Below are positions 1 to 64,000 of a stretch of DNA of 64,000 nt, piece by piece. Below the pieces are notes generated by a model. That model had not been told where the DNA came from. It ran no database searches and worked only from the letters and a program-made list of their open reading frames with translations. The stretch's first letter is position 1. The number at the start of each line of letters is the position of its first letter. This DNA is from Syntrophorhabdaceae bacterium (lineage in GTDB: Bacteria > Desulfobacterota > Syntrophorhabdia > Syntrophorhabdales > Syntrophorhabdaceae): NCBI GenBank assembly GCA_035541755.1, contig DATKMQ010000179.1, forward strand, positions 1 through 64,000, read 5' to 3'. A program made the position numbers and the translations under genes.

Positions 1-1
1 C

Positions 2-1033
2 AAGAGACTTCATATCGTCCTCTTCACGAGGCAGTTGTCCACAATGATCACATCCGGATTACCTCTCGTGCAATCGCTTGAGATCCTGGCGAACCAGATC
101 GAAGACCTCAATTTCAGGGGTATCGTCCGTGAGATAAAAACTAAGATAGAGGGAGGTTCCCGATTTGCAGATGCCTTGCACGACTTTCCTCAGTGTTTTG
201 ACGAACTCTACGTCAACCTTGTTGTTGCAGGCGAAGAGGGCGGTCTTCTCGACAACGTACTCCAGCGATTGGCAACCTATATGGAGAAATCTGAGAAGCT
301 TAAGAAAAAGGTCAAATCGGCAATGATATATCCTGTGGCCATCATCACCGTAGCAATCGGCGTGGTCATGGTCCTTTTGCTGTTTGTTATCCCCGTATTT
401 GAAAAGATGTTTAAAGAGATGGGCGCCGAGCTGCCGGCCCCGACCCAGTTCGTCATAAACTTGAGCCACCTCATCGCATCCATATACGGTCTTGTTGCTC
501 TTTTCATTTTCGTAGGGGTCGTCATCGCATTCCTCCGCTATTACAAGACCGAGGGCGGCAGACGGAACATCGACGGCATCATCCTCAAGCTTCCACTTTT
601 TGGTGTACTCACCCTCAAGGCCTCCGTGGCAAGGATTACGAGGACCCTTTCCACGCTCCTTACAAGTGGTGTGGCGATCCTTGAAAGCCTTATCATTTGT
701 GCCAAAGTCGCCGGTAACAAGGTGATAGAAGACGCATTGTTGGTGGCAAGAAGTCGCATCAGTGAGGGCAAGACCATGTCGGAACCGCTGGAACAGGCCG
801 GCATATTCCCGCCCATGGTAGTCCAGATGGTCCAAGTAGGGGAATCAACAGGCGCCCTCGACAGTATGCTCGGTAAGATTGCGGACTTCTACGATGAGGA
901 CGTGGACAATCTCGTCGGCAACCTGACGGCCATGATGGAGCCGATGATCATGATGTTTCTCGGTGTGGTCTTAGGCGGCCTCATCATCGCCATGTATCTC
1001 CCCATATTCAAACTCGGCTCAGCGGTCGGCTAA
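2..1033 (+). CDS. pilC: Type IV pilus/type II secretion inner-membrane platform protein PilC/GspF, 5'-truncated by window edge
   Basis: This is the inner-membrane platform protein of a type IV pilus or type II secretion machine, which couples the PilB/GspE ATPase to the pilin. The frame is open from base 2, and the residues before the first possible start (FTRQLSTMI) already match the family's conserved FTRQL box, so the gene begins left of the window. About 343 residues remain of a usual 400. Two copies of the T2SSF domain are visible, each ending in hydrophobic segments (about residues 110-140, 160-180 and a C-terminal pair near 305-335), with GEEGG and GESTGALDSML marking the repeat. A cognate GspE-type ATPase is encoded far away at 40092. 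Whether it serves a pilus or secretion cannot be decided here. Confidence 0.93.
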   Translation, partial: KRLHIVLFTRQLSTMITSGLPLVQSLEILANQIEDLNFRGIVREIKTKIEGGSRFADALHDFPQCFDELYVNLVVAGEEGGLLDNVLQRLATYMEKSEKLKKKVKSAMIYPVAIITVAIGVVMVLLLFVIPVFEKMFKEMGAELPAPTQFVINLSHLIASIYGLVALFIFVGVVIAFLRYYKTEGGRRNIDGIILKLPLFGVLTLKASVARITRTLSTLLTSGVAILESLIICAKVAGNKVIEDALLVARSRISEGKTMSEPLEQAGIFPPMVVQMVQVGESTGALDSMLGKIADFYDEDVDNLVGNLTAMMEPMIMMFLGVVLGGLIIAMYLPIFKLGSAVG

Positions 1034-1081
1034 GAAACCTGGACCGGCTCGCAGAAAGCCGACTCGGTCGCTTTTAAACGG

Positions 1082-2059
1082 TCAGAACATACTTATTCCA
1101 CATCCCAGGTCTTCTATCATCTCCACATCGTCCCGGCTGTCTCGTCCCGTTGTCGTGAGATAATTGCCCGTCATCAGGGAGTTCGATCCGGCTACAATCG
1201 CCAGCGGCAGCAGCTGCCTCAGATTCTTTTCCTTTCCGCCGCACAATTTGATATCCTTGTCGGGCAGAATGAATCGAAAGAGCGCAACCGTCAAAAGAAT
1301 CTCCATGGGTGTCAGGGGTGTTACGCCCTCGAGGGGGGTTCCCGCAATGGGGTTCAGGATATTTATGGGCACCGAGTCCACATTGAGTTCCTTGAGGGTC
1401 AGGGCAAGCTCTATACGGTGCTCCATCTTCTCTCCGAGGCCGATGATCCCACCTGAGCATACGGAGAGCCCGGCCCTTCGGGCTACGGCAACAGTGTGGA
1501 TGTCCTCGTCATAGGCATGGGTCGAACAGATGTTGTCGAAGAAACTCCTCGATGTCTCGAGGTTGTGGTGGTATCGGAACAAGCCCGCACTCGCAAGACC
1601 GGCGGCTCTTTCACTATCAAGCATACCAAGTGACGCGCAAGGCTTTATTCCCATCCGCTTGAGACCTGCAATTGCCTCATATATTTCTTGCCATTCGTCT
1701 TGGTCGTCGATACGGGTACCGCTCGTGACAATGCCGAAATAGCCCGCGCCCGCTTTAAGGGCCGCCTCCCCTTTCTCCACAATCTCCCTGGCCGATATCA
1801 GCGGATAGACCGGTGCCGTCGTCTGATAGTGAGCCGACTGTGCGCAAAACTTACAATTCTCAGGACATATGCCCGATTTGGCATTAACGATGCCGCAAAG
1901 GCTAATCTTTCTTCCCTTAAAATGCTCTCGTATCTCCGATGCGTAGGCCAAAACGAGAAACGGCTCTTTTTGTCCGATTGCATATATATCTGACGCATCT
2001 GTAAGGTCTATTCCCTTCTCAATTGCTTTCTCCTTGAATTTTACAATACCCGGATTCAT
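1082..2059 (-). CDS. bioB: Biotin synthase BioB (radical SAM)
   Basis: BioB inserts sulfur into dethiobiotin, the last step of biotin synthesis. The 325-residue protein has the radical-SAM CxxxCxxC (C65, C69, C72) and the BioB boxes YHHNLETS and CSGGIIGLGE. Of the four ligands that hold the auxiliary cluster in the E. coli enzyme, C128 and C188 have counterparts here (C141, C201), but the C97 position is Gly109 (after Phe108) and the R260 position is Lys276 in KLCGGKEKN, with an extra Cys273 nearby. This looks like the BioB variety of strict anaerobes, which from memory carries a different auxiliary Fe-S cluster. It is last in a minus-strand run, 48 bases after trmFO. bioD is 32 kb away, so the biotin genes are dispersed. 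Confidence 0.93.
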   Translation of the reverse strand: MNPGIVKFKEKAIEKGIDLTDASDIYAIGQKEPFLVLAYASEIREHFKGRKISLCGIVNAKSGICPENCKFCAQSAHYQTTAPVYPLISAREIVEKGEAALKAGAGYFGIVTSGTRIDDQDEWQEIYEAIAGLKRMGIKPCASLGMLDSERAAGLASAGLFRYHHNLETSRSFFDNICSTHAYDEDIHTVAVARRAGLSVCSGGIIGLGEKMEHRIELALTLKELNVDSVPINILNPIAGTPLEGVTPLTPMEILLTVALFRFILPDKDIKLCGGKEKNLRQLLPLAIVAGSNSLMTGNYLTTTGRDSRDDVEMIEDLGCGISMF

Positions 2060-2107
2060 CTCTCCTCCAGACCCGATCGCGGAACCACTTTTCGGCCGCC
2101 ACCCGCA

Positions 2108-3394
2108 CTATTCATCTATGTCCTTTATCCACAGCTCGATGGAATTAAGCGCCTTTTCAACAGCTTTTTCTTTCTCCCTCTTCCCATAGCCCTGAAGAAG
2201 TCCAAAGTTGACATTCATTGGCTGGAAATCTCTTGTCTCAGTAGTTATGTATTGCAGCAGGGCACCTATGCACGTGTGTCCTGGCGGTGGAGTGAATGTC
2301 TTCCCGTGCGCATACAAATGCGCCGAAATACCCGCAAGTAATCCCATGGCCGTCGCTTCGACATACCCCTCGACACCGGTTATCTGCCCTGCAAAAAAAA
2401 TATCACCATGTCCCTTGAGTTGCAATGTGCTCTTGAGCGCAACCGGGGAATGAATATATGTATTCCTGTGAATGCTCCCGTGCCTCAGAAAAAGCGCGTT
2501 TTTAAGGGCGGGGATCAACCTGAACACCCTTTCCTGTTCCTGGTATTTCAATTTTGTCTGATATCCGACCATATTAAACATAGTGCCTGCCGCGTTTTCC
2601 CGTCTTAACTGTACCACGGCGAAAGGCCGCTTTCCGGTTCGTTTGTCGGTAAGGCCCACAGGTTTCATGGGCCCATACAAGAGCGTCTGCCTGCCACGCT
2701 CGGCCATGACCTCGATGGGCAAACAGCCTTCGAAATAGGAGGTCTTTTCAAATTCTCTGAGGTCCACCCTTTGGGCTCTTATCAGCTCCTCGTAGAATAA
2801 ATCGTACTCCCTTTCCGTGAGCGGACAGTTCAAATAGTCGTGGCTTTCCTCCTTAATATACCTCGATGCATAGAACGCATGTTCCATATCGACCGAGCCG
2901 CCATCGACAATGGGGGAAATTGCGTCGAAGAACCAGAGATTTTCTTCCCCGGTGAGTGAGCGTATCTTCTCAGTAAGATCTGGGCTTGTCAGCGGCCCCG
3001 TTGCGATAATCACAACCCCGGGTGGCACGTCCTTCACTTCTTCCCGGACGATACGGATCAGAGCATGGTCCTCGATCCTTCTCGTCACTCTTTGTGCAAA
3101 TTTCTCTCGATCCACAACAAGCGCCTTGCCGCCTGGAATGGCAGACTCTTCCGCAGTTTCGATGATAAGAGAGTCAAGTCTTTTCAACTCCTCTTTGATA
3201 AGCCCGTGGGCATTGCCCAGGTCCTTTGATTTGAGAGAGTTACTGCAGACAAGCTCCGCAAGGTATTCGGTTTTGTGTGCCGGGGTAGAAGCTTCAGGCC
3301 TCATTTCATAGAGGGCTACCGCGCTGCCTCTTCTTGCGATCTGGTATGCAGCCTCAGTACCGGCAAGCCCTCCGCCGATTACTTTGATTTCCAT
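2108..3394 (-). CDS. trmFO: Methylenetetrahydrofolate-tRNA-(uracil-54-C5)-methyltransferase TrmFO
   Basis: TrmFO makes m5U54 in the T-loop of tRNA using methylene-tetrahydrofolate and FAD. The N-terminus carries the FAD-binding Rossmann motif IKVIGGGLAGTEAA, and the family blocks EMRPEAST, LVCSNSLKS, FFDAISPIVDGGS and GVEGYVEATAMG follow in order over the normal 428-430 residue length. A TTG start six bases upstream is possible, but ATG at 3394 is preferred because a TAAGGG Shine-Dalgarno lies six bases before it and the protein then starts directly at the Rossmann strand. It overlaps the end of topA by 16 bases, so translational coupling is likely. Confidence 0.95.
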   Translation of the reverse strand: MEIKVIGGGLAGTEAAYQIARRGSAVALYEMRPEASTPAHKTEYLAELVCSNSLKSKDLGNAHGLIKEELKRLDSLIIETAEESAIPGGKALVVDREKFAQRVTRRIEDHALIRIVREEVKDVPPGVVIIATGPLTSPDLTEKIRSLTGEENLWFFDAISPIVDGGSVDMEHAFYASRYIKEESHDYLNCPLTEREYDLFYEELIRAQRVDLREFEKTSYFEGCLPIEVMAERGRQTLLYGPMKPVGLTDKRTGKRPFAVVQLRRENAAGTMFNMVGYQTKLKYQEQERVFRLIPALKNALFLRHGSIHRNTYIHSPVALKSTLQLKGHGDIFFAGQITGVEGYVEATAMGLLAGISAHLYAHGKTFTPPPGHTCIGALLQYITTETRDFQPMNVNFGLLQGYGKREKEKAVEKALNSIELWIKDIDE

Positions 3395-5586
3395 CCACAA
3401 CCCTTACGAAGACAGAGCGGACTTCTTCTAAAGGAAAAGAGCGTGGGAGCGCCACAAACCGGACAGGGTCCTTCCGCCGGCTCCTTATTTGTAGCAAAAG
3501 AACATTTCGGATACTGCGAGCAACTGATAAACCTCTTCTTCTTTTTGGAGGTCTTCTCAACGAGTTTTCCTGTGCACCCTTCCTCGGGGCAGTGAAAACC
3601 GAGGGAGTACGCCTCAGTATGTTTGCAATCCGGATAATTGCTGCAGGCAAGAAATCTGCCGAACCGGCCTCTCTTCTCAATGAGGTTTCCACCGCATTTC
3701 GGGCAGGTCCCTTTGATCTCCTGTTCCACAACGCTGATAGTTCCGTCCTCACCAACCCTGACATTCTTCTTGTTCTTACATTCTGGCTTTCCCGAGCAGA
3801 CAAGGTACTCGCCGTTCTTTCCCCATCTGAGAAGCATGTGCTTGCCGCACTGATCACAAATTATATCGGTCTTCTTCTCTTCCTTCTTCAGACTTTTCAT
3901 GGTCTCTTTTGCTTTGTCCAGTTCCTTTTGGAAAGCGGAATTGAACCTTTGCAGGGTTTTGACCCAATCTTTCTGTCCATCCTCAATAAGATCGAGCCTT
4001 TCTTCCACTCTCGCCGTGAAACCGACGTCAACGATCACAGGAAAGAACTCAACCAGGACCTTGTTGACGGTTCTTCCGAGGGGTGTGGGTGCGAGCCTTC
4101 CTTTCTCCTTCTTTACGTAATCTCTGTCTTCCACCGTGCTCACAATAGTCGCATAGGTGGACGGTCTTCCGATACCTTTCATCTCAAGGGCTCTGATGAG
4201 CGATGCTTCCGAATAACGGGGCGGAGGATTTGTAAAGCGTTGTTTCAAAATGGTATCGACGTGCGAGAGCGTTCCGCCTTTTGCCATGGGGGGAAGCTGT
4301 GATCCTTGTTCTTCCTCGTCTGACTTCTCCTCGTAAATTCTTGCGAAGCCGTCAAAGAGCACCCGCTCCCCTTTTGCGACGAAGAGAAAGTCTCCGGTTA
4401 CTATATTTGCCGTTGTAATTTCGACCTTTTCATGGGCCATCTGGGACGCCACAAACCGTTTCCATATGAGATTATAGAGGGCGAAGAGGTCTTTATCAAC
4501 GAACTGCTTTACCTTGTCGGGTGTAAGTGACACCGACGTTGGACGTATGGCCTCATGGGCATCTTGAGCGCTTTTCTTGTTCTTGAAGAAATTTGGTTTT
4601 TGAGGTACGTATGTTTTTCCGAAGCTATTCTCGATGTAACTCCTCGCTTCGGTGATCGCTTCCATCGATACCCTCACTGAATCCGTTCTCATGTAAGTGA
4701 TGAGACCTACCTGGCCTTCCTTTCCGATCTCCACGCCTTCATAGAGCTTTTGCGCCAGCATCATCGTTCTTTTGGGCGAAAAGCGAAGCACCCGTGACGC
4801 CTCCTGTTGAAGCCTGCTCGTGATAAATGCCGGCTGCGGCACCAGGTCTTTCTCTTTCGTTTCGATATCGGCAATGGTAAACGGCTTACCGGCTATCTGT
4901 CTTTTTATCTCCTCGGCTTCTTTTTCCGAGGGCACCCTGATCTTTTCCCCTCCCTTTCTTTCGAGGGTAGCTGTGATTTCTTCCCCTGTCGGGAGCTTGA
5001 GCTCGACCTCTATGATCCAGTATTCTTCTTTCTGGAAATTTTCTATTTCTTCTTCCCGGTCACACACGAGCCTGAGCGCCACCGATTGGACCCTCCCCGC
5101 GGAAAGCCCATAGCTCAGCTTCTCCCACAGCAATGGACTGATCTTATAGCCCACGAGTCTGTCCAGGATGCGTCGCGCCTTTTGCGCGTTGTATTTCGCC
5201 TCGTCCAGGTGAGTCGGCGCCTTCAGGGCGTCAAGTACACCCTTCTTCGTGATCTCGTGAAAAAGGACCCGTTCTATTTCTTTTTTCTTCCCGATCACCT
5301 CGGCTACGTGGAAGGCAATGGCTTCTCCCTCCCGGTCGGGGTCTGAACCTATGTATATTTTGTCGGCCTCTTTCCCTGCCTTTTTCAACTCCTCAACGAC
5401 TTTTGATTTACCCTTGACCGTCATGAAATGAGGCGTAAAATCTTTCTCAATATCGACACCGAGTTTGCTTTTCGGCAAGTCCTTGATATGTCCGTAAGTC
5501 GCCTTAATCGTAAAACCTTTGCCAAGGTACTTGGAAAGCGTCTTCATCTTGGTGGGCGACTCAACAACTAAAAGTGATTTTCCCAT
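3379..5586 (-). CDS. topA: DNA topoisomerase I (type IA)
   Basis: TopA relaxes negative supercoils by a transient 5'-phosphotyrosine break. The 735-residue protein shows a Toprim domain at the N-terminus (VVESPTKMKTL, then the acidic triad in SDPDREGEAIAFH), the active-site tyrosine in GLITYMRTDSVR near residue 305, and the DNA gate domains. The C-terminus carries three clear four-Cys zinc ribbons and a fourth terminal Cys cluster (CPVCG...CLRKGCG), as in many deltaproteobacterial TopA proteins. It follows dprA by 256 bases and overlaps trmFO, the common dprA-topA-trmFO order. Confidence 0.96.
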   Translation of the reverse strand: MGKSLLVVESPTKMKTLSKYLGKGFTIKATYGHIKDLPKSKLGVDIEKDFTPHFMTVKGKSKVVEELKKAGKEADKIYIGSDPDREGEAIAFHVAEVIGKKKEIERVLFHEITKKGVLDALKAPTHLDEAKYNAQKARRILDRLVGYKISPLLWEKLSYGLSAGRVQSVALRLVCDREEEIENFQKEEYWIIEVELKLPTGEEITATLERKGGEKIRVPSEKEAEEIKRQIAGKPFTIADIETKEKDLVPQPAFITSRLQQEASRVLRFSPKRTMMLAQKLYEGVEIGKEGQVGLITYMRTDSVRVSMEAITEARSYIENSFGKTYVPQKPNFFKNKKSAQDAHEAIRPTSVSLTPDKVKQFVDKDLFALYNLIWKRFVASQMAHEKVEITTANIVTGDFLFVAKGERVLFDGFARIYEEKSDEEEQGSQLPPMAKGGTLSHVDTILKQRFTNPPPRYSEASLIRALEMKGIGRPSTYATIVSTVEDRDYVKKEKGRLAPTPLGRTVNKVLVEFFPVIVDVGFTARVEERLDLIEDGQKDWVKTLQRFNSAFQKELDKAKETMKSLKKEEKKTDIICDQCGKHMLLRWGKNGEYLVCSGKPECKNKKNVRVGEDGTISVVEQEIKGTCPKCGGNLIEKRGRFGRFLACSNYPDCKHTEAYSLGFHCPEEGCTGKLVEKTSKKKKRFISCSQYPKCSFATNKEPAEGPCPVCGAPTLFSFRRSPLCLRKGCGWKSK

Positions 5587-5842
5587 CTATGTTCTCCTCT
5601 GCGGGGGTTCGGTATCGGTCTTCCTCCAGGAATCACCGTCAGTGAACCTGCGCGAGATTTTCAATTTGTTATGTGCGGTGACAGCCACTAAAGCGCCTCT
5701 CCCTTCTCTTCTCGGCCGCGCCGTGAAGGAAAGAGACCGCCCCATCCTTCACGAGAACGGAATTTCGTGCTCAGGTATCCTAATCGAAAATAACCCGAAA
5801 ATCAAATCCATCTCTTTTTTTATCGGAAGTACCGATCTTTGA

Positions 5843-6895
5843 TTACCTTTTCATATAGAACCCGCCCGGCGTTTCGCGGATGAGTTCCTTCATTTCAAGT
5901 TTCGTAAGGATAGCCATGACTTGCTTTGCCGCCATGCCGCTCTTTTCGATGACTTCATCCACGTGAATTTTCAGGGCACCGATGATCGAAAAGATGCGCT
6001 CTTCCTCCCTGTTGATGTTAGCAGGCTCTTTGGGTTTCAACACAAGACCGGGAAAACAGGTTGATACAATGTCGTCGATATTTTCAACGAGCTTGGCCCC
6101 CTGCTTGATCAGGGCATTGGCTCCTCTATATTCGTCACGAAAGACGCTGCCGGGAATCGCCATGACTTCCCTGCCGTATTCGAGACCAAGCCGCGCCGTG
6201 ATCAGCGAGCCGCTCTTCTTTGATGCTTCGATCACGAGAATACCCTTGGATAACCCTGCTATGATCCTGTTCCGCTCGGGAAAGTGGAATGGAAGCGGCT
6301 CTTCCTGCGGGCCGTACTCACTGATCAGAAGACCCTTTTCCGCAATATGCCCGTAGAGTTGTCTATTCTCCGGTGGATAGCACACATCGACACCGCAGCC
6401 GAATACGGCAACGGTGCCTCCGTTTCCTTTAACAGCGCCCTTGTGAGCCGATGAATCGATGCCCCTGGCAAAACCGCTCACAACGGTTATTCCCACGGAG
6501 GAGAGCGTCTCAGCTATCTTCTCGGCAAGATTCATACCCTCAAAAGTGGCCCTCCGTGAGCCGACTATTGCCAGCATATTGCAGCCGGCGTCGAGGGAAC
6601 CCTTCTTGTAGAGCACGACCGGCGCGTCAGGAATATGTTTGAGAAGCGGCGGATATTCCGCATCCCGTATGGTCGCGATCCGCCCACCCATGGAATCGAG
6701 TACTTTCAGATCGCTTTCGATCTTTCCCCAGCCTTTAAAAGAAGAGGCGGCGCTTCGCACGGCGCCATCTAAGCAGCCCACCTTCTTTTCAAAAAGGTCA
6801 CCAATATTGTCAAAGCTGAGAGCAATGTCCCTTTTCACTATGTTGCTCACACGCCTCAACCGTGAAAGGGCGATGAGTGCGACTCGTTCATCCAT
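5843..6895 (-). CDS. dprA: DNA-processing protein DprA (Smf)
   Basis: DprA protects incoming single-stranded DNA and loads RecA on it during transformation; many non-competent bacteria also carry it. The 350-residue protein has an N-terminal helical region (about 1-80), the Rossmann-like DprA core with IVGSRRAT, SGFARGIDSSAHKGA, GCGVDVCYPPEN, LISEYG, FPERNRIIAGLS and SGSLITA, and a C-terminal winged helix (about 290-350). It sits in the minus-strand run between a YdcF-like gene and topA. No other competence genes are in the window, so its role in uptake is not shown. Confidence 0.95.
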   Translation of the reverse strand: MDERVALIALSRLRRVSNIVKRDIALSFDNIGDLFEKKVGCLDGAVRSAASSFKGWGKIESDLKVLDSMGGRIATIRDAEYPPLLKHIPDAPVVLYKKGSLDAGCNMLAIVGSRRATFEGMNLAEKIAETLSSVGITVVSGFARGIDSSAHKGAVKGNGGTVAVFGCGVDVCYPPENRQLYGHIAEKGLLISEYGPQEEPLPFHFPERNRIIAGLSKGILVIEASKKSGSLITARLGLEYGREVMAIPGSVFRDEYRGANALIKQGAKLVENIDDIVSTCFPGLVLKPKEPANINREEERIFSIIGALKIHVDEVIEKSGMAAKQVMAILTKLEMKELIRETPGGFYMKR

Positions 6896-6973
6896 ACAGT
6901 GAAGAACCTTTCAGCACATCTTATGAGGGTTAGCCTGACCCCGGGTGGTCTCGATGCCGGCCATTCCAACGTT

Positions 6974-7621
6974 TCACTGGTCTATCTTTCGCTTTTGTCC
7001 GGTTTTGAATCCTGAAAAATAGTACGATCCGAGTTCATAGACTTCCTTTACGAAAACTATGCGCGACGTGCCGTCTTTCCACCATCTGTCTTTCTTAAAA
7101 TAGGAAACCTCTACGGGCTTTATCATGAACAAGGTCTTGGCCTGGCCCCGCGAGGAATCAAAGATGTCATGAAATCTCCTCGAAGCATATTCAGGAACGA
7201 GGATGATGACCTTCTTGACTCCCATGGCCTGAAATTTCTCCTTTATCGTGGTGAGCCTGGCATCTTCCTCACCCTCAGCACTTACGGGCTTTACGATATT
7301 CTCCTTGATACCCTTGGTCTGAGCCATCTTTGCAACCAGATCGGCTATGCCTATGCCGAAAATCCTGTCCTCTTCAACGTAGATCGCTTTACAGTTCCCG
7401 GCCCAGTATTCCCTGAAAGCTTCGGTATAAAGCTCGCCATTTCTGTCCTCCACGAACCTGGGCACAAAGACACTGTCGCTGGGAACTATTTTATCCTCGT
7501 ATCTCATTTGTTTCGCCATGAGTCTCAGGCTGAAGGGGTGAATAAGCACACCCACAAGCACCATACAGATCACAAGGATGAATACAAGACATCCACAACC
7601 TGACTTTCCTTGATTCCCCAT
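6974..7621 (-). CDS. Membrane-anchored YdcF/SanA-like (DUF218) protein
   Basis: This is a 215-residue protein with one N-terminal transmembrane segment (about residues 10-30, after a Cys-containing start MGNQGKSGCGC) and an extracytoplasmic domain resembling the DUF218/YdcF/ElyC fold: SVFVPRF early, EGEEDARLTTIKEKFQ in the middle and VKKVIILVPEYASRRFHDIF later. Members with known roles act in envelope biogenesis; the substrate here is unknown. Start ATG 7621 was chosen because a GGGAGGG Shine-Dalgarno lies five bases upstream; an in-frame ATG ten codons earlier has none. It lies between rsmE and dprA in the same run. The family call rests on pattern recognition and is moderately sure. Confidence 0.72.
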   Translation of the reverse strand: MGNQGKSGCGCLVFILVICMVLVGVLIHPFSLRLMAKQMRYEDKIVPSDSVFVPRFVEDRNGELYTEAFREYWAGNCKAIYVEEDRIFGIGIADLVAKMAQTKGIKENIVKPVSAEGEEDARLTTIKEKFQAMGVKKVIILVPEYASRRFHDIFDSSRGQAKTLFMIKPVEVSYFKKDRWWKDGTSRIVFVKEVYELGSYYFSGFKTGQKRKIDQ

Positions 7622-7677
7622 TATCCCTCCCTTTGCATACGTGCCCGCCATGTCCTTGAACTACCCTTTCCCGCTCT

Positions 7678-8415
7678 TTATTTTTTGCCGTACTCGTAAA
7701 GAATGATGGAGAGGATCACGAGCGGGGTCGTTTCAGTTCTGAATATGCTTTCTCCCAGGGTGTACGAAGTAAAACCGTTTTCCTTGAGCCAGTCGATTTC
7801 AGATTCGTCGATCCCTCCTTCAGGTCCGATTACCACACACATCTCGCCCTTGAGCGATGATGAGAAAAGTCCCTTCAGCGTGTTCTGTTTTTCTTTCTCG
7901 TAGAGCACGATACGGTTTTTGACGGAAATGATCATGGGGGCCACGCCCCTCAGCGGTGTAGACGCCCCGATCTCGGGGACGGTAAATCGTCCGGATTGCC
8001 GGGAGGCTTCAGCGGCGATCCTTTTCCATCGTTCGAGCTTGCCTTTTTCTTTCTCTTCGAACTTCACGACAGTTCTTTTGAAAATCGTCGGCACGATTTT
8101 CTCTACGCCCAGTTCCGTGGCCTTTTCGATCAGCCAGTCCATCCGGGGGCCCTTAATGGGGCTCACGCAGAGCGTCACTTTGGGTCTTTTCTCATCCGGC
8201 TTGTGAACTACATCGAGGATCTGCACATAAAGTTCCCTGCTCTTGATGCTGTGTATGACACACCGGTAGAGATACCCTTTTCCGTCAATGAGGTCGATCC
8301 TGTCTCCCAACGTTTTTCTGAGAACGGAAACCACATATTTATGCATGGGCCCGGTCACCAGGGCCATGCCGTTCTTCATCTTCAGTTTGTCAACAAATAC
8401 CCTTCTTACTTCCAT
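7678..8415 (-). CDS. rsmE: 16S rRNA m3U1498 methyltransferase RsmE
   Basis: RsmE N3-methylates U1498 of 16S rRNA. It is a SPOUT-class enzyme with an N-terminal PUA-like domain and a C-terminal trefoil-knot SAM site. The diagnostic boxes KGPRMDWLIEKATELGV, RWKRIAAEASRQSGR, VIGPEGG and LGESIFRTETTPL are all present. ATG 8415 (245 aa) is preferred: GGAAG lies about eight bases before it, while ATG 8421, which overlaps the stop of the upstream gene as ATGA, leaves almost no spacing. The upstream YhaM-like gene ends at 8418, so the two are coupled. Confidence 0.94.
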   Translation of the reverse strand: MEVRRVFVDKLKMKNGMALVTGPMHKYVVSVLRKTLGDRIDLIDGKGYLYRCVIHSIKSRELYVQILDVVHKPDEKRPKVTLCVSPIKGPRMDWLIEKATELGVEKIVPTIFKRTVVKFEEKEKGKLERWKRIAAEASRQSGRFTVPEIGASTPLRGVAPMIISVKNRIVLYEKEKQNTLKGLFSSSLKGEMCVVIGPEGGIDESEIDWLKENGFTSYTLGESIFRTETTPLVILSIILYEYGKK

Positions 8416-8417
8416 GA

Positions 8418-9377
8418 TCATTCTTCCGGAATTTTGTAGAATCGAGATTCGTATAGCCTGTGATATTCGGTCCACCTTTCGTCTTCCATGTTTTCCTTCA
8501 TGTGTTCCTTAACGCCCATAACTTTGGCGTCGAGGTTATCGAGGTAGTGGACCACAAGCGCTTCAATAAACATCGGTTTCTTCGGAGATCCCCATTCTTC
8601 AACACCATGGTGGCTTACAATAATATGGTAGAGGGCATCGGCAAGGTGATCGGGAAAGTCTTTTGTTTCACGGATAAGGTCGCTTAGGATGGTCACGCCT
8701 AGCGCGATATGCCCCATCAGTCTTCCTCGGTCCGTGTACCTGAATCCCCTCTTCACGTCGATCTCTTCGATCTTGCCGATATCGTGGAGCAAACACCCGG
8801 CAAGGATAATATCGAGATCTCCCCTTAAGGCTTCAGCGGCCGTACGGGCCATTCGCGTCATGGACAGAGAATGTTCGAGAAGGCCTCCGACGTAGGTATG
8901 GTGCACGCCGATGGAAGCGGGGTAGAAGAAGAATTTTTCCAGCATCTCCTTCTTTTCATTTATCAGGGTAAAAAGTCCGCCTATGGCGCGATTCTTAAAT
9001 TCTCCCGTAACCTTGAAATATTCTTCCTTTAAGGCATCACAATTGGTCTCACTTTCAGGGAAGAACTGGCGTATGAGCTCGAAAGGCAGTTCTTCGTCCA
9101 CCCTCTTTATATCCGTTATATTGAGTTGCAGTTTTTCCTGATAGACCCTTGGTCTGCCCTTGACGTAGACGATGTCGTTTTTTTCGAAAAGACTGTTCAA
9201 TTCATCGACCCTCTCCCAGACTTTTGCCTCTATAACGCCGCTTTTGTCCTTGAGATTCAGGCTGATGTATTTCGCGTTGGTTTTGGTTGTATAGGTCCCT
9301 TTTCTCGACACCACAAAATAGTCGTTGACCGTGGCCCCCTCTTCAGTGATGTCTCTGACGAATATCTTTTTATCCAT
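8418..9377 (-). CDS. OB-fold plus HD-domain protein, YhaM-like 3'-5' exoribonuclease
   Basis: This 319-residue protein begins with an OB-fold nucleic-acid-binding domain (about residues 10-95, with YISLNLKDKSGVIEAKVW) and continues into an HD-domain phosphohydrolase with GLLEHSLSM, the metal pair LLHDIGK and IVSHHGVEEWGSP. This domain order is that of YhaM/CBF1, a 3'-5' exonuclease acting on RNA and some DNA ends. The assignment is by architecture; activity is inferred. It overlaps the end of thiL by eight bases and rsmE by a few, in a tight minus-strand operon. Confidence 0.85.
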   Translation of the reverse strand: MDKKIFVRDITEEGATVNDYFVVSRKGTYTTKTNAKYISLNLKDKSGVIEAKVWERVDELNSLFEKNDIVYVKGRPRVYQEKLQLNITDIKRVDEELPFELIRQFFPESETNCDALKEEYFKVTGEFKNRAIGGLFTLINEKKEMLEKFFFYPASIGVHHTYVGGLLEHSLSMTRMARTAAEALRGDLDIILAGCLLHDIGKIEEIDVKRGFRYTDRGRLMGHIALGVTILSDLIRETKDFPDHLADALYHIIVSHHGVEEWGSPKKPMFIEALVVHYLDNLDAKVMGVKEHMKENMEDERWTEYHRLYESRFYKIPEE

Positions 9378-10341
9378 GAGATGTTCCGTTGAAGTGCTGG
9401 TATCCCTTTCTCTTAAGTCTCACTTCCTTACCTTCCCGAAAGACTCGGACACCCCTGCCCCCCGTTACCTCTCCGATAATTGAAACCATGTGTCCCTTGT
9501 CTTTCAGTGCTTTCATGCGGGCGAGCTTTGTCGGCGAAAAGGTGAAGAGGAACTGATAATCTTCACCGCCTGTAAGGGCAAGCTCCTCCATGCCGTTTTT
9601 GCGGAGGAGTTGCGGGACGGGCACGCTTTCGAGGTGTATCCTTGCAGCCTTGTTGCTCTCCAGCATCATTCGTTCAAGATCGATGATAAGCCCGTCGCTT
9701 ATATCCATCATGGCAACTGTTATATCATGTTTCATCAATTCCTTCCAGAAAGTGTAGGGCGAAACGGGGTCCATAAATCGTTTGATACACCGCGCAGCAC
9801 CTTTCGTTTGTGCATCTTTTTCAACGAGCAGCTGCAGTCCGTAGGCTGCTTCGCCCAGATATCCCGTAACCCCAATCAGATCTCCGTCTCGCGCCTTGTC
9901 CCGTCCGAAATAGGCTCCGGCTACGAGCTTCCCCACCATGGAAATATCGATGAAGAACGTCTGCGATGACACCGTGTCACCGCCGAGGAGGTTCATATTC
10001 AACTGTTTTGATGCGTCCCTCATGCCCCTGTAGAGTCTTTCAATGTCCTGAGACCTGATCCCGGCGGGTAGGCCGATCGTGACAAGGAAATAGAGCGGCA
10101 TAGCCCCCATGGAGAGGACATCAGATATATTCACCTGAACGGCCTTCTTTCCCACGTAATAGGGATTAAGGAAGGAGAACTCGAAGTGAACGTGCTCCAC
10201 CATCGCGTCCTGGACAAGCACGTATTGACCGCCTCTCATTGCAATCACAGCACCGTCATCGCCAATGCCGCGTATGACCCGAGGGTCCCTCTTTTCAAAC
10301 CTCTTCAATTTCTTGATGAGAGCATTTTCAGATATTTCCAT
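9370..10341 (-). CDS. thiL: Thiamine-monophosphate kinase ThiL
   Basis: ThiL phosphorylates thiamine monophosphate to the cofactor thiamine diphosphate. The 323-residue AIR-synthase/PurM-type protein carries GIGDDGAVI, VQVNISDVLSMGA, NLLGGDTVSS, MDISDGLIIDL and LTGGEDYQFLF. It is the first gene of the minus-strand run to bioB. No Shine-Dalgarno precedes ATG 10341, while a TATGAT -10 element ends nine bases upstream, so its mRNA may be leaderless. No thiamine riboswitch sequence was recognised upstream. Confidence 0.95.
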   Translation of the reverse strand: MEISENALIKKLKRFEKRDPRVIRGIGDDGAVIAMRGGQYVLVQDAMVEHVHFEFSFLNPYYVGKKAVQVNISDVLSMGAMPLYFLVTIGLPAGIRSQDIERLYRGMRDASKQLNMNLLGGDTVSSQTFFIDISMVGKLVAGAYFGRDKARDGDLIGVTGYLGEAAYGLQLLVEKDAQTKGAARCIKRFMDPVSPYTFWKELMKHDITVAMMDISDGLIIDLERMMLESNKAARIHLESVPVPQLLRKNGMEELALTGGEDYQFLFTFSPTKLARMKALKDKGHMVSIIGEVTGGRGVRVFREGKEVRLKRKGYQHFNGTSHG

Positions 10342-10349
10342 TATGGGAA

Positions 10350-10379
10350 ATCATATCAGGTTATTGCCACATTATGCAA
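10350..10379 (-). promoter_or_regulatory. Possible promoter of the thiL operon
   Basis: On the minus strand TTGCAT (10379-10374), an 18-base spacer and TATGAT (10355-10350) lie immediately before thiL. The -10 matches five of six consensus bases, the -35 only three. Transcription would begin about two bases before the ATG. Confidence 0.45.
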
Positions 10380-10490
10380 ACTCGACGCCCTTGCAGCTGT
10401 CGATTCCTTGATGAGGTCCTAGCAACCCCAAGGCTCAATTCTTGAGACGCAAGGTGTGAGGATACGGTGCGTGTTAAGCCCGATTTAAGT

Positions 10491-10778
10491 TTACTTGTGA
10501 ACAAAAAAACCCACAATAAAAACCAGGGCCATCACCACACCGCATATAACATAGATATATAAGCCCCAGGAAGACTCGCCCACCATACCGAGAAAATATT
10601 TGCTGTTAAATATGAACCCCCAATAGAAGACGAACAGATAAGAGACGATCAACCCTAACTTGTGTCGACCGAGTAAGAGGCAGGCGGAAGTAGTCATAAC
10701 CAGGAGCAAAACTTCCCAAAGGGGGACCGAAAAATCTTTGCCAGACAGAAATTGAAGGAGACCGATAATATATTCCAT
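10491..10778 (-). CDS. Small three-helix membrane protein of unknown function
   Basis: A 95-residue, strongly hydrophobic protein with three predicted membrane helices (about residues 20-36, 42-60 and 71-93). No family was recognised. The frame has a clean start and stop, and the hydrophobic pattern is regular, which favours a real gene. It is separated from thiL by about 150 bases and reads in the same direction. Nothing in its neighbours indicates a function. Confidence 0.6.
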   Translation of the reverse strand: MEYIIGLLQFLSGKDFSVPLWEVLLLVMTTSACLLLGRHKLGLIVSYLFVFYWGFIFNSKYFLGMVGESSWGLYIYVICGVVMALVFIVGFFVHK

Positions 10779-11018
10779 TTAGACCGCCAGGCTTTTTTTG
10801 CCTCTGTTTCTCATTATCCCACAGCTTTTGAAAATATCAAGTCTTTTGTAAGAAGCCTGTTTATCACGGAGGATGATAAGGAATGGCTAAAGAGAAGACC
10901 TTCCGAGCCCGACACAGCGGGAATTCTGTCTCAGCTCAAAGGTAACAGTGGCCCCAAAGAGAGAGGAAAGCCTCGGCCGGAATTTGCCCGTCGGTTAGTG
11001 GCAGGTGAACATTCGCCC

Positions 11019-12215
11019 TTACAGGAGAGTCACGCGCATTCCTGTCTCGGCAGACTCATAGGCCGCGTATATCACGTTGACACAATCTACCGCAAGATCG
11101 ATACCGGAACGTGCTTCTCTTCCATCGCGGATCGCGGCCACAAAATCTTCAAGCTCCTGAGAGAAACCTCGAAACCAGTCCTCATCGCAACTCGGACGAT
11201 TCCATCCAGCCCGGGTTTCGAGTTTTTCTGTGAAATATTCCCCGTCAAAAATCGACTCGTCCGGGGCATACGTCTCGATTGCATTGTTTGCAGTCATGTT
11301 CGCCTTGATCACACCGTCAGTCATAAAGGCTGTGACACGCGTGTTCAATCCGCCCAGCCCCACGTCGCTCACAGTAATGGTCCCTCGTGAGCCGTCCTCG
11401 AAACCGATGACTACGTTTGCCCAGTTCTCCACATCGACCGGGTCCGCACTGATCCATCGGTTGGCATCCGCCTTCCGCGCGCGTTGCGACGCTTCGCTAT
11501 GGACCAGATCCGCCGTGTCGGCAAGCACCCAAACGGGCCTGATGCCTTTGCCCTGGCGCAGCTCACCCTCCCATTGTTTGAGGTGCAAGCACGCCCCGAC
11601 CGAATGCACGCCCATACGCAGCAATGCTCCTCCCCCGGTTGATTTCCAGTCCCGGGAGAATATCGAGTTGGAGCCGGAGTGGTTCTCCTCAGCGCGAATT
11701 TCGAGGATTGATCCCCTGGAGGCTAAGATGAGTCGCCGCATTTTTTCGATGGGCGGCGCGTAAACCCAGTTCTCGGCGTAGCAGAACCTGACACCGGCTG
11801 AGCGCACGACTTGACGCACGGCATGAGCGTTGCTGCGCGCTCCCTCCCGCATGCGCGCACGCCGCACACAGGCTCCAATCGGTTCGGGATCACCCGAGAT
11901 TCCGAAATATCCGGTCAGTGGTTTTTCCATAATGATGTGCTTGCCGGCTTGAGCGGCGCGGATAGCAAATTCGTGGTGCAACGCGGGCGGCACGCAGATG
12001 TCAATTACGTCGATATCATTCCGCGCAAGCAGTAAGCCATAGTCGTTTGTGACAAATGCAATCCGGGCCTCCCGCGCCAGGGCATCACCGCTTTCTTTTG
12101 TTCGTGAACAAACCCCGCGGATCTCAACGAGATCTCTGGGCATTTTGGCGTAATTCGCCACATGCATCCGCGCGCCGTAGCGCGCACCGACCATACCGAT
12201 GCCGAGTGTGCTCAT
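11019..12215 (-). CDS. Gfo/Idh/MocA-family NAD(P)-dependent oxidoreductase
   Basis: This protein of about 398 residues has an N-terminal Rossmann fold (GIGMVGARYGARMH), the family's EKP motif (IIMEKPLTGYFG near residue 95) and the C-terminal alpha/beta domain with TGGGALLRMGVHSVG. Relatives oxidise or reduce sugars, inositols or their derivatives; the substrate cannot be told. The stretch between EKPLTGYFG and RFCYAENWVYAPP (about residues 105-145) is Arg/Ala-rich and unlike the usual family sequence, so a local compensated frameshift is possible. ATG 12215 has GGGAGA eight bases upstream and is preferred to ATG 12221. It stands alone between long gaps and may be acquired. Confidence 0.82.
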   Translation of the reverse strand: MSTLGIGMVGARYGARMHVANYAKMPRDLVEIRGVCSRTKESGDALAREARIAFVTNDYGLLLARNDIDVIDICVPPALHHEFAIRAAQAGKHIIMEKPLTGYFGISGDPEPIGACVRRARMREGARSNAHAVRQVVRSAGVRFCYAENWVYAPPIEKMRRLILASRGSILEIRAEENHSGSNSIFSRDWKSTGGGALLRMGVHSVGACLHLKQWEGELRQGKGIRPVWVLADTADLVHSEASQRARKADANRWISADPVDVENWANVVIGFEDGSRGTITVSDVGLGGLNTRVTAFMTDGVIKANMTANNAIETYAPDESIFDGEYFTEKLETRAGWNRPSCDEDWFRGFSQELEDFVAAIRDGREARSGIDLAVDCVNVIYAAYESAETGMRVTLL

Positions 12216-12221
12216 GTGCAT

Positions 12222-12699
12222 TCTCCCTTAAGGTTTCTATGAGGAATCTGGAACCCGGGCGTTCTCACGCTATTACGTGTAGCACGTTCCATGAGACTTT
12301 CCGGATTGTATGACTTTCCCGCCCCCCAAGTCAAGCCTCCTCGGGGTACCCGCACAGCTGTGCTCGTGAAGGCCTTACGCCACGTAAACTCTTTATAAGA
12401 AAATGGCGGCTTGCCGCTATTTTCTGAATGATATCGATCCATTATGCGGATAGAATACCGCAGTCCACCTTTCGCAGAGCTTGGTGTCCGAGGTCTTTCT
12501 TTCTGCTTTGGTAGGTAAGCGGGTGGGTGAGTCAAACTGCGCCAACGGGCCAATATTCGGCTTGAAATCGCAGGAGATATGACGCAGAATACTTATAGAG
12601 GCAGGCAAGATCAAGCGGCTGAGAAACAGATAGGCTTCTCGTAATCTCATGGGAGAGCCCGTAACCTTTCGGGCGGTTTTCCAAATTTATGGGGGACGT
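12222..12699. other. Intergenic region between divergent genes
   Basis: This 478-base gap separates the minus-strand oxidoreductase from the plus-strand DUF748 gene. It should hold both promoters, but no strong -35/-10 pair was found. Its one clear element is a hairpin at 12400-12423. The open frames inside it look like chance. Confidence 0.5.
12400..12423. terminator. Short hairpin with A- and T-tracts, possible bidirectional terminator
   Basis: An 11-base stem (AAAATGGCGGC against GCCGCTATTTT, one G-T pair) closes on a two-base loop. Tracts of four A and four T flank it, so it could act in either direction, but both T-tracts are short. It is not downstream of any gene seen, which weakens the call. 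Confidence 0.35.
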
Positions 12700-15678
12700 A
12701 TGAAGGCATTGAAAAAGATCATCTTCTGGTGTGCCCTTGTGTTCGTTGTGCTCACGCTCTTTGGCTTTTTCGCCGCTCCTCCCATCGCAAAATCCATACT
12801 CTTAAAGCAGCTTTCTGCGACTTTCCACAGGACCATATCTATTGAGAAGATTTATATCAACCCTCTTACCCTGACGTTCAGGCTTAAGGGTCTCACCGTT
12901 CAGGAAAAAGACAAAAGCGCCCCTTTTGTTTCTTTCGATATGCTGGAGACAAAGTTTGCCCCTTCGATCCTCAAAGGAACAGTCGCCCTTCGCAGTATAG
13001 TCCTCAAAAACCCCTATATCAGCGTTGTCCGCAACGAGGACAAATCCTATAATTTTTCAGACATCCTGGAGGGACTCGCCTCCAAGGAAAAGGTAGAGAA
13101 TAAGCCCGCGAAACCATCGAAACCGTTTCTTTTTTCATTGAGTGACATTCATATTGAGAATGGCAGCGCGGATTTCACCGATAAACCGCTCAACAAGAAA
13201 CATGAGGTGCGCGATTTGAACATCATCGTTCCCCGTCTGTCAAACCGGCCGCGGGACGTGAAAACTGACGTACACCCCACGATCTCGCTCACGATCAATG
13301 GCGCCCCTTATGTAATTGAGGGCACGACAAAACCGTTTATCGATTCGCGCGAAACACACTTCGATATTGATATCAAGGACATCGACCTCCCTTATTACCT
13401 TGCTTATCTCCCTGCAAAACTGCCGTACGCCATCCGCTCCGGTCTTCTCACCGTGAAAGTGGACCTTGTCTTTATAGAGTACCCTCAGGGCAGGGAGCCT
13501 TCCCTGGTGCTCACGGGTGATCTGGCCCTTACGAAACTTCTCGTAAACGACAGTCAAGGTGGTCCGCTCGTCAGCGTGCCTACGCTTACCGTTTCTCTGA
13601 ACCCCGTGGAGCCTTTCGCGAAAAAGGTGCATCTCGGAAAGGTATCCGTTCAGTCAGCGCAAGTCACTGTAAAAAGGGACAGGAAGGGCGATCTCAATAT
13701 CCTGCCCGCATCTCAGAAACAGGAAAAAAACGTGAGTGAGGCAGGCCGCGTAGTCAAAACAGATGCCCGGTCCGCCACCAAGGACCAGGCTTTACCTCTC
13801 GAATTACTCGTAGACCTCTTCGAGCTTACCGATGGAAAGGTGACCTTCAACGACCAGTCGCTCAAAAATCCCGTGGACATAGGCATCGACAAACTGACGG
13901 TCAGGGGCGAAGGACTGTCTCTCGCTAAGGATAGCAAAGGTAAGTTCTCCACCTCGTTGTTACTCAACAAGAAAGGTCAGATAAGCGTGGACGGAGCAGT
14001 GGGCTTGACTCCGCTTACTGTGGACGCCAAGCTGTCCGTCAAGAACATCGATATTCGTCCCTTTCAGCCATACTTCACGGATAAGGTCAAGATCGCTGTC
14101 ACAAGCGGCGCTGTCAATACAAACGGCTCCCTTGCCCTGTCGCAGAAGGAGAAACAGGGGCTCACCAGCCATTTTGCGGGCGGGGCATCTGTTACCGGCT
14201 TTAAAGCGGTGGATAAAGAGACCGGCGCAGATATGTTCAGCATGGAATCGCTGTATCTGACCGGCATCGATTACAAGGACGAGTCCGCTTCTCTCACTAT
14301 CAAGAGCGTGGCCCTCACCAATTTTGCCGCCCACATCGCTGTGAACCCTGACGGCACGTTGAACTTACAGGATGTATTTGTCAAACAGGATGGCAGCGGC
14401 GGGGCTTCCCCAGCCAAGCCCACCCAACAGCCGGCAAGTCCCAAGGGCTCCCCCGACACTAAAGAGAAACCAAAAGAACAACCCATGGCTGTAAAAATTG
14501 ATACGGTAACCCTTCAGGGAGGTGCTGTTGATTTCAACGATCACACGGTAACACCCAATTTTTCGGGTCAACTTACCGAAATCGGGGGCAGGGTCTCGGG
14601 TCTGTCATCAAAGGTGGACACCTTAGCGGACATGGAACTAAGGGCGCTCTACGACCGCTTCGCCCCGCTCGAAATCACGGGAAAGATCAATCCTCTCCGT
14701 GACGATCTCTACGTAGACCTTAAGGCGTCCTTCAAGGACATGGAACTAAGTCCGGCCACACCATATTCGGGCAAGTATATCGGATACACCGTGGAGAAAG
14801 GCAAACTCTCATTCGATGTACAGTATCTCATCGAAAAAAGAAAGCTCGATTCGAAGAACACAATTTTCGTGGACCAGCTCACGTTAGGAAACAGGATTGA
14901 GAGTCCCGCCGCGACCAAGCTTCCCGTGAAGCTGGCCATAGCACTCCTAAAAGACAGACGAGGACAGATCAAGCTTGATATCCCCGTCACAGGGAGCCTC
15001 GATGATCCGCAATTCAGTGTGTGGAGAATCGTTCTCAAAGTCATCATGAACCTTCTCACCAAAGCGGCAACCGCGCCCTTTGCCCTCATCGGCTCTCTCT
15101 TCGGTGGCGGCGAGGACTTAGGATACGTGGAATTCGATCCCGGAAGCGCCACGCTTTCCGACGCCGGCCTCAAGAAGGTCAACGACCTGGCCAAGGCGTT
15201 GCAGGACAGACCTTCACTCAACCTCGATATCACCGGCCATGTGGATATAGAGCGTGACAGGGAAAGTCTCAAACAGTATCTCTTCCAAAAAAAGGTGAAG
15301 GCCCAGAAGCTCAAAGAACTCTTGAAAAAGAGCACCACTGATATCGCCGTTGACGACGTGAAAGTGGAGCCCAAGGAGTACGAAAAATACTTGAGACTTG
15401 CCTATAAGGCAGAGAAATTCCCCAAACCTCACGACATCATAGGCTTAGAGAAGACGATACCTGTGCCTGAGATGGAGAAGCTCATGCTGACCAATACGCC
15501 GGTAAAGGATGAAGACTTACGGGCACTGGCCATCGCTCGTGCAACCAAAGTCAAGGAGACGATTCTCAAGGCAGGTCAGATTGACGCGGGGAGACTATTC
15601 ATCATAGAACCCAAATCCCTTGCGCCGGAGAAAAAGGAGAAGCTCAAAGACAGCCGCGTTGACTTTACTTTGAAATAA
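12700..15678 (+). CDS. Large DUF748/AsmA-like envelope protein
   Basis: This 992-residue protein has one N-terminal membrane anchor (about residues 5-30) followed by a long periplasmic part built of beta-rich AsmA/DUF748-type repeats (FRLKGLTVQEKD, LSDIHIENGSADFTD, VTLQGGAVDFNDHT). Near residue 815-880 comes an OmpA-like segment (YVEFDPGSATLSDAGLKKV, then LDITGHVD). AsmA-like proteins are thought to form bridges for lipid transport or to assist outer-membrane biogenesis. ATG 12700 is chosen because GGGGGA lies five bases upstream and it starts directly at the anchor; a start 17 codons earlier has no such site. It is monocistronic and convergent with the phosphofructokinase gene. Confidence 0.85.
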   Translation: MKALKKIIFWCALVFVVLTLFGFFAAPPIAKSILLKQLSATFHRTISIEKIYINPLTLTFRLKGLTVQEKDKSAPFVSFDMLETKFAPSILKGTVALRSIVLKNPYISVVRNEDKSYNFSDILEGLASKEKVENKPAKPSKPFLFSLSDIHIENGSADFTDKPLNKKHEVRDLNIIVPRLSNRPRDVKTDVHPTISLTINGAPYVIEGTTKPFIDSRETHFDIDIKDIDLPYYLAYLPAKLPYAIRSGLLTVKVDLVFIEYPQGREPSLVLTGDLALTKLLVNDSQGGPLVSVPTLTVSLNPVEPFAKKVHLGKVSVQSAQVTVKRDRKGDLNILPASQKQEKNVSEAGRVVKTDARSATKDQALPLELLVDLFELTDGKVTFNDQSLKNPVDIGIDKLTVRGEGLSLAKDSKGKFSTSLLLNKKGQISVDGAVGLTPLTVDAKLSVKNIDIRPFQPYFTDKVKIAVTSGAVNTNGSLALSQKEKQGLTSHFAGGASVTGFKAVDKETGADMFSMESLYLTGIDYKDESASLTIKSVALTNFAAHIAVNPDGTLNLQDVFVKQDGSGGASPAKPTQQPASPKGSPDTKEKPKEQPMAVKIDTVTLQGGAVDFNDHTVTPNFSGQLTEIGGRVSGLSSKVDTLADMELRALYDRFAPLEITGKINPLRDDLYVDLKASFKDMELSPATPYSGKYIGYTVEKGKLSFDVQYLIEKRKLDSKNTIFVDQLTLGNRIESPAATKLPVKLAIALLKDRRGQIKLDIPVTGSLDDPQFSVWRIVLKVIMNLLTKAATAPFALIGSLFGGGEDLGYVEFDPGSATLSDAGLKKVNDLAKALQDRPSLNLDITGHVDIERDRESLKQYLFQKKVKAQKLKELLKKSTTDIAVDDVKVEPKEYEKYLRLAYKAEKFPKPHDIIGLEKTIPVPEMEKLMLTNTPVKDEDLRALAIARATKVKETILKAGQIDAGRLFIIEPKSLAPEKKEKLKDSRVDFTLK

Positions 15679-15750
15679 CCGGGAACGCAGTAAAGAAACA
15701 GATTATCTTCCCGGAGGATGCCTCTCGCCCTCCGCCCCGCCGATCCGTAT

Positions 15751-16920
15751 TCAATAAAGGAACATGGGCTTACCCAGCGTGTCGCGCACTTTCGGTCTGT
15801 ACGTCTCAATATCATAGAGCGCCGTCACATCGACCCGTTTCTTTGCGGCTATGACCATTTCAAGAGGTACGGTTGTGTAGCTCGCCTGCTGGAGGGCCAC
15901 CATACGTCCGCTGTGGCCCATGGTCACCTGGTCGAGCGCCAGACTCCCGTAAGAGACCGCAACCATACGGTCCAGCGAATCAGGCGTTCCCGAACGCATG
16001 ATGTAGGCAAGTTGCTGGTATATGGTGTTCACGCCCGATCTTTCCTTGATCACCTGTGCGACCGCATACCCAATGCCGCCCAGTTTCTTGTGCCCGTAGG
16101 CGTCTTCCATACCTTCTTCCAGCGCCGATCCTCCAATTGGATGAGCGCCTTCGGAGATGGTCATGATCGCGTAGTTTGACGGATTCTCGGAGCGATCATG
16201 CACAAGAAAACTGATGAGCCTGTCCATATCAAAGGGGACCTCAGAGATGAGCGCCCGGTCAACATCGGCAAGGTATGCGGCAAAGAGTGATGTCTCCCCG
16301 GAGTTTCTGCCGAAAAGCTCCACCACGCAGATCCGCTCGTGCGAGCCCGCGGTGGTGCGCAGTGCATTGATTGTATCTACCGATCTGGTCACAGCCGTAG
16401 AAAAGCCGATACAAAAGTCCGTGCCGAAGACATCGTTATCCATTGTCTTGGGTATGGCAACGACCTGCACCCCTTCCTTGTGGAGTCGGCATGCATAGCT
16501 CAAGGTGTCGTCTCCCCCTATGGGAATGACCGCATCGATGGAAAGGGTATCGAGTACCCGTACGATGTGGCGTGTGCAGTCAACCTTCCCGTTCATACTG
16601 ATTACACGATCCTGCTCGGAGATGAAGCCGGGCACCTCATTGGGGTCGGCGCTTCCCGGATTGGTCCGGGACGTGTGAAGGATAGTTCCTCCCGTACGGT
16701 CGATGGTCCGCACATTATCCGGATTGAGATGCATGGTAAATTTCTCGATGGTAACGCGGTCGTCGGGGTTGATGCACATAAGTCCCATCCAGCCCCTGCG
16801 GATCCCCATCACTTCAACATCGCTTGAATGGGCGCGTTCCACAACTGCCTTTATGGCCACATTCAATCCGGGCACATCACCGCCTCCGGTTAATATGGCG
16901 ACTCTTTTCTTTCTGGACAT
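15751..16920 (-). CDS. 6-phosphofructokinase, pyrophosphate-type by signature
   Basis: The enzyme phosphorylates fructose 6-phosphate at C1. The 389-residue protein carries GGGDVPGLN near the N-terminus, the phosphate-donor loop as GGDDT and the catalytic loop as PKTMDND. ATP-using enzymes have GGDGS and a Gly or Thr before TIDND; the second Asp and the Lys seen here are the known marks of PPi-dependent enzymes. A reversible PPi-linked step would save ATP and suit an energy-limited anaerobe, able to run for glycolysis or gluconeogenesis. Donor choice is inferred from residues only. It has its own likely promoter and a strong AGGAGGGGAGG ribosome site. Confidence 0.9.
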
Positions 16921-16995
16921 CCTCCCCTCCTCTATTCCTTATGAATAGGCCTTTCGGCTCATAACTTACAGAGGTACGCTCCACATATATAGATA

Positions 16996-17024
16996 GCTAT
17001 AGCCCCGACTAATCGTATTGTCAA
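16996..17024 (-). promoter_or_regulatory. Promoter of the phosphofructokinase gene
   Basis: On the minus strand TTGACA (17024-17019) is followed after 17 bases by TATAGC (17001-16996). This leaves an untranslated leader of about 70 bases, which includes a small hairpin (CTATTC/GAATAG) next to the ribosome site. Confidence 0.6.
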
Positions 17025-17485
17025 GCAAGCTGATGCCTATTTCTCGCGGAGAGCGTCTCTGCGCCGCCAGATTGAAACTGCTTAAGGCCGAAAGGCGTGT
17101 ATGGTGTGTGTTTGGAGGCAGGGTTGTTCGGAAAACTCCACCTGCAACGCTCTGCCGGACTCTGCGCTGCTCCATGTATGCATATACACGTCCGCGCCAG
17201 CAGAGCCCGGCATATCGTCCCATCTGAAGCTTCCACTCCAAGCCTGTCTCCACTCACGCCGCGGCCCTTAAGCTATGACGCTTTAAGTCCGCGGATACTG
17301 CGTCTGAATATACGTTGACTGTGCGCAGCGCATAGCGCAGCTCCTAATTTTAGTGTCTCCGATGGACAGGTGGGCAAAGAACAACTACGATTTTTCTTGC
17401 TTTGCTTAAAAACGGTGGTATTCTTGATTTAATTGGGTACTTACCAGCGTTTTTCCGGCACGAGTCACTGACCCTACAACTCTGA

Positions 17486-17554
17486 CATTCATCGACTCAA
17501 GATAATAAAAGGCAACAAAGCTTAGATGGCCGTATATTAATTGTTCGATGAATG
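17486..17554. repeat. 10-bp inverted repeat upstream of the HNH gene
   Basis: CATTCATCGA (17486-17495) and its exact complement TCGATGAATG (17545-17554) are 49 bases apart, the second arm ending two bases before the AAGGAG ribosome site. It may be an operator pair, an RNA hairpin or the remnant of a recombination site. Confidence 0.5.
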
Positions 17555-17566
17555 AAAGGAGAGGCG

Positions 17567-18313
17567 ATGCCATTCGATAAGACAGAAGCAGCTCAGCTAC
17601 TGGCCGACTGCGGCAGGCGGTGTTGCATATGCGGACATCTCCACCGCGTCCAAGTGCATCATATAGTTCCAGGTGACGACAAGATCGAGAATGGCATTCC
17701 CCTCTGCCCTCCTTGTCACGATGAGGTGCACACCGACTACTCACAAGGCCGGACAACCAGGGTCTATACACCAGTTGAATTGAAGATGCACCGTAAACGG
17801 ACGATTGATCTCACCAAGAAGGAAGGGAAATGGAAACCAGGTAGTCCCGAGTGGCGCAGGGACAAGAAACTCGTCACCTTCTTTGCCCAGTGTCTTGATC
17901 GGCCCGCTTTTAGAACCTACTTCCACCAAGAGATGAGTTTCGCTGACTTCGATGAAGCAATGCAAGACACCCTCCTCGCTTTGAATACGGGGTATTGGAA
18001 GACAAGGGACGGAACTGTGTTGGAGCGTTCACTAGGCAAGTCGTGCGTAGTTAACCCACGATGGCGCGAGGAGCTGGACAAGATCGCAGCCATAGTCGAG
18101 GAGATTCGCAGACGATTCGCGGATTCTGTGGGACTACACAGAATGCTCCTCCATTTTCAGGGCCGATCGGGTTTTAAACCGCCCGACGCGGTTCTGCGGG
18201 CCAACCTAGGTCTTGGTCAATGGATGGATGAAGAGCGTCAACAAGCCATAGACATAATGAATGCGATCCTGAGAGACCTCCAGATGCAACCCCTTGCAAA
18301 TCTGCGGACATGA
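17567..18313 (+). CDS. HNH-type zinc-binding protein, possible nuclease
   Basis: The N-terminal 65 residues form an HNH/zinc-ribbon module: CCICGHLHRVQVHH, an NG motif after an acidic stretch, and LCPPCHDEVH. This gives two CxxC pairs and the HH...N...H catalytic pattern. The remaining 180 residues are basic and helical and were not recognised. HNH modules nick or cut DNA in restriction, homing and mobile-element proteins; activity is inferred. ATG 17567 is supported by AAAGGAGAGG just upstream. The stop codon is followed within three bases by an attC-like site, so it may be an integron-type gene cassette. Confidence 0.7.
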   Translation: MPFDKTEAAQLLADCGRRCCICGHLHRVQVHHIVPGDDKIENGIPLCPPCHDEVHTDYSQGRTTRVYTPVELKMHRKRTIDLTKKEGKWKPGSPEWRRDKKLVTFFAQCLDRPAFRTYFHQEMSFADFDEAMQDTLLALNTGYWKTRDGTVLERSLGKSCVVNPRWREELDKIAAIVEEIRRRFADSVGLHRMLLHFQGRSGFKPPDAVLRANLGLGQWMDEERQQAIDIMNAILRDLQMQPLANLRT

Positions 18314-18315
18314 AC

Positions 18316-18409
18316 ATTGAACGAGTTGGCTGCACCCGAACCCTGCGATACCGTCTTTGTTGCAAATCGGGCGTCATTGGCGCAGGGTCAGTAAGCCAGA
18401 GTGTTATGC
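18316..18409 (+). mobile_element. attC-like site (integron cassette recombination site)
   Basis: A 94-base imperfect palindrome begins three bases after the HNH stop. Left side: ATTGAAC, spacer GAGT, TGGCTGC, then ACCCTGCG. Right side: CGCAGGGT, AGCCA, spacer GAGT, GTTATGC. Paired AAC/GTT cores, paired inner boxes (TGGCT/AGCCA) and two equal, unpaired four-base spacers are the attC plan. The next gene begins eight bases after the right core, as in cassettes. The outer four bases of the two cores do not pair, and no integrase gene is in the window. Confidence 0.5.
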
Positions 18410-18417
18410 GCTACAAT

Positions 18418-18957
18418 ATGAAGGAAACCGTAAAAAAGATTGATTCTGCTCAACGCCAGCTTGATACGGCAATAGAACTCTGGTTCAAGGAGGGCGATCC
18501 TATCTCTGTTCATACTCTGGCCTGTTCTGCCTATCAGATAATTCATGACATCAATAGCCATCGGAAGGGTCGTGATCTGCTTCTTGATACCCTTGTTATT
18601 AAGGACGAATACATGAGCGAATTCCGCAGATGCCTGAAAGCTTCTTATAATTTCTTTAAACATGCTGATCAAGAGCCCGATCCAGACGGCACGATCGAAT
18701 TTGATGCCAAGCTATCAGAATATTTTATGCTCTACGCTATCATCGGTCTCGAATTGAATGGTATCATGTCCACAACTATTCGTAAGGTTTTTGTCATGCA
18801 CTATGTCGTCCACAATCCCCATGTTCTCACACAGAAAGGAAAGGAGTTTTATACTCAAAACATCCCTTCTGAAAAGATCGACGATATTAGGAAGCTCGGT
18901 AGAAACGAGTTTTTTGAGAACATCCCACTGATCTTGGGTCATTCTTGGACCGAGTGA
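18418..18957 (+). CDS. Conserved hypothetical protein, possible gene cassette
   Basis: This protein of about 179 residues is largely helical and soluble. Its sequence (AQRQLDTAIELWF, LACSAYQIIHDINSHRKG, YNFFKHADQEPDPDG) recalls a widespread proteobacterial family of unknown function that, from memory, also occurs in integron cassettes. No catalytic motif was identified. The start is uncertain: ATG 18418 opens the family-like part and lies just after the attC-like right core; ATG 18406 and an upstream start at 18310 are possible but the latter would run through the attC-like site. Confidence 0.65.
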   Translation: MKETVKKIDSAQRQLDTAIELWFKEGDPISVHTLACSAYQIIHDINSHRKGRDLLLDTLVIKDEYMSEFRRCLKASYNFFKHADQEPDPDGTIEFDAKLSEYFMLYAIIGLELNGIMSTTIRKVFVMHYVVHNPHVLTQKGKEFYTQNIPSEKIDDIRKLGRNEFFENIPLILGHSWTE

Positions 18958-18991
18958 CATGATAACATTCTCCTATTGGAATAAGCAAAAT

Positions 18992-19045
18992 GCATAACTA
19001 CCCACTGCACCTGACGCGGGAGGTCACTAGGCTGTTTTGTTGTTA
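18992..19045 (+). mobile_element. Weak attC-like sequence
   Basis: GCATAAC at the left and GTTGTTA at the right frame a 54-base segment that contains CACTGC and GCTGTTTT boxes. The layout and length match the candidate at 22476, and both end in TTTTGTTG, but the inner boxes pair poorly. It may be a decayed site. Confidence 0.25.
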
Positions 19046-19056
19046 CTGCTTCACCG

Positions 19057-19093
19057 CCCGAGCAGCCGAGCAGAGGATATTTGTTGTTGACTG
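19057..19093 (+). repeat. Diverged direct repeat, copy 1
   Basis: This 37-base sequence starting CCCGAGCAG and containing GAGGATATTTG matches the copy at 22684-22721 at about 34 of 38 aligned positions, in the same orientation. The two copies enclose the SnoaL-like, amidohydrolase and SDR genes. Confidence 0.6.
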
Positions 19094-19406
19094 AAGGTAT
19101 GTTCTTCACAAAGAAGCAATCTATACAATCTTTCTAACGGAAATCGATGGGGTGATTCTTCTGTGAACACAACACAAACATTTCTCTTAACGTTCCGCTT
19201 CGCTTTGAGCGTAATTTTGCTTTTTTTGTGACCCGGGCTAAAATATAGAGCAACGTCTTCCAGGTTCGGGGGCGGCATGTTATGGTAGGCTGATTCGCTT
19301 CGCCCGCAAATAGATGTATGGTATTAGCGAAAACAGAATGATTGAATGCGAGAACTGGATAGAACATGTTTGGCGGGTTTATAAAAGCTTTTTTTAGGAG
19401 AATATT

Positions 19407-20006
19407 GTGGACAGACAAATGCAAGATGTTATGATTATCAGGGATCTCATTGAAAGATGGGCTGTATATCGAGATTCTCTACTTTGGGATAAATTTAGAA
19501 CCATCTGGCACGAAGATGGCAGGATGAAAGCGACGTGGTTTGATGGTCCGTATGAAGAATTTATAAAGACAACTGAAGAAGGAGTAAAACACGGTCTTAA
19601 TATAATGCATATTCTTGGTGGATCAGCCATAGAAGTTAAAGAAGGAAGAGCAACTTCATTGACAAGGTTCGTTATTTTACAAAGAGCTATGCTTGATGGA
19701 ATACTATGTGATGTAACTACATATGCACGACATCAAGATTTATGGGAGAAAAGGAAGAGCAAGTGGGGATTGGTAAGCCGCGAAACAATTTGCGATAAAG
19801 ATAGGATTGATCCAGTAAATATAAATCAAAAAATAAACCTGGATGAAACTATATTAGGTCAATTTCCGGTGGAATATAAGTACTTGGCATATCTCCAAAC
19901 AAAAATTGGATATAATGTAGATCGAGATGTCCCGAGACTAAGTGGCGGAGAATCCCTGATTGCTCTATATGAAAGAGCAAAAAATTGGCTTTTGAAGGCA
20001 CGCTGA
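19407..20006 (+). CDS. SnoaL-like / NTF2-fold protein
   Basis: This 199-residue protein fits the SnoaL_4 type of NTF2-like fold in its first 130 residues (IRDLIERWAVYRDS, WDKFRTIWHEDGRMKATWFDG, RFVILQRA). Such folds serve as small-molecule isomerases, hydratases or dioxygenase subunits; no substrate can be assigned. The start is GTG 19407, set by AGGAG six bases upstream. The gene is clearly more AT-rich than its neighbours and stands alone, which suggests recent acquisition. Confidence 0.72.
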   Translation: MDRQMQDVMIIRDLIERWAVYRDSLLWDKFRTIWHEDGRMKATWFDGPYEEFIKTTEEGVKHGLNIMHILGGSAIEVKEGRATSLTRFVILQRAMLDGILCDVTTYARHQDLWEKRKSKWGLVSRETICDKDRIDPVNINQKINLDETILGQFPVEYKYLAYLQTKIGYNVDRDVPRLSGGESLIALYERAKNWLLKAR

Positions 20007-20204
20007 TCTAAGTGCAGTTCGGAAAGAGAAGATCAGTTGCAGTTACACAGGAAGATCCGGCTTTGTTAAAACTAAGATATTCCTGACGCTAAAGATATCG
20101 CTATGTCTAATGAGATTAGGACTGATCCATAAAGCTGAAAGAGGTTGTGGTTTAAACCAACGAATATGTCAGGGGCGGCACAAAGCAATAGGGGTCACTA
20201 TCCT

Positions 20205-21323
20205 ATGAAACGAACAGAAAGATTCATGGTGGGGCGATGGCGAATACTCCTCTTTATTATATTGATTCTATTTGTGCACGTGCCATCATTCGCCGGGCCG
20301 TACCGCCCAATTGAGCCTCTGCCGCCAGGGATAGTGGACATACATTGTCACGTTGCGGGGATTGGAGCCGGCAACAGTGGATGTTTCGTTTCATCGAAGC
20401 TACGTGGCAGTTGGAAATTCAAGATTTACTTGCGGGCTTTCGGTGTATCACAAAGTGAGTTGGAAGAAAAAGGCGATGGCTTGATAGCGGACCGAACTTC
20501 AGAATTGCTCTCACAAAGCACATTCGTCAAAAAAGCCGTGTTGCTTGCGTTGGACGGGATTGTCGGCAAGGATGGAATGCTCGACACGAATCGGACCGAG
20601 ATTTACGTGCCGAACGAGTTCGTTGCTGATGCGGTGGCGAGACACAACAATCTGCTCTTCGGCGCTTCGGTTAATCCTTATCGCAAAGACGGCCTGGAGC
20701 GTCTGGATTGGGCCAAGGCGCACGGTGCAGTGCTCGTGAAATGGATTCCTTCGATCATGGAAATTGATCCATCCGATCCGCGTATAATACCGTTTTATCG
20801 CAAGCTCGTCGAGTTGAATCTTCCGTTGCTGTCTCATGCCGGTCAGGAGCGTTCTTTCACTTCCGCAGCCGACGGTTTCTGCGATCCGGACAAACTGCGG
20901 CTGCCGTTGAGCCTGGGCGTGAGGGTCATTGCCGCGCACATAGCATCTACCGGAAGATATCACGGTGAGCGGAGCAGCGACCGACTCGCTCGTTTGATGC
21001 GTGAATATCCGAACCTGTATTCGGACATTTCCTCACTAACCCTGATAAACAAACATTATTATCTGAAGGAAGCACTCACACGGCCCGAGTTCAAGGAGAG
21101 ACTTCTCTATGGCTCGGATTTTCCGCTCATCAATACCGCCCTCGCTTCCCCGTGGCAGTACGGTCTGCAACTTTCTCCGAAGCAATTGATTGAGATTTCC
21201 AAAGCAAAGAATCCATGGGATGCGGACGTGCTGCTCAAACACTATCTCGGCACGCCAACGGAAATCTTTGCTCGTTCTGGGCAGTTCTTTGCGCAAGATG
21301 CATCTAAACCCTCGTTGCCATAA
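20205..21323 (+). CDS. Exported amidohydrolase-family (amidohydrolase 2) metal hydrolase
   Basis: After an N-terminal signal or anchor (about residues 10-30, ending near SFAGPYR) comes a TIM-barrel metal hydrolase. The first metal site is the HxH in VDIHCHVAG, a candidate bridging Lys is in VLVKWIPS, further His ligands lie in LLSHAGQE and VIAAHIAS, and the Asp is in LYGSDFPL. The 372-residue length fits the amidohydrolase-2 group, which hydrolyses or decarboxylates varied substrates. The substrate is unknown. ATG 20205 is chosen because AGGGG lies nine bases upstream; ATG 20226 is also possible. Confidence 0.8.
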   Translation: MKRTERFMVGRWRILLFIILILFVHVPSFAGPYRPIEPLPPGIVDIHCHVAGIGAGNSGCFVSSKLRGSWKFKIYLRAFGVSQSELEEKGDGLIADRTSELLSQSTFVKKAVLLALDGIVGKDGMLDTNRTEIYVPNEFVADAVARHNNLLFGASVNPYRKDGLERLDWAKAHGAVLVKWIPSIMEIDPSDPRIIPFYRKLVELNLPLLSHAGQERSFTSAADGFCDPDKLRLPLSLGVRVIAAHIASTGRYHGERSSDRLARLMREYPNLYSDISSLTLINKHYYLKEALTRPEFKERLLYGSDFPLINTALASPWQYGLQLSPKQLIEISKAKNPWDADVLLKHYLGTPTEIFARSGQFFAQDASKPSLP

Positions 21324-21722
21324 AAACGGTGAAGCAGGGACTGGCTCCTCTCCTCTCCCCGTCCATGAATAGGTCCCGATGTTGAGTTATGCTTTAAGCT
21401 GATTTGGGTGTAAACCAGACTCCATATCGGACAGCCCCCAAGGACCACGCATCATGCCACATCTGTATGCATAATCATCAGCTTCTTTGAAGACCCCGGT
21501 GCTTGCCCTGCAAGTGTGGCTGGCGTTCAATCTCGTCAGAAATGAGCTGAAATCAATAGGTGGTAATTTCTGTCAGCTTCTTCCTGTACTCCTTAGTCCT
21601 GCTTGTGTTCCAGAGTGCTACACTCCTAACAGTGATCATTGCCTTTCTTACGAAGCAAAGATATCATATGGAAAAGTCAGGCAATCCTGGCGAATCTTTT
21701 TCTAAAGTGCAGGAGGTGATTC
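21324..21722. other. Intergenic region before the SDR gene
   Basis: This 399-base gap has no clear gene. A short frame at 21560-21742 would encode one hydrophobic helix, but it has no ribosome site and runs into the SDR gene, so it is not called. No promoter or terminator was recognised. Confidence 0.4.
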
Positions 21723-22448
21723 ATGAAGCCCTTGGAAGGTAAGGTCGCCCTGGTTACCGGCGCCAGCCGGGGAATTGGCCGCGCTATATCGATTGGTCTA
21801 TCGCAACAAGGAGCCAACCTGGTACTGGCAGCCCGTAGCATGTCTGACCTGGAAGCGACCCGGAATCATATCCTTCAATATGGGGTGATGGCTGAAGTAG
21901 TGCCAACCGATGTTACCAGTGAACAGCAGATCGTGGTCTTATTTCAAGAAACTCTGGAACGTTTTGGAAAACTGGATATCTTAGTCAACAATGCAGGTGT
22001 TTTTGTTAATGAACCGATTGATCGAATGTCCACCGAGACCTGGGACTGGGTGATAAACATTGAACTCCGAGCAGCCTTTATCTGCACACGGGAGGCCATG
22101 CGTATCATGAAGAAACAGGGAGGCGGACGAATCATCAACATCGGCAGCATCTCGGCCCAGCGTGTCCGTCCGTTTACCGCACCTTACAATAGCGCCAAGT
22201 TTGGCCTGGTTGGTTTGACTCACACCACAGCTTTGGAAGGACGGGAGTTCGGCATCACCTGCGGGTGTTTGCACCCCGGCGTTACTGGAGACCGAGAACG
22301 GGACGGCAGCCCCCGCAATCCCAGGGTCATGATGTCTTACGAAGAAATCGCCAGCACCGCCGTGTATATGGCCTGCCAGCCGCCCGATATCAATATTCTG
22401 GAGCTCATTCAGTTACCCCGAGAACAACCATATTTGGGAAGGGGGTGA
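21723..22448 (+). CDS. Short-chain dehydrogenase/reductase (FabG-like)
   Basis: This 241-residue classical SDR binds NAD(P) through TGASRGIGRA and has the NNAG motif, the catalytic Ser in INIGSIS and YNSAK for the Tyr/Lys pair. Relatives reduce 3-oxoacyl thioesters, sugars or steroids; the substrate is not evident. The C-terminus after residue 185 (GVTGDRERDGSPRNP) differs from FabG. The start is firm: AGGAGGTGA lies five bases upstream. It is isolated in the accessory region and is followed 28 bases later by an attC-like sequence. Confidence 0.85.
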   Translation: MKPLEGKVALVTGASRGIGRAISIGLSQQGANLVLAARSMSDLEATRNHILQYGVMAEVVPTDVTSEQQIVVLFQETLERFGKLDILVNNAGVFVNEPIDRMSTETWDWVINIELRAAFICTREAMRIMKKQGGGRIINIGSISAQRVRPFTAPYNSAKFGLVGLTHTTALEGREFGITCGCLHPGVTGDRERDGSPRNPRVMMSYEEIASTAVYMACQPPDINILELIQLPREQPYLGRG

Positions 22449-22475
22449 GGTGCTCTTCGCGAAGCGGTTATGATT

Positions 22476-22529
22476 TGCCTAACAAGGTAATCCAGTGACG
22501 TCCTGCAATGGCCGCTGATTTTGTTGGCA
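22476..22529 (+). mobile_element. Possible short attC-like site
   Basis: TGCCTAAC at the left and GTTGGCA at the right pair except for one bulged T. Inside, CAGTG pairs with CGCTG across a short loop. At 54 bases it is near the lower size limit of attC sites, and it lies just after the SDR stop, where a cassette site should be. The unpaired spacers are longer than usual. Confidence 0.38.
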
Positions 22530-22683
22530 TGCTGCGTTTCAAACCGCAATCCGCAGTCCTTAATAATATGCGTAGTGCAAGACTCGTAGGTGCTATACGT
22601 AATACATTCTGCTTTTCCATATGATATTTGGTAGTTACATCCTATTTTCTCTATCCTTTCGGATGGCATCATAGACGAATCTT

Positions 22684-22721
22684 CCCGAGCAGGCGAGCAA
22701 GAGGATATTTGTTTTCGACTG
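22684..22721 (+). repeat. Diverged direct repeat, copy 2
   Basis: This is the second copy of the repeat at 19057-19093, same orientation, with one inserted base and three substitutions. It lies 3.6 kb from the first copy. Confidence 0.6.
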
Positions 22722-22877
22722 TAGTCCTTAATCTGCCCGGTTTGCTCAACGTACAGGATTTCTAACCTTAAGTCGGTTACGAGCCCGAACACGATGCCCT
22801 TGACACTTACGGTCCCGAAATAATAATATGTGTCAAAACCAATTTGGTTAGATACTCTTGTTACAAATGAGTGAGGA

Positions 22878-23210
22878 ATGACGAAAGGGTTGACCATATT
22901 GCTATCCTTGGCATTTTTTCTCGGCTGTGCTACGACCGGGGAGGTGACAAAGGTTCCGGACGGCGTGGAGGTCAAAGGCAACGAAATCTACCTCAACGGG
23001 AAGCCCGATGGAGCATACCATGTTCAGGTGTCTGAAGATGGCTCGACTATTCATTATAGGGTGATAGATACAAATAGCTTCTTCCCAAATAGCAAGCAAC
23101 GGGTCTACAGGGTTATTTATGCGCCAGAAAGTCATCATGAAAAGATTTCGCCATGGAAATCTTCGATGAAATCAATCTGGCAGGCCCCGAGATCAGGTCA
23201 ATGTGTATGA
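22878..23210 (+). CDS. Small predicted lipoprotein of unknown function
   Basis: This 110-residue protein starts with a signal peptide ending in a lipobox (LAFFLGCATT, Cys17), so it should be lipid-anchored. The mature part contains short repeats of beta character (VEVKGNEIYLNGKPDGAYHV, then TIHYRVID) and ends in a basic tail. No family was recognised. A GAGG precedes the ATG at tight spacing. Its context, between accessory genes, gives no function. Confidence 0.6.
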   Translation: MTKGLTILLSLAFFLGCATTGEVTKVPDGVEVKGNEIYLNGKPDGAYHVQVSEDGSTIHYRVIDTNSFFPNSKQRVYRVIYAPESHHEKISPWKSSMKSIWQAPRSGQCV

Positions 23211-23302
23211 CGCATTTAAATACGGGAAGTAGCCCGCTCATCTGGAATAATAGTATTCTGTCGCTAGTTTGAACTACCATAATGCAGAGGAGGTAGATAG
23301 TC

Positions 23303-24265
23303 ATGCGTCAATTAGGATTGGCACTAGGCATCGTAATTTTCTTGTGTGTAGCAACACCATGTGTCACATCTGCAGCGGACATCTGTGACCGCAATTGTCT
23401 TATTGGAATTATGAACCATTACCTGGACGCAGTCTGCAAGCACGACCCGTCCAAAGCGCCACTTGCTCCAAACTACCGTTCTACGGAAAACGCAGTTGAC
23501 GTTAAGCCGGGTACGGGTATGTGGATGACAGCAACTGCCTTGGGTGAGATGCAGCGTCGATACGCGGATCCGGTTAGCAAGAATGTTGGCTATTTCGGAC
23601 TTATCGATGAAAACGGTAATACGGCATTGGTATCCGTGCGGCTAAAGATCGAAGGACAGAAAATTAGTGAAGCAGAATGGACTATTGCACGGAAAGGTGC
23701 AACAGTTTTCAGACCCCAGGGAATTGTAAGGTTTCCTCCCCCAAAAGATCCGGCAGGTCCTGAACATCGTTCATCACGCGAAAGTATGATTGCCGCGGCT
23801 GATAGTTATTTCAGCGGGATACAGGGCCACGACGGGAATATTGTGCTCGCGCAACCAGGATGCTATCGCGTTGAAAATGGAACGTGGATGGTCGGCGCTA
23901 CGCCTGGACATCCCCTTGGCAGTACGGGACCAGTGAACGCCTCGTTAGCAAAGGGAGGAGATGGAGTTACGGCATCATATTTTGCAAACAGTCAATGCAA
24001 TTCAGGTTTTCCGAAAATGATGGAGTTAACAGAAGCTGTCATAAATCGTCGCTATTCCATCGCCGATGAAGAAGCCGGAATCGTGGTGGCGACGGTCATA
24101 TTTAAGCGGGTACCGGGGGCCACCCAGAATGGCGTGCCTTTTAGATGGTTATACTTGACTGAATTGTTCCAAATAGAAAATGGGCGGATTCGTGCTATAT
24201 TTGCAGCTATGGATTCCCTACCTCCTGAAATTCAGACTTCCGGATGGCCCGACGAGAAAAGATGA
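23303..24265 (+). CDS. Secreted protein with two NTF2-like halves (DUF8021-like)
   Basis: This 320-residue protein has a cleavable signal peptide (about residues 1-25, TSAAD). Two related halves follow: about 30-150 (MNHYLDAVCKHDP, GYFGLIDENGN, RLKIEGQKISEAEW) and about 165-310 (AAADSYFSGIQGHDG, TVIFKRV, FQIENGRIRAI). The pattern resembles DUF8021/NTF2-like secreted proteins of unknown activity, an assignment made from memory. AGGAGG about nine bases before the ATG supports the start. It is the last gene of the accessory segment. Confidence 0.68.
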   Translation: MRQLGLALGIVIFLCVATPCVTSAADICDRNCLIGIMNHYLDAVCKHDPSKAPLAPNYRSTENAVDVKPGTGMWMTATALGEMQRRYADPVSKNVGYFGLIDENGNTALVSVRLKIEGQKISEAEWTIARKGATVFRPQGIVRFPPPKDPAGPEHRSSRESMIAAADSYFSGIQGHDGNIVLAQPGCYRVENGTWMVGATPGHPLGSTGPVNASLAKGGDGVTASYFANSQCNSGFPKMMELTEAVINRRYSIADEEAGIVVATVIFKRVPGATQNGVPFRWLYLTELFQIENGRIRAIFAAMDSLPPEIQTSGWPDEKR

Positions 24266-24621
24266 ATACATTTGTGGAACAGAGGTGGAGAAATCCGCCA
24301 ATGTGATGATGACACCATAATATCACCTCCATACAATAAGGAGAGGAGAGCCCGCATCGAACCAGTCTAATTAACGATCTTGGGCGATTAGATCCATTCG
24401 CATAGAATGGCTGCTCTGCCCCGATATTCTGCGACTCCATATTACTTCTTTCAGCGGATTCAGGAAGATCCATGCTTCAAAATAGTTTTAGACATGATTT
24501 CCGTGTGTAATGTGAAACCCATCCCGGGATGACGACGTACGAAGACTATATACCTCGGGCCGTTGGAACGTATGAATTCCTGTTGCAATTTCAAATTAAC
24601 TGTGAAATGTTAAGAAAAGCG
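24266..24621. other. Intergenic region before the hydroxyacid dehydrogenase gene
   Basis: This 356-base gap holds an inverted repeat with GAGGTG/CACCTC arms about 24282-24330. No convincing promoter was found. Part of it (from 24529) is open in the frame of the next gene, but that extension does not look like protein. Confidence 0.4.
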
Positions 24622-25632
24622 ATGACACCGAGAATTTACATAACCAGGAAATTACCCTTTCCCGCGATCGACTCGATCGCCGATTCTTGCGACGTGGTTT
24701 TCCACGAAGGCGAAGAATCCCCCGGACGGGAGGAGTTTCTCAAGAATTTAGCCGACAAAGACGGCATTCTCTGCCTCGTAGCCGATCACGTCGATAAAGA
24801 GGCGATAGATAGCGCACCGAACCTCAAGGTCATCTCCACCATGAGCGCCGGCTTTGAGCACATCGATGTAGCGTACGCCACGGCAAAGGGTATATATGTG
24901 GGCTACGCACCGGACGCCCTGACCGACGCCACGGCTGACCTTGCCTTCTCGCTCCTTCTCGCCGCTGCGCGCCGTGTACCCGAGGGTGATCAGTTCATGC
25001 GCCAGCGAAAATGGAAGATATCGTGGTCGCCGCTCTTCCATTTGGGCAAGGCTGTGTGGGAGAGTACGCTCGGCATCATCGGTATGGGAAAGATCGGCAA
25101 GGCCATGATGACGCGCGCAAAAGGCTTCAATATGCGCATCCTCTATACGGATCCTGTGCGCATGAGTATAGAAGAGGAGAATAGATTGGGCGTGAGCTTC
25201 AAATCTCTCAACGATCTTCTCAAAGAATCCGATTTCGTAAGTGTGCACGTACCCGTCACTGAAATGACGCGCCATCTGATCAACGAGGAGCGCTTGAAGC
25301 TCATGAAACCGTCCGCCATCTTGATTAACGCGTCCAGGGGGGCGACCGTGGACGAGGCCGCTCTCGTGAGGGCACTTCAAGAGAAATGGATAGCGGGAGC
25401 GGCCCTCGACGTATACGAGCGGGAGCCCGTGGCAGATGACAATCCACTTCTTGATCTGGAAAATGTTGTCCTGGTTCCCCATATTGGCAGCGCGACGGTT
25501 GAAGCGCGGACAAAGATGGCCGAGACGGCAGCGCTCAATCTGATCTCGGTGCTCAAGGGAGAGACCCCTCCCCGTCTTCTTAACCCCGAGGTCATGGCCG
25601 TCAGACCCCTCTCACAGGTAAAGATGCTGTAA
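24622..25632 (+). CDS. D-2-hydroxyacid dehydrogenase (glyoxylate/hydroxypyruvate reductase type)
   Basis: This 336-residue enzyme interconverts a 2-oxoacid and a D-2-hydroxyacid with NAD(P)H. It has the NAD fold GIIGMGKIGKA, the catalytic Arg in INASRGATVDE, the Glu in ALDVYEREP and the His in VPHIGSAT. The start MTPRIYITRKLP is the usual family N-terminus, so ATG 24622 is preferred although the ribosome site (AAGAAA) is weak; the frame stays open 31 codons further up. The closest named relatives are glyoxylate/hydroxypyruvate reductases; the substrate is inferred. Confidence 0.88.
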   Translation: MTPRIYITRKLPFPAIDSIADSCDVVFHEGEESPGREEFLKNLADKDGILCLVADHVDKEAIDSAPNLKVISTMSAGFEHIDVAYATAKGIYVGYAPDALTDATADLAFSLLLAAARRVPEGDQFMRQRKWKISWSPLFHLGKAVWESTLGIIGMGKIGKAMMTRAKGFNMRILYTDPVRMSIEEENRLGVSFKSLNDLLKESDFVSVHVPVTEMTRHLINEERLKLMKPSAILINASRGATVDEAALVRALQEKWIAGAALDVYEREPVADDNPLLDLENVVLVPHIGSATVEARTKMAETAALNLISVLKGETPPRLLNPEVMAVRPLSQVKML

Positions 25633-25681
25633 GCGGTCGAGTCCGTAGTCACAAAGAACGGAAATGTTATGTCTTGTACTC

Positions 25682-26171
25682 GGACCACGGCTTGTTCAAC
25701 AATGCGCCTTTCGGAGAATTTGGAGTACATCACCGTCTGGTTAGTAATATACAAGTAAATTAAAGGAAGCCAGCCCCTTCGCCTCCTCGGTTTGCCTCAT
25801 CCGGCTAAATAACGGCGGCATCCTGCGAACTAGCTAGTACCTCATAGCACCGCGAACAAACTCGATAATCAGGGTTCTTAGCGTAGCTGAAAACGAATTG
25901 TATATTCCGCGACGATACCGAAATTTTCGGCCTCTACTGAAAATTTCGGTGTGAAATGGACCACGGCTTGGAGTGGAAAGATGAATATGCGATGGGCTGA
26001 CGCGACTTGCTGGCCGAAGACCGGGCTCGCATCCTGAGAATAGGTTTGCCGGGTACCCACGCGTTGATACCGGATTGAAGAGCGACCAGACTGACACGTG
26101 GGTGGTAAACGCCTGAAGGCGCAAGGCGCGGCAGAACGCGCATAGGCGCTTTCCCGAACAAGCCGTGGTCC
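25682..26171. repeat. 16-bp inverted repeat bounding a 490-base non-coding block
   Basis: GGACCACGGCTTGTTC at 25682-25697 recurs as its exact reverse complement at 26156-26171, and its first 13 bases recur directly at 25958-25970. The block may be a decayed mobile element, a MITE-like unit or a structured RNA locus. No transposase remnant was recognised. Confidence 0.5.
25917..25950. repeat. Perfect 11-bp hairpin in the non-coding block
   Basis: ACCGAAATTTT and AAAATTTCGGT pair exactly across a 12-base loop. No T-tract follows on either strand, so it is not a typical terminator. Confidence 0.55.
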
Positions 26172-26261
26172 AAACACAAAGTCACACGGGCTCGCAAAAA
26201 CCTGCCGACCGCGCCTATATCCAATTGACGGAACAATGAAGAGACTTGCCTCCGCCCAAAT

Positions 26262-26290
26262 TTGTATTTCACCCTGCCGGCTTCTATGAT
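26262..26290 (+). promoter_or_regulatory. Likely promoter of the glutaredoxin-FTR operon
   Basis: TTGTAT (26262-26267), a 17-base spacer and TATGAT (26285-26290) precede the glutaredoxin gene by about 58 bases. The -10 matches five of six consensus bases. Confidence 0.5.
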
Positions 26291-26348
26291 AGAATCTCTT
26301 GAAACAACCGGTGTCCGCTCGCGCAGCACAACCCGAAAGGAGGACCAT

Positions 26349-26630
26349 ATGAAAGTAAACCACGTTGAAGGTACTGACAAGGGAAACCTGCTCATCTATA
26401 CCTTAAGCACCTGCATCTGGTGCAAAAAAACCAAGGCCTTTCTCGACAGCCTCGGCGTGGGCTACGATTTCGTGGAAGTCGATGCGGCCTCCGAGGAGGA
26501 CAGAGAAGCGGCCCTGACCGAGATCAAACGTTTCAACCCGCAATGCTCTTTCCCCACCCTCGTGGTCAACGACAAGCAATGCATCGTCGGGTACGATGAG
26601 GCAAAAATCAAGGGGGTGCTGGGTCTATGA
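26349..26630 (+). CDS. Glutaredoxin-family protein
   Basis: This 93-residue thioredoxin-fold protein has the dithiol motif CIWCKK near residue 21 and the cis-Pro motif CSFPTLVV near residue 70. It would reduce disulfides or pass electrons to a partner. AAGGAGG six bases before ATG 26349 fixes the start; an upstream extension lacks one. Its stop overlaps the FTR-like gene start (ATGA), so the two are made together and glutaredoxin is the probable electron acceptor of that protein. This replaces the usual thioredoxin partner and is inferred from context. Confidence 0.88.
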
Positions 26631-27139
26631 GCAACGAAGAGAGCGAACTTCTCCGGCAGATTGATCTCTACTACGAGAGGCTCACCAGGCAAGCTTCAGC
26701 ATCGGGTTACCATCTCAACCCCGATACGGAATTCACCAAGGCGCTCATCGCCGGCCTCATCGTGAACGAGAAACGTTACGGATACGGCTCATGCCCCTGC
26801 AGACTCGCCGCTGAAAACAGGGACAAAGACCTCGACATCGTCTGCCCCTGCGACTACCGCGACCCGGACATCGCAGAGTTTGGGGCCTGCTACTGCGCCC
26901 TCTATGTTTCAGAAGCAGTGGCAAAAGGCGAAAAAAAGTTGTCTGTCGTACCCGAAAGGAGATTACCGCCGGAAAAACGGGCCGCAACCAGGCCCGCCGG
27001 GGCACGCATACGCCTCGACGGTCTTACCTATCCCGTGTGGCGATGCAGGGTCTGCGGCTATTTATGCGCCAGAGAAGAGCCGCCTCAAGTGTGTCCCATC
27101 TGCAAAGCAGGCAAAGAACGTTTTGAACAATTCATCTGA
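26627..27139 (+). CDS. Ferredoxin-thioredoxin reductase catalytic-like subunit fused to a rubredoxin-type domain
   Basis: The N-terminal 110 residues match the catalytic beta subunit of ferredoxin:thioredoxin reductase: [14 protein letters not shown] and ACYCALY hold the [4Fe-4S] cluster and the redox disulfide. The last 35 residues form a rubredoxin-like knuckle pair (CRVCGYLC and CPIC). Electrons could therefore enter by the rubredoxin end and leave through the disulfide to the glutaredoxin encoded just before. The plant enzyme's CHC is CYC here, so the assisting His is absent. No alpha subunit gene is nearby, as expected for the bacterial and archaeal forms. Confidence 0.87.
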
Positions 27140-27140
27140 G

Positions 27141-27584
27141 ATGGACGCAACAGACCGGGCCATACTCAACATGATCCAGGACGAATTTCCTCTCACGGAA
27201 AAACCCTTCGAAGCGATCGGAAATCGGACAGGCATAAGCCCTCAAGAGGCACTGAAAAGAATCAAAAGGTTAAAACAAGAAGGATATATCCGGAGGGTCG
27301 GCCTCGTACTGGAAAGCAAGAAACTCGGTTATAAGAGCCTGCTCTGCGCAGCCCGAATCGATCCCGACGCAATCGAAGAAGTCGCGGCAGTGATCAACAG
27401 GGAGCCGGGCGTGACGCACTGTTACGAGCGCGACGGCGAGCTAAACCTGTGGTTTACTATTACCATGGGGACCGTCGATCAGATCAACGAATTCATATCA
27501 CGCCTTGAAAAGACCTTCTCGATCAAATTATACAAGTTCCCCGAGAAGAAAACATTCAAGATCAAGACGTTTTTTCCGGTGTGA
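27141..27584 (+). CDS. Lrp/AsnC-type protein of the siroheme decarboxylase (AhbA/AhbB) family
   Basis: This 147-residue protein has an N-terminal helix-turn-helix and a C-terminal RAM-like domain. Its sequence (ILNMIQDEFPLTEKPFEAIG, GYIRRVGLVLESKKLGY, PGVTHCYERDGELNLWFT) follows AhbB, which with AhbA decarboxylates siroheme to didecarboxysiroheme on the alternative heme pathway. The family's VTHNY reads VTHCY here. Only one subunit is present; AhbA may be elsewhere, or the protein may be a regulator. It follows the FTR gene by one base and probably shares its message. Confidence 0.78.
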   Translation: MDATDRAILNMIQDEFPLTEKPFEAIGNRTGISPQEALKRIKRLKQEGYIRRVGLVLESKKLGYKSLLCAARIDPDAIEEVAAVINREPGVTHCYERDGELNLWFTITMGTVDQINEFISRLEKTFSIKLYKFPEKKTFKIKTFFPV

Positions 27585-27647
27585 TGTTTCCACAGGCCGT
27601 TTGAATGAATGAAACCACTCACATAATACTTACGAGAGCAGACACAC

Positions 27648-30272
27648 ATGAGTAATATCTCCGAAGGACAGACCCCGCAATCTGACATCGTGTCTCAGAT
27701 CCCCGATCATATCATACGGAAGAGGGTATTTCTCGTTGATGGTAATTCTTATCTCTACAGGGCCTTCTATGCCACGCCGCATCTCTCCAATTCCCGCGGC
27801 ATGCCCACCAACGCAATCTACGCCTTCATCAGCATGATCAAGAAACTAAGAAGCGAGGAAAACCCCGACATACTCGTCATCATCTTTGATTCAAAAGCGC
27901 CTTCTTTTCGCGAGGCAATCTCCAAGGAATATAAAGCGCAGCGGCCGCCCATGCCCGGGAATCTTGCCACGCAGATACCCTACGTCAAAAAGATCATGCA
28001 GGCTATGGGTCTACCCGTTATCGAAAAAGAGGGTTTTGAGGCCGACGACATCATCGGCACCGTGGTCGAGCACGTGAATGCCCATCATGACATAGCCACT
28101 TACATCGTGACGAGCGACAAAGATATGATGCAGCTTGTCTCAGACAGGGTCCTTATCTACGACACCATGAAGAACCGGTTGATAGGCGAAAAGGAAGTGC
28201 TCGATAAGCTCGGGGTGAAACCTGCTCATGTGATCGACTACCTCGCTCTGGCGGGGGACACCTCCGATAATATCCCGGGGGTGCCGGGTATCGGGGAAAA
28301 AACCGCCCGTGAGCTTGTCGCCGCCATGGGCTCCTTCGATGACATTTACTTGAACATTGGTGAAATCAAGAAACCGGCAGTGAGAGAGAAACTCCTCCAG
28401 GGAAGACCACTGGGCGAGATGAGCAAAACGCTCGCCACGATCAAGTGTGATGTGCCGATAGATGCCGGCATCGAAGACCTCATGGCAAAAGAGGAAGATC
28501 CACAGGCCTTAAGAAAGATATACAGGGAGCTGGAATTCACTTCTCTCTATAGGGAAATCAAAGGGGAGAACACTACCCGGAGACAATGGCCCAACAAGGA
28601 GCTCGAGCAATTGGATACGAAACGCGTGGCAATACTCGCGTCTTTTCACGGCAAGAACGCTGCAGCGTTTGAGCTTCAGGCCTTCGCCGCGTCCGACGGG
28701 GAAGGCACTTTCTCTTCACAGGATAAAAGAGAGTTCCTGTATGTTCTCTCCCGCGCAGAAGAGATCGTTACTCACAACCTGAAACCGCTTCTCGCCGCGA
28801 TGATAAACGAGCAGAATGTCGAATCTAAAATCGCGCATTGGGAACCCGGAAGAGTGCAGATCTTCGATACCATGCTCGCCTCCTATCTTACAAACCCCAT
28901 GCGAAAGGACTACGGGATCGGCGCTATCCTCGAAGAACATCTCGATATAGCGCTCGCATTGCATGGAGGACAATCCACCCTCACTGAATGCGTGCCCTAC
29001 CTGTTCGATCTCAAGGATACTCTCATCAGGGCTATGGAATCTCTGGATCTCACGAGCCTTTTCTCCAACATCGAAATGCCCTTGATCGATGTGCTGGCAC
29101 GTATGGAACACTGCGGAGTCAAAGTAGACCGGAAGATACTGGCGGGATTGTCACAGGATTTCGACAGAAGACTCACGGGGATTATCAAAGAGATTTATGC
29201 CTTTTCCGGGGAACCGTTCAATATCAATTCTCCGCAGCAGCTATCGCGGGTCCTCTTCGATTCGCTCAAGCTCACGCCTGTCAAGAAGACCAAAACGGGT
29301 TTCTCCACGGACACGGAGGTACTTGAGTCGCTTTCTCTCGAGCACCCTCTCCCCGCAAAGATTCTTGAATACCGCACCCTGACGAAATTAAAGAACACCT
29401 ATATTGATGTCCTGCCCACACTCATCAATCCTCGTACGGGTAGAATACACACAACGTACAACCAGATGGCGGTGTCGACGGGAAGGCTTTCAAGTTCGGA
29501 CCCGAATCTGCAGAATATCCCCATTCGGGGAGAAGACGGGGTAAAGATTCGCCAGGCCTTCGCCGCTCCCGAAGGCTCAGTCCTCATTTCCTCCGACTAT
29601 TCCCAGATCGAGCTCAGGGTACTGGCCCACATCACGGGCGACCCTGTCCTGATCGACACATTCCTGCAAGATCAGGATATCCATTCGACCGTGGCTCAGA
29701 ACATCTTCGGCGCAAGCAAAGACAACGTTACCCAGGACATGCGGCGAACGGCCAAGGTGATTAATTTCGGCATCATTTACGGAATGAGCGCTTTCGGACT
29801 GTCAAAGGAACTCGGCATTTCACAGAAGGAGGCGCAGCAATACATCGAGAATTACTTTGAACGGCACAAGGCCGTGAAAGAATACATGGAAGGGATCGTC
29901 GAGCAATGCCGCGCCGATGGATTCGTAAGGACCCTTTTCGGAAGGATACGTTTCATACCTGAGATTAATAATCCGGATCAGGCCGTGCGGCAGCTGGGAG
30001 AGAGAGCCGCCATGAATATGCCGATACAGGGAACCGCGGCTGACATCATCAAAATGGCCATGATCAATACCGTAGACAAAATAGAACAACAAGGACTGTC
30101 ATCGCGGCTTATCCTTTCAATTCATGACGAACTACTCTTCGAAGTGCCTGATGGTGAAATAGGCGTAATGGAAGAACTTGTCAAAAGCGAAATGGAACAG
30201 GTTGTCGCCCTTAAAGTGCCCCTCAAGGTTTCCCTGGGCAAAGGACGTAACTGGGCCGAAGCGCACGAATAG
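27648..30272 (+). CDS. polA: DNA polymerase I, apparently without proofreading
   Basis: PolA fills gaps and removes RNA primers. The 874-residue protein has a 5'-3' exonuclease domain (FLVDGNSYLYRAF, GFEADDIIGT, LAGDTSDNIPGVPGIGEKTA), a central exonuclease-like domain (about 310-480) and the polymerase domain with motif A SSDYSQIELR, motif B RRTAKVINFGIIYG and motif C ILSIHDELLFEVP. In the central domain the metal-binding acids of the E. coli enzyme are missing: no DxE in the first strand, and HNLKPLL where the Asp-bearing NLKYD stands. Proofreading is therefore probably lost, as in Taq polymerase. GAGAG precedes the ATG. Confidence 0.96.
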   Translation: MSNISEGQTPQSDIVSQIPDHIIRKRVFLVDGNSYLYRAFYATPHLSNSRGMPTNAIYAFISMIKKLRSEENPDILVIIFDSKAPSFREAISKEYKAQRPPMPGNLATQIPYVKKIMQAMGLPVIEKEGFEADDIIGTVVEHVNAHHDIATYIVTSDKDMMQLVSDRVLIYDTMKNRLIGEKEVLDKLGVKPAHVIDYLALAGDTSDNIPGVPGIGEKTARELVAAMGSFDDIYLNIGEIKKPAVREKLLQGRPLGEMSKTLATIKCDVPIDAGIEDLMAKEEDPQALRKIYRELEFTSLYREIKGENTTRRQWPNKELEQLDTKRVAILASFHGKNAAAFELQAFAASDGEGTFSSQDKREFLYVLSRAEEIVTHNLKPLLAAMINEQNVESKIAHWEPGRVQIFDTMLASYLTNPMRKDYGIGAILEEHLDIALALHGGQSTLTECVPYLFDLKDTLIRAMESLDLTSLFSNIEMPLIDVLARMEHCGVKVDRKILAGLSQDFDRRLTGIIKEIYAFSGEPFNINSPQQLSRVLFDSLKLTPVKKTKTGFSTDTEVLESLSLEHPLPAKILEYRTLTKLKNTYIDVLPTLINPRTGRIHTTYNQMAVSTGRLSSSDPNLQNIPIRGEDGVKIRQAFAAPEGSVLISSDYSQIELRVLAHITGDPVLIDTFLQDQDIHSTVAQNIFGASKDNVTQDMRRTAKVINFGIIYGMSAFGLSKELGISQKEAQQYIENYFERHKAVKEYMEGIVEQCRADGFVRTLFGRIRFIPEINNPDQAVRQLGERAAMNMPIQGTAADIIKMAMINTVDKIEQQGLSSRLILSIHDELLFEVPDGEIGVMEELVKSEMEQVVALKVPLKVSLGKGRNWAEAHE

Positions 30273-30315
30273 TTTCGCGTCCGTCCGCCTCTTTCTACCT
30301 CAAGCGCGAATATAT

Positions 30316-31191
30316 CTATTTACCGGAAAATCCGTACCCGGCCGGGCGTTCATGATTATGCGAGTCGGACAGAACCGAGAGCAGTTCGGCACAGACCACA
30401 AAAACAAAAGCCGAAAAATAGACCCAGAGAAGGAACGCGATAAAGGCGCCGTAGGCGCCAAAAAAAGCGGTATACTTTCCAAGGGTGAGAATGAAATATT
30501 TGAAAAAGTACTTACCTCCATACCAGAGGACCACGCCGGGGATGGTAGACATGAGCAACAGTTTCTTGTCCCGTACGGGCGTGAGGAAGTAATAGAGCAG
30601 GTAGAAGAATGTAAAAACAACACAGGTGACGAAGAACGAAAAAAGATGGACTATCGGCGTTCTCGTCATAATCCCCCCCAGGGCTTTCACAAACTTTGCC
30701 TGGAGCATGACCGAGCCGACAAAACCGAAAAAGAGGAAAGTCTGAAGTGCGGTGAACAGGAGTGTCATGAGCATCTCCTCCCATTTCCTCTTGAGAAAAC
30801 TCTTTGTTTTTTGACCGAATATGAGATGAAATGAGGGGCGAATAACGGCAAAAAGCCTCGTGGTAAAGAAGAAAAGGAAGGCCAGGCCAAGAGGACCGGA
30901 GAGCCTCTTTGTCACAGAGATGATATTCAGTTCGCTGAGAATTTTCTTTACGATGACCGTATCATAGGGCGCGGGAATGGCGCTTCGCACGAATGTCTCA
31001 AGCTGCCTGGCAGGATTCTTGAGATCCACTATGTAGCCCACGACGCAAATGGAAAAGAGTGTAAAGGGTATAAAGGTAAGGAGTACGTAAAAGGAGATCG
31101 ATGAAACCATGATATTGCCATGGTCTCTATGATATTTTTTGAAGAGCGCTTTTATGATACCGAAAAACGACAGGGCCTTTTTCTTTGGCAC
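30316..31191 (-). CDS. YihY/BrkB-family inner-membrane protein
   Basis: This 291-residue protein has six predicted membrane helices and the YihY family pattern SSISFYVLLTFIPF near residue 30, AIPAPYDTVIVKKILSEL, and the C-terminal YFFKYFILTLGKYTAFFGAY followed by a final helix. Early claims that the family is RNase BN are not accepted; its function is unsettled. It is convergent with polA and reads alone. Confidence 0.88.
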   Translation of the reverse strand: MPKKKALSFFGIIKALFKKYHRDHGNIMVSSISFYVLLTFIPFTLFSICVVGYIVDLKNPARQLETFVRSAIPAPYDTVIVKKILSELNIISVTKRLSGPLGLAFLFFFTTRLFAVIRPSFHLIFGQKTKSFLKRKWEEMLMTLLFTALQTFLFFGFVGSVMLQAKFVKALGGIMTRTPIVHLFSFFVTCVVFTFFYLLYYFLTPVRDKKLLLMSTIPGVVLWYGGKYFFKYFILTLGKYTAFFGAYGAFIAFLLWVYFSAFVFVVCAELLSVLSDSHNHERPAGYGFSGK

Positions 31192-31286
31192 GCATCACTC
31201 CCTGCTTGCTAATTTTGTTTAAATGTAAAATGAAAATCGTAAAATGTAAAACGAAAAGTTCGCCCAGCCTTGCACCGCGCACGCCT

Positions 31287-32156
31287 TCATATTTGCGCAT
31301 TCCAGCTTACGACATACTCGGTCAGGTTGTCGGGTTTCTCGATCCCCGGTTCGAGGACTGACCACACTCCGGACATGCCCGTCTCAAGGACAGAAAGCTC
31401 GAAGTGACACATGGCGATACCGAGGTCAAGGCGCTGCAAATCGGCGAGACGCATAAGCGCCATGTTCCGATAGCCGTAGCCCTTGGATCGCTGCACATAG
31501 AAGTGCCACACACGACCCTTTTTTATAATCCTCCAGGGTTGTTTATTTGAGGCCGACGGTCCCAGGCGCACCATTTCCAGCGGCGTAGCGTACGCGCCCG
31601 CCTCCTCTTGTGATAAAGGCGTCTGAAAATCCTCGTCGAAAAAGACGGCAGCCCAGGGCAGACGGTTATCAGACCCCGCCCGCCGACGGATGAAGGAATC
31701 GAACCAGCGTCGCCTGTTCGCCATATGGCCTACCGCCACCACAGCCGGTATAAGCTCATCCGGCTCAGGAGAAATCTTTCGGGAAAAACCGCTTTTACTG
31801 AAGGTGCCTCCCAACCAGCATGTGCCGAGCCCCATGTCGGTAGCGAAGAGAACGGCCCGTTCCATCAGGTATCCATAATCCTCCATGTTCTTCCCGCCGG
31901 GGCCCACGGCGCCAATGATAAAACCGGCGGCGCCCCTGATAAACCCGTATGTCCCGAGGCCTTTGAGCGTGCTCCAGTCCTCTCCGGTGGCCGCTGCCAA
32001 CGCAAACCGCGTTCGCGTTCCCAGCGGTCCTGTGGTTGATTGAGACAAGAGTTCAGCGAGGAGGTCCCTCTCGTGTGGTTGTAAGGCTTCTTCGACATAG
32101 CTGCGACAGGAGAAACGCTTCTTGATGATCGCGACTACAGACTCAGTATATACCAT
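31287..32156 (-). CDS. Nitroreductase-family flavoprotein (TM1586-like)
   Basis: This 289-residue protein carries two halves of the FMN nitroreductase fold: KKRFSCRSY at the N-terminus binds the flavin phosphate, GLGTCWLGGTFSKSGF lies mid-protein, and PSASNKQPWRI opens the second half. Length and layout fit the putative TM nitroreductase (PF14512) group. Such enzymes reduce nitro compounds, quinones or flavins; the physiological substrate is unknown. It is divergent from the dusB gene. Confidence 0.82.
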   Translation of the reverse strand: MVYTESVVAIIKKRFSCRSYVEEALQPHERDLLAELLSQSTTGPLGTRTRFALAAATGEDWSTLKGLGTYGFIRGAAGFIIGAVGPGGKNMEDYGYLMERAVLFATDMGLGTCWLGGTFSKSGFSRKISPEPDELIPAVVAVGHMANRRRWFDSFIRRRAGSDNRLPWAAVFFDEDFQTPLSQEEAGAYATPLEMVRLGPSASNKQPWRIIKKGRVWHFYVQRSKGYGYRNMALMRLADLQRLDLGIAMCHFELSVLETGMSGVWSVLEPGIEKPDNLTEYVVSWNAQI

Positions 32157-32297
32157 ATGTCATCTCCGCAAATTGGTTATCGTGAAGTCACCTGTTCATT
32201 AGAAAAACATATTTGAAACGCACAGGCAAGTGCGGCTTGACCGTCTCTTTTTGACCGGCTGCTTTTCTCTCCCACGAGGTTATGTTGAGGGGTATGT

Positions 32298-32326
32298 TTG
32301 ACACACTGCGCGCCAACGGGTAGAAT
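32298..32326 (+). promoter_or_regulatory. Promoter of the dihydrouridine synthase gene
   Basis: TTGACA (32298-32303), a 17-base spacer and TAGAAT (32321-32326) form a near-perfect sigma-70 promoter. The expected transcription start, seven bases after the -10, is the GTG start codon itself. Confidence 0.75.
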
Positions 32327-32332
32327 GAGACT

Positions 32333-33298
32333 GTGCTTAAGATTGGTGGTATTGAACTCGACTACCCCGTGATGCTCGCTCCTTTAAGCGGGGTGAGTGA
32401 CCTTCCCTTTCGTCTGATCAATCGTTCCTTTGGGGCGCCTCTCGCCTTCACAGAAATGATCGATGCAAGGGCATTAAGCCATCGGGACAAGAGGACCCGA
32501 AAAATGCTCGCGTCCACGGTCGAAGATAGGCCGCTTGGGGTGCAGCTTCTCGGCGCCCACGAGAAGTACCTGATGAAGGCCATCGAAGTTCTTGCCGAAG
32601 GAGAGTTCGACCTCATCGACTTCAACGCTGCCTGCCCCACACCCAAAGTAATCCGGAAAGGTAAAGGCGCCGCGCTCCTCAAAGAACCCCGGACCCTACA
32701 CGGCATGCTCAGGGCAATCGTCGACGCGTCCAAACTCCCGGTAACCGTTAAGATCAGGACCGGGTGGGATGCATCGTCGGTCAATGCCAGGGAGGTCGCC
32801 CTTTATGCCGAGGATGCCGGCATCAGCGCACTCTTCATACATGGAAGGACAAAAGACCAGGGTTATAGCGGAGCCGTCGACTACCGGCGCATAAGAGAAG
32901 TCAAGGATGCCCTCAGGATTCCCGTCATAGCAAGCGGTGACAACACGTCGACAGCCGCCATCAAGAAGATGTTTGACGAGACGGGTTGCGATGGGGTACT
33001 AGTGGCCAGGGGATGTCTTGGAAATCCGTGGATATTCAGGGATGCCCTATCCTTCATGCAAAACGGGAGCCCGCCCGTAAAGCCCACCATGGATGAACGT
33101 ATCGCCACGATCGTGAGGCACCTTGATCTTGTTATTCAACATCACGGCGAAGAGCGCGGCATCGGCATTTTTCACAAGTTCTTCATCTGGTATACCCGGG
33201 GATTGAGAGGCACCAAGCCATTGCGCGACAAAGCCTTCCGTACCGGGACAAAAAGCCAGATTCTCAGCGTCATCGAGGAACTTAGAACCCTCGAATAA
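32333..33298 (+). CDS. dusB: tRNA-dihydrouridine synthase, DusB-like
   Basis: Dus enzymes reduce uridines in the tRNA D-loop with FMN. The 321-residue protein has the N-terminal barrel pattern MLAPLSGVSDLPFR, the catalytic Cys in FNAACPTPKV, KIRTGWD, FIHGRTKDQGYSG, VIASGDN and VARGCLGNPWIF. The start is GTG 32333, the only one giving the usual N-terminus. No ribosome site precedes it and the promoter places transcription start at this codon, so translation is probably leaderless. Which D-loop position it modifies is not certain; DusB is the closest type. Confidence 0.9.
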   Translation: MLKIGGIELDYPVMLAPLSGVSDLPFRLINRSFGAPLAFTEMIDARALSHRDKRTRKMLASTVEDRPLGVQLLGAHEKYLMKAIEVLAEGEFDLIDFNAACPTPKVIRKGKGAALLKEPRTLHGMLRAIVDASKLPVTVKIRTGWDASSVNAREVALYAEDAGISALFIHGRTKDQGYSGAVDYRRIREVKDALRIPVIASGDNTSTAAIKKMFDETGCDGVLVARGCLGNPWIFRDALSFMQNGSPPVKPTMDERIATIVRHLDLVIQHHGEERGIGIFHKFFIWYTRGLRGTKPLRDKAFRTGTKSQILSVIEELRTLE

Positions 33299-33410
33299 AG
33301 AGACTCCTCCTATTTGTCTCGTCTGCCTTGGTTCACGCCTGAAGCATGGCCAAAGCGCCGTAAAACCTGGCTACCGCAGTATGCTCAGGGGAGCTTGATA
33401 AATTTTTCTC

Positions 33411-33439
33411 TTGCAAAAACCATCCGGAACTGATACATA
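33411..33439 (+). promoter_or_regulatory. Possible promoter of the rex operon
   Basis: TTGCAA (33411-33416), 17 bases and TACATA (33434-33439) stand 40 bases before rex. No full Rex operator (TTGTGA-N6-TCACAA) was seen nearby. Confidence 0.42.
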
Positions 33440-33479
33440 TAGGAAACAAAAGGGAAATTTAGGCAAAAAGGTAGAAAAA

Positions 33480-34121
33480 ATGGCAAAATACGCAAAGATT
33501 CCGGAAGCAACGATACGGAGGCTTTCAAATTATCTGAAATGCCTTGCCGACCTCGAGACAAAAAATGAAAAGGTCGCCTCAAGCGCCCATATCGCCAACA
33601 TATGCAACGTGAACGCGGCGCAGGTAAGAAAAGACTTCGCTTATTTCGGGGAGTTCGGCATCAGAGGAATGGGCTATAATGTCAAAGAACTGAAGAGGCA
33701 TATTAGAGAGATTCTCGGCATCAACCGCGAATGGCGCATCGCGGTGGTCGGTGTCGGGAATATGGGAAGCGCCCTGCTCGTTTACAAAGACTTTTTGAAA
33801 CAGAACTACAAAATCGTAGCCGCCTTCGACATCGTCCCGGAAAGGGTTATCGGGCGTATCTCCGAAAGGGTTGGCAGGCCCATCGAGATACTTCATATAG
33901 ACATGCTCAATGAAGTGGTGAAAGCGAGAAACATCGAGATAGGCATTATCACCACACCCCCTCAGGAGGCACAAAAGGTTGCCGACCAATTGGTAGCTGC
34001 AAATGTGAAAGGAATTTTGAATCTCTCTCCGGCACCGGTACGCACACCTGAAAACGTGAAGCTGAGAAACCTTTTCTTTACCTCCGCGCTCGATAATCTC
34101 GTCTATTACTTGACGAACTAA
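33480..34121 (+). CDS. rex: Redox-sensing transcriptional repressor Rex
   Basis: Rex represses fermentation and respiration genes until NADH rises. The 213-residue protein has a winged-helix domain (IPEATIRRLSNYLKCL, NVNAAQVRKDFAYFGEFG) and a Rossmann NAD(H)-binding domain with VVGVGNMGSALL. The C-terminal helix ends in FTSALDNLVYYLTN, which completes domain swapping in known Rex dimers. AAAGGTAG six bases before ATG 33480 fixes the start. It leads an operon with a DUF350 gene and bioD; the link to biotin synthesis is unexplained. Confidence 0.95.
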   Translation: MAKYAKIPEATIRRLSNYLKCLADLETKNEKVASSAHIANICNVNAAQVRKDFAYFGEFGIRGMGYNVKELKRHIREILGINREWRIAVVGVGNMGSALLVYKDFLKQNYKIVAAFDIVPERVIGRISERVGRPIEILHIDMLNEVVKARNIEIGIITTPPQEAQKVADQLVAANVKGILNLSPAPVRTPENVKLRNLFFTSALDNLVYYLTN

Positions 34122-34130
34122 GGAGTTGTT

Positions 34131-34340
34131 ATGACGAAGGTTTTTGGAAATGTTGTGGAGATGTTCGTATACTCTGCCGTGTATATGATCATCGTTCTTG
34201 TCTCGGTAAAGATAATCGGGGCAATATTCACAACGGATTTTGAAAAGAAGGTCGCCGAAGAGAACAATATCGCCCTGGCCATTATCTGCGCCTGTATGTT
34301 GATAGGCATCGCCATACTGGTCGCCTCTGTCGTAAAATAG
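34131..34340 (+). CDS. DUF350-type small membrane protein
   Basis: This 69-residue protein has two membrane helices (about 10-32 and 47-68) separated by a charged loop, matching the DUF350 pattern, including LAIICACMLIGIAI. Its function is unknown. AAGGAG lies six bases before the ATG, and its stop shares a base with the GTG start of bioD. It lies between rex and bioD in one operon. Confidence 0.75.
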   Translation: MTKVFGNVVEMFVYSAVYMIIVLVSVKIIGAIFTTDFEKKVAEENNIALAIICACMLIGIAILVASVVK

Positions 34341-35071
34341 TGATAAAGGCAATCTTCGTAACAGGGACTGACACGGGCATTGGCAAAACGGTCGTATCTG
34401 CAAGCCTTGCAGCGTTCTTATCCCTCGAGGAGCATCTCGATGTGGGGGTCATGAAGCCTTTCGAGAGCGGCGTTCCTAAGACGGACAGTAGCCAGACTAT
34501 GCGAGACGCCTCATTACTCAAGAAAGCTTCGGGTAGCGCCGACACCATCCTCGATATAAACCCCTACACCTTCGAAGCGCCCCTGGCGCCTGAAATAGCG
34601 GCGAGGCTGGAAGATACCGTGATTGACATTGACGTGCTGACAAGGCAATTTGACAATCTCGCAAACCGCCACGACGTCCTCATTGTCGAAGGCGCAGGCG
34701 GGGTTCTTGTTCCCATCAAAAGGGGTTTCTTTTTTGCCGACCTGATCAAGGCCTGGGATATTCCTGCAATTATTGTGTCACGGCTTGGTCTCGGCACCAT
34801 CAACCATACACTTTTGACAACTTTGCTGTTGCGGTCTATGGGCATTTCGGTAGGCGGGGTGATTCTCAACGATACTGATGGCGCAACAGATCCGGCCGTT
34901 AAGACAAATCCCGAGCTACTCAGAGAATATCTCAACGTGCCACTGCTCGGTATCTTTCCTTATCTAAAAGAGTTTGCTGCCCATGCGATCGACAGAGAGT
35001 TCCTGGCACAAACCTTTGCCCGGCATATCGACTCTGAGATCGTTATGCGTATCGTGGGCGTAAGCCCCTAA
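34340..35071 (+). CDS. bioD: ATP-dependent dethiobiotin synthetase BioD
   Basis: BioD closes the ureido ring of dethiobiotin from diaminopelargonate, CO2 and ATP. The 243-residue P-loop protein carries VTGTDTGIGKTVVS, GVMKPFESG and VEGAGGVLVP. The start is GTG 34340, whose first base is the last base of the DUF350 stop, so it is translated by coupling. The product feeds BioB, encoded at the left end of the window. bioA and bioF are not in the window. Confidence 0.94.
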   Translation: MIKAIFVTGTDTGIGKTVVSASLAAFLSLEEHLDVGVMKPFESGVPKTDSSQTMRDASLLKKASGSADTILDINPYTFEAPLAPEIAARLEDTVIDIDVLTRQFDNLANRHDVLIVEGAGGVLVPIKRGFFFADLIKAWDIPAIIVSRLGLGTINHTLLTTLLLRSMGISVGGVILNDTDGATDPAVKTNPELLREYLNVPLLGIFPYLKEFAAHAIDREFLAQTFARHIDSEIVMRIVGVSP

Positions 35072-35125
35072 GGCGCGCCTCATCGACAACGCGCGGGGAT
35101 TGGCTCCCGCACTTCTCGCCTCACA

Positions 35126-36301
35126 CTATTTTGAGAATTCCATGAAATACTTTCGCGACCGCTCGATGACATCCATATCTACGCAGTAGGCCAGTCTGAA
35201 GTAGCCGCTCCTGCCGAAACCGATACCCGGAACGCCCAGGATATGGTGTTTCTGAAGTTCCCTCACAAATTGAATGTCATCGGGCATCGGTGATTTCGGA
35301 AAGATGTAAAACGCCCCGAGAGGTTTTATCACCTCAAAGCCCGATTCGACGAGGATCTCATAAATGGCATCGCGCCTCCGCTGATATTCCGTAATATCGA
35401 TCTTAGCGTTCTGAAATTTGCCCACAACACGTTGCATGATAGCCGGCGCATTTATGAAACCGAGGATTCTGTTTGAAAAGATCATCGCATCCATGAGGGG
35501 CCTGATATTCTTGATTGACGGCGAAGCTGCAATGTACCCGATCCGCTCTCCTGCAAGACCTAAGTCTTTGGAGTGGCAGGTCACAACAATGGTGTCCTCG
35601 TAGATATTGAATACATCGGGGAGAACGGTTCCATTATAGATCAGCTTTCTGTAAGCCTCGTCGGCTATGAGGAATATTCGCTGTCCCTTGTCGCGCCTCT
35701 CCTTTAGAACCCCGGCGAGCTCTTTCAGCTCTTCCTCATTATATACGACGCCGGTAGGATTGTTGGGCGAGTTGATGAGTATGGCCTTGGTCTTTCTGGT
35801 GATGGCATCTTTCATCCTGCCTACATCCAAATGGAAATCATCCTTCGTGTCCACAGGCCGTATCACGCCGCCATGGTTCCCGATATAAAACATGAACTCG
35901 ACAAAATACGGGTTAGGAACGATCACTTCGTCGCCGGGGTCAAGCAACGCCTTGAACACGACATTGAGCCCTCCCGCAGCGCCTACGGTCATGACGATAT
36001 TATCCCTACTGAAAGGAAGTCTTGTTTTTTCCCTGCAATAACCGGCTATCTCCTCGCGGACAAATTCGTAACCGCTGTTTGTCATATACCGGTGCATACC
36101 CCCGTTTTCCGTGGCAATGATTTTGATGAGCTCTTCCTTCAAAGCTTTTGGCGGTTCCGTGATGGGGTTGCCAAGCGTAAAATCGAGTATATTCTCCGGC
36201 CCATACTGTTTCTTCAGTTTTTCCCCTTCTTCGAACATGGCCCTGATCCAAGAAGATGATTTCATCGAATGGCTGATACTTTTAGATATGCTCATGCTCA
36301 C
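35126..36301 (-). CDS. PLP-dependent aminotransferase (class I/II), second of a tandem pair
   Basis: This 391-residue fold-type I aminotransferase has the substrate-side strand FTLGNP, the PLP-stacking region, SPNNPTG, the Asp in LIADEAYRK, the PLP Lys in CHSKDLGLAGERIGY and the C-terminal Arg in YFRLAYCV. It is a clear paralogue of the gene just upstream, which it overlaps by four bases (ATGA). Aspartate, alanine and aromatic aminotransferases share this family; the Phe/Tyr attenuator ahead of the pair favours an aromatic amino acid role, by inference. Confidence 0.9.
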   Translation of the reverse strand: MSMSISKSISHSMKSSSWIRAMFEEGEKLKKQYGPENILDFTLGNPITEPPKALKEELIKIIATENGGMHRYMTNSGYEFVREEIAGYCREKTRLPFSRDNIVMTVGAAGGLNVVFKALLDPGDEVIVPNPYFVEFMFYIGNHGGVIRPVDTKDDFHLDVGRMKDAITRKTKAILINSPNNPTGVVYNEEELKELAGVLKERRDKGQRIFLIADEAYRKLIYNGTVLPDVFNIYEDTIVVTCHSKDLGLAGERIGYIAASPSIKNIRPLMDAMIFSNRILGFINAPAIMQRVVGKFQNAKIDITEYQRRRDAIYEILVESGFEVIKPLGAFYIFPKSPMPDDIQFVRELQKHHILGVPGIGFGRSGYFRLAYCVDMDVIERSRKYFMEFSK

Positions 36302-37488
36302 CTCAAGTTATAACGTTTTCCGGTCCTGATGAACCCTTCCGCGCTTTTTTGTATTGTTTCTATGGGTACACAATAGGCAATTCTGAAATACCCTTTCTTT
36401 CCGAATCCCCTCCCCGGGACGACCATAATCCTTTCTTCCTGCTGCAACATCCGGACGAACTCGACCTCATCCGCAATGGGCGACTTGGGGAACATATAGA
36501 ACGCCCCCAGGGGCTTCACACATTCGAATCCGCCCTCCATAAGGATTTCGTAGAGTGTATCTCTCTTCTTCTCATACTCTCCGATATTCACCGACGTTCT
36601 TTGAAACATACCGGCGATCCGCTGAAAAAGCGCCGGCGCATTGACAAACCCAAGGGTCCTCATCGATATCATGAGCGCCGAAACCACAAGTTCATATTCC
36701 GGAATGCGCGGAGAGATGGCAACATAGCCGATCCTCTCCCCCGGAAGCGCGAGGTCCTTTGAATGGGACGTGACGGCAAAGACAAGGTCATAGAGTTGAA
36801 ACAGATTGGGGAGGCGAATCCCGTCGTATACGATTTTCTTGTAGGCATCATCGGAGATAATATAGATCTCCTGTCCCTGAGCCCTCCTTCTGTTGAGAAG
36901 TTCCGCGAGCGCCTTTAAGGTTTCCTCCGTGTACACTGCGCCGGTCGGGTTGTTCGGGCTATTGATGAGGATTGCCTTGGTCTTCACGTTTATCGCCTTT
37001 TCCAGCTTCTCCATATCGAGCTGGAAATCCTTTTTCGATTGGACAAGTCGCATCAAACCACCATGATTTTCAATGTAATTCTTAAACTCCCAGAAGAAGG
37101 GCGACGGAACGATCACCTGATCGCCAGGCGAGAGTATGCTCTTGAGAAGGATGTTGAGTCCTCCGGCGCAGCCGGTCGACATGAAAATATGTGTCGCCGT
37201 AAAGGGCACACCGTGCTGTTCGGAAAGATAGGCCGCTATTTCGCTCCGAACATCTTCATAGCCGTTGTTGGACATGTATCGGTGCATCCCCTTTAAGGGG
37301 TGGGCAAGCGTTTCGACAAGTGTTTTTTGGACCTGTTCCGGTGGCTCTGTGTCGGGGTTTCCCAGTGAAAAATCATAGACATTCTGTTCGCCATATTCCC
37401 TCTTGATCCGAAGCCCTTCCTCGAACATTCTTCGCGTCCAACCTTCCTGATTGGCGATCAGCTTCTGAATCTTACGCGAGATTATCAT
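36298..37488 (-). CDS. PLP-dependent aminotransferase (class I/II), first of a tandem pair
   Basis: This 396-residue aminotransferase parallels its downstream partner block by block: FSLGNPDTEPPE, GMHRYMSNNGYEDVR, SPNNPTGAVY, IISDDAYKK, SHSKDLALPGERIGY with the PLP Lys, and YFRIAYCVP. The start is fixed by AAGGAGG six bases before ATG 37488. The upstream 170 bases form an attenuator-like leader with a Phe/Tyr-rich peptide, so expression should rise when charged Phe- or Tyr-tRNA is short. The likely role is the last step of phenylalanine and tyrosine synthesis or the reverse; this is inferred from the leader, not from active-site residues. Confidence 0.91.
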   Translation of the reverse strand: MIISRKIQKLIANQEGWTRRMFEEGLRIKREYGEQNVYDFSLGNPDTEPPEQVQKTLVETLAHPLKGMHRYMSNNGYEDVRSEIAAYLSEQHGVPFTATHIFMSTGCAGGLNILLKSILSPGDQVIVPSPFFWEFKNYIENHGGLMRLVQSKKDFQLDMEKLEKAINVKTKAILINSPNNPTGAVYTEETLKALAELLNRRRAQGQEIYIISDDAYKKIVYDGIRLPNLFQLYDLVFAVTSHSKDLALPGERIGYVAISPRIPEYELVVSALMISMRTLGFVNAPALFQRIAGMFQRTSVNIGEYEKKRDTLYEILMEGGFECVKPLGAFYMFPKSPIADEVEFVRMLQQEERIMVVPGRGFGKKGYFRIAYCVPIETIQKSAEGFIRTGKRYNLR

Positions 37489-37504
37489 GATCCCTCCTTA
37501 CAAT

Positions 37505-37533
37505 AAAAAAGCCATGGGTTCATCCCATGGCTT
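37505..37533 (-). terminator. Second terminator hairpin of the aminotransferase leader
   Basis: On the minus strand AAGCCATGGG and CCCATGGCTT pair over ten bases across a five-base loop, followed by six T. It ends about ten bases before the ribosome site. The eight-base core of its arms is identical to that of the first hairpin, so strands could also exchange between the two. Confidence 0.75.
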
Positions 37534-37540
37534 GCAAACT

Positions 37541-37574
37541 AAAAAAGCCATGGGCCTTTGCACCCATGGCTTTT
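37541..37574 (-). terminator. Attenuator terminator hairpin (3:4) of the aminotransferase leader
   Basis: On the minus strand a 12-base stem (AAAAGCCATGGG with CCCATGGCTTTT) encloses an eight-base loop and runs into six T. Its left arm and loop (37566-37558, TGGGTGCAA) can pair instead with 37607-37599 inside the leader peptide gene, which would prevent termination. Confidence 0.82.
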
Positions 37575-37577
37575 GCT

Positions 37578-37658
37578 TTATTCCAAGCAACAAAGACCTG
37601 GGTGCAAGCGTCTAAAGTAATAAAAATAAAAAAAGATGCGGGCGAAGAAAGCTTGCAT
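37578..37658 (-). CDS. Phe/Tyr-rich attenuator leader peptide, 26 aa
   Basis: Reading the minus strand from ATG 37658 gives a 26-residue peptide in which residues 4-15 are FFARIFFYFYYF, so nine of twelve are Phe or Tyr, with the run FFYFYYF at 9-15. It ends at TAA 37580-37578, four bases before the terminator stem. This resembles the pheA and pheST leader peptides of enteric bacteria. The codons are placed so that a ribosome stalled on them leaves 37607-37599 free to form the antiterminator, while a ribosome at the stop covers it. No Shine-Dalgarno is present and the promoter lies very close, so initiation may be leaderless. Confidence 0.8.
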   Translation of the reverse strand: MQAFFARIFFYFYYFRRLHPGLCCLE

Positions 37659-37661
37659 GGT
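37578..37661 (-). promoter_or_regulatory. Attenuator leader RNA, alternative pairings 1:2 and 2:3
   Basis: Segment 1 (37657-37651, TGCAAGC at the leader start codon) is complementary to 37609-37603 (GCTTGCA). Segment 2 (37607-37599, TTGCACCCA) is complementary over nine bases to segment 3 (37566-37558, TGGGTGCAA), and segment 3 belongs to the terminator stem with segment 4. All three mutually exclusive pairings of a classical attenuator are thus seen in the sequence. Confidence 0.8.
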
Positions 37662-37667
37662 AGAGAA

Positions 37668-37696
37668 ATTAAAAAGGAAAATGGCTTCATTGTCAA
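37668..37696 (-). promoter_or_regulatory. Promoter of the aminotransferase operon
   Basis: On the minus strand TTGACA (37696-37691), 17 bases and TTTAAT (37673-37668) form a strong sigma-70 promoter. The expected start near 37661 is only a few bases before the leader peptide ATG. Confidence 0.72.
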
Positions 37697-37792
37697 GAAA
37701 AATCGTCTCCTGGCGCGTTTTCGGGGAAACCGCTCACGCGACACGGAATGTGCGCCGAAGGGGAGATCTTAAGCGGAATGGGTCCGTACGCA

Positions 37793-37821
37793 TTGACAAG
37801 GATCGCCAAAATCTTTATAAT
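37793..37821 (+). promoter_or_regulatory. Promoter of the MoxR-VWA operon
   Basis: TTGACA (37793-37798), a 17-base spacer and TATAAT (37816-37821) match the sigma-70 consensus perfectly. An untranslated leader of about 34 bases with AAGGAGG follows. Confidence 0.85.
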
Positions 37822-37861
37822 ATAGTGATATTTTTCACTTTTCGTAAGGAGGCTCTCTATA

Positions 37862-38716
37862 ATGACAAGCAGAACGCAGGGTTATTCCGGAAGCGCTGAC
37901 TACATAGCATCCAAACCCCTCATGGAGATCGTCAATGTTGCCGTCGCACTCAAAAAACCCCTCGTGGTAAAGGGCGAGCCGGGAACGGGCAAGACGCTTC
38001 TTGCTCACAGCATCGCGGAGGCGTTAGACAAGAAGCTACTCATCTGGAACATCAAGTCAACCACAAAGGCAAAAGACGGGCTTTACGTCTATGATACCGT
38101 TCAGAGGCTTAATGACGCTCGGTTCAAAGATAAAGACATCAGCGACATCAGACAGTACATCAAGCACGGAAAACTCGGGCAAGCCTTCATGAGCGATGTG
38201 CAGGTGATCCTGTTGATCGACGAGATCGATAAGGCCGACGTTGAATTTCCGAATGACCTGTTGAACGAGCTCGACGAGATGAGTTTTCATATCCCCGAAC
38301 TTGACGAAGAGGTCACGGCAAAGCACAGGCCCATCGTGATTATCACGAGCAATTCGGAGAAAGAATTGCCTGACGCATTTTTGAGGAGATGTATATTCTA
38401 TTATATCGAATTCCCCGATAACGATATGATGGAAAAGATTGTCAGGGTTCACTATCCGGATATCGAGGTCAAGGTTGTCAAGGAATCGCTCAAACGTTTT
38501 TACTGGATACGCGAGATGGATGGCCTGCGAAAGAAACCCTCCACCAGTGAACTTCTTGATTGGATCAAAGCGCTCACGCTCGGCGGAGTCAATATCGAGA
38601 AATTCACTTCTGAACTACCCTTCCTCGGGACCCTTCTCAAGAACGAACAGGACACGGAGCGGTTCGCCCGGCTTTCCAACGCACAGGGTGGAGCGGGGTT
38701 TAAGAGAAGGTTTTAA
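37862..38716 (+). CDS. MoxR-type AAA+ ATPase
   Basis: This 284-residue AAA+ protein has Walker A GEPGTGKTLL near residue 42, Walker B ILLIDEIDKAD near 122, sensor 1 IITSN and an Arg finger region DAFLRRC. MoxR-type ATPases work with VWA-domain partners as chaperones that insert metals or activate enzymes; the closest pattern is the CoxD/YehL-like type. Its last base is shared with the ATG of the VWA gene, so the pair is made together. The client is unknown and no obvious target gene is adjacent. Confidence 0.9.
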   Translation: MTSRTQGYSGSADYIASKPLMEIVNVAVALKKPLVVKGEPGTGKTLLAHSIAEALDKKLLIWNIKSTTKAKDGLYVYDTVQRLNDARFKDKDISDIRQYIKHGKLGQAFMSDVQVILLIDEIDKADVEFPNDLLNELDEMSFHIPELDEEVTAKHRPIVIITSNSEKELPDAFLRRCIFYYIEFPDNDMMEKIVRVHYPDIEVKVVKESLKRFYWIREMDGLRKKPSTSELLDWIKALTLGGVNIEKFTSELPFLGTLLKNEQDTERFARLSNAQGGAGFKRRF

Positions 38717-39933
38717 TGTTCATCCAATTCTTCTATTTGCTGCGACGAAAAGGCGTGCCCGTTTCCGTAACAGAATGGATGTCCTTCATCGAAGCCCTTT
38801 ATAATGGATATTTCCAGTCGAGCCTCAACCACCTCTATTATATAGGCAGGGCATTTCTTGTCAAGAGCGAAGCATATTACGATATGTACGATCTGGCCTT
38901 CCAGGAGTTCTTCGGGGGTATCAGCACTGAAGGGCTTGAGCTTGACAAGGTCCTCGACTGGCTCGAGAATCCGCTCAACAGACTACCCAAGCTAAGTCCC
39001 GAAGAAATGGCTGAGTTTCAGAAACAGATCGAGGAATTCAGAAAGAATCACGATATGGACGAGCTGATGCGTCAGTTCAGAGAGAGACTGAAAGAACAGA
39101 CCGAACGACATGACGGCGGCCACAAATGGATCGGCACCGGCGGGACATCCCCCTTCGGTGCATATGGCCACCATCCGGGAGGGATCAGGGTCGGGGGCGA
39201 GTCGTGGATGCAGTCCGCAGCAAAAGTGGCGGGAGAGAGAAGGTTCAAGAATTACCGTAACGATATCATTCTCGATGTCAGACAAACGAAAGTGGCACTG
39301 AAGAAATTGCGCGAGCTGAAACGTGAAGGAGCAGAGGAAGAACTCGATATCGATCTCACCATTGACAAGACGGCCAAGGAAGGCGGCGAAATTGAACTTG
39401 TTTTCAGCAGGTCCAGAGAGAATTCAACGCGGCTCATCCTCCTCATGGACACCGGCGGCTCCATGCTTCCCTACGTGGAGCTCTGCGAAAAGCTCTTTTC
39501 CGCTGCGTCACAGATGGAGCACTTCAAAGAATTCAAGTATTACTTCTTCCATAACTGCATTTACCAGGATATCTACGAAGACATGGCAAACTACAAACGA
39601 ATTCCCACAGAGAAACTCTTTTCCAATTTTCATAAAGGCTACAAAGTGATTATCGTCGGCGACGCGAGAATGGCCTATTCGGAACTGTTCGACGTGAACG
39701 GCAACATAGACTATTTTTATACGAATGATAAACCAGGCATAGAATGGCTCGTCAAAGTTAAGGAGCATTTCCCACACACCGCATGGCTGAATCCTACCCA
39801 CAAGAGCTACTGGGGCCACTACACTGTGGATACAATCGGAAAGATATTCCCCATGTTCGAACTCACGGTTGATGGCCTCAAAGATGCGATCAAATCGTTA
39901 AAGTCGAAGACAAAGAGAACGCTCCAGAACTGA
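38716..39933 (+). CDS. VWA-domain (CoxE-like) partner of the MoxR ATPase
   Basis: This 405-residue protein has an N-terminal helical region with a charged stretch (FREKQ-type, about 95-145), a Gly-rich linker (GGTSPFGAYGHHPGG) and a C-terminal von Willebrand A domain whose metal site is LLMDTGGSM (DxGxS). The order matches CoxE-like proteins. It should act with the AAA+ ATPase encoded immediately upstream to mature an unknown enzyme. There are no signal peptide or membrane segments, so it is cytoplasmic. Confidence 0.87.
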   Translation: MFIQFFYLLRRKGVPVSVTEWMSFIEALYNGYFQSSLNHLYYIGRAFLVKSEAYYDMYDLAFQEFFGGISTEGLELDKVLDWLENPLNRLPKLSPEEMAEFQKQIEEFRKNHDMDELMRQFRERLKEQTERHDGGHKWIGTGGTSPFGAYGHHPGGIRVGGESWMQSAAKVAGERRFKNYRNDIILDVRQTKVALKKLRELKREGAEEELDIDLTIDKTAKEGGEIELVFSRSRENSTRLILLMDTGGSMLPYVELCEKLFSAASQMEHFKEFKYYFFHNCIYQDIYEDMANYKRIPTEKLFSNFHKGYKVIIVGDARMAYSELFDVNGNIDYFYTNDKPGIEWLVKVKEHFPHTAWLNPTHKSYWGHYTVDTIGKIFPMFELTVDGLKDAIKSLKSKTKRTLQN

Positions 39934-40091
39934 CACTACCTGGGCGACAAAAATAAATATTACTATTTTTCCAAATATACCTTATAATTTTGTGTGTTCT
40001 TGGAAAGACATTGCGGAGCGGATTTTCCTGAGAGGGAAGGTCAGGCAGAGAAAATTCCGCTACAATTTGTGACAGCAAGGAAGATTGATAA

Positions 40092-42092
40092 ATGACTGCG
40101 GCCATGGACAGGATATCTTCGTTAAAAAATACAGAGCTTTTTAAGGCCCTGGAGAACGAGGACCTGGAAAAGCTTTCCAGCAAGCTTAAGGAAAGGGTAT
40201 ATCCTCCGAATACAGCCATCGTGCGGGAGGGGGCATCCGGTGATGCGATGTTCATCGTCAAAAATGGCAAGGTCGAGGTAAGAAAAAAGGAACAGACCCT
40301 GGGAGTCGATCTCACCATCGCGACCCTCGGAGTGGGCGCCTGCTTCGGTGAAATGGCATTACTCACTGGAAAACCAAGGTCGGCTACCGTCATGGCAGTA
40401 ATGCCGACCGAAGTTTTCGTCCTCGAAAAGAAGGATTTCGAATCCCTACTCATGGAGCACACCTCCATGTCCATGGCGCTTAATAAAATAGTGGCCGAAC
40501 GCATTGAAGAAATGAGCACTCAAAAAAGTATGGGCGTCGTTTCTTTGCACACGCTCCGCCTTGATCCCGACGTGATGGCCCTGATTCCGGAACAGCTCGT
40601 TTTGAAACATAAGATGCTTCCCACATCGTATTCCAACAACACGTTGACCCTCGCAATGGTGAACCCCCACGATCTACTCGCCATGGATGAGGCAAAAAAA
40701 TTCATCAAGGGTGTTGCAATAGATCCTGTTATCATTTCTCAGGAAGATCTGAAAAAGTTCATGGACACTGAATACAGGACCATCATGAAACCGGTCAAGG
40801 AAGAACAGCCGGAAGTAAACATAGATGAATTCCTCGATTCCATGGACCACATTCAGTCCGATATTCTGAAAGACGCTGAGTTCGAGGACGGCGCGGAAGA
40901 TGATATGGGGGTTACCGATCTCGCTCGCGAAGCCGAAGGAGCGCCCATTATACGACTGACCAACAATATAATCGCCGTGGCGTTAAAAAAAGGGGCGAGC
41001 GATATCCATATTGAGCCGATGGAAAAAGGGCTGCGCGTACGTTACAGAATTGACGGTGTATTGCGCGAAGAGATGGTATTGCCGAAAAAGGTGCAGCTTC
41101 CGCTTGTCAGCAGGGTCAAGATCATATCAAGACTGGACATCACGGAGAGAAGGTTGCCGCAGGACGGCAGGATTACCTTGAAGCTCGGTAACAAATCGGT
41201 TGATTTCCGCGTAAGTACGGTGCCCACAAAATTCGGCGAAAAAATCGTTACAAGAATCCTGGATAAAAGCAACACCACCCTCGGTCTCGATAAACTGATT
41301 ACGAACGCACCCACCCTTGATATCGTGCGGGATATGATTAAGAAACCTTACGGTATTATCTATGTTACAGGCCCCACGGGCTCCGGAAAAAGTACTTCCC
41401 TTTACAGCGCCCTGGCCGAGATCAACAGCATCGATGTAAACATCTCTACGGTCGAAGATCCTATTGAGTACGATCTGGCGGGGATCAATCAAGTGCAAGT
41501 CAACTCTGATATCGGTCTTGATTTTGCCCGTGTCTTGAGGGCCTTTTTGCGCCAGGACCCTGATATTATCCTTGTCGGCGAGACCAGAGATACGGAGACC
41601 GCAAAAATTGCCGTGGAGGCGGCTCTCACCGGACATCTTGTTTTTACGACGCTTCATGCCAATGACGCGCCGAGCACGTTCATGCGTCTCTCTGAAATGG
41701 GAATCGAGCCTTTTCTGATTTCGACTTCGGTTATCGGGATAGTGGCACAGAGACTTGTCCGAAGGATATGCACGAAGTGCAAAGAAGAGTATACCCCGGA
41801 TCCGGTTGTTCTTAAATACCTCGGGCTGGACGAGAATAAGCAACTCTTTAAAGGCAAGGGTTGCGAGAACTGCGGCCAGACAGGCTACAAGGGCAGGGTT
41901 GGTGTATATGAAGTTTTGATGGTCAACGATGAACTCAGACATCTCATTGCCGAAGGAAGCGACACACAAGTGATTCGTCGGGGAGCGATTCAAAACGGAA
42001 TGAAGACGTTAAAGGACTACTGTCTCATTCTTCTTCAGGAAGGCCTGACCTCAGTCGATGAAGTTCTCAGAACGGTCGTGGTCCAAACTTGA
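40092..42092 (+). CDS. GspE/PilB-type secretion ATPase with N-terminal cyclic-nucleotide-binding domain
   Basis: The 666-residue protein combines three parts. Residues 10-130 form a cNMP-binding domain whose phosphate cassette FGEMALLTGKPRSATV keeps the key Glu87 and Arg96. Residues about 150-225 resemble an MshEN/GspE N-terminal domain (LDPDVMALIPEQLVLKHKMLP), a fold that binds c-di-GMP in some ATPases. The rest is the ATPase: GASDIHIEP, Walker A GPTGSGKST, the Asp box TVEDPIEY, Walker B ILVGETRD, the His box and a four-Cys zinc site (CTKC, CENCGQTGY). It powers pilus or secretion assembly and may be gated by a cyclic nucleotide. It overlaps the TVP38-like gene. Confidence 0.92.
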   Translation: MTAAMDRISSLKNTELFKALENEDLEKLSSKLKERVYPPNTAIVREGASGDAMFIVKNGKVEVRKKEQTLGVDLTIATLGVGACFGEMALLTGKPRSATVMAVMPTEVFVLEKKDFESLLMEHTSMSMALNKIVAERIEEMSTQKSMGVVSLHTLRLDPDVMALIPEQLVLKHKMLPTSYSNNTLTLAMVNPHDLLAMDEAKKFIKGVAIDPVIISQEDLKKFMDTEYRTIMKPVKEEQPEVNIDEFLDSMDHIQSDILKDAEFEDGAEDDMGVTDLAREAEGAPIIRLTNNIIAVALKKGASDIHIEPMEKGLRVRYRIDGVLREEMVLPKKVQLPLVSRVKIISRLDITERRLPQDGRITLKLGNKSVDFRVSTVPTKFGEKIVTRILDKSNTTLGLDKLITNAPTLDIVRDMIKKPYGIIYVTGPTGSGKSTSLYSALAEINSIDVNISTVEDPIEYDLAGINQVQVNSDIGLDFARVLRAFLRQDPDIILVGETRDTETAKIAVEAALTGHLVFTTLHANDAPSTFMRLSEMGIEPFLISTSVIGIVAQRLVRRICTKCKEEYTPDPVVLKYLGLDENKQLFKGKGCENCGQTGYKGRVGVYEVLMVNDELRHLIAEGSDTQVIRRGAIQNGMKTLKDYCLILLQEGLTSVDEVLRTVVVQT

Positions 42093-42853
42093 TCAGGACA
42101 TCGCTCGTTAAATCAAAAACCGCCTCCAATCTGTTGCGATTGTTTCTTGCCCTGTGTATCCTTGCGCTGATCACGGTCATATTCTATGTCTACCACGCAG
42201 GAGTGTGGCGAGACATATTGTACTACTATAGATTCTTTATCAACCAGAGACACCTGCGATCATTTATAGCTTCCTTCGGGCCATATGCTGCTCCCGTTTT
42301 TATGATTATTCAGGCACTGCAAGTCGTCTTCGCTCCCATCCCGGGTGAAGTGACGGGATTTGTCGGTGGATACGTTTTCGGTAATACCTGGGGAACCATC
42401 TATTCGACGATAGGTCTTATGTTAGGCTCGAGTGCCGCCTTCGGCATTGCGCGCGTACTCGGTTTGGCATTCGTCGAGAAAATAGTGAAACGAGAATATA
42501 TAGAGAAATTCAACTCTTTCGTTACTCACAAGGGTCTATACATATCATTCCTGATGTTTCTTATCCCCGGTTTTCCCAAAGACTCCCTCTGCTATCTGCT
42601 CGGCCTGACTCATATGAGGTTTCTCGATTTCTTCCTGATGAATCTCATCGGACGTCTGCCTGGCACGGTGATGCTCACGCTTCAGGGAAGCGCCGTGAAG
42701 AATGAGAACTATCTCGCCTTCTTTATCATACTGATCATCAGCCTGCTTTCAGCCCTGGTGCTCTATATTATGCGAGAACATATTCTTCATCGAGCTTCAC
42801 ACTTCCTGCATCGACTGCACAGCGCTTCTTCGAAGCGCCACAAGAACAGCTAA
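42089..42853 (+). CDS. TVP38/TMEM64 (DedA-like, VTT-domain) membrane protein
   Basis: This 254-residue polytopic protein has the VTT-domain pattern APIPGEVTGFVGGYVFG, a reentrant-type Gly-rich stretch GLMLGSSAAFGIAR, and LIPGFPKDSLCYLLGLT, with about six hydrophobic segments. Family members are implicated in lipid scrambling or membrane homeostasis. The start is TTG 42089, overlapping the stop of the ATPase gene, so it is translationally coupled; no other start gives the N-terminal helix. The reason for pairing with a secretion ATPase is unknown. Confidence 0.85.
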   Translation: MIRTSLVKSKTASNLLRLFLALCILALITVIFYVYHAGVWRDILYYYRFFINQRHLRSFIASFGPYAAPVFMIIQALQVVFAPIPGEVTGFVGGYVFGNTWGTIYSTIGLMLGSSAAFGIARVLGLAFVEKIVKREYIEKFNSFVTHKGLYISFLMFLIPGFPKDSLCYLLGLTHMRFLDFFLMNLIGRLPGTVMLTLQGSAVKNENYLAFFIILIISLLSALVLYIMREHILHRASHFLHRLHSASSKRHKNS

Positions 42854-43258
42854 CCATTTTTCATAACGGAAGGACCACTCGCCCGTTTAAGAACACCCTT
42901 ACCGACAGGGACACCAGAATCGGCGAAGAGATGCAAGGTTGTAATGAAAGAATGGATTACGTTACGTTTCTTTTTTTCATCACTCGATTGGATGCTGCCC
43001 TGATGAATACAGCATGGAGTCCGAGACAGCGGACCGCCGTGGAAAGTATATAAACAGAGATTCGATTGACGTCTATTTGAATAGCCCCAAAACGTCAAGG
43101 CATGACCCCAAGTGAAATAATTTGTCTTTGCTCACAAAAAAGTTTCACTTTTTTTCGGAAAATTGTATGTTTTTTCTTGACAGAATTTTTTATTAGGATA
43201 CAATTAAAAATAGTACGACATAGTTTTTGCAGTACAAAAAAACTAAGGAGGAAAAGAA
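42854..43258. other. Intergenic region before the AAKKP peptide gene
   Basis: This 405-base gap ends with the strong promoter at 43177-43204. The first 300 bases show nothing recognisable beyond a low-quality minus-strand frame. Confidence 0.45.
43177..43204 (+). promoter_or_regulatory. Strong promoter of the AAKKP peptide gene
   Basis: TTGACA (43177-43182), 16 bases and TACAAT (43199-43204), set in very AT-rich DNA, form a strong promoter 55 bases before the start codon. Confidence 0.75.
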
Positions 43259-43348
43259 ATGGCAGCAAAAAAACCAGCAGCAAAGAAAGCAGCAAAACCG
43301 GCAGCAAAGAAACCAGCAGCAAAGAAACCAGCAGCAAAGAAGAAATAA
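43259..43348 (+). CDS. 29-residue Lys/Ala/Pro histone-tail-like peptide
   Basis: The frame encodes 29 residues made only of Met, Ala, Lys and Pro in repeats of AAKKP, ending in KKK. An AAGGAGG ribosome site stands at 43245-43251, a strong promoter precedes it and a strong terminator follows, so this looks like a real, highly expressed, single-gene unit. The repeats match the tails of bacterial histone H1-like proteins (AlgP, Hc1) and the expected role is binding DNA or RNA, by composition only. Its brevity, without any folded domain, is unusual. Repeat number is likely to vary by slippage. Confidence 0.75.
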   Translation: MAAKKPAAKKAAKPAAKKPAAKKPAAKKK

Positions 43349-43370
43349 GTACGCGAAGTAAGTTTTAATA

Positions 43371-43402
43371 AAAAAGGGAAGACATAGTTCTTCCCTTTTT
43401 TA
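43371..43402 (+). terminator. Rho-independent terminator of the AAKKP peptide gene
   Basis: A 12-base stem (AAAAAGGGAAGA with TCTTCCCTTTTT) and a six-base loop run into a T-tract. It is the clearest terminator in the window. Confidence 0.88.
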
Positions 43403-43571
43403 TTTGCGTGCGCAGGGTCTCATCCCCGATGCAGCAATCATCACCCTCGTCGCTCCACGGCATGCATTATCGGAAACTTCGCCTTAGCCTCTAGCTTTAA
43501 TTCTCTTTCGCCCAATCAAGGTCCTCTCGTGCGTAAGCATTTCTTGCCTGCGATACCTTTGGGTTGAAAAG

Positions 43572-43577
43572 TATAAT
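43572..43577 (+). promoter_or_regulatory. -10 element before the NUDIX gene
   Basis: TATAAT lies 22 bases before ATG 43599 and exactly seven bases before an in-frame GTG at 43584. No good -35 was found at the right distance. Confidence 0.4.
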
Positions 43578-43598
43578 GCGAGCGTGGTACTGTTAAGT

Positions 43599-44150
43599 AT
43601 GATCAAGAAATGGAAACTAATAGAATCGAAAGTAGATAAGGATTACCGTGTATTCAAAATAAAGGCCGAGATGGCTTTGTCGCCGCGCACGAATCAGGTC
43701 GGCACATTTTATACAATCGATACGAACGATTGGGTGAATATCGTTCCTCTGACGGAAAGCGGCGAAGTCGTGATGATCAGACAGTACCGTCACGGCTCCA
43801 AGGAAATAAATTTGGAAATCCCCGGAGGTCTCGTCGATGACGAACATCATCAGGAGGCCGCGCTTCGGGAGCTTCTCGAAGAAACTGGATACACGGGAGA
43901 GAACATACGGCTTCTTGGATCGGTCAATCCCAATCCGGCGATTTTCAATAACCTCTGCCACACATACCTCGTCGAGAACGTAAAAAAGGTGGCCGAAAAG
44001 AACCTTGATCCACAGGAAGACATCGAGGTGGTTCTCACTCCGATACAGAGCGTGCCTTCTCTCATAGAAAAGGGAATCATTACTCATGCGCTTGTGCTAA
44101 TCGGTTTCTATTTCTATTTTATGAAAAGTCCCGCTAAAAATAATGTATGA
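43599..44150 (+). CDS. NUDIX hydrolase, ADP-ribose pyrophosphatase type
   Basis: This 183-residue protein contains a perfect Nudix box (G-x5-E-x7-REUxEExGU) in the block from GGLVDDEH to EETGY. VMIRQYRHGSKEINLEIPGG just before it is typical of ADP-ribose pyrophosphatases of the NudF type. It would cut ADP-ribose or a similar nucleoside diphosphate derivative. ATG 43599 is used here; GTG 43584, placed at the expected transcription start, is an alternative. Its stop overlaps the mobB start by four bases. Confidence 0.88.
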   Translation: MIKKWKLIESKVDKDYRVFKIKAEMALSPRTNQVGTFYTIDTNDWVNIVPLTESGEVVMIRQYRHGSKEINLEIPGGLVDDEHHQEAALRELLEETGYTGENIRLLGSVNPNPAIFNNLCHTYLVENVKKVAEKNLDPQEDIEVVLTPIQSVPSLIEKGIITHALVLIGFYFYFMKSPAKNNV

Positions 44151-44668
44151 TCGCACATAAGCCCCCCGTCATCTCTTTCGTCGGCACATCAAAAAGCGGA
44201 AAGACCACTTTCATCGAAAAATTGATACCATTACTCAAAGAGTCCGGTTTAAGGATTGCCGTCATCAAGCATCATCATCTCAATTTTGAGATCGACACAA
44301 TCGGAAAGGATACATACAGGCATAAGAAGGCTGGCGCATCGGCTGTTATTCTTTCTTCGCCTCGCAAGATTGCTCTCGTCAGAGATCTTGAAAGAGAATT
44401 ATCCCTCCAGGAAATTGTAAGCGGTTATATCGGTGACATAGATCTGGTTATTACCGAAGGATATAAGCAGGAAAGTACCCCCAAGATAGAAGTTTTTCGG
44501 CGAGCGACAGGGTCCGCCCCTCTTTATCCGCACGATGACAAAATTGTGGCTGTCATTGCCGATGAAAAGATCGACGCAAAGGTTGCTCACTTCTTTATGC
44601 TTGACATCAAGGGTGTGGCAAAATTCATCATGGAGTTCTTTCAGTTACGTGGTTTCGGTGCAAAGTGA
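44147..44668 (+). CDS. mobB: Molybdopterin-guanine dinucleotide biosynthesis adapter MobB
   Basis: MobB is a GTP-binding adapter that assists MobA in forming the guanine dinucleotide form of molybdenum cofactor. The 173-residue protein has the P-loop VGTSKSGKTTFIEKL, the family's VIKHHHLNFEIDTIGKDTYRHKKAG and VITEGYKQ. MobA is not in the window. Overlap with the NUDIX gene (ATGA) indicates one operon. The presence of MobB implies that the organism makes bis-MGD molybdo- or tungsto-enzymes such as formate dehydrogenase. Confidence 0.92.
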   Translation: MIAHKPPVISFVGTSKSGKTTFIEKLIPLLKESGLRIAVIKHHHLNFEIDTIGKDTYRHKKAGASAVILSSPRKIALVRDLERELSLQEIVSGYIGDIDLVITEGYKQESTPKIEVFRRATGSAPLYPHDDKIVAVIADEKIDAKVAHFFMLDIKGVAKFIMEFFQLRGFGAK

Positions 44669-44770
44669 TTAAGGCCGAGATCCAAAGGCGGGAAGATATA
44701 GGAATCCAACATGAAATTGTTTATAATGAACCAATCATGCAGATGAACAGTGCGGGGAGAGGGTTGAAAG

Positions 44771-45508
44771 ATGTCGCTCTATAAAGATGAAGCCATCGTT
44801 CTCTCTAAGAGGGCGTATGGCGAATCAGATAAGATCGTCCGACTTTTTACACGCGCTTCCGGTAAGGTGGCTGCTATCGCAAAAGGGGCAAGCAAAAGCC
44901 AAAAGAGGTTTATGAATACGCTTGAACCCTTTAATCATATTGCAATAGAATATTTCGAAAAGTATGGCAAAGGCATGGCGCGGTTAGAGAATGCCGATAT
45001 TATGGAGACAAATCATGGCATTGAAACAAGCCTCAAGAAAGCTTGCATCGCAAGTTTTTTCTCCGAATTTGTTGACCGGCTCACCAAGGAGCGACAGGTC
45101 TATGAATCACTCTTCTTTGCACTCAAGGACTTAATCTTCGCGGTGAAGCGTCATGATTTCCTCTATTCCGATATCATCTATTATCAGTTCTTGATGCTTG
45201 ATATTCTAGGGTATATGCCTAATTTTGATTCCTGCGTATATTGCGGTAGTCTCATTCCAGATGAAATCAAGGTGCACTTCTCAAAGGAACGGGGAGGTGT
45301 TCTGTGCAAAAGCTGCGCTCGATCGATTCCTCATATGCTCTGCGGGGAGGGTGTTATCCCAGGACTCATGTCGTTGAAAAATAGAGAGGAGCCCCTGGCC
45401 GACATTACCATCGAGCGTGAGGCGAGAGACATCATGGAAGGTTTTATGTCATTCCATCTCGATGTCGAGTTCAGGTCATATAGAATATTGAAAAGCGTTA
45501 TTTTATAG
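44771..45508 (+). CDS. recO: DNA repair protein RecO
   Basis: RecO helps RecR load RecA on SSB-coated single strands and anneals strands. The 245-residue protein has the N-terminal OB fold (AIVLSKRAYGESDKIVRLFT, VAAIAKGASKSQKRF) and a helical C-terminal part with a four-Cys zinc site (CVYCG and CKSC, near residues 155-180). GGGGAGAGGG precedes the ATG. It meets the following minus-strand gene tail to tail with a six-base overlap, leaving no room for separate terminators. Confidence 0.93.
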   Translation: MSLYKDEAIVLSKRAYGESDKIVRLFTRASGKVAAIAKGASKSQKRFMNTLEPFNHIAIEYFEKYGKGMARLENADIMETNHGIETSLKKACIASFFSEFVDRLTKERQVYESLFFALKDLIFAVKRHDFLYSDIIYYQFLMLDILGYMPNFDSCVYCGSLIPDEIKVHFSKERGGVLCKSCARSIPHMLCGEGVIPGLMSLKNREEPLADITIEREARDIMEGFMSFHLDVEFRSYRILKSVIL

Positions 45509-47410
45509 ATGTCCGATTTGTTTCTTGTGCAAAAGGATGAACCCTTTTCTCACTTCCATTTCATATCTTTTTGATTGGGACAGTTCCCGAATAAGAACCT
45601 CTTCAGGGTAATCGTCCATGACGAGGACCATAGTCCCTTCTGACTTCAGATAAGGCATGCCGCGCTTGATATACGCCTTTGTTATCTCTATCAACGGAAG
45701 GGTATCTTCCCAAATGTGTTGCAAGGCCGGCTGCATGAAAATGAAATCAAAGGCGTCATTGAGTAGAAAGGGAAATTCAATTTCGAGATGAAAAAAACCG
45801 TTCCTCTTTGCAATATCTTTTGATTCGACAAACCAGTTCTGCGATTCAAAGTTCTTCCAAACCGTCTCATCACTATCCATGTTGGAGAGCATATCCTGAA
45901 TCTTCTTGTGGTCTACAGCCTTGCTGAAGTACGTCGTGGTAATAACATCCATCACATCGTGGATCCGTTTCGAGTAACGTTTCAATGTGACTTCAAGCTC
46001 CTCCCGGAGTTGAACGTCTTCCTTTATCCTTTCCGACAGGGAAAAATACCGCCTGAATATTCCTCGGAATTCTTTGAGAAGGTCTTCGGGATTTCTGCCG
46101 AAAAGCCCCAACTGGTTTCTGGCGTCGAAATGCGACGGAATCTCACTGAGCGACATGCCGATGAGAGGATTTCCGAGCTTGTAGTTACTTGCCCTTGTTC
46201 TAAAGCGGCTCTTCATCATATGGTGCAATATATCGAAGGTGGGATGTGATTTTTCGATGCCGAATAGGAGACGATCCACAATGTATCGCGTGAGCGATGT
46301 TTCGTTCTCCCATTCCGTGACAAAGGTATTGCGTTCTTTATAAGGAAGGATAAATGACAGATAGGCAATGCCCTCGATAAGTTTCGCGGCAAGGGTTCCG
46401 AAATTCGGCGTCATGTCGAGAATCTTCAAGGAGAGTAACTGCTCTTTTGTGAGCTTTGCAGCGCCTTTTTGAAGGAAGACTTCCTCAAAGTCAATACTTG
46501 TCTGGTGGTTCTTCTTATTAAAGAGATATGCCGTAATGTCCGATATGTTATAATCACTGATGTTGTCACGATGAACATGGAGTTGTTTTTCGAATTTCAG
46601 GCCGTTGTCTTGCAGGTATGTTTCTGTAGCGGGAAATTCTTTATCGGAAAAGATTTCCTGGCATACGTTCACGATTCTCGGGTAGACATCGAGTTTCTTC
46701 TTCAGACCTTGCACAGCATTTCGAGCAAACGTTCTTTTCTCTTTTAGAAGGGCAATGAGATCGGTACGCTCTTGCTCAAGAATTTCCGGTAATGTCTTTA
46801 AAAGACCGCGCAGTGAGAAGATATGAAAAAAGAGATGGAGGGCTTCTTTGCCGTTTTCGAAAAGCGCCTTTTCCAGGTCCAGGTCAATGAGCGTCGCTTC
46901 ATGAGCAACCGGTCTTCTGATGAGCATCCAATGCTGTCCGTTGGTGAGGATTCCCCAGGGTACTCTCGTTTTTTTCAAAAGATAGGCAGTCTGAAACATG
47001 GGAATTCTGTTCTCGAATTCAAGATAGAATCCGCTTATGCCCTCTTCGAGATTTCTTCCGTATCTCTTGAGCACGAGTAGCCCCCGCGCATGAGCATAAT
47101 ACTCTTCGGTACCCCACAATGATGAACTTCTCACATAGTCTTCATCACTGGCAAATAGGGCGGCGTCAGGACCTTTAATCTGTTCTTCAAAGAATTTCGG
47201 TTTGGATTCATATGCATATCCGAGAAGCTTAAGCACAGGCTTGATGAGATGTATCTCTGTATGGATTTCGCTCGCGAATTGCTTTATGTCCTGAAACTTC
47301 GCCAACACTTGCTCAAGCGATAGGTATGCGCTCTCTTCTTGCGGCATCAGAAGGATATTGTTGAGCCCCGCGGTGGAAAGGAGTGTATTTCTCCTAATAA
47401 ATGAATGCAT
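45503..47410 (-). CDS. Degenerate type IIG restriction-methylase-like protein
   Basis: This intact 635-residue frame resembles Eco57I-type fused restriction-modification enzymes but lacks their catalytic residues. The N-terminal region has the nuclease-like GPDAALF and ARGLLVLKRYGRNLEEG, where active enzymes have PDYALF and E-x-K; the Glu is Leu. WGILTNGQHWMLIRR then follows as in type I and IIG subunits. The methylase part shows ILDMTPNFGTLA for DPACGSG, YKLGNPLIGMSL, and FDFIFMQPALQ where NPPY is expected. It may be a non-enzymatic DNA-binding relative. It has its own promoter and no partner gene. Confidence 0.62.
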   Translation of the reverse strand: MHSFIRRNTLLSTAGLNNILLMPQEESAYLSLEQVLAKFQDIKQFASEIHTEIHLIKPVLKLLGYAYESKPKFFEEQIKGPDAALFASDEDYVRSSSLWGTEEYYAHARGLLVLKRYGRNLEEGISGFYLEFENRIPMFQTAYLLKKTRVPWGILTNGQHWMLIRRPVAHEATLIDLDLEKALFENGKEALHLFFHIFSLRGLLKTLPEILEQERTDLIALLKEKRTFARNAVQGLKKKLDVYPRIVNVCQEIFSDKEFPATETYLQDNGLKFEKQLHVHRDNISDYNISDITAYLFNKKNHQTSIDFEEVFLQKGAAKLTKEQLLSLKILDMTPNFGTLAAKLIEGIAYLSFILPYKERNTFVTEWENETSLTRYIVDRLLFGIEKSHPTFDILHHMMKSRFRTRASNYKLGNPLIGMSLSEIPSHFDARNQLGLFGRNPEDLLKEFRGIFRRYFSLSERIKEDVQLREELEVTLKRYSKRIHDVMDVITTTYFSKAVDHKKIQDMLSNMDSDETVWKNFESQNWFVESKDIAKRNGFFHLEIEFPFLLNDAFDFIFMQPALQHIWEDTLPLIEITKAYIKRGMPYLKSEGTMVLVMDDYPEEVLIRELSQSKRYEMEVRKGFILLHKKQIGHL

Positions 47411-47426
47411 AGGCCGAATTAAGATA

Positions 47427-47455
47427 ATAATAGAATGTTAACAGGTATTAGTCAA
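47427..47455 (-). promoter_or_regulatory. Promoter of the restriction-methylase-like gene
   Basis: On the minus strand TTGACT (47455-47450), 17 bases and TATTAT (47432-47427) lie 17 bases before the ATG. No ribosome site is visible, so the message has a very short leader. Confidence 0.68.
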
Positions 47456-47473
47456 GGAGGGCCGCTCTTTGGT

Positions 47474-47515
47474 GGTGTCCTGAAGACACTATCCGCTCTT
47501 TCGGACTGAGACACC
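47474..47515. repeat. Compact cloverleaf-like palindrome
   Basis: GGTGTC (47474-47479) can pair with GACACC (47510-47515). Inside, GTGTC/GACAC and TCCG/CGGA form two further hairpins. It lies between the respiratory operon's end and the methylase-like gene's promoter and has no T-tract. Confidence 0.4.
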
Positions 47516-47529
47516 AGAAGCATTTGATG

Positions 47530-47865
47530 TTACCTCTGCTTCTTGACAGGGCTCAATCCCTCCTCTATGAACGAGGTCATATCCCTCTTGCCGATATCAT
47601 ATGGTTTAGGCATGCCGACCTTAATTCCCCGATCCCATCCGTTGGAACTAAGACCCATGTTCTGCCCTCTCTCTATTTCTTTCAGTTTCATCCTGATAAT
47701 AGCTATGAGACCGATTATCCCGATCCAGAAAAGAACGAGCGTCTCGTATACGATATACCGGTCGTACGGAGATGACGGAAAGACCTCCAAGGCTTGCCCT
47801 CCCGCAATGTCACTGGCGATCCCAGAGACCATGCCAAAACAACCGAGGATCAGTTTTGCGATCAT
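47530..47865 (-). CDS. Small membrane protein at the end of the respiratory operon
   Basis: This 111-residue protein has two hydrophobic helices (about 1-22 and 43-66) and a polar C-terminus. No family was recognised. ATG 47865 stands nine bases after the cytochrome b stop with TAGGGGTG just before it, which fixes the start and shows that it belongs to the operon. It may be an accessory subunit of the quinol-oxidising complex; no heme or iron motif is present. Confidence 0.68.
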   Translation of the reverse strand: MIAKLILGCFGMVSGIASDIAGGQALEVFPSSPYDRYIVYETLVLFWIGIIGLIAIIRMKLKEIERGQNMGLSSNGWDRGIKVGMPKPYDIGKRDMTSFIEEGLSPVKKQR

Positions 47866-47873
47866 TAACACCC

Positions 47874-48938
47874 CTAACTGAAATAACCGATCACGGTCAT
47901 CACGATGAAGTATATAATGTAGATGAATCCGATCCACGTAAACACAGGGCTTCTTTCTTGACGCAGAGACTTCCTGTCGAAAAAGGGAAAAAGAAACAGG
48001 AAAAGAACGGCGACCGTCACGATGATGATCGCAATTGTTTCTCCGTTAAGTCCCAGGATGACACCCGGGAATAGCTTGAGGGTCTGAAAGAGAGAGAGAA
48101 AGTACCACTCGGGCTTTATATTTTCCGGGGCAGGGGCCAGAGGATCTGCCTGTCTTCCTATCTCAGGAGGAGCAAGGGCGGCACATGTAACTACAAGGCC
48201 AAGCAAAACGAGCCATATGATCAGGTCCTTGTATAAAATGTTGGGGAAGAAGAAAGTGTCTTGGCCTCGCTTACTTTCCTGCGACATTGGTACACTCATG
48301 CCGTGATATTGAACGAGAAAGAGGTGCGCTACAACAACAAGTATCACCGCGAGGGGCAGAATCGATACGTGAAATGCGTAGAATCTCGTGAGTGTCTCCC
48401 CGGTCACATCGATACCGCCTCGCAAGAAATTCCTGATGAAACCTCCAACAATCGGAAAATTGCCCGCTCCGCCCGTAGCCACCCTCACCGCAGCGAAAGC
48501 CCGTTCATCCCAGAGGAGAAAGTAGCCACTCAATCCGAAAAAAATCGAAATGCCGAGCAGTATGCAGCCGGACAGCCAGAGCAACTCCCTGGGTTTTCTG
48601 TAAGATTTGAGCATCAGTGTGCCGAACATATGAACAAGGACGAGTGCGATTGCAAACTGCGCGCCCCAGTGATGAAGCGATCGAAAGAACCACCCCATAT
48701 GAAGTTTCGTTACTATCTCGATGATGCTTTTATGGGCAAATTCTGCGTGCGGGATGTAGTAAAGGGCAAGAACGGCCCCGGTGATAAATTGAATGATGAA
48801 GAGAAAGAGCGTCGCACCTCCCGTAAAATACCAGATCTCATACGAGTGCGATGGCACACGTTTTGATCTCGCAAAACGCCTGAAGTCTTCAACGTTATAT
48901 CGTTCTTCGAACCAGTTTCTAAGCTCTTGCCGTATCAA
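47874..48938 (-). CDS. Cytochrome b of a bc-type quinol oxidoreductase
   Basis: This 354-residue polytopic protein carries two b hemes between helices: SLHHWGAQ with VHMF (13 residues apart) and FYAFHVSI with VAHLF (14 apart, as in b6-type and menaquinol enzymes). It includes the Qo-site motif PEWYFL, so the b6 part and subunit-IV-like part are joined in one chain. It oxidises quinol together with the Rieske protein encoded just upstream, whose gene it overlaps by 20 bases. No cytochrome c1 or c is encoded here, so the electron acceptor is not evident. Confidence 0.93.
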   Translation of the reverse strand: MIRQELRNWFEERYNVEDFRRFARSKRVPSHSYEIWYFTGGATLFLFIIQFITGAVLALYYIPHAEFAHKSIIEIVTKLHMGWFFRSLHHWGAQFAIALVLVHMFGTLMLKSYRKPRELLWLSGCILLGISIFFGLSGYFLLWDERAFAAVRVATGGAGNFPIVGGFIRNFLRGGIDVTGETLTRFYAFHVSILPLAVILVVVAHLFLVQYHGMSVPMSQESKRGQDTFFFPNILYKDLIIWLVLLGLVVTCAALAPPEIGRQADPLAPAPENIKPEWYFLSLFQTLKLFPGVILGLNGETIAIIIVTVAVLFLFLFPFFDRKSLRQERSPVFTWIGFIYIIYFIVMTVIGYFS

Positions 48939-49389
48939 CTTTGACCCCTTTTCTTGCGATAATCATTTTTTCGCCTGACACGGTTACGTCGAAGAACTCA
49001 AGCGGTCTCGGCGGCGGGCCCTGTATGTTTTTCCCATTATCATCAAACCATCCTTTATGACAGGCACAGTAAAATTTCTTTTCCTCCGCTCGATACGTGA
49101 TATTGCACTCCATATGCGTACATACCCCTTTCAGGGCGGAAACCTCGCCATCTGTCTTTTTGAGAAAGAGACCGACTTTCCCTCCCCAGGCAAAGGGCCT
49201 AATCGAGTTGGGCGGTATGGAAAGAAAATCCCGCGCCGCGAGCACCACAAAATCGGGTTCTTTGGAGAGCGTCGGAAAGGCAAATTTCAACAGAGGATAA
49301 ATGCTCCCTGCGCTGAAGGCGAGAAGCCATCCTCCAAAGAGCGTATTAAGAAAGGTCCGTCTCGTCACAAGAGAATAAGGGATTTTCAT
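48919..49389 (-). CDS. Rieske [2Fe-2S] protein
   Basis: This 156-residue protein has an N-terminal twin-Arg-type signal anchor (TRRTFLNTLFGG, then a hydrophobic helix to about residue 38) and the two Rieske boxes CTHMEC and CACHKGW, giving two Cys and two His ligands plus the disulfide pair. The usual CTHLGC and CPCHGS sequences are altered, which is common in menaquinol enzymes. It carries electrons from quinol at the cytochrome b Qo site. It overlaps the sdhB-like gene by four bases and the cytochrome b gene by 20. Confidence 0.93.
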   Translation of the reverse strand: MKIPYSLVTRRTFLNTLFGGWLLAFSAGSIYPLLKFAFPTLSKEPDFVVLAARDFLSIPPNSIRPFAWGGKVGLFLKKTDGEVSALKGVCTHMECNITYRAEEKKFYCACHKGWFDDNGKNIQGPPPRPLEFFDVTVSGEKMIIARKGVKVDTARA

Positions 49390-50129
49390 ACTTTGCCCTT
49401 TCGGAACACGTTTTTAGCTTTTTCTCTGATGAGGGTTTTGCGCAAGCCCACAATCGAATCGGTGGGTCGCACATCCTTGGGGCAGGCGTCGATACAGCGA
49501 AGGATCGTATCGCATCCCCACAGCCCCTTTTCGTTGTTGAACGTTTCAAGAAAACCCGTGGGGCGTTCGTCGCGAGAATCAAGGATAAACCTTTCGAGTT
49601 TGGCAAATGCTGCAGGGCCCACGTACTCGGGATCCCTCGTAATGACAGGGCATGCTCCGAAACAAGACGCGCAGAGAATACAGTTGACAAACTGATCGAT
49701 GCGGGCTCGCTCCTTTTCGCTTTGATTGATCTCTTTGTCCGGGTGAGGACTGCTTCTGATCAAATACGGATGCACTTTCTCGTACATGCTCCAGAAGGGC
49801 TTCATGTCAACCACCAGGTCTTTGACAACATCCATGTTCGGAAGGGGCTCAAGGATGATCGTGTTCGATTCAAATGAAGCCGCCTGTGTTCTGCAGGCAA
49901 GATCGATCCTTCCGTTAATGACCATGGCACACGAACCGCACACCGCTGAGCGGCAGGATGAGCGAAACGAAAGAGTCCCATCCAGTTGCTCCCTGATTTT
50001 CAAAAGTACGGCGAGCACCGTAAGACCGGACTCCGCGCCGATCTCGTACGAATGAAAGATCGGCGCCACTTCTGGCTCTTTGGCGTCGTAGCGGAGAATC
50101 TTGAACGTATATGCATTCCCGGTGATCAA
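49386..50129 (-). CDS. sdhB: Succinate dehydrogenase/fumarate reductase iron-sulfur subunit
   Basis: This 247-residue protein carries three Fe-S clusters: the plant-type [2Fe-2S] site CRSAVCGSC with a later Cys (LACRT), and the C-terminal CILCASCFGACP and CIDACPKDVRP for the [4Fe-4S] and [3Fe-4S] clusters. It passes electrons between the flavoprotein and quinone. Its first four bases overlap the end of sdhA. Whether the complex runs as succinate dehydrogenase or fumarate reductase cannot be read from this subunit. Confidence 0.94.
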   Translation of the reverse strand: MITGNAYTFKILRYDAKEPEVAPIFHSYEIGAESGLTVLAVLLKIREQLDGTLSFRSSCRSAVCGSCAMVINGRIDLACRTQAASFESNTIILEPLPNMDVVKDLVVDMKPFWSMYEKVHPYLIRSSPHPDKEINQSEKERARIDQFVNCILCASCFGACPVITRDPEYVGPAAFAKLERFILDSRDERPTGFLETFNNEKGLWGCDTILRCIDACPKDVRPTDSIVGLRKTLIREKAKNVFRKGKV

Positions 50130-51829
50130 TATGTCCTCTCTTGGGGTTCGTATCGCGTAATCCTCACATCTTGGGACGTAATTACCGGCTCCCCTTCGGT
50201 TCCGATTTGTGCAATGCTATGTTTAAGCCACTCCGTATCGTTGCGCTTGTTAAAGTCCCTCCTATAGTGAGCGCCCCGGCTTTCTTCCCGCAAGATGGCC
50301 CCGAGAACGATGGCGTGGGCAACGTCCAGCATATGGCTGAGCTCAATGGCGCCTACCAGCTCATAATTCATGTGACGGTCCGCCGAAGACAGGCGTATTC
50401 TCTTGTACCGTTCTTTAATAGTTGAAATATCCTCAAGTGCCCTTTTCATCTCGTCTTTTGTTCTGAAGATACCCACATTTTCGCTCATTGTCCGGGAAAG
50501 CTCGGTCTGTAGAACGGAAGGCCTCTCGTCTCCGCCATTCGATAGATTCTTGATTGCTCTTTCCATCGTATCTTTCGCTGACTCGAGGAGCTTCTCACAG
50601 GATCTTACCCCATCATTCGTAAGGTACCTATCGATGGCGGCTGCAGCCAATTTCCCGAAGACCACTGTTTCAAGAAGGGAGTTGCCTCCCAGCCTGTTAG
50701 CCCCATGGACACTCACGCAAGCGCATTCACCCGCGGCGTAGAACCCTTTTGTATTCGTTTCACACCGTTCATTGGTAGAAATGCCTCCCATGGAGTAGTG
50801 CTGGCAGGGCATGATCGGAATAGGCTCGTAGACGGGATCGATACCGATGAAATCAATACAGATTTTCCTGATACCGGGCAACCTGTTTTGTATCCTTTCC
50901 TTGCCGAGATGCCTCAAATCTAGTTTGATGTATCTGCCTAACGGATGTTCGAAACATCTTCCCTCTTCTATCTCGGTTTGGATGCTCCGCGAGACAATGT
51001 CCCGGGGAGCCAGTTCCATGGCCTTGGGGGCGTATTGCGCCATGAACCGTTCACCCCTGTTGTTCAAAAGAAAGCCCCCTTCCCCGCGACACGCTTCACT
51101 GATAAGAATATTAGTTCCGATAAGACCTGTGGGATGGAACTGGACAAATTCCATATCTTTCAAAGGCACTCGCGCTGCGTAGGCTATGCCGATGCCGCTC
51201 CCCGTATTGATGAGGGCATTCGTGGAGTAAAAATAGACCCGCCCATATCCACCCGTTGCGAAAAGCGTCGCCCTAGCCCGGATGGGGATTATCTCGCCGT
51301 TCATAAGATCGTATGCAATAACGCCATGGCAGACTCCATCCTCTGTCACCAGCGAGGTCGCGTGCCATTCCTCATACACTCTGATGCCCTTGGACACCAC
51401 TTTTTCGTAGAGTGTGTTGAGAAGCACATGACCGGTGAGGTCGGCGGAATAACACGTGCGCGGGAACCCGGCTCCACCGAAGGGCCGCTGCGCGATGGAG
51501 CCGTCCGGAAACCGGCTGAAGGGGCACCCCCAGTGTTCCATTTCGTAGACAACTTGCGGCGCCTCTCTGCACATGATCTCCACGGCATGCTGGTCGGCGA
51601 GATAGTCGCTTCCCTTTATCGTATCAAACGCATGCTTTTCCCAGGTGTCATCCTTGCCATCGGGATTATTCGCCAGAGCCGCATTGATCCCTCCCTGCGC
51701 AGCGATCGAATGAGAACGCACCGGATGGACCTTTGACAGAACCGCCGTATCGTATTTCTCGGAGAGACCGACCGCAGCTCTAAGCCCGGCAAGACCTCCT
51801 CCAACTATAAGAACATCGTGCTCAAGCAT
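50126..51829 (-). CDS. sdhA: Succinate dehydrogenase/fumarate reductase flavoprotein subunit
   Basis: This 567-residue subunit holds covalent FAD. It has VLIVGGGLAGLRAA, the flavin-linking His in HPVRSHSIAAQGG, QFHPTGL, the catalytic Arg region APRDIVSRSI, QHYSMGG and HGANRLGGNSLLE. It converts succinate to fumarate or the reverse. It follows sdhC by two bases and overlaps sdhB. Placing it with a Rieske/cytochrome b pair in one operon suggests that both complexes share one quinone pool. Confidence 0.95.
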   Translation of the reverse strand: MLEHDVLIVGGGLAGLRAAVGLSEKYDTAVLSKVHPVRSHSIAAQGGINAALANNPDGKDDTWEKHAFDTIKGSDYLADQHAVEIMCREAPQVVYEMEHWGCPFSRFPDGSIAQRPFGGAGFPRTCYSADLTGHVLLNTLYEKVVSKGIRVYEEWHATSLVTEDGVCHGVIAYDLMNGEIIPIRARATLFATGGYGRVYFYSTNALINTGSGIGIAYAARVPLKDMEFVQFHPTGLIGTNILISEACRGEGGFLLNNRGERFMAQYAPKAMELAPRDIVSRSIQTEIEEGRCFEHPLGRYIKLDLRHLGKERIQNRLPGIRKICIDFIGIDPVYEPIPIMPCQHYSMGGISTNERCETNTKGFYAAGECACVSVHGANRLGGNSLLETVVFGKLAAAAIDRYLTNDGVRSCEKLLESAKDTMERAIKNLSNGGDERPSVLQTELSRTMSENVGIFRTKDEMKRALEDISTIKERYKRIRLSSADRHMNYELVGAIELSHMLDVAHAIVLGAILREESRGAHYRRDFNKRNDTEWLKHSIAQIGTEGEPVITSQDVRITRYEPQERTY

Positions 51830-51831
51830 GG

Positions 51832-52137
51832 TTATGACATGACGGCGTACACATAGAGCAGAAAAACCGAAATGGCCGATGCCGCGCCGCTCGACAACCA
51901 GAAGAGCCTCTTTTCCTTCTTATAGCCGAAATCCAAGATAATGGTCCGTATGCCATATATGCTGTGAAAGGTGAAAAGGATCAGGATGAGCACATCAATA
52001 ACGGGTTGTCTGTGAAGGCTTAGCGCCCATTCAGGCTTTTGGTCTTTTGCGTACAGGAAAAAGCTTGTGAGTATTTTAACACCGAAGAGAATAACGAGTG
52101 ACACACCGCTCAGCCTGTGGAAGAGCCAGATGAACAT
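51832..52137 (-). CDS. sdhC: Succinate dehydrogenase membrane anchor, cytochrome b subunit
   Basis: This 101-residue protein has three membrane helices (about 7-28, 45-66 and 77-100). His7 in LFHRLSGV and His57 in FTFHSIYGIR are in positions typical of heme b ligands of SdhC. It anchors the dehydrogenase and forms the quinone site. Only one anchor gene is seen, although two anchors of this size are usual; a second may be missing, encoded elsewhere or replaced by a homodimer. AAGGAGG and a promoter precede it, so it opens the operon. Confidence 0.82.
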   Translation of the reverse strand: MFIWLFHRLSGVSLVILFGVKILTSFFLYAKDQKPEWALSLHRQPVIDVLILILFTFHSIYGIRTIILDFGYKKEKRLFWLSSGAASAISVFLLYVYAVMS

Positions 52138-52167
52138 ACGCCCTCCTTACGGAACATTTTCTGTAAG

Positions 52168-52196
52168 ATAACAACACAGGGATTGTATTCTGTCAA
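52168..52196 (-). promoter_or_regulatory. Promoter of the sdh-Rieske-cytochrome b operon
   Basis: On the minus strand TTGACA (52196-52191), 17 bases and TGTTAT (52173-52168) precede sdhC by about 30 bases. Confidence 0.7.
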
Positions 52197-52246
52197 GGGC
52201 AAAAAGAGCATGGGCCGAGACAGGCATGGAGCCTTATTTTGCCATG

Positions 52247-52310
52247 CCCTTAGCTCATTCTTGAGCGCGAGGGGGAGGCTCCGACAGCTTTGCTGGTGGA
52301 GGGGGCGACG
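52247..52310 (+). repeat. 64-bp direct repeat, copy 1
   Basis: This copy is identical over all 64 bases to 52330-52393, with a 19-base spacer between them. It contains TCATTCTTGAGCG, the inverted pair GGAGGCTCC and the end word GGAGGGGGCGACG. A diverged part recurs at 60238-60262, so it belongs to a dispersed family. Confidence 0.85.
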
Positions 52311-52329
52311 TTATGCAGTTTCAAATAAT

Positions 52330-52393
52330 CCCTTAGCTCATTCTTGAGCGCGAGGGGGAGGCTCCGACAGCTTTGCTGGTGGAGGGGGCGACG
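52330..52393 (+). repeat. 64-bp direct repeat, copy 2
   Basis: This is the exact second copy of 52247-52310. It ends 25 bases before the -35 element of the exopolysaccharide operon promoter. Confidence 0.85.
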
Positions 52394-52417
52394 CAAGCCC
52401 CAGTAAATAGAAAAGAC

Positions 52418-52446
52418 TTGACTTTCACCCGCCGGAAAAGAATAAT
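52418..52446 (+). promoter_or_regulatory. Promoter of the exopolysaccharide operon
   Basis: TTGACT (52418-52423), 17 bases and AATAAT (52441-52446) precede the Wzz-like gene by 28 bases. Confidence 0.62.
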
Positions 52447-52474
52447 TAGGAAATAGTAAAGGGGGTTTTATTTC

Positions 52475-53755
52475 TTGGCGAATGATAGTGAAAGTTCACA
52501 GACAGGCGTGCGGCAGGAGGCAGACGACCCCGAGATCAATCTGCTTGATTATATTATCGTCCTCGCGAAGAGAAAAGAGCTTATCATCCTCATCACCGTT
52601 GGACTCATGTTTGTCGTCGGCGTTTACAGCCTTGTGGTTTCGCCTACCTATCGAGCAGAGACCAAAATACTTCCGCCCCAGCAGCCAAGCTCAAGCATGG
52701 CCACACAATTGCTCAATCAACTGGGAGCAGCGGGAGGTGTGATCGCAGGGGCATCCGCTATAAAAACATCCAATGATCTCTTCGTCGCTCTTCTTAAGAG
52801 CAACACAGTGCTTGATCGGATCACAGAACGGTTCAATCTCCTGAAGACGAGGAGAATCGCTACGAAAGGCGATGCCCGGAAGTTTCTGCTCGACAAATTG
52901 AAGATCCAGGACGATAAAAGAAGCGGCATTATCACCGTGGGTATGGAGGATAAAGACCCGAAAGAATCGGCAGAGATGACCAACGCTCTCATTGAGGAAC
53001 TAAAGGGTCTCAACAAAGGGCTCGCGGTAACGGAAGCCGGTCAAAGGAGACTCTTCTTTCAGGAGCAACTTGAGGATGAAAAGAGGGCTTTGGCACGCTC
53101 CGAAGAAGATATGAAAGGATTTCAGGAAAAAACAGGCGCTTTGAAAATCGACGAGCAGGCCAAAACGCTTATTGAAGGTATAGCGCAGCTACGCGCCCAC
53201 ATCGCTGCTCAGGAAGTAGAGCTCTCCGTAATGCGCACCTATTCCACAGAACAAAACCCCGATGTGAAAAGAACTGAAGAGGCGATACGGGGGATGCGCA
53301 CGGAACTTACCAAGCTCGAATCGAAAAGCGGAACAGGTTATGATCCCCTCATGCCAACGGCGAGAATGCCCGAAGTCGGGACGGAATACATGCGAAAGCT
53401 ACGCGATCTCAAGTTCAATGAAACACTCTATGAACTCCTCCTCAAACAATACGAAGCAGCAAAGCTCGATGAAGCAAAAGACGCCGCGATCATTCAGGTC
53501 GTTGACAGGGCAGAACCGCCGGAAAGAAGAGTAAAACCACAGAGAACGCAGATGGTTATCGTGGCCGGCGTCGTTGGGTTCTTTTGTTCCATATTCATCG
53601 CTTTTTTCGTGGAGTATTGGGAAAGATCTTCCTCCGATCCGGAGAACCGGGAAAGAATAGGCTCCTTGAGACAACACTTTCGCTTCGATAGAACGTGGTA
53701 TGGACCATATGCAGGAAGGATCAAAAGAAGGAGGTCATCTGGAAACAAAAAGTGA
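52475..53755 (+). CDS. Wzz/BexC-type polysaccharide chain-length or export protein
   Basis: This 426-residue protein has two membrane helices, near residues 35-55 and 350-375, flanking a long periplasmic coiled-coil part (about 170-260, rich in Glu, Lys and Arg). The N-terminal INLLDYIIVLAKRKELI and VSPTYRAETKILPP are the Wzz mark, and PPERRVKPQR precedes the second helix. It sets chain length or helps export. There is no C-terminal kinase domain. The start is TTG 52475, with GGGGG nine bases before it. Confidence 0.85.
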   Translation: MANDSESSQTGVRQEADDPEINLLDYIIVLAKRKELIILITVGLMFVVGVYSLVVSPTYRAETKILPPQQPSSSMATQLLNQLGAAGGVIAGASAIKTSNDLFVALLKSNTVLDRITERFNLLKTRRIATKGDARKFLLDKLKIQDDKRSGIITVGMEDKDPKESAEMTNALIEELKGLNKGLAVTEAGQRRLFFQEQLEDEKRALARSEEDMKGFQEKTGALKIDEQAKTLIEGIAQLRAHIAAQEVELSVMRTYSTEQNPDVKRTEEAIRGMRTELTKLESKSGTGYDPLMPTARMPEVGTEYMRKLRDLKFNETLYELLLKQYEAAKLDEAKDAAIIQVVDRAEPPERRVKPQRTQMVIVAGVVGFFCSIFIAFFVEYWERSSSDPENRERIGSLRQHFRFDRTWYGPYAGRIKRRRSSGNKK

Positions 53756-53765
53756 GGTATCTGGC

Positions 53766-56180
53766 ATGAGCGCATTAAAGACTTTTCTTACCATTCTGAT
53801 TATCATATTCGTTGAAACGATCGCGTGTGCTCAAACGCCGCAGATCGATCCCTTTGAGCCAACCAGACAGACGCCTGCCACCTCTCCCCAGGTGAATCTA
53901 CAGATTCGCGAGACCCCGCCGCAGGCGGCGCAAATGCCATTACCGATCCAACCTGGGCAAAACCGCGAGGCACAGCCACCTCGCAAGACCGGTGAGAAGA
54001 AAAGCTCTATTTTTGAAAGGCTCATCTCGGACCAGCCTCTTGAAATCACCGATCAACAATTCACCACCATAAAAAAATTCGAAGGAATCACCTTCTCATA
54101 TTCTTCAAAACTTTCATACGTGGGCCAGGTTGCCGTTGCCGTGAAGATAGTGAGGTCCGTAGGAAGATCCGAGGGGGCTCATGAAACTTTCGTCGACATG
54201 GATGCCGGGTACATGATAGGAACACCAGATGCGTTAGCCGCAGCTTTTCGTATTTTTGGCATCACGACCAGTTTCGATATTTCGACTACGGTAAAACAAT
54301 TTGGTTATGAACTCTTCAGAGAACCGGCGGCATTTGTGTCGGGAGACAGGGTACCGGTAGGTCCTGAGTACGTTATCGGCCCGGGTGACGAAATTAGAGT
54401 TACCATATGGGGGAACATCGAGGGGCAATGGAATATGGTTGTAGACAAGGACGGCCATATTGCGCTCCCTAAGGCCGGCATATTGGGAGTGTCCGGGCTC
54501 ACGTTCAAAGAACTTAAGGAAGCATTATACAAACAGCTTTCCAAATACTTTACCAACTTCGAAATGAATGTGGGTATGGGGGCCCTTCGCACCATCCAGG
54601 TTTATGTTGTTGGGAACGCGCAAAGACCTGGGGCCTACACGATTTCTTCCCTATCGAGCCTTGTCAACGCCCTCTTTGAAGCAGGCGGTCCCAGCAAGAA
54701 TGGCACCATGAGAGATATCCAGGTAAACAGAAATGGGAAAACCGTGGTCCATTTCGATATGTACGATTTTCTGCTTAAGGGTGACAAAAGCAAGGACCTG
54801 CGACTCATGCCTGAAGATGTTATATTCGTACCACCGGTCATGAGCCTCGTCGCCATCGTGGGTAACGTAAAGAACCCCGCAATCTACGAGTTTAAGGAAG
54901 AATTGAGAATTGCCGATCTTCTGAAAATGGCCGGAGGACTGGCCGCCACCGCCTTTAAGGGTCGAGTTCAGGTTCAGAGAATCGATAATCACGCATATAG
55001 AACAATCTTCGAAAGTGACCTCATCGACATGGGAAAGGATTTGGACAAGAACTTCGCGCTCCAGGATGGAGATCTCGTCAAGCTCTTCTCCGTCAAAGAC
55101 GTGCAGAAGGTCGTGTCGCTCTCCGGAGCCGTGGCCCACGCCGGCGATTTCGGGATCACCCCCGGCTTGACCACGATAAAGGATATCATATCACTTTCCG
55201 GCGGGCTCCTGTACTATGCCTCCAATCAGGCCGAACTGACCCGTGTAAGGGTCACTGAGACAGGGCCCATGACGGAGCGGTTTAGTATCGATTTAAAGAA
55301 GGCCATGGAAAACGATGCGACGAATAACATGAAGCTGGAAGCAAATGATTACCTTATGATACACGCAGTACCGGAGTGGCAGGCGAGCGGCAAAATCAAT
55401 GTCCAGGGAGAAGTGAAGTTGCCCGGGGTCTACGTGCTCAAGAAAGGTGAAAAGCTTTCTTCCATCATCGAGAGAACTGGAGGATACACGGACAGGGCGT
55501 ACCTGCGGGGCGCCGTGTTCACCCGGGAACGGGTGAAAGATCTTCAACAAAAAAACCTCGACGAAATGGTTTCCCGGCTTGAAAGGGAGATATTTTCCTC
55601 CAGTATAAGTCAGGTTTCAACGGCCACATCCCAGGAGGAGGTGGCAGCACGAAAAGAAGAATTTGACCAGAAACAGAAGTTCATCGCGTCGCTTAGGGGC
55701 CTCAAGGCAACGGGGCGATTGACGATCAGGCTCGCCCACCTCAGGTTGTTGAAAGGAAGCGAGTACGATATCGAGTTGGAAGACGGTGATAGCCTCTTTA
55801 TACCGATGATCAACAACGTGGTGAATGTAACCGGTGCGGTCATGTTTCAAGGCAGCTTCGTCTACTCGGAAAACCTCGGCTACAAGAACTATGTAGATCT
55901 GTCGGGCGGTTACTCGCGGTTTGCCGATCAGGGCAACGTTTATATCTTGAAAATTGACGGCTCCGCCATGAAAACGAGGAGCGTCGTTTCATGGAACCCG
56001 TTTCAGTCCCGATGGGAATTGACCGCATTCGGACAGGGCGTTAAGGAGATCGAGCCGGGCGACACGATCGTAGTGCCGGAAAAGATAGAGCACGTGGCAT
56101 GGCTGAGAGATGTGAAAGACATTACGCAGATCCTCGCAAACGTTGCCCTCACGGCGGGAATATTTAAGGCCCTCTATTAG
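53766..56180 (+). CDS. Outer-membrane polysaccharide export protein with several SLBB domains (Wza-like)
   Basis: This 804-residue protein begins with a signal sequence ending in a possible lipobox (ETIACAQ), then a Pro-rich stretch. A Poly_export domain follows (YVIGPGDEIRVTIWGN near residue 205), then several SLBB domains (IQVYVVGNAQRPGAYTIS, VAIVGNVKNPAIYEF, VSLSGAVAHAGDFGI, INVQGEVKLPGVYVL, VNVTGAVMFQGSFVY). It would form the periplasmic and outer-membrane channel for an exopolysaccharide. ATG 53766 opens the signal peptide, with GAGG upstream, just after the Wzz-like stop. Confidence 0.9.
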   Translation: MSALKTFLTILIIIFVETIACAQTPQIDPFEPTRQTPATSPQVNLQIRETPPQAAQMPLPIQPGQNREAQPPRKTGEKKSSIFERLISDQPLEITDQQFTTIKKFEGITFSYSSKLSYVGQVAVAVKIVRSVGRSEGAHETFVDMDAGYMIGTPDALAAAFRIFGITTSFDISTTVKQFGYELFREPAAFVSGDRVPVGPEYVIGPGDEIRVTIWGNIEGQWNMVVDKDGHIALPKAGILGVSGLTFKELKEALYKQLSKYFTNFEMNVGMGALRTIQVYVVGNAQRPGAYTISSLSSLVNALFEAGGPSKNGTMRDIQVNRNGKTVVHFDMYDFLLKGDKSKDLRLMPEDVIFVPPVMSLVAIVGNVKNPAIYEFKEELRIADLLKMAGGLAATAFKGRVQVQRIDNHAYRTIFESDLIDMGKDLDKNFALQDGDLVKLFSVKDVQKVVSLSGAVAHAGDFGITPGLTTIKDIISLSGGLLYYASNQAELTRVRVTETGPMTERFSIDLKKAMENDATNNMKLEANDYLMIHAVPEWQASGKINVQGEVKLPGVYVLKKGEKLSSIIERTGGYTDRAYLRGAVFTRERVKDLQQKNLDEMVSRLEREIFSSSISQVSTATSQEEVAARKEEFDQKQKFIASLRGLKATGRLTIRLAHLRLLKGSEYDIELEDGDSLFIPMINNVVNVTGAVMFQGSFVYSENLGYKNYVDLSGGYSRFADQGNVYILKIDGSAMKTRSVVSWNPFQSRWELTAFGQGVKEIEPGDTIVVPEKIEHVAWLRDVKDITQILANVALTAGIFKALY

Positions 56181-56260
56181 CAGGGTTCAACGGAAAGATA
56201 ACGGACGCAGGTCTCGATGATTACGCTCGCCGTTAAAGTTTACGAAGGATTCATGGCTTC

Positions 56261-58381
56261 ATGCACATACAGGCCATAGTGCTGGTACAAAATACTAAAC
56301 CCAATTCCATCGTGTCTTTTCCGTTCGTTTCGTTGTTCATCTTCCTATTCTGGATATGCATTTCTTACTCTCCTGCTATCGCGGGAGATGAACCGTTTAC
56401 GTATCCCTCAAATGGCGGTTTTACGGGCATCATGGAGGTGCCCACCGCAAGGGTCATGAAGGAGAACCGGTACAGGGTCGGTGTGAGTGAGATAGATCCT
56501 TACAGATATTACTACGTGGCCTTCAGTCCCGTGAGGGGTATCGAGCTCTCCGGAAAGATAACGGAAATACTCGGCGTGCCCGCGAGCGCTGCGGACCCGA
56601 GATTCAGCGGTTACGGCAATGAAAAGGACAAATCCTTCGGCGCCAGGTTCCAGATCATACACGAGGACAAATGGGCGCCGGCTATCGCCCTCGATATTAT
56701 GGATCCGCAAGGGACGAGGCTGTATCCATCGCAGTCACTCATCGCAACCAAACAGATCTATCCTTTTGATTTTACCATCGGATTCGCAAACGGACGGTTT
56801 GGGAAGAGACCGCTACCCGCATCGGGAGAGACCTTCAAGGCCGAAATGCTTACCGATCCCAAAAGCTGGTTGAGAGACGGACAGTTCTTCGGAGGCGTTC
56901 AAATCGCCCTGTCCGAAAAGTATGCCTTGATGGCCGAATATAGCCCCATCAGGTATGAGTTGCAGACGAGCGATCCGGCTGAGGCCCGGTATTTCACCAG
57001 CGAGCCTCCGTCCAGGTTCAATTTTGGCTTTCGGTGGAAGCCATTTTCGTGGACCGAGATTGACACGACCTACCAGAGAGGAAACCAACTGGGTATTAAT
57101 CTTTCCGTCGCGTTCGACATAGGTGAGCCCCTTGTGCCCATATATAACCGGCCATACGTGGAGAAAAGCCAAGACCTGCAAAACCCGCTTTCCAGAAGGC
57201 TCGTAAACGCACTGTACGCATCCGGTTTCAGAGATATCGGCGTGCTCATAGATAAAAACGATTTATGGATAGGGGCGAAAAATGACAGGTACTATTACAG
57301 CACAAAGGCCCTTGCCGTAATCGCCAGCCTTGTTGCTGAGATCGTGCCCTCTTATTTTCAGACCATTCACATAGCCCTTACAGAAAACGGCATACCCGTC
57401 CTCGAGTTCACAACGACGCGATACGATATCGGTGAATGGTACGCGGACAGACTCGCCCCCGGCGAATTTCTCTTTCTCTCCGGTGTGGACACGACCATAC
57501 GAGAATGGCCCCAGACCGTGGTTCAACACTCTAAGATCTTCGGGTACGGCGTACGACCTGCATTTCAGACCTTGTTGAACGATCCGTCGGGATTTTTCAA
57601 GTACAGGCTCGGTGCCGAGGGATTCTTGAGCTACTATCCGTGGAACGGTATGACCTTTGTCGCGAGCCTCGAAGGATACCCGCTGAACAATATTTCTACG
57701 GTGAATCAGTCCCTGGACGATGCCATACGGTCCGATCTTCCATTGTATAAAGAAAAGAAGCTCGCCATGGCAAGGTTGATGTTCGATCAGATCTACAAGA
57801 TGGATCGCCAGACGTACGGGCGCTTCTCCGGCGGATACCTGGAAACCGAGTACGCGGGTCTCGACGCAGAGGTGGCAAAACCCATAGGCGATGGAAGACT
57901 GATGATCGGCGTAAGCGGCAGTGTTGTGAAAAAAAGAGAGATTGACAATGTTTTCAAACTCAAAGACGGCATCGATGGCAAGACGTATGAAACGTTATTT
58001 TTCACTACCCGATTGAACGTCCCTGAGGTTGATGCTTTTCTCGACGTGAAGACGGGAAGGTTTCTGGGCGGTGACGTAGGGGCAAAGTTCACCGTATCAA
58101 AATTTATCAACGGCGTGGTGCTTTACGCGTGGTACAGCGCCACCGACACATCCGGCTTCCGCGACCCCTTTAACCGTGGATATCACGATAAGGGCATCGG
58201 CATCACAATCCCGCTCATGATCTTTAAGGGGGCGGATTCTCGCACGGTTTACAACTATTCGATTTCGCCCTGGACCAGGGATGTGGCCCAGGATATAGAC
58301 CATTTTAATACTGTTTTCGATTTCATCGGACGAAATCTGAAGATATACCTTGACAGGGACAAGGGGCTGCTATATAAATGA
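56261..58381 (+). CDS. YjbH-family outer-membrane exopolysaccharide protein
   Basis: This 706-residue protein has an extended N-terminus with a signal peptide (hydrophobic about 20-41, then AIAGDEPF). A beta-rich body follows that fits YjbH: YPSNGGFTGIMEVPTARVM, FSPVRGIELSGKI, GGYLETEYAGLDAEVAK and GVVLYAWYSATDTSGFRDPF. YjbH proteins are predicted outer-membrane barrels linked to exopolysaccharide release. It lies between a Wza-like gene and a YjbE-like gene, which supports the assignment. The first ATG has no strong ribosome site. Confidence 0.85.
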   Translation: MHIQAIVLVQNTKPNSIVSFPFVSLFIFLFWICISYSPAIAGDEPFTYPSNGGFTGIMEVPTARVMKENRYRVGVSEIDPYRYYYVAFSPVRGIELSGKITEILGVPASAADPRFSGYGNEKDKSFGARFQIIHEDKWAPAIALDIMDPQGTRLYPSQSLIATKQIYPFDFTIGFANGRFGKRPLPASGETFKAEMLTDPKSWLRDGQFFGGVQIALSEKYALMAEYSPIRYELQTSDPAEARYFTSEPPSRFNFGFRWKPFSWTEIDTTYQRGNQLGINLSVAFDIGEPLVPIYNRPYVEKSQDLQNPLSRRLVNALYASGFRDIGVLIDKNDLWIGAKNDRYYYSTKALAVIASLVAEIVPSYFQTIHIALTENGIPVLEFTTTRYDIGEWYADRLAPGEFLFLSGVDTTIREWPQTVVQHSKIFGYGVRPAFQTLLNDPSGFFKYRLGAEGFLSYYPWNGMTFVASLEGYPLNNISTVNQSLDDAIRSDLPLYKEKKLAMARLMFDQIYKMDRQTYGRFSGGYLETEYAGLDAEVAKPIGDGRLMIGVSGSVVKKREIDNVFKLKDGIDGKTYETLFFTTRLNVPEVDAFLDVKTGRFLGGDVGAKFTVSKFINGVVLYAWYSATDTSGFRDPFNRGYHDKGIGITIPLMIFKGADSRTVYNYSISPWTRDVAQDIDHFNTVFDFIGRNLKIYLDRDKGLLYK

Positions 58382-58439
58382 TGGAGAGAAAACAGGGCTG
58401 ATAAGCTCATAGATGAAGATTCCTCAAAAGGAGGTAATT

Positions 58440-58748
58440 ATGAAACGGGATAAGATATTCGTTTCGATTTTCGTATGCCTGCTCTTCTTCATAGGTTTCA
58501 TTGTTGCCCCCTCTATCTCATATGCTCAGGCCCAGGGGGCAGCCGGAGGAGCTGCACCGGCGGCAGGTGCGGGAGCAGCAGGTGAAGGAGCAGCTGGAGC
58601 AGCTGGAGCAGCTGCGGGGACCGGGGCGGCAGCTGGCATCGGTGCTGGCACCATAGCGGCGGGCGTAATAGGCGCCGCAGCCATAGCGGCGGGCATAGCG
58701 GCAGCTTCGAGTGGTGGAGGAGGCTCCAGCACAACGGCCACTCATTAG
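58440..58748 (+). CDS. YjbE-like Ala/Gly-rich exported protein
   Basis: This 102-residue protein has a signal peptide (about 1-30, SISYAQAQ) followed by a low-complexity Ala/Gly chain that turns into a hydrophobic Ala/Ile/Gly helix and a Ser/Gly/Thr tail. Composition and position next to YjbH match YjbE of the yjbEFGH exopolysaccharide operon. AAGGAGG six bases before ATG 58440 fixes the start. The repetitive GC-rich codons give long false frames on the other strand. Confidence 0.75.
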   Translation: MKRDKIFVSIFVCLLFFIGFIVAPSISYAQAQGAAGGAAPAAGAGAAGEGAAGAAGAAAGTGAAAGIGAGTIAAGVIGAAAIAAGIAAASSGGGGSSTTATH

Positions 58749-58750
58749 CG

Positions 58751-58792
58751 TGAGGTGAGCATATAAGGCCGGGGTTTCCCGACCTCAGTTTT
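58751..58792 (+). terminator. Branched hairpin after the YjbE-like gene, possible attenuating terminator
   Basis: TGAGGT and ACCTCA pair around an inner CGGG/CCCG hairpin, followed by GTTTT, three bases after the stop. It could lower transcription into the next gene. Confidence 0.38.
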
Positions 58793-58795
58793 CGC

Positions 58796-59299
58796 ATGAA
58801 GAAAACCCTGCTTATTGCGGTTTATGCTACTGCTTTTCTGCTTCTGTTTCACATCGTTTCACACATCAGCGCCCATGGCAATGGAGTCGAGATTGATAAG
58901 ATCCTCACTTCTGCGGAATCCCTTTTTAAAACCATGAAGCAAAGGGACTACCCCGGTATATGGCCCCTTCTTTCCCAAAAGTCCAAAAATACCATCATAG
59001 AGGATGTTCGCAAGGAGCTTAACAAAGCGGGTGTGGTTCGCACAAAGGAAGAGATCAACAGAGATTTTGCCACGGGCGGTCCGTTATGCAAATCTTACTG
59101 GGACCAATATCTCGCATATTTTGATCCTGATACCGTGCTCGAGCACAGCAGCTGGGACACAGGAAAGGTCGAACAGGAGAGAGCTGAAATCATTGTTCGA
59201 TATAGAAAAGCGGAGCGGCCGGCTATATTAAAGATGTATAAGCAAGACGGTGTGTGGAGGATGGGCCTGGAAGAAACGTTTAGAGGCTCAAGGCGGTGA
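58796..59299 (+). CDS. Exported protein of unknown function in the exopolysaccharide locus
   Basis: This 167-residue protein has an N-terminal signal or anchor (about residues 4-27) and a small alpha/beta domain: LFKTMKQRDYPGIWPLLSQ, GVVRTKEEINRDF and RAEIIVRYRKAERPAILKMY. The pattern resembles NTF2-like lumenal domains but no family is certain. The last codons and the stop lie inside a perfect 10-bp inverted repeat. It follows the YjbE-like gene by 47 bases and probably shares its transcript. Confidence 0.65.
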   Translation: MKKTLLIAVYATAFLLLFHIVSHISAHGNGVEIDKILTSAESLFKTMKQRDYPGIWPLLSQKSKNTIIEDVRKELNKAGVVRTKEEINRDFATGGPLCKSYWDQYLAYFDPDTVLEHSSWDTGKVEQERAEIIVRYRKAERPAILKMYKQDGVWRMGLEETFRGSRR

Positions 59300-59306
59300 G
59301 CCTCTA
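59281..59306 (+). repeat. Perfect 10-bp inverted repeat spanning a stop codon
   Basis: TAGAGGCTCA and TGAGCCTCTA pair across a six-base loop; the TGA stop is the start of the right arm. No T-tract follows, so it is not an ordinary terminator. Confidence 0.6.
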
Positions 59307-59342
59307 ATGCATGCTGGTCCATCATACTGTTAGGAAGGTGTT

Positions 59343-59840
59343 GTGAGCGACTACGACGACGATAGGCCAAACTGGCGTGAGCTCGATAGAAACAGAGACA
59401 AAAGCAAGTTCTACGGGCGACAGGAAAACAAGGAAAAAAAAGAAGGCGCGAGGCTTGCCGAAAGGGACCGATGGCAATCGGGCAGGGTACACGACGCCCT
59501 CGATAGGCTCTTTATGGGAAAGAAGGGCACAGTGGATCACGATAAGCTGTTCAAAAAGGTCCATCAATCCTACGGTTCGGACAGCTTCTTAAGAAACGTG
59601 ACGCGTTACATCGAAAAATATGGAATGCCGGATGACACGGCGACCCTCCTACTCATGCTCGACTGCAAGGATCAGTCCATCATACTCAACGTGATCGACA
59701 AGCTGTCGGCATCATATGCAGGTCTTACGCAGGGACAGAAGGATGATGTCTTACGAAAGCTCTCAATTGTGGCTATGAGTGAGAAGTCCAGAGACGTTCG
59801 TGTAAGAGCTGAAGATGCAATGGGAGACCTTGAAAGGTAG
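59343..59840 (+). CDS. Conserved hypothetical cytoplasmic helical protein
   Basis: This 165-residue protein has a very charged N-terminus (about residues 1-50, rich in Asp, Arg, Lys) and a helical HEAT-like C-terminal part (TATLLLMLDCKDQSIILNVI, RKLSIVAMSEKSRDVRVRAE). No signal peptide is present. The start is GTG 59343 with GGAAGG upstream. The function is unknown; it may be a regulator or scaffold, but nothing shows this. Confidence 0.62.
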   Translation: MSDYDDDRPNWRELDRNRDKSKFYGRQENKEKKEGARLAERDRWQSGRVHDALDRLFMGKKGTVDHDKLFKKVHQSYGSDSFLRNVTRYIEKYGMPDDTATLLLMLDCKDQSIILNVIDKLSASYAGLTQGQKDDVLRKLSIVAMSEKSRDVRVRAEDAMGDLER

Positions 59841-59876
59841 TTCCCCCGGAGGGCGCACGATTTTGATACGAGTTGC

Positions 59877-60077
59877 TTATCGGCCCAATTTTCTGTCTTT
59901 AATAAAGGCATCCAAAGACCGGTCATATGTGCGCTCGCCCAGTTTTGTAAAGTAGCAACCGGGTAGTTGATCTTTGGTCCTATGGTACGTTACACATTCG
60001 CAGCATTTACCCCGTCTCACACACGATTCGTAAGTGCAGGCGCACGTCGTCAGATTCTTTTCCAGTATGCACTCCAT
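59877..60077 (-). CDS. Small Cys-rich DUF6485-type protein
   Basis: This 66-residue protein has seven Cys in its first 45 residues (ECILEKNLTTCACTYESC, GKCCECV, PGCYF) and ends in ERTYDRSLDAFIKDR, matching the DUF6485 pattern. It probably binds zinc or an Fe-S cluster; its function is unknown. ATG 60077 is chosen because GGAG stands just upstream and the Cys-rich block begins at once. It is a separate minus-strand unit. Confidence 0.75.
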   Translation of the reverse strand: MECILEKNLTTCACTYESCVRRGKCCECVTYHRTKDQLPGCYFTKLGERTYDRSLDAFIKDRKLGR

Positions 60078-60237
60078 CCTTATCTCCTTCCCTGCAATGG
60101 TTCCATCGTTATTGAGCTTGCCTCGGCTCGCCGCGTAAGCAGCCAATCCGTCGCAAACCAAATGTTCCCGTAGTCCTGCCTCTCGCAGCTCGGGTCTCCG
60201 AAGGGAGGCCGGGGCATGATACCCGCTCGCGGGTGCG

Positions 60238-60262
60238 AGCTTTGCTGCCGGAGGGGGCGACG
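60238..60262 (+). repeat. Diverged partial copy of the 64-bp repeat family
   Basis: AGCTTTGCTG and GGAGGGGGCGACG recur here with two substitutions between them, next to the end of the dehydrogenase gene. On the minus strand two small hairpins follow the stop codon, so this copy may help end transcription. Confidence 0.55.
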
Positions 60263-60269
60263 AGCCCCT

Positions 60270-61355
60270 TTAATAGTATGGGAGCTGCTCATCAAAGCAC
60301 TTTGCGCCGTTTCTGTACCAGGCAATCACATGCTTTATCGCCTCAAACGCCTTCGTGCCCGCCGCAATATCCGAATTGAAGCCTTGATGGGGCTGAACGT
60401 AGATGTTTCCGCTTCTTTCCAGGGCTTTCCGCACCATCACTTTGGCCGCAACATGGTCTTTTTGCGTGGGAGTCTCATCACGGAGCATAAGCCTGGCAAA
60501 CTCTGCTTCCTCCGTGAACACATCGAGCCCTATGCCCCCGATCTTTCCAGATAGATAGAGTTCCACAAGACCCTGTTCCGGGGCAATCTCTCCCCGCGTC
60601 ACGTTAATGAAGATCAACCCGTCTTTTGCCCTGGAAAGATATTCTCTGGAGAAGTAACCTACGTTATAGAATGCGCTCTTCTCATTTCTGGTGAGGTTCA
60701 TGGCATTCACCATGATGTCGCTTGAACTGAGGGCTTCTTCCTTGGAAACAAAACGGACCTGGCTAGGATAGGCATCGATCAAATAATCCTGTCGTATATC
60801 CACGCCCTGGACGGTTAACCCGTTGAGTTCAGCGAGTTCATAGATCCCTTTGCCGATCTTACCCACGCCGAAGACTGTAAGGGTCCTGTGTTTGCTGAGT
60901 TCCATGAAAGCACGCGCATTATTTCTTTCGAAGGTTTCCGTATTCTTTGTGTAGTGGTTCATTTCTCCGGCAGTCGCGTAAACAAATTTCATGGCTGTTT
61001 GCGCAACGGCATTCACACAGTATTCGCGCAGAGAAGTGATATTTGCCCTTTCTGCCAGATGCTCAAAGTGGTCATACCCTGCGCTTCGCGTAACGATGCT
61101 CTTTTTGTTTCCGGAAAAGTAGGCTTCGGGTAGGATGGAGTGCGTCTTCGTGGTCACGATGTCGGGTAGGTCCACGGTTGGGTTCGCTCTCAAGAAGTCC
61201 TGAACATTCATCGGCGTTAAAAGATATGCGAACTCACCAGGGAGTTCGCCTTTTTGCTGCGCCTTTATTGTTTCTTCCTTCAGATGCTCCGCTTCGGCGC
61301 CGAGCGCTTCAAAATGTATGATGTCATAACCCGCCATGATCACAACCTCATTCAC
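60270..61355 (-). CDS. D-2-hydroxyacid dehydrogenase-family protein
   Basis: This 361-residue protein has the NAD fold TVFGVGKIGKGIYEL, the Arg in INVTRGEIAPE, the acidic residue in GIGLDVFTEEAEF and the His in VQPHQGFNSD. It diverges from well-known D-lactate and phosphoglycerate enzymes (the usual EP after the Glu is missing), so the substrate is open. ATG 61355 is used; ATG 61337 with GAGGT upstream is also possible. It follows enolase by 55 bases on the same strand and may be cotranscribed with it. Confidence 0.8.
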   Translation of the reverse strand: MNEVVIMAGYDIIHFEALGAEAEHLKEETIKAQQKGELPGEFAYLLTPMNVQDFLRANPTVDLPDIVTTKTHSILPEAYFSGNKKSIVTRSAGYDHFEHLAERANITSLREYCVNAVAQTAMKFVYATAGEMNHYTKNTETFERNNARAFMELSKHRTLTVFGVGKIGKGIYELAELNGLTVQGVDIRQDYLIDAYPSQVRFVSKEEALSSSDIMVNAMNLTRNEKSAFYNVGYFSREYLSRAKDGLIFINVTRGEIAPEQGLVELYLSGKIGGIGLDVFTEEAEFARLMLRDETPTQKDHVAAKVMVRKALERSGNIYVQPHQGFNSDIAAGTKAFEAIKHVIAWYRNGAKCFDEQLPYY

Positions 61356-61410
61356 ACCTTTTGTCCTTGCTTCCTACCTTGTGTACCGTCGAGCCCTATT
61401 TATTCGTCTC

Positions 61411-62703
<1,293 letters not shown>

Positions 62704-62754
62704 CTATTGTTTCGCTCAAGAATGACGGGCAACAACCGCGCGCCCTGCGTCTCC

Positions 62755-62783
62755 AGAATACCATGTTACAGGGAAAGCTTCAA
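62755..62783 (-). promoter_or_regulatory. Possible enolase promoter
   Basis: On the minus strand TTGAAG (62783-62778), 17 bases and TATTCT (62760-62755) stand about 60 bases before eno. The leader between them includes TCATTCTTGAGCG (62725-62713), a word also found in the 64-bp repeats. Confidence 0.42.
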
Positions 62784-62863
62784 ATATTTTTGTGGCGTCT
62801 CTTTATTGCGATTCGAACCAATAACATCCGCTTGTTTGGATCAAAGGAATTTCCGAAAAAGTG

Positions 62864-62894
62864 TTTACAAAACAGTTCATAATAGATATATAAT
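62864..62894 (+). promoter_or_regulatory. Possible promoter of the PA2779-like gene
   Basis: TTTACA (62864-62869) and TATAAT (62889-62894) are 19 bases apart, wider than ideal, and lie 43 bases before the start codon. Confidence 0.42.
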
Positions 62895-62937
62895 GTACAG
62901 AGGAAGTGAAAATAATTCTACGAAGGGAGGTGAGGGA

Positions 62938-63327
62938 ATGATGAAAAGAGCTATTATTTGTTATCTTGTCATGGCAATGTTCGTCATCGGTATCACACCG
63001 CGCGTCGAAGCTGCATTTGCGCCGTCTCAGACGTTACAACTTGCCGTAGTAGACCGAACACAGGATCTGACAAAAATCCAGGCTGTCCTCGAGACAAGGG
63101 TAGTCCGGCAGAGATTGCAAGACCTCGGCTTTACCTATGAAGAGATAAACGCGAGGCTTTCAGAAATGACCGATCAGCAGATTCACAGCATTGCACAGAA
63201 GATGGACGATCTGAAAGTCGGAAAAGACGGCGCGCTGGGCGTAATTATTGCGTTGCTTGTCATCGTTGCGCTCGTCATCATTATCATCAATCTTACATCG
63301 GGCAACAAGGTAGTGCTGACGAAATAG
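62938..63327 (+). CDS. PA2779-family exported membrane protein
   Basis: This 129-residue protein has a signal peptide (about 1-25, RVEAAFAPS), a central helical part (QAVLETRVVRQRLQDLGFTYEEINARLSEMTD, shown here as the family's duplicated helices) and one C-terminal membrane helix (about 98-118). This matches PA2779-like proteins, usually encoded beside a C39 peptidase, as here. The function is unknown. GGGAGGTGAGGGA gives a strong ribosome site. Confidence 0.82.
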   Translation: MMKRAIICYLVMAMFVIGITPRVEAAFAPSQTLQLAVVDRTQDLTKIQAVLETRVVRQRLQDLGFTYEEINARLSEMTDQQIHSIAQKMDDLKVGKDGALGVIIALLVIVALVIIIINLTSGNKVVLTK

Positions 63328-63339
63328 AGGTAAACCTGA

Positions 63340-63378
63340 AAATCTGAAGCGCGTATAGTGCGCGCTCCAGATTTTTTT
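63340..63378 (+). terminator. Terminator hairpin directly before the C39 peptidase gene
   Basis: A 14-base arm (63340-63353) pairs with 63361-63374 except for one mismatch, and seven T follow at 63372-63378. The next base is the A of the C39 peptidase ATG, so most transcripts from the upstream gene should end before it. Confidence 0.75.
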
Positions 63379-63936
63379 ATGATGAAGAGATATCTCGCCT
63401 TCTCTATTCTCGCTCTTTCCTGGTTCTTTTCCGGGTGCGCAGCAACGGTGTATGCGCCCCCTCCCGAAGGCACACATCTTATCGGTAATGTGCCCTTTTT
63501 CAAACAAGAGGATTATCAGTGCGGGCCTTCCGCCCTTGCGGGCGTCTTGAATTACTGGTATATGAAGAGGGACAGCTCCGAAAGACTGTCCGTGGAAGAA
63601 ATCGTGGCCGCCATCTATAGCCCGTCGGCGCGCGGCGTGTTGGGCATTGATCTCGAGAATTACGCACGGCACAAAGGGTTTACAACGAGACAATTCCAGG
63701 GGAGCATCGCCGACGTCAGAACGAGTGTAGACAGCGGAACGCCCCTCATTCTTTTCGTAGAGTACGGTTTCTCACTCTACAGGCTCGATCATTTTGTGGT
63801 GGCAAAGGGATACACTAATGACAGCGTCATCATGAATTCGGGACGCAAGGAAAATGATATAATTCCTAATAAGGAGCTCCTTAAGATATGGGAAAGAACA
63901 GGTTACTGGTCTCTTCTTATAGAACCGTCTTCCTGA
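63379..63936 (+). CDS. C39-type papain-like cysteine peptidase lipoprotein (PA2778-like)
   Basis: This 185-residue protein has a lipoprotein signal (SWFFSGCAAT, Cys about 20) and a C39-like peptidase domain. The catalytic Cys lies in DYQCGPSALAG, the His in RLDHFVVAKGY and the Asp/Asn region in VIMNSGRKEND. It is likely anchored in the envelope and cuts an unknown substrate. It follows the PA2779-like gene and overlaps the next lipoprotein gene by 49 bases. There is no ribosome site before ATG 63379; ATG 63382 is equally possible. Confidence 0.82.
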   Translation: MMKRYLAFSILALSWFFSGCAATVYAPPPEGTHLIGNVPFFKQEDYQCGPSALAGVLNYWYMKRDSSERLSVEEIVAAIYSPSARGVLGIDLENYARHKGFTTRQFQGSIADVRTSVDSGTPLILFVEYGFSLYRLDHFVVAKGYTNDSVIMNSGRKENDIIPNKELLKIWERTGYWSLLIEPSS

Positions 63937-64000
63937 TCGCTGTGATGCTGTGCGCATCGTGCAGCTTGCCAAGGATCATCGTTCTTCACGACCCGCTTAC
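63888..64000 (+). CDS. Lipoprotein, N-terminal part only (cut by window edge)
   Basis: From ATG 63888, preceded by AAGGAG 11 bases upstream, the frame stays open to the window end and encodes a lipoprotein signal peptide (FLIAVMLCASC, Cys about 25) followed by SLPRIIVLHDPL. In related loci a TPR lipoprotein follows the C39 peptidase, so this may be its start; the visible part is too short to confirm it. It overlaps the peptidase gene by 49 bases, which implies coupled translation. Confidence 0.6.
   Translation, partial: MGKNRLLVSSYRTVFLIAVMLCASCSLPRIIVLHDPL

Follow-up and report, generated by a model that had tools for sequence, protein, structure and literature searches.

In enterobacteria, pheL and pheM, the leaders of pheA and pheST, respectively, combine a short, Phe-rich leader peptide with an antiterminator that competes with a terminator followed by a T run. 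A leaderless attenuator ORF, located at the very 5' end of the transcript, has been described for trpL of Sinorhizobium meliloti (PMC7298713). Among the 43 Rfam families surveyed in a 2013 study, the amino acid leaders were limited to those for His, Leu, Thr, and Trp; this study put forward the proposal that amino acid attenuators may stem from Gammaproteobacteria, with few transfers (PMC3766115). Our searches of an open-access literature collection returned nothing relevant on attenuators in Syntrophorhabdus or deltaproteobacteria, or on leader-peptide attenuators with tandem terminators.

The locus analyzed here lies on the minus strand of a 64,000-nucleotide stretch of a Syntrophorhabdaceae genome (hereafter, the window) and very probably encodes a ribosome-mediated transcription attenuator sensing charged tRNA-Phe and tRNA-Tyr; this high confidence pertains to the attenuator alone, and the relay and the role in salvage discussed below are graded separately. 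Direct reading of positions 37696-37488 bore out the first-pass annotation, which had placed here a promoter, a 26-codon leader with nine Phe/Tyr codons (all within residues 4-15), an antiterminator and a terminator; a second terminator hairpin, absent from that list, was added. The features of the locus are the following:

37668..37696, minus strand: sigma-70-type promoter (TTGACA 37696-37691, 17-nt spacer, TTTAAT 37673-37668; direct reading)
37578..37658, minus strand: leader peptide ORF of 26 codons, MQAFFARIFFYFYYFRRLHPGLCCLE (ATG at 37658, stop 37580-37578)
37614..37634, minus strand: run of seven putative regulatory codons (residues 9-15: Phe-Phe-Tyr-Phe-Tyr-Tyr-Phe), preserved in 42 leaders of the aminotransferase pair
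37599..37607, minus strand: segment 2, the 5' arm of the antiterminator, TTGCACCCA, pairing with 37566-37558
37558..37566, minus strand: segment 3, the 3' arm of the antiterminator, TGGGTGCAA, also part of the 5' arm of terminator 1
37571..37590, minus strand: small hairpin, TTGCTT...AAGCAA, lying inside the antiterminator; its loop contains the stop codon of the leader (from the sequence alignment)
37541..37574, minus strand: terminator 1 (T1), AAAAGCCATGGG / CCCATGGCTTTT (hairpin 37574-37543, T run to 37541)
37505..37533, minus strand: terminator 2 (T2), AAGCCATGGG / CCCATGGCTT plus T run (hairpin 37533-37509, palindromic core common with T1)
37524..37554, minus strand: alternative hairpin X, formed by the 3' arm of T1 (37554-37545) and the 5' arm of T2 (37533-37524), with a putative function
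37493..37499, minus strand: Shine-Dalgarno sequence of the first aminotransferase, AAGGAGG (direct reading)
36298..37488, minus strand: first aminotransferase, class I, NCBIfam PRK06836 (525 bits against a cut-off of 376)
35126..36301, minus strand: second aminotransferase, PRK06836 (537 bits against a cut-off of 376)

The transcript is predicted to start near 37661, about 3 nt 5' of the leader AUG, a distance too short to accommodate a Shine-Dalgarno sequence. All leaders of the order Syntrophorhabdales for which enough upstream sequence is available possess TTGACA followed, after 15-18 nt, by a hexamer resembling a -10 box, and the AUG comes 7-10 nt after this hexamer in 37 of the 40 order leaders whose promoter is visible; therefore, these transcripts should start at the AUG or no more than about 3 nt 5' of it, that is, they would be nearly leaderless. 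In three distant leaders (L046-L048), the AUG is located 21-30 nt downstream, leaving space for a ribosome binding site. The last codon of the Phe/Tyr run in the window ends 6 nt 5' of segment 2. The predicted fold of the leader RNA is more stable than those of its dinucleotide shuffles (z -3.4), and a terminator scan yielded three terminator-like sites compared to 0.5 expected in shuffles. On the plus strand, a perfect TTGACA-17-TATAAT promoter (37793-37821) lies upstream of a divergent ATPase gene that starts at 37862 and is MoxR-like by sequence.

Comparison of orthologous upstream regions, the check proposed along with the original claim, demonstrated conservation of the leader, the in-frame Phe/Tyr codons, and the covarying paired segments. 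Our sample of the order consisted of 46 genomes, mostly metagenome-assembled, 43 of which contain the start of the first aminotransferase on a contig. The leader precedes the same aminotransferase pair in all 41 genomes in which this contig reaches upstream far enough; in two more (L008 and L011), the contig is too short for the leader, and the remaining part shows terminator sequence. Contigs break within the pair itself at L044 and L045, and no orthologue of the first aminotransferase was found in G041, an 84% complete genome. Outside the order, the leader was identified before the same pair in families f10 and f13 and in additional families of the phylum. Of the 294 codons that make up the final seven positions ahead of segment 2 across the leaders, 259 are Phe or Tyr in frame 0; the fraction of such triplets in the other two frames is 0.32 and 0.22, compared to the expectation of 0.48 from base composition. 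Within this run, TTT/TTC and TAT/TAC exchange freely, and the distance from the end of the run to segment 2 is nearly constant across the leaders. The leader L003 (G008) is nearly identical to L040, but the two differ in the stop codon and in the final Phe codon, and the ORF of L003 therefore continues across both terminators; this is possibly a non-functional or constitutive copy.

The pairing of segment 2 with segment 3, reported in the first-pass annotation, holds over all nine bases. In an alignment of 44 leaders (41 from the order genomes and three distant ones from families f10 and f13), 81.6% of the antiterminator cells are paired and five pairs are changed on both sides; there are 18 double-change cells compared to 6.6 in shuffles, and slid partners pair in only 24-42% of cells. 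In the distant leaders, the arms TTGCACCC/GGGTGCAA are swapped for GGTCACCC/GGGTGACC or GGCTCATCC/GGGTGAGCC. The T1 cells are paired in 98.7% of cases, with covariation at two pairs, and T1 and T2 jointly reach 97.5%, with 55 double-change cells compared to 17.5 in shuffles. All these counts come from related, non-independent sequences, and much of the covariation may reflect few events inherited by many genomes. In 41 of the 43 leaders, the antiterminator equals or exceeds T1 in stability; it excludes the terminator and sits 3' of the sensing codons, and two intrinsic terminators precede the structural gene, as expected of this class of regulators. The earlier description of the locus as conforming exactly to the classical stalling model has to be amended. 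Its core, a ribosome-mediated Phe/Tyr attenuator ahead of two class I aminotransferases in a (former) deltaproteobacterium, is supported; the protector pairing of segment 1 with segment 2 does not, being present in the window (7 nt) and missing in 42 of the 43 leaders, so that we discarded segment 1 as a chance match. The protector hairpin of the trp/phe class, which is not demanded by every definition, is accordingly lacking here, and the leader can be described as a variant working like classical attenuators: by its sequence, the switch consists of three segments and has no conserved protector. Because no protector is conserved, an untranslated leader should read through rather than terminate.

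A search of the order with a covariance model of the leader (with rough E-values), followed by retrieval and reading of the paralogues, revealed a family in which the same RNA scaffold carries different codons. All 17 leaders of the shikimate operon (aroF-aroB-aroD-aroE/K-aroA-aroC-pheA-tyrA; the gene order is from L172, with aroD assigned by position only) contain Trp, together with Tyr and mostly Phe. The seven leaders that precede a PRK07777-like aminotransferase all contain Tyr runs and no Trp, and those before the TrpB2 gene carry three or four Trp (MTRKTYTAQWWWWQLS in the window's own genome), compared to Trp in just 3 of the 42 leaders of the aminotransferase pair. Further along the Trp-leader operon of G030 are an aminotransferase gene and three genes with similarity to indolepyruvate oxidoreductase. 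Codons that change with the target gene are, in our view, the strongest evidence for the proposed codon-based sensing. Some weak model matches are on the strand opposite to true leaders, which is explained by the palindromic stems; of the remaining weak opposite-strand matches, most proved to lie across from a leader with Trp codons.

Several additional leaders were noticed in the course of this search. Phe-rich leaders on the same scaffold precede an MBL-fold protein in the window's own genome (G000:C33:46277-46369, L101) and in G019 (L120), and a thiolase in G041 (L108); neither of the two is known as a Phe gene. Beyond the order, Phe/Tyr leaders occur before an apparent aroK-aroC (L156 and L157, family f35; by sequence only), and a YYYFF leader precedes iorA-iorB-paaK (L160, G307), an operon that could convert arylacetates to arylpyruvates. 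Aromatic leaders were also found 5' of a gene of the aldolase type that is similar to the one for the first shikimate step in archaea (L162 and L163, family f51). Trp-rich leaders lie opposite to the model-match strand at L125 (G035) and L129 (G016), and the gene behind them appears, by its start, to encode an exported protein, which may be a transporter subunit. The hairpins preceding 2-isopropylmalate synthase-type genes at L159, L165, and L166 share GGCCATGGG/CCCATGGCC arms, that of L159 following a Leu-rich leader; we treated these as a separate group whose terminator arms are similar, perhaps a Leu counterpart of the aromatic leaders. L119 and L128 were dismissed as chance matches.

The two aminotransferases behind the leader pass the curated cut-off of PRK06836 (NCBIfam NF005305), share 53% sequence identity and are encoded by genes that overlap by 4 nt. 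No characterized close relative of the pair was found, the best solved structure (3ele) being titled just ‘Amino Transferase’. The assignment of the pair to aromatic amino acids made in the first-pass annotation is supported, with the specificity read solely from the leader codons; on these grounds, the pair would catalyze the final step of Phe and Tyr formation. Chorismate synthase was found in 19 of the 46 order genomes and not found in the other 27, which include the window's own genome (G000). Of the 28 genomes with a completeness of 95% or more, 16 have no chorismate synthase, where incompleteness would account for 0.7, and the same search was positive in 14 of 14 control genomes; hence we reject assembly artefact as the cause of this gap. 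The pattern of TrpA is similar (14 of the 15 genomes with TrpA also have chorismate synthase), and chorismate synthase is present in each of the 17 genomes in which a shikimate-operon leader was detected. These observations suggest that the shikimate pathway was lost repeatedly in Syntrophorhabdales. In the window's own genome, we found neither a PheA match nor an orthologue of DAHP synthase, the 35% identical relative of the latter being probably KdsA; this genome retains the aminotransferase pair and TrpB2 with its Trp leader. Indolepyruvate oxidoreductase scores above the family cut-off in this genome and altogether in 38 of the 46 order genomes. Thus, the host probably makes no aromatic rings of its own and, given the gaps at chorismate synthase, PheA, and DAHP synthase, the switch here probably governs salvage of aromatic precursors rather than de novo synthesis. 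The simplest reading of the gene content would be salvage, in which arylacetates and indole serve as precursors of Phe, Tyr, and Trp and the attenuators control the last steps. Such conversion of aryl acids to aromatic amino acids is known in Methanococcus maripaludis, according to work cited in PMC4162585.

Other explanations of the leader differ in what would be sensed and to what end. The order includes known degraders of aromatic compounds, and indolepyruvate ferredoxin oxidoreductase can operate in either direction, so the pair could serve fermentation of Phe and Tyr, with the leader lowering its expression at plenty for another reason; attenuation, however, lifts expression on starvation, the opposite of what catabolism needs, and the same scaffold precedes the shikimate operon and TrpB2, which makes a catabolic role unlikely. 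The almost invariant R-x-L-H-P-G end of the leader peptide might be taken for the arrest motif of a nascent chain that senses a small molecule, but this stretch is encoded by segment 2, which covaries with segment 3 (GC-to-TA and TA-to-GC in L046-L048); furthermore, several leaders end at HP, and the codon content follows the target gene, so that we consider an arrest peptide highly improbable. Least credible of all is a T-box, riboswitch, or protein-binding leader with an incidental Phe/Tyr-rich ORF: a conserved, structured 5' region ending in a terminator would fit, but the frame-specific conservation of the codons would not. A search of the locus and 16 related loci against Rfam, including the T-box and amino acid leader families, yielded no match at the gathering score; the similarity to ctRNA_pGA1, an antisense RNA family (24.5 bits against a gathering score of 45), was rejected as a hairpin look-alike.

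T2 is present in 43 of the 44 leaders, with 96% of the cells paired and six pairs changed on both sides; an independent serial terminator kept so persistently would halt transcription in starved cells too, a point in favor of a functional X. Hairpin X, through which T2 might be disarmed, is paired in 92.8% of the cells of the leader alignment, although this percentage alone is weak evidence given that T1 and T2 share the CCATGG palindrome, from which cross-pairing partly follows automatically. More telling is a double change in L028 and L032, where C-to-T in the 3' arm of T1 weakens T1 to G-U and G-to-A in the 5' arm of T2 keeps X Watson-Crick despite the G-C pair lost from T1, favoring X at a cost to T1; because both genomes belong to the same genus, this was probably a single event. 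In 30 of the 43 leaders, the combination of antiterminator and X matches or exceeds the stability of T1 plus T2. X alone equals or beats T2 in only 11 of the 43, T2 being more stable in 32, and therefore X could work only by forming first. T2 is absent from L023 and from many shikimate-operon leaders, and is therefore dispensable within the leader family. Taken together, the sequences suggest, as a hypothesis, a two-step relay from T1 to T2 through X. The competing account, in which T2 is a mere backup or a decayed duplicate and X relays nothing, draws on the greater stability of T2, the automatic cross-pairing and the leaders with T1 only, and in our assessment falls barely short of an even chance.

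Under the attenuator mechanism that we favor, the polymerase would start about 3 nt 5' of the AUG, and a ribosome would load on the nearly leaderless transcript. With ample Phe and Tyr, the ribosome would cross the codon run and segment 2 up to the stop codon, leaving segment 3 free to build T1, so that transcription would end near 37541. When Phe or Tyr is scarce, the ribosome would wait on the codon run and segment 2 would pair with segment 3, blocking T1 and switching on the aminotransferase genes. The released 3' arm of T1 could then trap the 5' arm of T2 as hairpin X, handing the decision made at T1 over to T2, which in the fed state would stop leaks. The aminotransferases would finish Phe and Tyr, here probably from salvaged arylpyruvates. 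The combined scenario, namely, a relay attenuator operating via palindromic arms within a codon-swapped aromatic regulon that controls salvage in the many Syntrophorhabdales from which the shikimate pathway is gone, is offered tentatively, and we would sooner bet against it in this complete form than for it.

A conserved set of aromatic leaders in Desulfobacterota questions the proposal of a gammaproteobacterial origin of amino acid attenuators. Moreover, the codons amount to a readable substrate label that yields testable roles for two unassigned aminotransferase families, as well as for the TrpB2 operon, the MBL-fold protein, and the thiolase, and the patchy loss of the shikimate pathway with retention of attenuated terminal steps makes precursor salvage in syntrophic aromatic degraders a testable idea. 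Among the systems described previously, the M. maripaludis route from aryl acids via indolepyruvate oxidoreductase, an alternative to the shikimate route, is the metabolic counterpart (as cited in PMC4162585), but this is an archaeon, with no attenuators in that account, and salvage in our case is deduced from gene content. A second, tandem terminator exists in the rimP leader of some Gammaproteobacteria, which, however, is not an amino acid leader-peptide attenuator and has arms carrying inverse motifs rather than one palindrome (PMC2965389). The S. meliloti trpL shares the leaderless ORF and ribosome-mediated attenuation, but belongs to an alphaproteobacterium and places Trp codons before trpE(G), with no codon-swapped aromatic family described (PMC7298713). 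With pheL and pheM, the present leader has in common the short peptide with a Phe-rich run, the alternative between antiterminator and terminator, and the T run; it differs in using both Phe and Tyr codons, preceding aminotransferase genes, starting nearly leaderless, having a second serial terminator, and lacking a conserved protector hairpin and an Rfam match. Thus, the type of mechanism is already known, and the present variant, its regulon, and its setting appear to be new.
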